Source of the DNA: a virus
IMG/VR virus record: IMGVR_UViG_3300050014_000330
Span: 1-20,754 of that record
Length of the DNA: 20,754 nt
Direction: 5' to 3' (one strand)
Shown in pieces: positions 1-20,754 of this stretch. Below the pieces are notes generated by a model. The model was not told the origin of the DNA. It saw nothing but the letters and a program-made list of their open reading frames with translations, and made no database searches. The position numbers and the translations under genes were made by a program. Positions within the stretch are counted from its first letter, which is position 1. Every line of letters starts with the position of its first letter.

Positions 1-243
1 GTTACGGGCGATTTACGAGGCACATCGGCAGTTTTATCGGCATATCTGGCTGACATAACAGCAATTAAAAACAAATTCTACGGCATGACGCCACTTCCGG
101 CCTCAATGAATTATATCAGTTATACCGACGCGAACAATATTGAACTGCTTTTACTCGAAGTAGAAAAATACATCAACCAAATGATTGCTGGGTTTCGTTA
201 TTGCGGATCATTTGCATGCGGACAAGGAGTGGCTTTACCTTGA
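1..243 (+). CDS. Phage structural protein, C-terminal part (5' end outside window)
   Basis: The frame is open from the first base and ends in TGA at 241-243, giving about 80 C-terminal residues. The fragment contains KFYGMTPLP followed by an acidic helix (DANNIELLLLEVEKYINQM) and an aromatic end. I recall this layout from short proteins upstream of tail-fibre genes in Bacillota phages, but I cannot name a Pfam family. Its stop overlaps the TTG start of the next gene (TTGA), so the two are translationally coupled in the tail operon. Function is inferred only from position, probably a tail or baseplate accessory. Confidence 0.6.
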   Translation, partial: VTGDLRGTSAVLSAYLADITAIKNKFYGMTPLPASMNYISYTDANNIELLLLEVEKYINQMIAGFRYCGSFACGQGVALP

Positions 244-797
244 CAGACAAAAATGTACAGTACCCGAATAGATACGATCTAACGCTCGTCAGCGGGTCTA
301 CATACGATCTAACGCCTGTGCCGGGAACGGTGACGGCGGCAGGGACTTTGATGAATAAGGCGGCGATTCTAAGTGATGCAGCGGCGGCGGCCATAGCGTT
401 CGCAACGGGCGTTTCTTTGACCGGCGACGTATTGCTAACCGATGTGTTTAATGCCCTAGCTAGTAAACTGCCAAGACTTGTCATCGGTACATATGCGGGT
501 ACCGGTACGTCCGGCGTTTCGAATAAAAACGTACTGACATTCCCTGTGACACCCAAGTTCGTTATTGTCGTAGACAGCTCGGGCCAATTCGCCGTTTTCA
601 TTTACGGCGTATTGTCAGCGTCATATCAACAATATTTTAGCTTGATCGCGTCATGGACGGCGACAACGTTGTCTTGGTATTCGACGGGCGATTTTAATTG
701 GCATGGCGGCGCCGGCAGTCCAGTAAGCAACGCTGTGGCGGCCCAGATGAACACCTCAGCTGCAGTATACACCTATATTTGGGGGGGCTTAATATGA
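240..797 (+). CDS. Tail fibre-like structural protein
   Basis: The 185-aa product starts at TTG 240. AAGGAG at 224-229 lies 10 bases upstream, which is why this start is preferred to the upstream ATG at 201 that lies inside the preceding gene. The N-terminus has short repeats (YDLTLVSGSTYDLTPVPG) and an alanine-rich segment. From about residue 90 there is a beta-rich part with VLTFPVTPKFVIVVDSSG, a pattern common in the C-terminal domains of phage tail fibres and tail-associated proteins. There is no signal peptide or membrane segment. It overlaps the next gene at ATGA (794-797). A fibre or fibre-accessory role is inferred from sequence texture and position. Confidence 0.6.
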   Translation: MTDKNVQYPNRYDLTLVSGSTYDLTPVPGTVTAAGTLMNKAAILSDAAAAAIAFATGVSLTGDVLLTDVFNALASKLPRLVIGTYAGTGTSGVSNKNVLTFPVTPKFVIVVDSSGQFAVFIYGVLSASYQQYFSLIASWTATTLSWYSTGDFNWHGGAGSPVSNAVAAQMNTSAAVYTYIWGGLI

Positions 798-1384
798 CTA
801 TAATTGCAAAAACACCGCAGAGCAGCGGAGCATACCCAAGTCAAACGTGGGAAGGTAATGTTGCCCCGGATGGTTATTATGCTATACCCGATAGTCTTGT
901 GCCCACATGGGCGCAATATGCACCGTTTGTTACGCTTACGGTTGACAACGACGTCATTACCACCATGGTGGATAACCCCACGGCGAGAGCGGCTGCGGCA
1001 CCAATAGCCGACCTTCCGGCGCTCCAAGCCGCAAAACAGCAAGCGAACAATGACGCTCTATCTGCGTTTCTCGCGGCCAATCCACTTACATACACTGACG
1101 GCAAACAATACGGGGTTACGCTCGCGGATCAGCAGGAACTAGCGCTCAACCTTACGCAATATCAGCTTGCCGTGTCTGCCGGCGAAACGCCGACGTTGGA
1201 ATGGCATGCAGCTCATGAGGATTGCACTACGTGGAATATTGCCGACTTAACATCTCTCACACTCACGATTTCGGCGTTTGTCTATACGTATGTGCGTCAA
1301 AATCAAGCTATTAAAGTGCAGATTTACGCCGCCAACACAGCTGACCAAATTAACGCCATCGTCATCTCGTACGAGGTAAGTTGA
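794..1384 (+). CDS. Phage tail protein, DUF4376-like C-terminal half
   Basis: The 196-aa product begins at ATG 794, overlapping the upstream stop (ATGA) with a G-rich run just before it. Residues 1-60 form a short N-terminal domain (GAYPSQTWEGNVAPDGYYAIPD). About 75-196 is helical and contains ANPLTYTDGKQYGVTLADQQEL and LEWHAAHEDCTTW, which resembles the DUF4376 domain found at the C-termini of tail-fibre assembly or accessory proteins. The family call is from memory of this pattern. The gene is coupled to the preceding fibre gene, consistent with a chaperone or a fibre component. Confidence 0.55.
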   Translation: MTIIAKTPQSSGAYPSQTWEGNVAPDGYYAIPDSLVPTWAQYAPFVTLTVDNDVITTMVDNPTARAAAAPIADLPALQAAKQQANNDALSAFLAANPLTYTDGKQYGVTLADQQELALNLTQYQLAVSAGETPTLEWHAAHEDCTTWNIADLTSLTLTISAFVYTYVRQNQAIKVQIYAANTADQINAIVISYEVS

Positions 1385-1385
1385 C

Positions 1386-1793
1386 GTGGTTAAGACTGCG
1401 GTACTGTTCTTTGCCGGCGGCCTCCTATATGCGCTCTGCGAACTTTTGTGGCGGGGGTACACGTATGCCGCCATGTTTGCGGTCGGCGGCCTATGCTTCG
1501 TCCTGATCGGACAGATCAATGTGTGGTTGTCGTGGCGTACGCCGATCCTGCTCCAGGGACTTATCGCGTGCGGAATCGTTACGGGGGTCGAATTTATATC
1601 AGGGTTTATCCTTAATATCGTCCTGGGTTTGAACATGTGGGACTACAGTCAACTACCATTTAACTTACTCGGACAGGTGTGCCTTTACTTCGCTGGCATC
1701 TGGTATGCGCTGTCGATCGGCGGCATCATTCTAGATGACCATCTGCGATATTGGATTTTTGGCGAACGAAAACCGCACTATAGAATCGTTTGA
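1386..1793 (+). CDS. Integral membrane protein, ABC_trans_CmpB-like (putative moron)
   Basis: The 135-aa product starts at GTG 1386 with GAGGTAAG about five bases upstream, just after the preceding stop. It contains four hydrophobic stretches (about residues 4-18, 28-45, 53-80 and 93-115) and a basic C-terminus (FGERKPHYRIV). The pattern, with the YALCELLWRGY and GVEFISGFILNIVLGLNMWDYS segments, matches the PF06541 'putative ABC transporter permease' family, small four-helix proteins frequent in Bacillota and their phages. No ATPase partner is nearby, so transport is not supported. Position among tail genes and a terminator directly after it suggest a lysogenic conversion cargo gene. Confidence 0.7.
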   Translation: MVKTAVLFFAGGLLYALCELLWRGYTYAAMFAVGGLCFVLIGQINVWLSWRTPILLQGLIACGIVTGVEFISGFILNIVLGLNMWDYSQLPFNLLGQVCLYFAGIWYALSIGGIILDDHLRYWIFGERKPHYRIV

Positions 1794-1814
1794 CCGCATA
1801 ATGCGGTATTTTTT
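1793..1814 (+). terminator. Short intrinsic terminator-like hairpin after the membrane protein gene
   Basis: ACCGCA (1793-1798) pairs with TGCGGT (1802-1807) around a 3-nt loop and is followed by a T run (1807-1813). It begins at the last base of the stop codon region of the membrane-protein gene and lies directly before the Shine-Dalgarno sequence of the next gene. The stem is short, so it may attenuate and not fully terminate. Confidence 0.55.
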
Positions 1815-1828
1815 ATGGAGGTATTTAT

Positions 1829-2167
1829 ATGAGTAATTTCACAGCAATAAGCGCGAACCTTACAAGATCAGACGGCGTATTAATCAACGCAGCGGCTTAT
1901 ATCGCCCCGGTATCCAATGGAGACCAGCCGATCACCGTCTCTGCCGCAGGCGTCAAGACGCTCACGCCGCCAAACGCAGGCAGCATCATAGCAACAATAC
2001 CCTGCCCAGTTGACTGTTACGTCCGATTTGGCGCGGTACCGGCTGTCGGCGTCGGAGAACCTTTTCTAGCGGGTGACGAAATCGTGCTTGACTCTGCCGA
2101 TCAGATTGCTGCCGCGCAGATATATGTCAACGGCGTCTGTTCGCTTTTCGTCACGTACTACAAATAA
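1829..2167 (+). CDS. Small phage structural protein, function unknown
   Basis: The 112-aa product starts at ATG 1829 with GGAGG ten bases upstream. The sequence is Ala/Val/Ile-rich, beta-prone and without membrane or signal segments (AAGVKTLTPPNAGSIIATIPCPVDCYVRFG ending in a beta strand SLFVTYYK). Small beta-sandwich proteins of this size often occur next to DGR-diversified tail proteins and may act as a spike or adaptor, but I do not recognise a family. It lies 13 bases upstream of the DGR target gene, so the two are probably co-transcribed. Confidence 0.55.
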   Translation: MSNFTAISANLTRSDGVLINAAAYIAPVSNGDQPITVSAAGVKTLTPPNAGSIIATIPCPVDCYVRFGAVPAVGVGEPFLAGDEIVLDSADQIAAAQIYVNGVCSLFVTYYK

Positions 2168-2180
2168 GGGGGCGGGATAT

Positions 2181-3572
2181 ATGAAACACGGAAATAAGAT
2201 CGGCCCCGTTAAGCAATCAATTAGCCAATTGAATGCGCAGGTGGCGAGTTTAATGTTATCGGCTGCCGGAGACTATACCGTCATGGGCGTCTATTGGGAT
2301 ACGACGTCAAATCCGGTTTTGGTCAGAACGGACGCATCTGCAACTTGGACGGCAGCGGCAGGAGTAGACGGTGCTCGTGTGACCAATAATTTCGACAACG
2401 CATCGATATATCGCGAAATAGGCCCAGTGACCGATTCCTACGGCAATGTGTTTATTCGCATCCCAAAATTTTATATACAGCGCATAACGGGGGTTGGGTT
2501 TAAAACAACGCGGATTAGTAAAACGCAGTATCCTGGATTTTATCTACCTCAGTGTTTTTGGGACTTTACAAACAACAAAGAGTTAGCCTACATAGACGTC
2601 GGAAAATACAAAGCGTCGCTTTCTTCCGATACCACAAAGCTGGAAAGCAAACCTAACGTGTATCCACTTATCAACGACACTATAATACAATTCCGTACGT
2701 TGGCGGTTGCAAATGGCACAGGGTATCAACAGATGGACATACACGTCGTGGATATGCTACAGGCGTTGTTCACTATCGAATTTGCAACGTTGAACTCACA
2801 GGCAATTGTCGCCGGTTATACAAATGGTCAATATACCGCAACACACCTAGCTTTAGCGACGGAAGCGGCAGCCAATCGTATAATCGTAACAAATGCGCAG
2901 GGGGCGCTATACCGCGTAGGACAGACAATCTCGGTTGGTACATCACGGGGCGGGAATCAGATTTTTTACGGCAGAACCATAACGGCAATTACTGTAGACA
3001 CGCCAACGACGGGGCAAACGGCAATAGTATTTGACGGCGCGGCGGTTACTATCACTATCGGCAATATGGTTTACAACACAGGCTATAAAAACGGGTTTTC
3101 GGCCAACATCGCGGCATCTACTGGCAGCCCAGTCAGCAATTCTGATGGGCTGAGACCGTTTGTGTATCGCGGCATCGAATCGCTATTTGGTGATATTTAT
3201 CAGTGGGTAGATGGGGTCAACATTAATGTCAATCAAGCATGGGTTTGTAAGGACGCGCGAAGCTATGCAAGCAATCTGTTTACCGCCCCTTATCAGCAAC
3301 TGGCCTATATCAACGGTAACGCCGATGGATACCTAAGCGCCATGGGATACGATCCGGCGTTACCGTTTGCTCAATTTCCAGTCGGGATTACAGGATCGTC
3401 GACAACATACTATTCAGACTACTATTATCAGGACGTAGAGCAATGTGTTGCCTGCTTCGGCGGGTCCTGGTACTACGGCTCGTCTGCAGGGCTTTGGTAC
3501 TGGTCCCTGTACTCCTCCTCGTCGAACTCGCTCGTGCTCGTCGGGGGGCGGCTCCTTAAAAAACCTCTTTAG
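2181..3572 (+). CDS. DGR target: tail-associated protein with C-type-lectin-like variable C-terminus
   Basis: The 463-aa product starts at ATG 2181 behind GGGGCGGG. Residues 1-30 are a helical N-terminus (KQSISQLNAQVASLML). A long conserved body follows (VRIPKFYI-like, YPGFYLPQCFWDF, VDVGKYKASL, MDIHVVDMLQALFTIEFATL). About residues 360-463 form the C-type-lectin/formylglycine-generating-enzyme-like domain (FVYRGIESLFGDIYQWVDG, then GGSWYYGSSAGLWYW and GGRLLKKPL). Residues about 424-459 are encoded by the variable repeat. Known DGR targets of this fold display variable residues on a receptor-binding face, so this is very likely the adhesin or tail-tip ligand. Residues at the VR sites are Tyr, Ser and Leu, as expected from adenine mutagenesis of Asn-rich template codons. 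Confidence 0.88.
   Translation: MKHGNKIGPVKQSISQLNAQVASLMLSAAGDYTVMGVYWDTTSNPVLVRTDASATWTAAAGVDGARVTNNFDNASIYREIGPVTDSYGNVFIRIPKFYIQRITGVGFKTTRISKTQYPGFYLPQCFWDFTNNKELAYIDVGKYKASLSSDTTKLESKPNVYPLINDTIIQFRTLAVANGTGYQQMDIHVVDMLQALFTIEFATLNSQAIVAGYTNGQYTATHLALATEAAANRIIVTNAQGALYRVGQTISVGTSRGGNQIFYGRTITAITVDTPTTGQTAIVFDGAAVTITIGNMVYNTGYKNGFSANIAASTGSPVSNSDGLRPFVYRGIESLFGDIYQWVDGVNINVNQAWVCKDARSYASNLFTAPYQQLAYINGNADGYLSAMGYDPALPFAQFPVGITGSSTTYYSDYYYQDVEQCVACFGGSWYYGSSAGLWYWSLYSSSSNSLVLVGGRLLKKPL
3448..3557 (+). repeat. DGR variable repeat (VR)
   Basis: This aligns without gaps to 3632-3741 (offset 184), starting at a shared TTGCC and ending at a shared CTT. In the 102 columns from TTC at 3456, 13 of the 17 template adenines differ here, while only 11 of 85 non-adenine columns differ. 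Changed codons include GGS(W), the YY pair, S-L-Y-S and L-V-L. The GC-rich end (about 3541-3557) is the expected place of the homing initiation (IMH-like) segment. It lies at the very end of the target gene, 13 bases before the stop codon. Confidence 0.88.
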
Positions 3573-3577
3573 GGGGT

Positions 3578-3597
3578 CTGGGGGACGAATCCCCCGG
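3578..3597 (+). promoter_or_regulatory. GC-rich hairpin just downstream of VR
   Basis: GGGGGA (3580-3585) pairs with TCCCCC (3590-3595) around the tetraloop CGAA. A T-G wobble and a C-G pair extend it to eight pairs. It begins 6 bases after the target stop codon and 21 bases after the VR end. Experimentally characterised DGRs have a similar 8-bp hairpin with a 4-nt loop shortly after VR that stimulates mutagenic retrohoming. No T tract follows, which argues against a plain terminator. Confidence 0.65.
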
Positions 3598-3612
3598 AAG
3601 ATACATTAACGC

Positions 3613-3773
3613 GGGGTTATGGGATGCGCGCTTGCCCTATTCGGCGGGGCCTAGCTCAACGGCTCGTATGCGGGGCTTTGGTACTGGTACCTGGCCCACT
3701 CTTCGTCGAACCCGAACGTGAACATCGGGAGGCAGACTCTTATTAAAGCAATATCATTGCATCCCATAATCCT
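3613..3773 (+). ncRNA. Predicted DGR template RNA core, TR closed by an inverted repeat
   Basis: TTATGGGATGC (3617-3627) is the exact reverse complement of GCATCCCATAA (3759-3769). Four more pairs or wobbles (3613-3616 with 3770-3773) extend the stem to about 15 bp. It encloses the entire TR, so in an RNA the two TR ends would be brought together. A small hairpin (TTACC/GGTAA, 3773-3786) follows. The 82 bases from there to the reverse transcriptase start hold no gene and would be the downstream spacer that DGR enzymes use for template-primed synthesis. RNA boundaries are inferred. Confidence 0.6.
3632..3741 (+). repeat. DGR template repeat (TR)
   Basis: This is the non-coding near-copy of the VR, between the target gene and the reverse transcriptase, as in classical DGR cassettes. 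Read in the VR frame it gives LFGGA-stop-LNGSYAGLWYW, then YLAHSSSNPNVNIGRQTL. The stop is TAG at 3652-3654, whose adenine corresponds to G in the VR (TGG). AAC codons remain at 3658, 3709, 3715 and 3721, but CTC, GCC and CAC stand at columns where DGR templates of this type usually have AAC. The template therefore seems partly diversified itself. Confidence 0.85.
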
Positions 3774-3855
3774 TACCACTTGGTAAAAATTCGCGATAAA
3801 GAACAGGGTTTAGTAAATTATTGAAACACCTTGACGCTAATAAGAAAGGGATATA

Positions 3856-4920
3856 TTGAAAAGAATCGGTTTTATTTATCCTAAGGTATACGACGTCGAT
3901 AACATTATCAGCGCAATGCGCAAAGCATCGTTAGGAAAAAGGCAACAACGAAACGTCAAACGAGTCCTCGCCAACGCCGACTATTATTCGTATGAAATTC
4001 AGAAGATGTTGATGAACAAAAGTTACGTTCCGTCCGCTGCGGCAATCAAAGAAATTACGGACAATTCCAGCGGAAAGAAACGTATGATCTGTAAACCAAA
4101 TTTCTATCCAGATCAGATTGTGCATTGGGCGCTTATGCTTCAGCTACAGCCTGTTATAATGCGTGGAATGTACGAATTTAATTGCGGAAGCATCCCGCAT
4201 AGAGGCACGAGCTACGGGCAAAAGACTATAAGAAAATGGCTTGATTCAGATCCTAAGAATACAAAATATTGCTTGCAAATGGATATCAAAAAATACTATC
4301 CGTCAATCGATGGCGAGATTTTGAAGCAAATGTTTCGGAGAAAAATCAAGGATGCTGATTGTCTGTGGCTCATCGACAGTATTGTTGACAGTAATCAAGG
4401 CCAGCCGATCGGTTATTATACCAGCCAATGGTTTGCTAATTTCTTCCTACAAGATTTTGACCATTTTGTCAAAGAAAAACTTGGCGTAAAACATTACGTT
4501 CGTTACGTGGATGATCTCGTCCTGCTCGGGCCGAATAAGAAAAAGTTACATCAAACGAGAAAGGACATAGCGATATATTTATCTGGTATGGGATTGCGGA
4601 TAAAAGAAAATTGGCAAGTTTATAAAATAAGCGTAAGGGCAATAGACTTCTTGGGTTTTCGGTTTTATAAGGACAAAACAACTTTAAGGAAACGAACCTC
4701 TCTGAGAATAAGGCGGCGTATCGCTAAGATCAAGAAAAAAGGAACGCTTAATGTAAAGGACGCATCCGCAGTAATATCGTATTGGGGATGGATAAAACGT
4801 AGCGACAGTTTCGGATTTTATCATAAATATGTCAGACCGGTTGTTAGTATTAAATCTGCAAGAAAGGTGGTAAGCGATAATGGAAAAAGAGATCAGATAT
4901 GCGGAAATTCCCGCATATGA
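3856..4920 (+). CDS. DGR reverse transcriptase
   Basis: The 354-aa product starts at TTG 3856 with AAGAAAGGG five bases upstream. It has a fingers/palm domain: MDIKKYYPSID (142-152) holds the first catalytic Asp, and QPIGYYTSQ (183-191) fits the DGR-specific [LIV]GxxxSQ signature that replaces QGxxxSP of other reverse transcriptases. YVDD (217-220) carries the catalytic Asp pair, and FLGFRFY with the following basic helices (LRKRTSLRIRRRIAKIKKK) is the thumb/RNA-binding tail. It copies the TR RNA into adenine-mutagenised cDNA that replaces the VR. The length is usual for DGR enzymes. The 3' end overlaps the next gene by 41 bases. No in-frame damage is visible. Confidence 0.92.
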   Translation: MKRIGFIYPKVYDVDNIISAMRKASLGKRQQRNVKRVLANADYYSYEIQKMLMNKSYVPSAAAIKEITDNSSGKKRMICKPNFYPDQIVHWALMLQLQPVIMRGMYEFNCGSIPHRGTSYGQKTIRKWLDSDPKNTKYCLQMDIKKYYPSIDGEILKQMFRRKIKDADCLWLIDSIVDSNQGQPIGYYTSQWFANFFLQDFDHFVKEKLGVKHYVRYVDDLVLLGPNKKKLHQTRKDIAIYLSGMGLRIKENWQVYKISVRAIDFLGFRFYKDKTTLRKRTSLRIRRRIAKIKKKGTLNVKDASAVISYWGWIKRSDSFGFYHKYVRPVVSIKSARKVVSDNGKRDQICGNSRI

Positions 4921-5041
4921 CCAAGAAACACAATACGTCATCGAAATGGCACCTGTTGATATGGGCGATTATATCTACATCGGGTTAGAAGTTAAGGACG
5001 TGATTCCGGATGCTCCAAACGATCCCAACGAGCAATTTTGA
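4880..5041 (+). CDS. Small acidic phage protein overlapping the reverse transcriptase end
   Basis: The 53-aa product starts at ATG 4880, with AGAAAGGTGG (4861-4870) as ribosome binding site. It begins MEKEIRYAEIPAYDQETQYV and ends in an acidic Pro/Asp/Asn tail (DAPNDPNEQF). Such small proteins are common between tail and lysis genes of Bacillota phages, and I know no function for them. It overlaps the reverse transcriptase by 41 bases and the next gene by 32 bases in other frames. It is too short and of the wrong composition for Avd, the basic helical DGR accessory protein. Confidence 0.65.
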   Translation: MEKEIRYAEIPAYDQETQYVIEMAPVDMGDYIYIGLEVKDVIPDAPNDPNEQF

Positions 5042-5141
5042 AACCTATACGGAGCTGCTTAAAATAATTGAGCAACAGGAAGAAACTATCATAGTTTTGG
5101 TAAACCGGAACGCGGAACTTGAAAGTATGCTAGGGAGCTAA
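5010..5141 (+). CDS. Tiny helical protein, unknown
   Basis: A 43-aa frame runs from ATG 5010, nested across the end of the preceding gene. Its centre is an amphipathic, probably coiled-coil helix (TYTELLKIIEQQEETIIVLVNRNAELESML). The heptad-like spacing of hydrophobics argues for real coding. No clear Shine-Dalgarno sequence precedes it, so translation probably depends on coupling to the upstream gene. It may be a small structural or lysis-associated protein, but no family was recognised. Confidence 0.5.
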   Translation: MLQTIPTSNFETYTELLKIIEQQEETIIVLVNRNAELESMLGS

Positions 5142-5167
5142 TTAAACCATTGATTCACTAATCTCAC

Positions 5168-5190
5168 CCGCCGATGGCGGTATTTTTTAT
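5168..5190 (+). terminator. Short terminator-like hairpin before the lysis module
   Basis: CCGCC (5168-5172) pairs with GGCGG (5176-5180) around GAT and is followed by a T run (5183-5188). The 15 bases GCGGTATTTTTTATG are identical to those after the hairpin at 1793-1807, and in both places a strong ribosome binding site follows at once. Confidence 0.5.
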
Positions 5191-5208
5191 GCCGGGAGGC
5201 GGTAAGTA

Positions 5209-5490
5209 TTGTCAGCAGTAGATGTTGTAGGACTCTTCGGATTAATCGTCGGATGCTTTGTAGGGCTGGCGGGCGTATTGTCCGGGAGAGATAAAAAAAT
5301 AGCGGACAACTTCGAGTGGCACGGCGTTGTAAATACAAAACTGGACTCAATCAGCGATATCGTGAAAGAAAACAGCGTTGATGTCAAGGGCATACAGGCA
5401 ACGGTTACAGATCATTGCGAACGGCTTTCCGCCGTCGAAGAGTCCGCAAAGTCAGCACATCACAGAATCGACGAAATGAAAAGAAATTAA
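5209..5490 (+). CDS. XhlA-like membrane-anchored coiled-coil protein of the lysis module
   Basis: The 93-aa product starts at TTG 5209, with GGGAGG (5194-5199) upstream. One hydrophobic segment (VVGLFGLIVGCFVGLAGVL, about residues 5-24) is followed by a basic patch (GRDKK) and a long hydrophilic helix (LDSISDIVKENSVDVKGIQATV). Orientation and length fit haemolysin XhlA/holin-accessory proteins, which sit in the cytoplasmic membrane beside the holin and endolysin genes. It lies 11 bases upstream of the holin gene in the same operon. Confidence 0.6.
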   Translation: MSAVDVVGLFGLIVGCFVGLAGVLSGRDKKIADNFEWHGVVNTKLDSISDIVKENSVDVKGIQATVTDHCERLSAVEESAKSAHHRIDEMKRN

Positions 5491-5501
5491 GGAGAATTAT
5501 C

Positions 5502-6041
5502 ATGACAAACATTCGCGGGTACATAATCATCGTTCTTTTAGCAATCGTGCTAATCGCGTTTCTGCGGTATGTAATACCGTATCTCAAGAGCAAAATCACG
5601 CTCAACAATCTGACTGTTTTGGAAAAAAAGGTCGAGGCCAAAGTCAACGCTGCGATGAACAAAATTACCGTAGCGGTAAACGGCATGTCTCTCGGTGAAA
5701 CGCGGAAGCAATGGGTTATGGACGAATTGGCAAAAGCAAATATTGTTATTGATGACGAATTAGATCACATGGTCGAAACCGCTTATAATAAACTCCCACA
5801 GGTTCTCGATTGCGCGACATCATTACTCGAAGATCTTATTTCAAAACTTACGAATGGCATTGTAACACCAGAAACGGCGCTGCCGGTTATTGTGGGCGCC
5901 GCCAAGAAAGCGGAAACTGTTATTGAACAGGTGATAACAGTCCCTGCCCCTGCCCCCGTACCCGACGTGTCCGTAGCGTTACCCGGACCCACAATAGATC
6001 CCATGCCAATGGCGACGCCGGAGGCTCCGAATGTCCAGTAA
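5502..6041 (+). CDS. Phage holin, LL-H (Phage_holin_6_1)-like
   Basis: The 179-aa product starts at ATG 5502 with AAGGAG nine bases upstream. The upstream ATG at 5415 lies in another gene and is not needed. There is an N-terminal transmembrane helix (YIIIVLLAIVLIAFLRYVI, about 7-25), then a long helical cytosolic part with alternating charge (KKVEAKVNAAMNKITV, GETRKQWVMDELAKANIVID). The C-terminus is Pro/Ala-rich (VPAPAPVPDV). This single-helix plus long helical domain is typical of the Lactobacillus phage LL-H holin family. It overlaps the endolysin start by 11 bases, confirming the lysis cassette. Confidence 0.7.
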   Translation: MTNIRGYIIIVLLAIVLIAFLRYVIPYLKSKITLNNLTVLEKKVEAKVNAAMNKITVAVNGMSLGETRKQWVMDELAKANIVIDDELDHMVETAYNKLPQVLDCATSLLEDLISKLTNGIVTPETALPVIVGAAKKAETVIEQVITVPAPAPVPDVSVALPGPTIDPMPMATPEAPNVQ

Positions 6042-7359
6042 AGGCATAGACTGTTCAACTCCGATAAATCGCACTATAGCCGCTGACCTAAAATCCAGCG
6101 GCTACACCTTTGCCTGCCGGTATCTTGTCCCTGACGGATCGAAGCGGCTGACGCTCAACGAGGCACAGATATTATCTGACGCCGGGTTGAACATCCTGAC
6201 CGTCTACGAGACCGCCGCAGGGCGTGCAAAGGGCGGAGCGGCTAACGGGCGCATAGATGGTGCAGCATCCTATAAGTGCGCTACAGCCCTCAATATGCCG
6301 ACGACAGGCATTATCTATTTTGCCGTCGACTTCGATGCTCAGCCCAGCGATATGCAGTCCGTTGCCGATTACCTTCGGGCAGCCAGAGCACAGACGGGCG
6401 ACTATGAGGTAGGCGTATATGGCAGCTTCGCGGTCGTCGAATACATGGGCAAACACGATGCCTGTAAAGGATTCTGGCAGACGTATGCATGGAGCCCATC
6501 CGGGGCAGTATCGGCATACGCAATAGTTTATCAGTACAAAAACGATCAGACCGCAGCGGGCATCAGCGTTGACCTTAACGAGGTTTATTTGGATGCAGGT
6601 ATGTGGTCATACAGAGTGGAGGCAAAACCAGTGACAGAATACACACGACTGATTGAGGCGGTCCAGGCGGCTATAGGCGCGGTGCCGGACGGCGTACCAG
6701 GTGCGCAGACATATAGCGACCTGGCCGGTGCCCTTGGTGCCAAAGGCTTCCCGTACACAGAGCAACTGTACGGCCAACCCTTCCTTATTTCAGGCGACAT
6801 CATCCCGGCCATCGACCGCGGTATGGGCGTCGGCGCATTTAATAACAGCATAAGTGGCAGTTTTAATAGTGGAGGCAAGGCCTGGTCCATTTGCGTAAGC
6901 AACGGCCAGGTACTTCACGACGTTTCATGCCACGCACTGGTGGGATGCCCGGAGAGTGTCATCTTTCAAGACACTGCCGGCGAGTTTGGTATCCAGCGAG
7001 CGACGAACGTAAATGAGATAAAGCGCTCGCTCAAGCACGCGGTCGGCGGTCTCGGCCTGCTCGATATGTACAACCCGGCGGCGGAAGGATTCAAGCGGTT
7101 CGATGCCAAAAACGACTTTACCGACGTGCTGAGATCGACCAACCACACCATTCTGGCCGTCAAGCACAACAAATGGTACGGCGGCTACATACACAATATG
7201 ACCGCAGACCAGGTCAACGCCTTCGCAAAACAGATGGGTTTCGATTTCGCAATCATGATGGACGGCGGCGGATGGGCGGCCATCAACGGAGCGCCAACGG
7301 AGGCATATGCGCACATTAACCAGGATTGGAAACAGGCCTTCATAATTCAATTTATATAA
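6031..7359 (+). CDS. Two-domain endolysin: DUF1906 glycoside-hydrolase-like plus phosphodiester glycosidase-like
   Basis: The 442-aa product starts at ATG 6031 behind GGAGG. Residues 3-190 match the DUF1906/Rv2525c-like glycoside hydrolase fold: GIDCS at 5-9, TFACRYL, LTVYE and YFAVDFDAQPSD, with acidic residues in the expected places. Residues about 205-232 (IEAVQAAIGAVPDGVPGAQTYSDL) look like a shortened peptidoglycan-binding motif. From about 255 to the end is a phosphodiester glycosidase (NAGPA-like) domain with SGSFNSGG, LGLLDMYNP and IMMDGGGWAAING. There is no signal peptide, so release depends on the holin. Cleavage of peptidoglycan is inferred, and the C-terminal domain may act on a wall glycopolymer phosphodiester. 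Confidence 0.8.
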   Translation: MSSKGIDCSTPINRTIAADLKSSGYTFACRYLVPDGSKRLTLNEAQILSDAGLNILTVYETAAGRAKGGAANGRIDGAASYKCATALNMPTTGIIYFAVDFDAQPSDMQSVADYLRAARAQTGDYEVGVYGSFAVVEYMGKHDACKGFWQTYAWSPSGAVSAYAIVYQYKNDQTAAGISVDLNEVYLDAGMWSYRVEAKPVTEYTRLIEAVQAAIGAVPDGVPGAQTYSDLAGALGAKGFPYTEQLYGQPFLISGDIIPAIDRGMGVGAFNNSISGSFNSGGKAWSICVSNGQVLHDVSCHALVGCPESVIFQDTAGEFGIQRATNVNEIKRSLKHAVGGLGLLDMYNPAAEGFKRFDAKNDFTDVLRSTNHTILAVKHNKWYGGYIHNMTADQVNAFAKQMGFDFAIMMDGGGWAAINGAPTEAYAHINQDWKQAFIIQFI

Positions 7360-7375
7360 GTTGTATAACGTAACG

Positions 7376-7436
7376 AAAGCCGCAGGGTCAACTATTCGGA
7401 AATTCCGAACGGTTCGATTCCTGCGGCTTTTTTTAT
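7376..7436 (+). terminator. Rho-independent terminator of the late operon
   Basis: AAAGCCGCAGG (7376-7386) pairs perfectly with CCTGCGGCTTT (7420-7430) and continues into a T run to 7435. A second hairpin (TTCGG/CCGAA, about 7395-7409) sits in the loop. It starts 16 bases after the endolysin stop and ends late transcription before the attachment region. Confidence 0.85.
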
Positions 7437-7439
7437 TTG

Positions 7440-7562
7440 TATAGCACGGCAATAACACGATTATAGCACGGCGTGTTACGATTTTGTTGAGGTCAACAAG
7501 ACAATATGTATTTGCGTTACTGCAACTCCGTTACTACTAAACGTTGATATTTCGTTGATATT
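7440..7562 (+). repeat. Direct-repeat cluster left of the attachment core
   Basis: TATAGCACGGC occurs at 7440-7450 and 7462-7472 (22 bases apart, two helical turns). TAACACG (7453-7459) and CGTGTTA (7472-7478) are inverted copies. CGTTGATATT occurs at 7542-7551 and 7553-7562 (11 bases apart). Such helically phased short repeats next to an attachment core are typical of binding sites for integrase arms, excisionase or bending proteins. Assignment to a particular protein is not possible. Confidence 0.5.
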
Positions 7563-7572
7563 ACAATACTTT

Positions 7573-7625
7573 GCGCTTGACTGGGGGTCAAGAGGCCGCA
7601 AGTTCAAGTCTTGTCACTCGGACCA
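7573..7625 (+). other. attP: Phage attachment site core: 3' fragment of tRNA-Pro(GGG)
   Basis: The fragment contains an anticodon stem CTTGA/TCAAG (7576-7580, 7588-7592) with a 7-nt loop CTGGGGG whose anticodon is GGG. A 5-nt variable loop, a T arm GCAAG-TTCAAGT-CTTGT (7598-7614), the 3' acceptor strand CACTCGG, discriminator A and CCA (7623-7625) follow. The 5' half of a tRNA (D arm, 5' acceptor CCGAGTG) is absent. A tRNA 3' end beside an integrase gene is the standard att site, and recombination there would rebuild the host tRNA gene. Position between lysis genes and integrase marks it as attP, or a tandem-prophage junction. Confidence 0.82.
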
Positions 7626-7626
7626 A

Positions 7627-7661
7627 AAAAGTCCTGTAACCGCAATGGTCGCAGGACTTTT
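7627..7661 (+). terminator. Terminator following the tRNA-Pro fragment
   Basis: AAAAGTCCTG (7627-7636) pairs with CAGGACTTTT (7652-7661), with a T run at its end. It lies two bases after CCA, so the phage would supply the rebuilt host tRNA gene with both its 3' end and a terminator. It may also stop transcription that reads into the integrase gene from the left. Confidence 0.8.
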
Positions 7662-7727
7662 TGCTTTATCTAAATAAACTGAAAAAACGTGAGTAATTTT
7701 AGCCTATTGCTACTCTGTTACTACTCA

Positions 7728-8582
7728 TTAAATCGCGTTTGTAATGCGCCTTAGATCATCAAAATTTACATCCTGATAGTATCTCAGCATCTCGTCGGAA
7801 GCGTGGCCGATCAGTGCGAGTTTATCTTTATCGTTCGCTGTAACCTTTTTCATGAGGGTAGCGAATGTATGCCGGCATGAGTGGGGCGTGAGCCGGTGTA
7901 CCTGGGCCTCGTTGACTGTTGCTGTCGGATTATCAATTTTCAGTTCTTCCAGAACGGCATAAAAGGCGGCGCGGAAATCTTTGATCGACATTGCTTTGCC
8001 TTTTTCGCCGCAAAACACTGGTCCTGATATTTTATCTTTTGTGAGGCCGTCAATAATGCTTTGAATCTTGGGCGATACCGTGACAGTCCGATCGGTGCCG
8101 GCCTCTGTTTTTGCACCGCCAACAAAGGCTTTTTCCTTGCGGTTATAGTTGATCGCGTCGAGAGCCAAAAACTCGGACGGCCTGAAACCAAGATAAATAA
8201 TCGAGTAGATATAACCGGCATATTTCACCTTGCCAATGCTGTCTTTTATCTTTGCGACCTCTTCGTCCGTAAATGCGGACTTGTGACCGGAATCACCGCC
8301 GCCAGATTTCAGGTATTTGCCTAAGTTCAATCCGCTCGGAATCAGGCCGCGCGGTATGCCATAACCATACAGCAGGCACATGATTGTTTTCATATTCTCC
8401 CGCGTCCGCTTTCCCTTGGGGCAGTCGTCAATGCAATCCTGTAGATCATCGATATCAATGTCCACGATACAAGAATCCCAAAGGGTTTTAAAATAATTCA
8501 TTCCGGCGGCATAACAATTCATCGTGTCCTTAGTCCGGTTGTGCGTCGGCTGCCAGAGGCCGTATAAGCCCCTCAGCGTCAC
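7728..8582 (-). CDS. int: Tyrosine-family integrase, core-binding and catalytic domains (frameshifted from its N-terminus)
   Basis: The open frame runs from 8696, but only about 8612 downward reads as integrase. The GTG at 8582 has AAGAAGGAG six bases upstream and could start a 284-aa core protein. In numbering from 8696 the catalytic set is R172 (IIYLGFRPSE), K196 (GAKTEAGTDR), H272-x-x-R275 (HSCRH), H298 (IGHAS) and Y306 or Y307 (MLRYYQDV). Residues 40-130 form the helical core-binding domain. Homologues I recall carry an N-terminal zinc ribbon and arm-binding domain, and here those lie in another frame (8608-8862). The gene is either disrupted, or makes a core-only enzyme by reinitiation. 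It acts on the adjacent tRNA-Pro att site. Confidence 0.8.
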   Translation of the reverse strand: MTLRGLYGLWQPTHNRTKDTMNCYAAGMNYFKTLWDSCIVDIDIDDLQDCIDDCPKGKRTRENMKTIMCLLYGYGIPRGLIPSGLNLGKYLKSGGGDSGHKSAFTDEEVAKIKDSIGKVKYAGYIYSIIYLGFRPSEFLALDAINYNRKEKAFVGGAKTEAGTDRTVTVSPKIQSIIDGLTKDKISGPVFCGEKGKAMSIKDFRAAFYAVLEELKIDNPTATVNEAQVHRLTPHSCRHTFATLMKKVTANDKDKLALIGHASDEMLRYYQDVNFDDLRRITNAI

Positions 8583-8607
8583 GCTACGCTCCTTCTTTTC
8601 CTCGCCC

Positions 8608-8862
8608 TTATTCCAGCCACGCCACCCCGTCAGATTTCTTGACGAACGTACACGAGCGTGTCCTACGGTGCTTTTTGCTCTCGTCGTCCGTTTCATATTT
8701 CAGCGTCTTGACGGCCTTGTATTTTCCGTTGGCGAGTTTAAAGACGGATCCCGCGCCATTTGCCCTGATTCGCTTATTTGGCGAGCGTTTCAATTTCTTG
8801 CCGCACATGGAGCAAAACAGAGCAGCGGGCGTAAGCTCGGCTTTGCATTTTGGGCAGATCAT
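8608..8862 (-). pseudogene. N-terminal zinc-ribbon and arm-binding part of the integrase, cut off by a frameshift
   Basis: The 84-aa frame starts at ATG 8862 with AGGTGG upstream and stops at TAA 8610-8608. It has a CPKC...CSMC zinc ribbon (residues 3-24) and then the arm-type DNA-binding fold typical of integrases (RANGAGSVFKLANGKYKAVKTLKY, then RTRSCTFVKKSDGVAWLE). In intact relatives this continues straight into the sequence that here lies in the -1 frame (NKGEEKKERSVTLRGLY). No classical slippery heptamer is visible at the junction (8608-8640). An indel, real or from sequencing, is the simplest reading. Confidence 0.72.
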
Positions 8863-8883
8863 GCTATCACCACCTAAAATTTT

Positions 8884-8917
8884 GCCCCGCCTCGTGTGAA
8901 GCGGGGCTGTTTTTTTA
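8884..8917 (+). terminator. Intrinsic terminator, plus-strand direction
   Basis: GCCCCGC (8884-8890) pairs with GCGGGGC (8901-8907) around a 10-nt loop, and T8910-8917 follows. The T run makes it a terminator for plus-strand transcripts, that is antisense to integrase. On the minus strand it lies between the small zinc-ribbon gene and the integrase, followed by AAAATTTT, so it could weaken read-through into the integrase. Confidence 0.6.
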
Positions 8918-9151
8918 TTTAAGCGTCCACCTGTTACCGCAATTCTGACACACGGCCTGAGACTCGCTTTTAACTTTAGTTTTATTTTTTCCCTTAGACT
9001 TGCCGACAAGTAGCCAAAGCCCTAAAGTGCACACTATTAAACAAAATCTTCCGAATGACCACAAACAACCGCGCCCATTATCTTTTGTGTGCATTGCAGT
9101 GTTGACTACCTGGACGGTTACATTTTCCGAACCGCATCTCGGACATTTCAT
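8915..9151 (-). CDS. Small zinc-ribbon membrane protein
   Basis: The 78-aa product starts at ATG 9151 with AGAAAAGGGG eleven bases upstream. An N-terminal half ribbon MKCPRCGSENV (C3, C6) and a C-terminal half CQNCGNRW pair across a single hydrophobic segment (FCLIVCTLGLWLLVG, about 36-50) and a Lys-rich stretch. This layout is common in small Bacillota and phage proteins of unknown role. It lies upstream of integrase on the same strand, so it belongs to the lysogeny operon. Membrane anchoring is inferred. Confidence 0.65.
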   Translation of the reverse strand: MKCPRCGSENVTVQVVNTAMHTKDNGRGCLWSFGRFCLIVCTLGLWLLVGKSKGKNKTKVKSESQAVCQNCGNRWTLK

Positions 9152-9301
9152 AAAATTATCCCCTTTTCTATTTTTACCGCATATCGCGGCTGATTACTTC
9201 GCAAACTTCTACCACTGTCCGTTTTATCGCCCAATAAAGGTTTACACTGAAATTATGGCATTAACGTGGGTATAAAAATATTTTATGAAAGCGTGACCGG
9301 C

Positions 9302-9454
9302 ATGAATGAAAAAGCGTTCTATCGTTTTGCGTGTGATTGTTGTGGAGAAGAAGATCTATCAAACGTGCAGATCGAGGAAATACCATCATGTATTGTATTT
9401 TGCCTTGAGCATGGCGGCAATCATTCTGATATCTTCATCGCTGAAATTATTTGA
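9302..9454 (+). CDS. Possible small cysteine-rich protein
   Basis: A 50-aa frame runs from ATG 9302 (a GTG at 9266 would add 12 residues). It contains CDCCGEEDLSNV and a later Cys-Leu-Glu-His, which would suit a zinc site. The ribosome binding site is poor, and the 3' 69 bases overlap the end of the convergent repressor gene. The upstream 150 bases contain no clear promoter. I list it because its composition is not that of a random shadow frame, but the call is weak. Confidence 0.3.
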   Translation: MNEKAFYRFACDCCGEEDLSNVQIEEIPSCIVFCLEHGGNHSDIFIAEII

Positions 9455-9742
9455 ATTCAGGCCCTGTTTACTCAATTCGTCTGCAAGCTTTTTTGCTCCA
9501 GCGCTCAGCCCGTCATCAGAAATGGTGGCGGGATTTTCTATTTGCACGCAGTCTTGAAAAAAGAAGTTTGGATCTTTATCTAGCGCCGCGAACAACGAAT
9601 ATAAAACCGGTTCTTTTGGGTGGCTGGTTTCGCTTTCATAATTAGTAGTCGCCGAGGCGGTAACTCCAACGGCGTCGCCAAGTTCTTTTTGCGTAAGCCC
9701 CTTAGACTCTCGGGCTTCCCTTATTCTTTTGCCTATGCCCAC
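9386..9742 (-). CDS. XRE-family phage repressor (CI-like, no peptidase domain)
   Basis: The 118-aa product starts at GTG 9742, placed 8 bases after AGAGGG on the minus strand. Upstream in-frame codons reach into the promoter. Residues 4-60 form a classic helix-turn-helix (IGKRIREARESKGLTQKELGDAVGVTASATTNYES). The C-terminal half (about 65-118) is a short helical region without the Ser-Lys protease of LexA/CI proteins, so induction would not be by self-cleavage. It is divergent from the Cro-like gene, with shared operators between them. It probably holds lysogeny and controls the integrase side. Confidence 0.8.
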   Translation of the reverse strand: MGIGKRIREARESKGLTQKELGDAVGVTASATTNYESETSHPKEPVLYSLFAALDKDPNFFFQDCVQIENPATISDDGLSAGAKKLADELSKQGLNSNNFSDEDIRMIAAMLKAKYNT

Positions 9743-9767
9743 GTTGCTCACCCTCTTTACAGTTATT

Positions 9768-9795
9768 ACTATATCAAGTTTGTCTAAAATGTCAA
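9768..9795 (-). promoter_or_regulatory. Repressor promoter (minus strand)
   Basis: On the minus strand TTGACA (9795-9790) is followed after 16 bases by TATAGT (9773-9768), directing transcription into the repressor gene. Its spacer carries ACTTGA next to the -10 box, the same arrangement as in the opposing promoter, so both can be controlled by one DNA-binding protein. Confidence 0.6.
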
Positions 9796-9804
9796 GAAAA
9801 AATA

Positions 9805-9880
9805 TCAAGAATCTTTAGTTTTTTCTCTTGACACATAAAGATACTTGATGTAGTATTATGTCCATAGTCAAGAAACTTGA
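9805..9880 (+). promoter_or_regulatory. Operators of the lysogeny switch, TCAAG-N3-CTTGA
   Basis: Three 13-bp pseudo-palindromes lie between the divergent genes. They are TCAAGAATCTTTA (9805-9817), TAAAGATACTTGA (9836-9848) and the perfect TCAAGAAACTTGA (9868-9880). Additional TCAAG half-sites are at 9774 and 9792. The second overlaps the Cro promoter spacer and the third lies just after its -10, so binding there would block early transcription. Confidence 0.6.
9828..9856 (+). promoter_or_regulatory. Early (Cro-side) promoter
   Basis: TTGACA (9828-9833) is followed by a 17-base spacer and TAGTAT (9851-9856), with TATTAT overlapping at 9854-9859. It is a strong consensus sigma-70-type promoter, 43 bases before the Cro-like start codon, and would drive the early operon. 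Confidence 0.7.
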
Positions 9881-9898
9881 TGTTGTGGAGGTGAAATA

Positions 9899-10114
9899 AT
9901 GGAATCTATCGTCGCAAGGAATATAAAACGAATTCTCAATGAAAAAGGTTTAAAACAAGGCGCTTTTGCAACGCAAGCCGGGATTGACCCGAAATCATTC
10001 AATAATATGCTCAACGGCAGAAAATTGATAATAGATATTGATATTGCGCGTATCTGCGCTGCCGCAAAAATTACGCCGAATGAGATATTTGCGATCAGCA
10101 AGGGCAGCGAGTAG
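9899..10114 (+). CDS. Cro-like XRE transcriptional regulator
   Basis: The 71-aa product starts at ATG 9899 with GGAGGTG eight bases upstream. It is one helix-turn-helix domain (IKRILNEKGLKQGAFATQAGIDPKSFNNMLNGRK) with a short C-terminus. Size, divergent orientation to the repressor and position as first gene of the rightward early operon fit Cro. It probably binds the TCAAG-N3-CTTGA operators and lowers repressor synthesis on entry into the lytic cycle. Confidence 0.78.
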   Translation: MESIVARNIKRILNEKGLKQGAFATQAGIDPKSFNNMLNGRKLIIDIDIARICAAAKITPNEIFAISKGSE

Positions 10115-10139
10115 CGTGCAACATGAAAACAAAACAAAA

Positions 10140-10161
10140 GACTGCCGGGCAAACGGCAGTC
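10140..10161 (+). promoter_or_regulatory. Strong hairpin in the antirepressor leader
   Basis: GACTGCCG (10140-10147) pairs perfectly with CGGCAGTC (10154-10161) around a 6-nt loop. There is no T run, and the Shine-Dalgarno sequence of the antirepressor (AAAGGAAG) begins six bases later. It could protect the transcript end, be a binding site for a regulator, or modulate antirepressor translation. Confidence 0.45.
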
Positions 10162-10182
10162 AGATGAAAGGAAGATATTAAA

Positions 10183-10929
10183 ATGTTTAATCAAACTATA
10201 GCACAGGCTCAAGAAAATAGCAATGCCATTATTAAGATCACTTATGGGGACAAGCCCACCGTGTCAGGCCGAGAACTGCACGAATTTTTAGAGGTAGAAA
10301 CGCCCTATCGAATCTGGTTCCCAAGGATGGCCGAATACGGATTTACAGAAGGCGTCGATTATACCCCGTACAATTTTGTACACCCCCAGAATCAGCAAGA
10401 GACAACCGATCACCAGATCACCATCGACATGGCAAAAGAGATCTCAATGATTCAGCGCACGGACAAAGGTAAGCAAGCTCGCCAATATTTCATTCAGGTT
10501 GAAAAAGACGCACTATCAAAACTCGTTCCCCAACCCATGTCCCCCCTTGAAATTATGCGCAGCATGCTCGACGCTCAAATCAACTCCGAAAAGCGCATCG
10601 ATCATCTTGAAGCAAAAATACAAGTCGCCTTTGAAAAGCCGATGCTCGTTGACTGGTCAAAGTGGGCGAATGACAAAATCAACATTATTATCGAGTCTGA
10701 GGGCTTGAACCATCAAAAATATCGCGGCGACCTTTACGCAGAGCTTGAACAAACGGCCCGCTGTAATCTTGAGGCCCGGCAGACACAGCTTCGTCGGCGT
10801 ATGAGGGAATCGGGACACACCGTCAAGGAATGCAAGGATATTAGTAAGCTCCATATCATCAACGCCGACCCGAAACTAAGATCAATTTTTGAAACCATCG
10901 TAAGACGCGAGAGTGCGAGGTGCGTATGA
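10183..10929 (+). CDS. AntA/AntB-type phage antirepressor
   Basis: The 248-aa product starts at ATG 10183 behind AAAGGAAG. About residues 17-95 carry the AntA/AntB signature (VSGRELHEFLEVETPYRIWFPRMAEYGF, then TIDMAKEISMIQRTDKGKQARQYFIQVE). The C-terminal half (about 120-248) is helical (MSPLEIMRSMLDAQINSEKRIDHLEAKI) with a basic segment RQTQLRRRMRESGHTVKECKD that resembles the C-terminal domains of other antirepressors. Such proteins bind and inactivate phage repressors, and with a non-cleavable repressor in this phage this is the likely induction route. The stop overlaps the next start (ATGA). Confidence 0.82.
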   Translation: MFNQTIAQAQENSNAIIKITYGDKPTVSGRELHEFLEVETPYRIWFPRMAEYGFTEGVDYTPYNFVHPQNQQETTDHQITIDMAKEISMIQRTDKGKQARQYFIQVEKDALSKLVPQPMSPLEIMRSMLDAQINSEKRIDHLEAKIQVAFEKPMLVDWSKWANDKINIIIESEGLNHQKYRGDLYAELEQTARCNLEARQTQLRRRMRESGHTVKECKDISKLHIINADPKLRSIFETIVRRESARCV

Positions 10930-11234
10930 CTCTACACGAACGGCCTCTCAATCTTGAAGCGTGGGATCCAACCCTAGAGGACAGGCCGCTGATTCTTAAA
11001 ATCCTTCTAGACAGCTTCACCGGAACGCTTGCGATGTGCGGAGACGGAGAAGAGGCAGCAGAGGACCTAGATCTTTATAAGAAAGTGGCATTACATTCAC
11101 TGGCTGACTGCAAAGGCGACATTCAGGAATTCTTCCTTGATTTATATTATGCCGTTAACGGTGACATTGAGCGATATTATGACGACAGCGAGTTCAAGCA
11201 AGCAATCCGGTTGACGCTCGGTATGGGGGCATGA
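10926..11234 (+). CDS. Acidic early protein, unknown
   Basis: The 102-aa product starts at ATG 10926, overlapping the antirepressor stop (ATGA). An in-frame GTG at 10920 is a less likely alternative. It is acidic and helical (GDGEEAAEDLDLYKKVALHSLADCKGDIQEFFLDLYYAVNGDIERYYDD). No family was recognised. ATGA overlaps on both sides place it in a tight translational unit with the antirepressor and the HTH protein downstream. Confidence 0.6.
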   Translation: MTLHERPLNLEAWDPTLEDRPLILKILLDSFTGTLAMCGDGEEAAEDLDLYKKVALHSLADCKGDIQEFFLDLYYAVNGDIERYYDDSEFKQAIRLTLGMGA

Positions 11235-11446
11235 CGTTTGAAGAGCTCCAAGCCTATCCAAAGCACTTTATTACTCCCGCTCAGGCTGCGCAGATAACCG
11301 GGCAGGACCCGCAGGTCATCAGACTGCAAGCCAGACGCCGACCGGATTTACTTGGATATCCCGTCATGGTCAGTGGCACGAGGACGCGGATACCGAAACA
11401 GCCGTTTATTGATGCTTGGTTTGGCAAGAGACAGGAAACTACATGA
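11231..11446 (+). CDS. Excisionase-like helix-turn-helix protein
   Basis: The 71-aa product starts at ATG 11231, overlapping the previous stop. The sequence reads as a MerR/Xis-type winged helix (FITPAQAAQITGQDPQVIRLQARRRPDLLGYPVMVSGTRTRIPKQPFIDAW). The turn GQDPQVI and a wing with VSGTRTRIPK are typical of phage excisionase or HTH_17 DNA-binding proteins. It may be the directionality factor for the integrase at 7728-8862, or another early regulator. Confidence 0.6.
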   Translation: MTFEELQAYPKHFITPAQAAQITGQDPQVIRLQARRRPDLLGYPVMVSGTRTRIPKQPFIDAWFGKRQETT

Positions 11447-11528
11447 CGCCGCCCGAGAGGTGCAATATACGACAAGAGCGCATAAAACCCCGCCAGTACA
11501 AACGGCGAGTAGGAGGAGTTGAAAAAAG

Positions 11529-11672
11529 ATGAACCTTAAAGATATCCCAACTTGCCAATTAGTCGCAGAACTTGCGACACGCGAAGGCGTAAGCACAACA
11601 ACAGCAGAGCCGTACCAAGACGTGCAGGTCTCAGTTAACGGCCCCGCTATTATCCTGACAATCATTGATTAG
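11529..11672 (+). CDS. BC1881-family small phage protein
   Basis: The 47-aa product starts at ATG 11529 with AGGAGG about 15 bases upstream and a nearer A-rich stretch. The order LKDIPTCQLVAELATREGV, then EPYQDVQVSVNGPAIIL, matches the short BC1881 family of Bacillota phages as I remember it (a helix followed by two beta strands). Function is unknown. It stands alone between two gaps in the early operon. Confidence 0.6.
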   Translation: MNLKDIPTCQLVAELATREGVSTTTAEPYQDVQVSVNGPAIILTIID

Positions 11673-11738
11673 GCGACCCGCCTATATGGATAAGAGTCTT
11701 TAATGTACGCCGCAAAATACTGAAAGGAAAGAGAACCC

Positions 11739-11939
11739 GTGGAGAACAAAATCTACTTGGAAACCCACAAGAAACAATCTCTGCCCGACTATCTGGTTGG
11801 TCACATCCGAATCAACGCTGAAGCAGAGCTCTCCATATTGGAGCTAATGAAAAGAGCACCAGACAAGTCAAAGCAGGAAATTGCATCATGGCTCATTATT
11901 CAGGCAGCGAGGATCACTGAAGTACGAGAGGTGGTATGA
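11739..11939 (+). CDS. Small early protein, unknown
   Basis: The 66-aa product starts at GTG 11739 with GAAAGGAAAG upstream. It is mostly helical (LSILELMKRAPDKSKQEIASWLIIQAARITEVREV) after a basic N-terminus (ETHKKQSLPDYLVGHIRI). No family was recognised. It ends five bases before the TTG start of the 3D-domain gene. Confidence 0.5.
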   Translation: MENKIYLETHKKQSLPDYLVGHIRINAEAELSILELMKRAPDKSKQEIASWLIIQAARITEVREVV

Positions 11940-11943
11940 GGAC

Positions 11944-12381
11944 TTGACCCGACGACAGCGCACGCGAATGCGAATAATCTGCATCATCTTCTTCATGCTC
12001 GGGCTGCTGCTACTTATCTTCAAGTATCCCGACACTGCCAAGGCAGTCTACATATCAAAGACCTGCAACGCATCTGACTGGCCTGCGTACACGGTGACGG
12101 TCACACCGATCGGAGACTACTACTGCACAGGATATGACCCTCACAGCTATCAGTGTTGCAGCAAGACTGACGGAATCACCGCATCCGGCGTTGAAGCAAC
12201 CGCGGGAAAAACCATTGCCATGAAAGATTACTCTTTTGGAACACGCATTTATATATCAGGCCTGGGCGAGTTTACAGTACAAGACCGGGGCGTCGGTTCA
12301 GGCACGATTGATATAGCCTGCAACGATATCCCTTCCTGCTACGCAATTACCGGCCATAGGCCAGCTTACTTAATAAACTAA
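11944..12381 (+). CDS. Membrane-anchored or secreted 3D-domain protein
   Basis: The 145-aa product begins at TTG 11944, just after a GAGG. An ATG at 11968 (138 codons with stop) is an alternative. The basic N-terminus and hydrophobic segment RIICIIFFMLGLLLLIF (about 10-26) form a signal anchor. Residues about 60-145 are a 3D domain with a double-psi beta-barrel (GYDPHSYQCCSKTDGITASGV, GTRIYISGLGEFTVQDRGVG, TIDIACND). The Asp residues at 114 and 123 fit the family, and five cysteines could form disulfides. Such domains act on or bind peptidoglycan (MltA/Rpf-like), outside the membrane. In an early region this suggests a role at the cell wall during infection or lysogeny, not in lysis. Confidence 0.72.
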   Translation: MTRRQRTRMRIICIIFFMLGLLLLIFKYPDTAKAVYISKTCNASDWPAYTVTVTPIGDYYCTGYDPHSYQCCSKTDGITASGVEATAGKTIAMKDYSFGTRIYISGLGEFTVQDRGVGSGTIDIACNDIPSCYAITGHRPAYLIN

Positions 12382-12399
12382 CGAAAGAAGGAAAATTCC

Positions 12400-12636
12400 A
12401 TGATTAAGGTATCTCCGCTTCCTGAATCCGGCGAAACAGTCGCCGTCGCAATCTCTGACCGCGGCACTACGCGATATAGGCCGGGTTACATACTCAAGGT
12501 TCTCCCTGGCCAGACAGAAAACGACCCACCAACGTTTGAAATCAAGCTCGGCAAAAAGGACAAGAAGGTCGTTGCCGTTTTCCCATTGTTTCAAATTCAT
12601 GCAAAAGAAATCATTGGTTACCCTGTCAACGGGTGA
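12400..12636 (+). CDS. Small early protein, unknown
   Basis: The 78-aa product starts at ATG 12400 after GAAAGAAGGAA. The composition is beta-rich (VAVAISDRGTTRYRPGYILKVLPGQ, FEIKLGKKDKKVVAVFPLFQIH), suggesting a small SH3-like or beta-barrel domain. No family was recognised. It is five bases from the next gene. Confidence 0.55.
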   Translation: MIKVSPLPESGETVAVAISDRGTTRYRPGYILKVLPGQTENDPPTFEIKLGKKDKKVVAVFPLFQIHAKEIIGYPVNG

Positions 12637-12641
12637 CAGCC

Positions 12642-12812
12642 ATGAAAATCAAGATCACCGAGAACATTCCTGTCGGCAAGCAGTGCAAGCCGAAGCTCGG
12701 GGAAGTGTATGAGGTCATCGAGAAGCATCCCAAACGTCAACTGTATTACATATTAGTGAACGGCAACAAGGTCGGAGTTTTCGCACTGGAATGCAAAGTC
12801 ATAGAAGATTGA
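12642..12812 (+). CDS. Small SH3-like early protein, unknown
   Basis: The 56-aa product starts at ATG 12642. It consists of short beta strands (MKIKITENIPVGKQCKPKLG, YYILVNGNKVGVFALECKVI), the look of a small SH3-like barrel often seen in phage early genes. The stop lies just before the AAAGGAGAG Shine-Dalgarno sequence of the next gene, so expression is coupled. Confidence 0.6.
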   Translation: MKIKITENIPVGKQCKPKLGEVYEVIEKHPKRQLYYILVNGNKVGVFALECKVIED

Positions 12813-12826
12813 AAGGAGAGACCCAA

Positions 12827-12985
12827 GTGTCGTGTAAATGCGCAACTTTTGACCCCGATGAAGGACGCTGGCAGTGCAGTGTTTCGGGAGATGGATGTGT
12901 GTACTATGTACCAAATAGCAAAGCTTGCGCCCAAGATTACGGAGAAGGACCGGACGTAGTTACAGTTGACGACTTGGACGAATAA
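12827..12985 (+). CDS. Small cysteine-rich protein, unknown
   Basis: The 52-aa product starts at GTG 12827 with AAAGGAGAG about ten bases upstream, which decides against the ATG at 12791 lying in the previous gene. Cysteines are at CKC (3, 5), then Cys16, Cys23 and Cys33, and the tail is acidic (GPDVVTVDDLDE). The pattern suits a zinc or disulfide-stabilised mini-domain. No family was recognised. Confidence 0.6.
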   Translation: MSCKCATFDPDEGRWQCSVSGDGCVYYVPNSKACAQDYGEGPDVVTVDDLDE

Positions 12986-13002
12986 GAAAGTAGGACAAGC
13001 AA

Positions 13003-13302
13003 ATGGTAAAAGTTTATGGAGCGTCAGATGATCTAGTGGAAATCGATAATTCAGAGTATGCCGAAGATGAAATAGGCTGTTTTGAGCAAGACGTTTGCGT
13101 TTGGTTTGATGATGGCACAATTATTCGCATCGGTTACAGCAAGCCTGAACTCGCTGTGTGGTACATCGTTGTCGAGAACACCGGGGACGCAGTTTATGCG
13201 CTCACGGTATGTGACGACGAAAACGGGGATATTTACAGCGATGTGTTTGAGATTGATGCCGAAGTGTTAGGCCACAAACTTATTGAACAGAAAGCTGATT
13301 AA
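13003..13302 (+). CDS. Acidic early protein, unknown
   Basis: The 99-aa product starts at ATG 13003. It is strongly acidic and beta-rich (DDLVEIDNSEYAEDEIGCFEQDVCVWFDDGTIIRIGYSK, WYIVVENTGDAVYALTVCDDENGD). The pattern resembles small immunity-like or DNA-mimic-like folds, but that is only composition, and no family was recognised. The following 88 bases (13303-13390) are A-rich and show nothing. Confidence 0.6.
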   Translation: MVKVYGASDDLVEIDNSEYAEDEIGCFEQDVCVWFDDGTIIRIGYSKPELAVWYIVVENTGDAVYALTVCDDENGDIYSDVFEIDAEVLGHKLIEQKAD

Positions 13303-13390
13303 AAAAGTGCTGCCGAACTGATACAAACAGAACGACAGCAAAATAAAATATTACATATCAAAAATAACATAAAGAAAGCGAGATTGTCAA

Positions 13391-13555
13391 ATGAAAGTTA
13401 TCTGCGTAAAAGGCAAATGTATCTTTAACACTGGAGAACAAAATGGATATGAGTGCGCACTCGACACAATTGTAATCAACAGATATGGCAACTGTGAAGT
13501 ACACATGGAAGATTCCGACATTGAAAAGCCAAAGGTTCCCGATGTGGATCTGTAA
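13391..13555 (+). CDS. Small early protein, unknown
   Basis: The 54-aa product starts at ATG 13391 after AAAGAAAGCGAG. It has two Cys near the N-terminus (VICVKGKC), a central beta part (DTIVINRYGNCEVHME) and a Pro/Asp end. It overlaps the next gene by 14 bases, which supports a real coupled pair. Confidence 0.5.
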   Translation: MKVICVKGKCIFNTGEQNGYECALDTIVINRYGNCEVHMEDSDIEKPKVPDVDL

Positions 13556-13715
13556 CGAATGCTTCACGGCGTTTTCAAGCCCAAACGAAGCGAGAGAATA
13601 CTTGAGGCGACTAGACGGGCTTGCATCTGGCATGTATTTAGTGCTAGGTGAAACGTGTCCTTTTTGCGGGAGTTTTATTATAGCGGAGGTGCCAGAAGAT
13701 GATGAACTGTCCTGA
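13542..13715 (+). CDS. Zinc-ribbon protein
   Basis: The 57-aa product starts at ATG 13542, with AAAGG just upstream. A start at 13485 would lie deep inside the preceding gene. Two CxxC knuckles (CNEC at 4-7 and CPFC about 42-45) make a complete zinc ribbon, with a helix EAREYLRRLDGLASG between them. It probably binds nucleic acid or protein. It overlaps the next gene by 17 bases. Confidence 0.6.
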   Translation: MWICNECFTAFSSPNEAREYLRRLDGLASGMYLVLGETCPFCGSFIIAEVPEDDELS

Positions 13716-13938
13716 ACTAGGTTTAAATCCACCAGAGGATAACAACGTGCGATATGTTGAAGGACAAATATTCTTTTGCAGTCAGTGCCATCAAGAAATA
13801 CCAGAAGAACAAAATATGTTTGGCCTTTGCAAACGCTGTGAAGACTCGGCTCAAAAAGCATTTATCAAACTCATGCAGGCATTTACAGGTAACGAGCGTG
13901 ATTTTCTTAACTGGAGATATGACGGACAGGAGTTCTGA
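13699..13938 (+). CDS. Zinc-finger-like early protein
   Basis: The 79-aa product starts at ATG 13699 (or 13702), with GGAGGTG about 8 bases upstream. CSQC (27-30) and CKRC (44-47) form a zinc knuckle pair (FFCSQCHQEI, GLCKRCEDSAQ), and an amphipathic helix follows. It ends at TGA overlapping the ATG of the next gene (TGATG arrangement). No function is known. Confidence 0.6.
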   Translation: MMNCPELGLNPPEDNNVRYVEGQIFFCSQCHQEIPEEQNMFGLCKRCEDSAQKAFIKLMQAFTGNERDFLNWRYDGQEF

Positions 13939-14162
13939 TGGCGAGTAAAAGCGGCGTTGATAGTTACGCCAAAGGAATAGCATCGCTCAATATCTACTTC
14001 CCTGAAAGTAAAATCTGCTGCAATTACTGTTTGCTCTGCCGATATGAAGAAGCTTACAAACGCTATTCATGCAGGGCAACGGACGAATGGCTGTTGAATC
14101 CGTTTATCGGCATTGGAGAGCAATGCGTTATCAAATTTAAGGAGGAAACAAGTGAGCGATAA
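13938..14162 (+). CDS. Cysteine-rich early protein
   Basis: The 74-aa product starts at ATG 13938, sharing a base with the previous stop. CCNYCLLC (27-34), Cys45 and Cys63 could hold zinc or a cluster. The segment SLNIYFPESKICCNYCLLCRYEEAYKRYSCRAT is reminiscent of small phage proteins of this region, but I know no function. It overlaps the next gene by 11 bases. Confidence 0.6.
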   Translation: MASKSGVDSYAKGIASLNIYFPESKICCNYCLLCRYEEAYKRYSCRATDEWLLNPFIGIGEQCVIKFKEETSER

Positions 14163-14391
14163 AACTGAAAGCTATATCATTTTAAAGCCCATTGCGGAAC
14201 GGTTTACAAAAGTGGCCGCAGAGATAACTGACGATGAAATTAAATCGATCATAAAGTCGTCAATGTACGTTCAACTTAAATCAATCCATTTCGGTTATAT
14301 GCTTGGTGAAATTATAGACGAGTGGATTGATAACAATACGCAACTAATCGAAAACTTATTGCTTGATTCTTATAAATCAAAATTGAGTTAA
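14152..14391 (+). CDS. Small helical early protein
   Basis: The 79-aa product starts at GTG 14152 behind AAGGAGG, which is stronger than the upstream in-frame ATG at 14113. It is entirely helical (TKVAAEITDDEIKSIIKSSMYVQLKSI, IIDEWIDNNTQLIENLLL). No family was recognised. It directly precedes the recombination genes and could be an accessory to them. Confidence 0.6.
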   Translation: MSDKTESYIILKPIAERFTKVAAEITDDEIKSIIKSSMYVQLKSIHFGYMLGEIIDEWIDNNTQLIENLLLDSYKSKLS

Positions 14392-14410
14392 GGAGGAATG
14401 ACATATCGGA

Positions 14411-15049
14411 GTGCCAGTAATAATCATTGGCAAATCAGGATCAGGCAAAAGCACATCTTTGCGAAATTTTACTGAATGCGGTCTTATCAATGTCCTTGGA
14501 AAGCCACTACCGTTCAAAAGCGATAAAAAGTATATCACAACCGACAGTTATGAAAAGGTCAAATCGGTTCTCAGCAAAGCGCAAGCAAAGAGCGTTATCA
14601 TTGATGACGCAGGATATTTAATCACCAATTACTTCATGTCCCATCACTCTACAGAGAGCAAAGGCAACGATATTTTCAAACTGTACAACGACCTTGGAGA
14701 TCAGTTTTGGGGAATCATTCGGTTCGTTCAGAACGTTCTATCTGCTGATAAAATCGTCTACTTTATGATGCACGAAGACCATGACGATTATGGAAATGTT
14801 AAGCCAAAAACAATAGGAAAGTTGCTTGACGAAAAAGTGTGTTTAGAGGGAATGGTCACGGTACTTATCCGGTGTGTTGCTGAAAATGGCGCACATAAGT
14901 TTCTGACAAATGGTGACGGAATAGAAAAATCTCCGATAGGGATGTTTGAAAATTCAGAGGTTGATAACGATCTGAAAATGGTTGACACCGCGATACGGTC
15001 CTATTGGGGATTAACAAATATCGAAAGCGAGGAAACGGTAAATGAATAA
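14411..15049 (+). CDS. P-loop ATPase, Sak4/AAA_24-like phage recombination protein
   Basis: The 212-aa product starts at GTG 14411, since an in-frame stop at 14399 rules out longer forms. AGGAGG at 14391-14396 is rather far. Walker A is GKSGSGKS (7-14), Walker B is VIIDD (62-66), and a later conserved HEDHDDYGNVKPKTIGKLLDEKV segment resembles the AAA_24/Sak4 group. These RecA-like proteins work with a phage SSB in single-strand annealing recombination. The next gene encodes an SSB-like protein and overlaps by 8 bases, which supports that role. A general nucleotide-binding role is the alternative. Confidence 0.72.
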   Translation: MPVIIIGKSGSGKSTSLRNFTECGLINVLGKPLPFKSDKKYITTDSYEKVKSVLSKAQAKSVIIDDAGYLITNYFMSHHSTESKGNDIFKLYNDLGDQFWGIIRFVQNVLSADKIVYFMMHEDHDDYGNVKPKTIGKLLDEKVCLEGMVTVLIRCVAENGAHKFLTNGDGIEKSPIGMFENSEVDNDLKMVDTAIRSYWGLTNIESEETVNE

Positions 15050-15626
15050 GCCAAATAGCTACGATACCACGCGAGGGTATGAGGAATTTACGCCATTGGA
15101 CCCCGGTGGTTATGTCTGCAAAATCAAGCAAGTCATTGAAACTAAATCGTCAACCGGCAAGGAAATGATTGAAATCTCTCTTGACGTTGCAGAGGGAGAA
15201 AACAGGGGGTATTACGCCAACCAATTTCGTGCCGATACCCGCGAGAAAAAGAAATGGGGCTGCATCGTTTATCAGCTCACCGAAGATAAAGACGGAAATT
15301 GCAATCGCGGTCTGAAATCCTTTATTGACGCTGTAACGGCCTCAAACAAAGAATTCAATCGTGATGCTATTTGGGGCGATAACTTCGCAAACTTTTTCAA
15401 AGACAGGCTTGTCGGCGGCCTATTCCATCGTGAGCAGTATGAGAACCGAAACAGCGGTAAATTGCAGTGGTCAACAAAGTGTTTTGCTTTTAGAGCAATT
15501 GACGTTATCCGCGCAGGAGTTGAGCCCCCAGAGGATAAGCCGCTTGTTAAAAAAGAATCGCCAGCCTATATGCCCGGCAGCGACTTCAGCGATTTGACCG
15601 ACTCGGACGAAGACTTACCTTTTTAA
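15042..15626 (+). CDS. DUF669 single-strand-DNA-binding-like protein
   Basis: The 194-aa product starts at ATG 15042. Residues about 5-150 match the DUF669 pattern (YEEFTPLDPGGYVCKIKQV, EMIEISLDVAEG, KSFIDAVTASN, VGGLFHREQYENRNSGKLQWSTKC), an OB-fold-like domain. The C-terminus is disordered and acidic and ends DSDEDLPF, like the DDDIPF tip of bacterial SSB that recruits partner enzymes. It is coupled to the upstream ATPase. The role inferred is covering ssDNA in phage recombination and replication. Confidence 0.8.
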   Translation: MNKPNSYDTTRGYEEFTPLDPGGYVCKIKQVIETKSSTGKEMIEISLDVAEGENRGYYANQFRADTREKKKWGCIVYQLTEDKDGNCNRGLKSFIDAVTASNKEFNRDAIWGDNFANFFKDRLVGGLFHREQYENRNSGKLQWSTKCFAFRAIDVIRAGVEPPEDKPLVKKESPAYMPGSDFSDLTDSDEDLPF

Positions 15627-15647
15627 AAATAATAAGGGGCTGAGGTT

Positions 15648-16298
15648 ATGACAATCACAGGCGAAATCAAAAAATATGACGGCAAGCAGCTAATAATCTC
15701 AGCCCCATTTTCAGACACAGACTTACTTATTGACCGGCAGATTAAAGACTGTGAAATCATCTTATCAGACGGACGGACGATCACGGAGAAACAGCGCAAA
15801 TTTATTTTTGCAATGCTCAGAGATATCAGCTTTTATTCAGGGCATGAAATAGCTTTTTTAGAGGACTATTTCAAAGCGGAGTATGTAGCGCGAACAGGTG
15901 GTGAATGGTTTTCTCTTTCGGATTGTTCCATGACCAAAGCAAATGAGTTGATTGAAATTATCATTGAGTATTGCATTGAATGGTACATACCGACAAAATC
16001 CAGCCTGTTAATGTTTGCGCCGGACCTGAGCCGTTACCTTTACTGGTGTTTGAAAAACAAAGTCTGCTGTATTACCCGGCAACCCAAAGCGGAACTACAC
16101 CACGCGGAGGATCATGTTGGCATGGGGCGCAATCGTAAAGAGATTATCCATACAGGTATGCGAGTTATGCCACTGACGCGTTTGATGCACACAGAGGTGC
16201 ACAGGATAGGCCAGCAGACATTCAATGAAAAATATCACATACACGGTATCGAGATCAACGAGGAACTTTGCAAAGTTTGGGGAGTGAAATATGAATAA
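15648..16298 (+). CDS. HNHc_6-type putative nuclease
   Basis: The 216-aa product starts at ATG 15648. The N-terminal half has SDGRTITEKQRKFIFAMLRDIS and WFSLSDCSMTKANELI. The C-terminal nuclease part runs CCITRQPKAELHH (140-152), VGMGRNRKEIIHTGMRVMPL, and ends QTFNEKYHIHGI. This is the HNHc_6 (YqaN-like) family common in Bacillota phage replication modules. The usual second Cys of the zinc knuckle before the HH pair seems changed (CCITRQ instead of CxxC), which may affect folding. It probably nicks or resolves DNA during replication or recombination. Confidence 0.8.
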   Translation: MTITGEIKKYDGKQLIISAPFSDTDLLIDRQIKDCEIILSDGRTITEKQRKFIFAMLRDISFYSGHEIAFLEDYFKAEYVARTGGEWFSLSDCSMTKANELIEIIIEYCIEWYIPTKSSLLMFAPDLSRYLYWCLKNKVCCITRQPKAELHHAEDHVGMGRNRKEIIHTGMRVMPLTRLMHTEVHRIGQQTFNEKYHIHGIEINEELCKVWGVKYE

Positions 16299-16313
16299 TA
16301 CTCAGGTGATTAT

Positions 16314-17042
16314 GTGGAAGGATACATAAAACTGCACAGGAAACTTTTAGACAGTTCAACATTTGATAACCCAAATCTGCTAAAAGTGTTTGTTTGGTGT
16401 TTGCTGAAAGCATCACATCAGGACCGCGATCAAGTTGTTGGGCTTCAACACATACTGCTTTCACCCGGTCAATTTATATACGGCCGGGTGAAAGCTGGAG
16501 AAGAATTACACATGAATCCATCATCGGTTTACAAATATATCCAGTTTTTAAAGAGCGCAGGAAATCTTAACATCAAAAGTAACAACAAATTTAGCGTTGT
16601 AAGCGTTGCAAACTGGGAACTTTATCAATCGGAATCAGAAGAAAGTAACATCAAAAGTAACAACAAAGTAACAACAAAAGAACAACAAAGTAACACAAAC
16701 AAGAATGTAAAGAAAGATATATCTAAAGATATATCTACTGCACCAAAGTTTGAAGCTGATTCTAAGCCGTATCAATGCGCATCGTTTTTGTATAACGCTA
16801 TTTCCGAACGTAGGCCAGGAATGTTTGCATCAGATAAAGATTTGGGCAAAGAAAAAAGATTACAAAGCTGGGCAGGCGATTTTGAAAAGACAAATCGCAT
16901 TGATAAATATGATTGGGAACTAATCGGACAAGTTTTGGAGTTCTCACAGGAAAATTCATTCTGGCAAAAAAATATACTCAGCGGAGATAAGTTTAGAAAG
17001 CAGTTTAAAACACTCTATATGAAAATGGATGATAAAAAATGA
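16314..17042 (+). CDS. Phage replisome organizer / replication initiator (DnaD N-terminal-like winged helix)
   Basis: The 242-aa product starts at GTG 16314 with AGGTGA four bases upstream. A winged-helix domain (about 1-95) includes GYIKLHRKLLDSSTF, LLSPGQFIYGRVKAGEEL, NPSSVYKYIQFLKSAG and FSVVSVANWELYQ. A low-complexity Asn/Lys/Thr linker (about 86-140) is encoded by tandem repeats. The C-terminal domain (about 145-242) ends FWQKNILSGDKFRKQFKTLYMKM, as in helicase-loading initiators. It would bind the origin and load the DnaB-like helicase encoded just downstream. The repeats inside the gene are the likely origin. Confidence 0.8.
   Translation: MEGYIKLHRKLLDSSTFDNPNLLKVFVWCLLKASHQDRDQVVGLQHILLSPGQFIYGRVKAGEELHMNPSSVYKYIQFLKSAGNLNIKSNNKFSVVSVANWELYQSESEESNIKSNNKVTTKEQQSNTNKNVKKDISKDISTAPKFEADSKPYQCASFLYNAISERRPGMFASDKDLGKEKRLQSWAGDFEKTNRIDKYDWELIGQVLEFSQENSFWQKNILSGDKFRKQFKTLYMKMDDKK
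16569..16736 (+). other. ori: Candidate replication origin inside the initiator gene
   Basis: A 21-bp sequence at 16569-16589 is repeated exactly at 16647-16667. From 16656 to 16700 about four tandem 11-bp units follow (AGTAACAACAA and close variants), so the units are phased to one helical turn. Directly after, AAAGATATATCT occurs twice in tandem (16713-16724 and 16725-16736), is AT-rich and holds the palindrome AGATATATCT. Iterons plus an AT-rich unwinding element inside the initiator gene is the lambda O type layout. Confidence 0.6.
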
Positions 17043-17101
17043 GTGGGAAAAAGTTTAGAGAGCAATTTGTAAGTCTTATGGCAAAGATGGGAGGCAAGTA
17101 A
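17039..17101 (+). CDS. 20-codon frame resembling the end of the replisome organizer
   Basis: The frame runs from ATG 17039 (ATGA overlap with the organizer stop) to TAA 17099-17101, immediately before the helicase ATG. Its product, MSGKKFREQFVSLMAKMGGK, closely matches the organizer's own C-terminus (SGDKFRKQFKTLYMKMDDKK). It looks like a duplicated or recombined gene end. Whether it is translated is uncertain, but it also carries the GGGAGG ribosome binding site of the helicase. Confidence 0.45.
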   Translation: MSGKKFREQFVSLMAKMGGK

Positions 17102-18382
17102 ATGGACCGTAGTGCCGAAGCTGAATACAACATAATCGGAGCAATACTTAAAGACCAACGAATAATTGAAAAGATAACAAAACTTCAACCAGAAGATTTC
17201 ACTATTGAAAATTGCGCCATTGTCTATGAGGCCGCTGTGGACGCTTCAGAGCGCGGAAAAACCTTTGACGGTGTTATTGCGGCAGATGTATTAAAAAAGC
17301 GCATGGGAGAACGAGAAGCCGCTACGTTTGTTTTGGAATGTATGGATATAACCCCGACAACATCAAACGTAGAACTTCATGCAAAATTGGTACATAGATA
17401 CGCAGGAGCAAGGCAAATCAAAGAGTCTGTTCAAGAAACTTTAGTATCAGATAATCCGCAGGATATCGCCACAGGGTTAATTACAATCTGCCAGACGTTT
17501 TTACAGGGAGAAAAAAGCGGTCGGGTAAAGACTCTCAGTGATGCTCTGCAAGAAATGATTAATGAAAAACCAGACAACACAATTCGCATTGACACGGGGT
17601 TTCCAAAGCTGGACAGCATACTCAAAGGGCTTAATGGTGGCAATTTTGTATTAATCGGCGCAAGGCCAGGTGTAGGTAAGAGCGCATTCGCACTAGACAT
17701 TGCGAGAACGGCAGCGGGCAAAGGAAATAAGATTTTACTGTTTTCAATGGAAATGCTTGCTGTAGAACTAGCCGAACGTATTGTTGCCAGAGACCCAAGA
17801 TTAAACCTTGATGTCATTATAGACAAAAAGTATTCAACCGAGGATTGGACAGTGTTGACAGAAATATGTTCGACATTGAGCAAACTGCCTTTGTTGATAA
17901 GCGATGAACCGAGCGTAACGGTCAGCAAAATCAGATCACAGGCTATGGCAACACCCGGCCTTAAAATGATTATCGTTGATTTTATGACTTTGATGACATC
18001 ATCCAAAAAATATGATAGCAGGAATTTAGAAGTCGGAGCAATGTCCAGAGATTTAAAAAATCTATCAATGGAAATGAAAATACCTATCGTTGCTTTGGCT
18101 CAGTTAAATCGGGATAAGGACGAAACGGACAAGCCAGAATTAAGAGACCTGAGAGACAGCGGTGAACTCGAACAGAACGCGAACAAAGTTATCTTTCTTT
18201 GGAATCTCGATGCTCCGGTTGAGGGAGCGCCACAAAGGGTAGGCGTGTGTGTCGCAAAGAACAGGCGAGGCAACAGGGGGATATCAATCATGCGGTTTGA
18301 TGGCTCACACATGCGATTTATAGAAACTGATGAAAAGTATGTGCCGAAGAAAAAAAACAAAGTGTTTGGAGAGGGATTATGA
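17102..18382 (+). CDS. dnaB: DnaB-like replicative helicase
   Basis: The 426-aa product starts at ATG 17102 behind GGGAGG. The N-terminal DnaB domain (about 3-105) reads AEYNIIGAILKDQRIIEKI. The RecA-type ATPase domain has Walker A GARPGVGKS (186-194), FSMEM (214-218), Walker B IIVDF (290-294), ALAQLNR (331-337) and LRDSGELEQNA (350-360), then a C-terminal VAKNRRGNRG with the arginine finger region. Length is normal. It unwinds DNA at the phage replication fork and is loaded by the upstream organizer. The stop overlaps the next start (ATGA). Confidence 0.92.
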   Translation: MDRSAEAEYNIIGAILKDQRIIEKITKLQPEDFTIENCAIVYEAAVDASERGKTFDGVIAADVLKKRMGEREAATFVLECMDITPTTSNVELHAKLVHRYAGARQIKESVQETLVSDNPQDIATGLITICQTFLQGEKSGRVKTLSDALQEMINEKPDNTIRIDTGFPKLDSILKGLNGGNFVLIGARPGVGKSAFALDIARTAAGKGNKILLFSMEMLAVELAERIVARDPRLNLDVIIDKKYSTEDWTVLTEICSTLSKLPLLISDEPSVTVSKIRSQAMATPGLKMIIVDFMTLMTSSKKYDSRNLEVGAMSRDLKNLSMEMKIPIVALAQLNRDKDETDKPELRDLRDSGELEQNANKVIFLWNLDAPVEGAPQRVGVCVAKNRRGNRGISIMRFDGSHMRFIETDEKYVPKKKNKVFGEGL

Positions 18383-18519
18383 GTAAAACACAAATTATCA
18401 AAGATTTACGATTTGAAGCGTTGAGATTTAAAGCGCTGTCTCGCATGGCAAAAAATGATTATTACATAAACCGCGCCGAGTTGCTTGATGCGGCAGCCGA
18501 TCTGCTGGAGGAAGGATGA
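18379..18519 (+). CDS. Small helical protein, unknown
   Basis: The 46-aa product starts at ATG 18379, overlapping the helicase stop, and overlaps the next gene start at 18516. It is helical, with basic N-terminal and acidic C-terminal ends (KDLRFEALRFKALSRMAKND, RAELLDAAADLLEEG). The two ATGA-type overlaps argue for real translation. No family was recognised. Confidence 0.6.
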   Translation: MSKTQIIKDLRFEALRFKALSRMAKNDYYINRAELLDAAADLLEEG

Positions 18520-18854
18520 ATAAATACCACAACGAGATAACGGTTGTCGATGGGGCCATATTTCAGAGTAAAAAAGAATCAGCCCGATACGCAGAGTTAA
18601 AACTCCTGGAACGCGCCGGACGGATAGAAAACATCCAGAGGCAAGTTAAGTTTTTATTAGTGCCATCGCAAAAAGACGATAAGGGTAAAGTCATCGAACG
18701 GCCAACATACTATTTTGCTGATTTTACATACAGCCAGGGCGGGAAAATGGTGGTTGAGGATGTAAAGTCGGCGATAACGAAAAGTAATCCGGTTTATGCA
18801 CTGAAGAAAAAATTAATGCTCTATACACACAACATACAGATACATGAAGTGTGA
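18516..18854 (+). CDS. DUF1064 protein, PD-(D/E)XK nuclease-like
   Basis: The 112-aa product starts at ATG 18516 with GGAGG upstream. It contains FQSKKESARYAELKLLERAG (E21), YYFADFTY (D69) and MVVEDVKSA with an E-x-V-K core (E81, K84), then KKKLMLYTHNI. This order matches DUF1064, a family placed in the PD-(D/E)XK nuclease superfamily and found in phage replication modules. A structure-specific or Holliday-junction-type nuclease is likely. The following 104 bases (18855-18958) hold only a weak hairpin (CTACA/TGTAG). Confidence 0.75.
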   Translation: MNKYHNEITVVDGAIFQSKKESARYAELKLLERAGRIENIQRQVKFLLVPSQKDDKGKVIERPTYYFADFTYSQGGKMVVEDVKSAITKSNPVYALKKKLMLYTHNIQIHEV

Positions 18855-18958
18855 CCATCTACAATGCGTCGTGTAGCGTTTGAATTTAGCCTATATAGTT
18901 TGACGTAAAAACAAAACAAATGCGCCACAAGCGTACAGGGGGCTCAGAAAGAGGCAAT

Positions 18959-19252
18959 ATGTTAACAGAAGTAATTGACGGTGTCAAAATCAGCGGCAAC
19001 ATCATTGACATACACCCCGACGAACTAAAGCAGTACGTTGAGCGCGGCAAGTTGCAGCATCCAGACATGACAAGCATGTGGGTAAAACTAAAAGGTGACG
19101 AAGTTGAATTGCGGTATTTCGGGCCGGGAGGTACGCCGGTGCCGTTCGATAGGATCAGGCGCATCAGCGGATATTTGGTCGGGTCGCTCAGTAAATGGAA
19201 CGACGCTAAGCGCGCCGAAGAAGCAGACAGAGTTAAGCACGGAGGTACATAA
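18959..19252 (+). CDS. Early protein with a C-terminal segment like anaerobic ribonucleotide reductase
   Basis: The 97-aa product starts at ATG 18959 with AGAGG five bases upstream, which is better than the ATG at 18920. The first 65 residues are not recognised. The last 30 (RIRRISGYLVGSLSKWNDAK, then RAEEADRVKHG) follow the pattern R-x-x-GYL...WN-x-x-K...E-x-x-DR seen at the C-terminus of anaerobic NrdD enzymes and of short phage proteins annotated after them. The zinc-binding cysteines and the glycyl radical site are absent, so it is no reductase by itself. Confidence 0.55.
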   Translation: MLTEVIDGVKISGNIIDIHPDELKQYVERGKLQHPDMTSMWVKLKGDEVELRYFGPGGTPVPFDRIRRISGYLVGSLSKWNDAKRAEEADRVKHGGT

Positions 19253-19558
19253 ATGCGAGTAACTGGCAATTGCATGCAGCCGTCAAAATGCCATGTGTGC
19301 GGCGTAGACATTAATACGGGAATAAACGGTCATCGTATCTATTGCGACGTATGCGCGAAAAAAGCTGAAGCAGAACTAAAGCGAGCGGCTAAAGTGCGGT
19401 ATGAAATAAAGCAAAGGGATATTAAGAATAAATCAAAAACTGGGGTTAATCCATCAATGAAATGTCCGGATAATGTTTCGACTGAAGATTGGTTTTGCGC
19501 AACATGGCCGGTGTTGATGGAAGATGCGCGGAAGAAGTGGTTGCATGAAATTACATAG
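19253..19558 (+). CDS. Small zinc-ribbon protein
   Basis: The 101-aa product starts at ATG 19253, adjacent to the previous stop, with GGAGGTAC upstream. CHVC (13-16) and CDVC (31-34) form a complete zinc ribbon (SKCHVCGVDINTG, IYCDVCAKKAEAEL), followed by a basic helix and an aromatic C-terminus (TEDWFCATWPVLMEDARKKWL). It probably binds nucleic acid. It overlaps the next gene by 14 bases. Confidence 0.65.
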   Translation: MRVTGNCMQPSKCHVCGVDINTGINGHRIYCDVCAKKAEAELKRAAKVRYEIKQRDIKNKSKTGVNPSMKCPDNVSTEDWFCATWPVLMEDARKKWLHEIT

Positions 19559-19832
19559 ATGCGCAACGCCTAAATGTTGCGAACTCGTCGGCGGACAAGC
19601 TAAATTCTGCCCAGACTGTCGGCATGAGCGCCAATTGATAAGCCAGCGAAAACACTGCCATGGGCCCAACCATAAAAGACCCGTCAAAAAGATAGACGAA
19701 TCGGGCAAGCCACAGACGACGCTTGACTGGCTGGATAATTTCAAGCCGATAGTCGCCGGGACTCGGCAGATGGATGACAGCTACGGACGTCGTACGGCGG
19801 TGTGTGTGACGGTGGAGGGTATGAACGGATGA
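19545..19832 (+). CDS. Small zinc-ribbon protein
   Basis: The 95-aa product starts at ATG 19545 (a GAAG lies upstream, and the in-frame ATG at 19524 is further inside the preceding gene). Cysteines at CATPKCC and CPDC (about 6-30) form a ribbon (LHRCATPKCCELVGGQAKFCPDC), then comes a basic region (RHERQLISQRKHCHGPNHKRP). The rest is unrecognised. Its stop overlaps the first methyltransferase-like start at 19829 (ATGA). Confidence 0.6.
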   Translation: MKLHRCATPKCCELVGGQAKFCPDCRHERQLISQRKHCHGPNHKRPVKKIDESGKPQTTLDWLDNFKPIVAGTRQMDDSYGRRTAVCVTVEGMNG

Positions 19833-19912
19833 CGCACTTATCATTATTTTCGGGTATTAAATTAATCCAAGTTCGGCAGGGCCATAATGCATACGGTCAA
19901 GAAAGAAGATGA
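19829..19912 (+). pseudogene. Remnant start of a C5 cytosine methyltransferase
   Basis: The frame begins MTHLSLFSGI, the standard N-terminus with the FSGxG motif of phage C5 methyltransferases. It then runs into unrelated residues (KLIQVRQGHN) and stops at 19910-19912. A second copy of the same start lies 89 bases downstream (19918). The first copy is therefore a leftover, either from a duplication or from replacement of the gene by a relative. Confidence 0.55.
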
Positions 19913-20684
19913 TAATTATGCCAAAAGAAAATTTAACTCACTTGAGTTTGTTTTCTGGCATTTGACCGGCGGTTTAGATATAGCAGCCGAATGGGCGGGG
20001 TTCTGCACAGTTGGTCAATGTGAGTTTGCGGATTACCCAACTAAAATATTAGAAAAACACTGGCCTGATGTGCCGAGGTGGAGAGACGTCAGAGAACTTA
20101 CAGCAGAGTCTTTTCGAGAGCGAACAGGAAGCAGCGACGTTACAGTATTGTCGGGAGGAGACCCGTGCCAACCGCACAGTACAGCAGGAAAAAGGCTTGG
20201 AGAACTCGATTATAGATATCTATGGCCCGAAATGTTTAGGATTATCACGGAATTGCTTCCAGATTGGGTTGTTAACGAAAATGTTAGAGGAAGCATATCC
20301 AACGGAATCATGGATAAAAAAATATCTATGTTGGAAGCACACAATTACTCCTGCGGGGCATTTCTTATCCCAGCTTGTGCGGTCGGCGCGAAGCACCAAC
20401 GATACAGAGTTTTTACTGTGGCCCACCTTGACGGCAAACGAGTGGAAGGGTGTACCGAGAAATCGATTCTACGGAAGTCTTACATACAGGGCGGACAAAT
20501 TAGCCAGCCGTTTCAGGAAGCAGAAAGAAGATTTGACACATTTGAATCTCGTTTATGCCGAAGCCTTTATGGGATTCCCAACGGGGTGGACAGACTTAAA
20601 TGTCTCGGAAACGCTGTAGTTCCTCAACAAGCATATCCAATATTCCGAGCAATAGCAGGCATAGAAATGGAGGAATCAACATGA
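19887..20684 (+). CDS. C5 cytosine DNA methyltransferase, disrupted at motif I
   Basis: The open frame covers 265 codons but its first 27 or so are probably not native. From ATG 19918 another frame gives MPKENLTHLSLFSGI and then hits TGA. Removing five bases (TGACC, 19963-19967) would join it to GGLDIAAEWAGF in the main frame and restore the SAM-binding FSGIGG. Downstream motifs are present: SGGDPCQPHS with the catalytic Cys, NENV, QRYRVF and LGNAVVPQQ near the C-terminus. As it stands motif I is broken, so activity is doubtful. Its phage role would be protection of DNA against restriction. The target-recognition region is also ambiguous between frames. Confidence 0.72.
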   Translation: MHTVKKEDDNYAKRKFNSLEFVFWHLTGGLDIAAEWAGFCTVGQCEFADYPTKILEKHWPDVPRWRDVRELTAESFRERTGSSDVTVLSGGDPCQPHSTAGKRLGELDYRYLWPEMFRIITELLPDWVVNENVRGSISNGIMDKKISMLEAHNYSCGAFLIPACAVGAKHQRYRVFTVAHLDGKRVEGCTEKSILRKSYIQGGQISQPFQEAERRFDTFESRLCRSLYGIPNGVDRLKCLGNAVVPQQAYPIFRAIAGIEMEEST

Positions 20685-20754
20685 CAATTTACTTAGCAAT
20701 CATAACAACAATTTTAGTCATATCTCAAATAATCAGGGTATCACAAAATGCAAT
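20681..20754 (+). CDS. Small membrane protein, 3' end outside window
   Basis: The frame opens at ATG 20681, overlapping the methyltransferase stop (ATGA) with GGAGG nine bases upstream, and runs to the window end. The first 24 residues (YLAIITTILVISQIIRV) form a transmembrane helix. Only this part can be seen, so no function is proposed. Confidence 0.55.
   Translation, partial: MTIYLAIITTILVISQIIRVSQNA

Follow-up and report, generated by a model that had tools for sequence, protein, structure and literature searches.

The window (the whole stretch of DNA analysed, a virus record of 20,754 nucleotides in IMG/VR) carries a complete diversity-generating retroelement (DGR), and an adenine-mutagenised copy has probably overwritten part of the element's own template repeat (TR). 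The observations are the anatomy of the element, an adenine-specific loss within a bounded block of the TR, and a variable repeat (VR) which cannot be derived from the TR as it now stands. The element is confirmed as an ordinary member of a known DGR family. DGRs are an established kind of element, and it is the state of the template, albeit seen in one contig, which would interest the specialist.

Anatomy of the element

An earlier note had proposed a complete DGR, and in this it was right: the phylogeny and motif of the reverse transcriptase (RT), the RT-18 RNA, the asymmetry between TR and VR, the hairpin and the fold of the target all agree. That note did not mention the RT-18 RNA, the hairpin following the VR or the TR-closing stem, and it missed what the 11 mismatches counted at positions other than adenine signify. 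The features are collected in Table 1.

Table 1. Features of the retroelement, with positions in the window
Feature	Position	Strand	Description and evidence
DGR target tail protein	2181..3572	+	463 aa, C-terminal variable domain like TaqVP; phrog_5302, AlphaFold/Foldseek, alignment
VR, 111-nt core	3448..3558	+	Forms 3' end of ORF 2181-3572; similarity continues to about 3563
Hairpin	3578..3597	+	8-bp stem, 4-nt loop CGAA; 3' of VR stop codon; from fold; expected to act with IMH
TR-closing stem, left arm	3613..3628	+	16 bp; pairing, covariation
TR	3632..3742	+	111 nt, non-coding; place, length and codon register as in 35 other distinct TRs
VR-like block within TR	3638..3712	+	Substitutions at as many as 11 of 19 expected adenines, 9 of them at conserved sites
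TR 3' part including IMH*	3715..3742	+	Adenines intact
TR-closing stem, right arm	3758..3773	+	Directly 5' of RT-18; pairing, covariation
RT-18 RNA (RF03021)	3774..3847	+	Structured spacer between TR and RT; Rfam, 64.2 bits, E 1.4e-9
DGR reverse transcriptase	3856..4920	+	354 aa, TTG start; phrog_1423, 8ub7, tree

The VR forms the final part of the target gene, as had been noted, and is predicted to encode the C-terminus of a variable protein of the C-type-lectin type. The ORF matches the profile of the phrog_5302 tail proteins (5e-52) and was aligned with 24 relatives. Its AlphaFold model resembles TaqVP (5vf4; Foldseek 1.7e-5; Z 14.3 over residues 78-462), with the VR portion being a low-confidence part of the prediction. 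Residues from about 215 to 303 (2823-3089) make up an inserted domain similar to domains of phage tail and baseplate proteins and to a capsule lyase (Z 7-10). Directly 5' of the VR, at 3420-3450, DVEQC is found where most relatives have TGQR. The target had also been described as the last tail gene before lysis, and holin and endolysin genes do come next: the RT gene is followed by a small phage gene (5209-5490), then by the holin (PF09682) and then by the endolysin (PF08924, phrog_13480). The view that the DGR targets the variable C-terminal domain of a tail protein is supported, and host-receptor binding is the predicted role of this protein.

The RT matches phrog_1423 (1.5e-106), and its best solved relative is 8ub7 (6e-26; the next 4e-12), which we take to be the RT of BPP-1. 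It contains the motifs IGYYTSQ and YVDD which had been read from the translation, and motif 4 fits the (I/V/L)GxxxSQ pattern of the DGR clade. In a tree of 21 RTs, 17 including the known DGR RTs were split from three group II RTs and one of retron type with support of 100/99, several long branches calling for caution over placement. A placement with group II or abortive-infection enzymes, named beforehand as the outcome which would speak against a DGR, was not what the tree gave. Thus a group II intron, retron or abortive-infection RT was rejected, both on this grouping and on motif 4, which is not QGxxxSP. NCBIfam models matched far below their cut-offs and only as generic RTs, and PADLOC likewise returned generic assignments only. 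The RT is intact, deviating at 1 of 83 conserved columns. No match to PF05635 (Avd) was found in the 20.7-kb record, which may be incomplete.

The hairpin falls within the range described for phage DGRs, in which stems are of 7-10 bp and loops of 4 nt (PMC3240598), whilst its loop, CGAA, differs from GRNA at the first base. The flanks of the TR are fully complementary in this phage (16/16 pairs), and the TR would thereby be enclosed in a loop. This closing stem lies outside the Rfam RT-18 match, which starts 3' of it, and occupies the corresponding position in about 33 of 36 relatives. In an alignment of 31 distinct sequences, pairing holds in 92.5% of cells, against 38-54% in slid controls, the former value being biased upward because the register was picked for good pairing. 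Ten of the 16 pairs have changed on both sides in the same 31 sequences, and such compensatory changes argue for the stem more strongly than the pairing percentage. The covarying stem offers a candidate, testable RNA element for DGRs without a visible Avd. RT-18 itself was found in nearly all relatives tested, Lactobacillus phage LBR48 included; the tested loci in which none was found are L024, L031, L047, L048 and L075.

Adenine loss in the template repeat

The near-copy of the VR, 184 bases downstream of it as the earlier note had it, starts at 3632, and the two repeats are 75% identical over 116 columns. The adenine-directed asymmetry reported for this pair also stood, although the exact counts did not: in place of 13 of 17 TR adenines and 11 of 85 other positions, the columns from 3455 to 3556 (n = 102) differ at 14 of 18 TR adenines and at 11 of 84 other positions (Fisher p = 1.4e-7). 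The proposed check on related phages bears this out, since VR differences across those phages sit at TR adenines.

Over the full 111 nucleotides the pair has 13 mismatches at positions other than TR adenines. Such mismatches number 0-6 in 34 ungapped related pairs and usually amount to one, at position 106 in the IMH. Misalignment was considered as their source and rejected: gapless and gapped alignments are the same, and the TR fits the gapless 111-nt frame of the family. RT searches yielded 44 related loci, to which a pattern built on the 3' end of the TR added others, giving 36 distinct TRs in total, at least 35 of them besides the present one; all are 111 nt long and align without gaps. 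Two pairs which seemed worse (L073 and L074) were set aside, since indels would account for the mismatch runs in them. Among about 60 pairs making up a wider set, L122 and L162 also have many non-adenine mismatches and lie outside any family alignment from which a direction of change could be read.

When the TR was scored against the 35 others, leaving it out and making no use of the VR, it was found to lack 9 of the 25 adenines which its relatives conserve and to have changed at 2 of 48 conserved non-adenines. The other 35 TRs, pooled, have changed 27 of 875 conserved adenines and 122 of 1696 non-adenines. At the background rate, nine or more losses among 25 adenines have a probability of 3e-8. 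The next most adenine-depleted TR has lost six adenines and carries eight non-adenine changes. Codons which are AAC or AAT in the TRs of relatives read GCC, CTC, TAT, TAC, GCC and CAC here.

The losses are confined to the 5' two-thirds of the TR, with 11 of 19 adenines replaced up to position 81, counting sites 7 and 81, which are less conserved, and none of nine beyond it (p = 0.004). In the VRs of relatives 64% of 5' adenines and 78% of 3' adenines are mutated, and by this measure the 5' block of the present TR is VR-like and its 3' end TR-like. Furthermore, the TR has T at position 25 and C at position 64, and at both sites the VR retains A. Homing substitutes other bases for A and does not create A, which implies that the VR was copied from an older TR in which those adenines were still present. 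The present VR is not derived from the present TR.

One further change, inside the VR-like block, concerns the TAG at 3652-3654, where 33 of 35 relatives have TGG. The corresponding tryptophan of the target, W430, is invariant in the 24 aligned proteins, and in homing from a TAG codon it would be kept only when A becomes G. This change and two synonymous differences between TR and VR are ordinary mutations, so that some plain divergence is present too.

Origin of the altered block

Decay of a dying DGR, in which selection on the TR had relaxed and ordinary mutation caused it to drift, would account for the TAG at a conserved tryptophan codon and for the two synonymous differences. Drift should strike non-adenines as well, however, which the counts above do not bear out, and it should not have spared the 3' block; both the RT and the RNA are intact. 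The relict locus L075 offers a natural control. At L075:2400-2800 a VR, a hairpin-like sequence and an adenine-rich TR are present, whilst neither RT nor RT-18 was found in the locus; the pair has six non-adenine mismatches and its TR adenines are intact. As it has diverged and yet keeps them, a TR does not become poor in adenines simply because the RT is gone. A second locus, L119, has ten non-adenine mismatches beside an adenine-rich TR, and with L075 it indicates that divergence alone does not produce the pattern of adenine loss. Drift is thus a very unlikely explanation.

Locus L119 might also be taken to favour replacement of the VR by one from another phage, as tail genes do recombine; the mismatches would then be due to the VR alone and the TR would be normal for its lineage. 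This would leave the adenine loss unexplained, measured as it was without the VR. Moreover, nearly all lineage-variable synonymous sites agree between VR and TR, the exceptions being GCG/GCA and TCT/TCC, and this agreement indicates that the block derives from the same phage lineage. A swapped VR is accordingly a most improbable cause.

A third possibility is that the TR sequence is wrong, an assembly or amplification chimera having placed a VR variant between TR flanks, with the TR of the real phage intact. The record is metagenome-derived, the VRs within a population are hypervariable, and short identical stretches occur in both repeats; two scans of IMG/VR for window-specific patterns found no sister contig which would confirm the TR. 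A chimera would nevertheless require two crossovers within 111 nt, since the flanks are TR-specific and pair fully with one another and the 3' end with IMH* is of TR type. The stretches shared at the presumed breakpoints are of about 9 nt, short for read assembly, and the TAG would be a stop in any working VR. On balance an artefact appears unlikely. Finally, the record may be a fragment, and the repeat at 3632 could be a relict, with the working TR in the missing part of the genome. The 20.7-kb record holds no second copy of TR or VR, and the repeat lies between the stem arms beside RT-18 and the RT exactly as in relatives, which makes this reading extremely improbable.

The preferred reading is that the 5' two-thirds of the TR were replaced by an adenine-mutagenised, VR-like copy, whilst the RT and RNA stayed intact. 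The homing mechanism itself is taken over from the DGR family, whilst the anatomy has been established here. In the RNA containing the TR, the flanks would pair into the long closing stem with the RT-18 structure next to it; the RT would reverse-transcribe the TR, making errors opposite its adenines, and the resulting cDNA would replace the VR beside the hairpin, changing the exposed domain of the tail protein. The altered block would then be a product of the element's own mutagenesis, as the adenine pattern suggests, and the direction and timing of the transfer are likewise inferred; the present VR would have been written from an earlier, adenine-richer TR.

Two routes may be envisaged. Stray retrohoming could have integrated mutagenised cDNA into the TR, a plausible event given that some low-level homing persists when the stem-loop is missing (PMC12875486). 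Alternatively, the block may have entered the TR by recombination with a VR-type copy. Both routes fit the data, and the sharp 3' boundary slightly favours recombination. Further homing from the present TR would vary fewer codons, and the TAG would often disrupt the invariant tryptophan.

Significance

In the theory of DGRs, the TR is a master copy which does not change, the absence of the IMH and of the hairpin being what protects it. A natural TR which looks adenine-mutagenised would show this protection to be imperfect, although the present case is one metagenome-derived contig and the one clear case among 36 distinct TRs. What keeps templates intact would become a testable matter, the TR adenines of the 35 relatives being more conserved than other TR positions. 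A tentative generalisation, somewhat less likely than not, is that DGRs occasionally mutagenise their own template, by re-entry of cDNA or by conversion from the VR; adenines could only be lost in this way, and diversity might run down in the manner of a ratchet unless selection restores templates.

Search tools which are strict on non-adenine mismatches have a blind spot that would hide such TRs: DiGReF requires exact matches at non-adenine positions (PMC3521204), and MetaCSST requires fewer than four non-adenine substitutions (PMC6642488). Differences between TRs have been described in Treponema (PMC4891356). In the parts of that paper and of the open literature covered here, no description of adenine-directed TR loss was found.

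Several related loci have features of their own. Three tandem TR-like copies precede the DGR RT at L163:3300-3870, differing at few positions, some of them adenines. A TR/VR pair is present in L031, L032, L053 and L058, where only the C-terminal part of an RT was matched. Locus L101, in Apilactobacillus apisilvae plasmid p1unnamed, carries a DGR with an RT of the same group, near a GH25 lysozyme gene. The replicon, of 42.7 kb, is deposited as a plasmid and looks like a plasmid-prophage.

Comparison with known systems

The DGR of the Bordetella phage BPP-1 (mtd/avd/TR/brt) is similar in having its VR at the 3' end of a tail gene with a hairpin following it, in the order TR, spacer and RT, and in its adenine-directed differences. 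The present element differs from it in that no Avd gene was found, the spacer is RT-18, the TR is adenine-depleted and the hairpin loop is CGAA and not GRNA. TaqVP, the variable protein of a Thermus aquaticus DGR, has the fold predicted for the target, variable C-terminus included (Z 14.3), at 15% identity; unlike TaqVP, the target here belongs to a phage tail and has a domain inserted at about residues 215-303.

A further related system is the DGR of Lactobacillus phage LBR48, with an RT 55% identical, RT-18 and the same order before holin and endolysin. Its TR, by contrast, is adenine-rich, and no separate VR is seen beside it in its record. At L046:300-830 of that phage the target gene appears to continue into the TR, and the missing VR may reflect a deletion or the collapse of a repeat in an assembly containing Ns. 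The DGR of Salirhabdus euzebyi (L002/L039) and about 35 related loci, with RTs up to 69% identical, have the TR frame, the closing stem, RT-18 and the target family in common with the present element. They differ in the template itself, for in these relatives the AAC and AAT codons of the TR are intact and TR and VR have few non-adenine mismatches (0-6).

Follow-up and report, generated by a model that had tools for sequence, protein, structure and literature searches.

A probable adenine-mutagenised replacement within the template repeat of a phage diversity-generating retroelement

The template repeat (TR) of the phage diversity-generating retroelement (DGR) described here bears, judged from an alignment with its relatives, a signature that is normal for a variable repeat (VR) and is here found in the template. 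The repeat is probably the true TR of the element, with about its first two thirds replaced by adenine-mutagenised sequence, either by way of cDNA or from a VR; this reading follows from a change that is restricted to adenines, mixed products, a density of change like that of a VR, an internal edge and a sequence other than that of the present VR. The change lies on the TR side, concerns only adenines among the conserved columns and forms a tract in the 5' part, and the RNA scaffold and the reverse transcriptase (RT) are intact; from these observations we infer the event, its source and its recency.

Parts of the element and its RNA scaffold

The DNA analysed, called the window below, is a whole stretch of 20,754 bases of a virus (record IMGVR_UViG_3300050014_000330), and it holds a DGR by every part that can be tested, namely a tail protein gene with the VR, a TR and an RT, all intact-looking. 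Its features are as follows.

2181–3572, + strand: target gene, an open reading frame for a phage tail protein of 463 aa with the VR at its C-terminus (PHROG phrog_5302, E 5e-52)
3448–3570, + strand: VR, from the repeat-pair alignment with the TR; its variable codons fit an AAC-type template, not the present TR
3577–3598, + strand: GC-rich hairpin 3' of the VR, with a 9-bp stem and a 4-nt loop (fold against shuffles)
3614–3627, + strand: 5' arm of the TR-enclosing stem, pairing with 3759–3772 (covariation, 20 sequences)
3632–3754, + strand: TR, from the ungapped alignment to the VR, with TR-type flanks
3649–3712, + strand: putative A-mutagenised patch inside the TR (nine lost-A columns at 3649–3697; 3712 possibly a tenth)
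3652–3654, + strand: in-frame TAG (TGG in the VR)
3715–3747, + strand: 3' third of the TR, all conserved columns unchanged (0 of 5 A columns and 0 of 8 non-A columns changed)
3759–3772, + strand: 3' arm of the TR-enclosing stem, pairing with 3614–3627 (covariation)
3774–3847, + strand: RT-18 RNA (Rfam RF03021, 64.2 bits)
3856–4920, + strand: intact DGR-type RT of 354 aa (open reading frame; phrog_1423, E 4e-107; RVT_1)

The non-coding TR lies near the RT, the VR lies in the target gene, and a hairpin of the BPP-1 type follows the VR; the hairpin has a z-score of −1.96, with equally good folds in 7 of 200 shuffles, and is likely a DGR target-site element with a role like that described in the available text on BPP-1 (PMC3240598). 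The likeness to the BPP-1 DGR, as presented in the accessible parts of PMC3240598 and PMC12875486, covers the VR at the 3' end of the target gene, the hairpin after the VR, the TR near the RT and adenine-biased change. A difference from BPP-1 is that none of the 10 proteins searched in the region was recognised as the product of an Avd gene. The motif GxxxSQ is a mark of DGR RTs. The RT of the window can be aligned along its length to RTs accompanied by TR/VR pairs, and none of the residues that are invariant in a 24-sequence alignment is altered in it.

A stem of 14 bp surrounds the TR. In the window and 19 relatives (20 sequences), this stem and the hairpin that follows it have standard pairs in 94.7% of 380 cells, and both sides have changed in 36 cells, compared with 11.6 in shuffles. 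RT-18 was found upstream of the RT in all eight relative loci searched; in the window its match begins at 3774, and so the TR-enclosing stem lies outside the RT-18 match.

Adenine loss in the template repeat

The TR aligns to the VR without gaps at an offset of 184, and over 123 nt the two differ at 17 of the 25 TR adenines and at 16 non-A positions. The core, in which 13 of 17 As but only 11 of 84 non-As differ, has the adenine bias of a DGR, yet over the 123 nt 52% of the mismatches (17 of 33) face an A, which is below the at least 75% given for nearly all DGRs in the available text of a large survey (PMC8144416). With 11 core non-A mismatches, the VR is not derivable from the present TR by A>N change. 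The longest exact word common to the two repeats is 16 nt; near the 5' edge, only 9 nt (TTCGGCGGG) are common. The earlier note had reported a stop codon and CTC, GCC and CAC codons in the TR, and these are present where it placed them: read in the target frame, the TR has GCC at 3649, TAG at 3652–3654, CTC at 3655, GCC at 3694, CAC at 3697 and CCG at 3712. Its observation that non-A differences between TR and VR gather on variable codons was borne out, as 6 of the 11 core ones fall on nine columns kept as A in relatives (hypergeometric P 8e-5).

Relatives were gathered as RT relatives from viral contigs and genomes, as target-gene relatives and as TRs with the conserved 3' pattern. TR/VR pairs were detected by script in a scan of 170 loci (numbered with L), many from the same contigs, which gave 86 distinct pairs, including that of the window; 32 loci had no pair. 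L140, L141, pairs shorter than 95 nt, pairs cut by the locus end and repeated TRs were left out of the TR alignment, and two TRs without a VR (L062 and L069) were added, giving 79 rows, 77 of them with a VR. Each TR was scored at columns where at least 80% of the other TRs agree, and part of the TR set was picked by its conserved 3' end, so this end may look more conserved than it really is. Another 78 later loci, 71 of them with a repeat pair, were scanned for arrays and outliers only and stand outside all alignment counts, and the upstream stretches of eight later and earlier loci were inspected by eye.

In the TR of the window, 9 of the 22 conserved A columns have lost the adenine that a template keeps at its variable codons, while all 33 conserved non-A columns are unchanged (Fisher p 7.8e-5; 79 TRs); the lack of change at the latter rules out random decay of the TR. 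The lost-A columns are 3649 (now G), 3650 (C), 3655 (C), 3656 (T), 3667 (T), 3688 (T), 3694 (G), 3695 (C) and 3697 (C), a mixture of 2 G, 4 C and 3 T. This is the highest A loss among the 79 TRs; the next are L120 (7 of 22) and L139 (5 of 22), both of which have non-A changes too (7 of 33 and 8 of 34, respectively). A search for ancestral AAC in the TRs of relatives, proposed earlier as a check, was run and places the change on the TR side: among the 78 other TRs, AAC or AAT stands at 3649 in 75, at 3655 in 71, at 3694 in 76 and at 3697 in 76, while GCC at 3649, GCC at 3694 and CAC at 3697 occur in none and CTC at 3655 in one (L120). In the RT tree, the window lies inside a clade of 12 RTs (100/97), nearest to L083 and L086 (92/77), whose contigs are also L063 and L064, with AAC-type TRs; the other TRs of this clade have AAC or AAT at most variable codons. 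The A-column scoring in 79 TRs and the placement of the RT beside AAC-type TRs indicate that the adenine loss on the TR side of the window is a derived state.

The present TR is also not the parent of the VR. In the TRs of 76 relatives there are 59 departures from A, and the VR agrees with 55 of them, as expected if a VR is rewritten after its TR has changed, whereas the VR of the window agrees with the TR at 3 of the 9 lost-A columns (p 1.4e-4). The 11 mismatches at 84 core non-A positions compare with 69 at 5640 in the 76 relatives and are the highest count in the set; relative pairs have 0–3 such mismatches in 72 cases, 5 in L134 and L067, and 9 in L146 and L108. At the lost-A columns, the VR thus fits, by alignment, an A-rich parent TR and not the present one. 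Because it agrees at only three of these nine columns, either the VR was last rewritten before the TR changed or recombination joined this TR to this VR.

The changed columns form a tract. Between 3634 and 3714, 9 of 17 conserved A columns are changed, where 10.7 of 17 would be expected for a real VR, and downstream of 3714 none of the 5 conserved A columns is changed, nor any of the 7 As if all As up to 3734 are counted. Seven unchanged As in 3715–3734 have a P of 2e-5 under the rates in the VRs of relatives (5' part, 988 of 1544 As changed; 3' part, 3715–3735, 291 of 459); none of these 76 VRs has a 3' part without change. On conserved columns alone the contrast between the 5' and 3' parts is weak (9 of 17 against 0 of 5, p 0.054). 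Column 3712, which is A in 34 of the 78 other TRs, is a possible tenth lost A.

Origin of the replaced tract

The replaced patch would span about 3649–3712, and its replacement would postdate the last rewriting of the VR. Its donor may have been the DGR's own mutagenised cDNA, which would be homologous to both TR and VR and would have been patched into the TR, ending before the 3' third; this route is preferred, although its chance is put at roughly a little under even. A close second as donor would be the VR of a sister genome, acting by gene conversion, and other routes taken together appear rather unlikely. The two donors cannot be separated on the present sequence. It has been reported that the cDNA is made from TR RNA and that its integration, described as incompletely understood, may involve an Okazaki-like intermediate (PMC12875486, available text), and in BPP-1 an element at the 3' end of the VR sets the direction (PMC3240598, available text). 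Since the 3' end and flank of the TR in the window differ from those of the VR and direction in BPP-1 is set at the VR 3' end, a rare, partial, homology-driven patch seems more likely than a full homing event. The earlier suggestion of a TR overwritten by VR-like sequence keeps its first half, as an A-mutagenised patch on the TR side, while back-transfer from the VR becomes one of two mechanisms. The explanation draws on one contig and goes against the published view of an unchanged TR with a direction set by IMH; further events must also be assumed for the G>A of the TAG and for two silent differences between TR and VR, at 3672 and 3702. No near relatives of the window were found by TR pattern, TR flank or endolysin.

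Gene conversion would mean that a segment of the VR of a coinfecting or sister phage was transferred into the TR by ordinary recombination during replication, a tenable but tentative reading. It would explain a tract with internal edges and a VR-like density of change, and it agrees with the fact that most silent letters are common to TR and VR; L108, moreover, is an example in this group of how TR and VR alleles from separate lineages can meet. However, at 6 of the 9 columns the donor cannot have had the letter of the present VR, which calls for a former VR or a second genome; a TAG is unlikely in a working VR, and 16 nt as the longest exact word between the TR and the present VR is short for recombination.

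Slow loss, in which selection on the adenines was relaxed, single mutations accumulated at variable codons and the scaffold codons stayed constrained, is improbable. Single-adenine losses are tolerated elsewhere, as the 59 departures in 76 relatives show, and constrained scaffold columns with a weaker retention of As would likewise direct change to A columns, but the VR shares nearly all losses in those relatives and only a third of them here, and nine A-column changes, with none at conserved non-A columns and none in the 3' third, have the look of one tract. An assembly artefact, with reads from VR variants joined into the TR place of the contig, is equally doubtful: polymorphic VRs, a distance of 184 nt between TR and VR and a record with no stated read depth would favour it, but shared words of 16 nt at most, and 9 nt near the 5' edge, are too short for usual assembly words, and wrong joins would be required at both edges, which is unlikely for this sequence.

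A reading of the 3632 repeat as a silent second VR, the real TR being elsewhere or lost, is very improbable, since VR-like codons and a record that is a 20.7-kb fragment are set against TR-type flanks, the TR-enclosing stem and the RT-18 RNA, no second TR was found in that record, and 15 of the 19 relative records searched gave matches, each at one spot only (a TR with or without a neighbouring VR). The same flanks, the covarying 14-bp stem, the adjacent RT-18 RNA and the intact RT argue that the repeat is no leftover VR, and they speak against the idea in the earlier note of two VR-derived copies whose original TR was lost.

In-frame stop, template arrays and wider context

The TAG is a separate event outside the A signature and not a lost-A codon, because it comes from a G>A change in a scaffold column where 60 of 78 TRs have G; at 3652, TGG is found in 58 of the 78 other TRs and TAG in none. 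If the DGR fires, the TAG would be kept in about one third of rewritten VRs by the average of the relatives, in whose VRs 1279 of 2000 template adenines are changed, and a TAG left as it is would cut the tail protein short after residue 429 of 463; the truncated adhesins foreseen earlier may thus fairly be inferred only if the DGR still fires. A code with TAG reassigned was considered, and against it TAG ends 2 of the 13 listed genes and so is in use as a stop.

Templates with VR-like codons were also met among the relatives, in arrays. In L120 and L121 (RT 52% identical), the VR is followed by six template-like copies (L120:1567–2856), and the two loci are identical over 6685 bases save three positions, all in the VR and all opposite As of the copy at 2571–2677. 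Neither VR has a non-A difference from this copy, which is not the one adjoining the RT and has lost A at 7 of 22 columns; by sequence comparison, this is recent diversification from a diversified template. In L140 (and likewise L141), 1099–2664 holds eight VR-like copies between the target gene and the RT, with starts from 1388 to 2555 and a spacing of 158–178 nt, which keep their scaffold words and vary at the variable codons; the RT-proximal copy matches the VR at 98% identity, with both differences opposite a template A. Since the VRs of L120/L121 and L140/L141 derive from array copies, templates with VR-like codons can be kept and used. The arrays share such codons with the window and differ from it in having six or eight template-like copies, one of which gives the VR, where the window has one; it is conjectural that the process proposed for the window also gives rise to arrays. 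Inspection by eye just upstream of the RT in L176, L177 and L127 showed template-like units starting with a stem arm like GGGATTTGG/GGGACTTGG, more than one of them in L176 and L127, and in L176 also as a detected repeat pair.

Several outliers were weighed as like cases and set aside. The L108 pair (112 nt) has 9 non-A mismatches in the core and 10 overall, but AAC is retained in its TR, and letters of the L167 TR occur in its VR (L108:2521–2883), so that its TR and VR seem to be different alleles and TR and VR may be exchanged between phages. L146, L134 and L067 lack the pattern of the window on inspection, and the L141 pair consists of two members of one array.

The known kind to which the window belongs is the DGR, and the changed template is its difference from the described kind. 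In the available text on BPP-1, the TR "remains unchanged" (PMC3240598), whereas the TR of the window has an adenine signature. The DGR phages with RT-18 (L005, L009 and L063/L064) are like the window in the order of parts, the TR-enclosing stem, the TR 3' end and, where searched, RT-18; they differ in their AAC-rich TRs, and VRs of the group derive from their TRs, 72 of 76 pairs having 0–3 non-A mismatches in the core. At 52% (17 of 33), the window would by number fall among the seven low-adenine clusters of PMC8144416, as given in its available text, and these may hold similar changed TRs. Variants of TRs in Treponema have been described as lineages of TRs (PMC4891356), and non-A substitutions have been treated as VR changes (PMC6642488), both as far as the accessible text of these papers goes. 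No report of a TR with an adenine signature, or of arrays of diversified templates, was found in a search of open PMC papers.

DGRs have been described as one-way systems from a protected template to a target, and the template of the window is evidence that this protection can fail; a scrambled master template suggests that the TR can be rewritten by the device or by its products. It may be, and this is put forward tentatively, that the directionality of DGRs leaks, that mutagenised cDNA at times enters the TR, so that templates evolve by their own mutagenesis, and that some phages keep the results as pre-diversified arrays (L120/L121, L140/L141) usable as later VR sources, the window being the fresh single-copy state. 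Each self-hit takes adenines and hence future variability, which sets a natural limit to the system. Together, the window and the arrays of relatives hint at how templates arise and change, and lost A columns that the VR does not share offer a sequence test for other cases.

Two further observations concern the layout of these elements. L051 has one TR and two VRs about 3.4 kb apart (1452–1561 and 4837–4946), within a direct repeat of more than 1.1 kb. In the window, a tRNA-like stretch at 7573–7630 lies between the lysis genes and the integrase and is 84–93% identical to four phage records, in one of which this place is annotated as tRNA-Pro; ARAGORN found no whole tRNA there. The stretch is possibly attP, and if so, the DNA is not in the integrated state.
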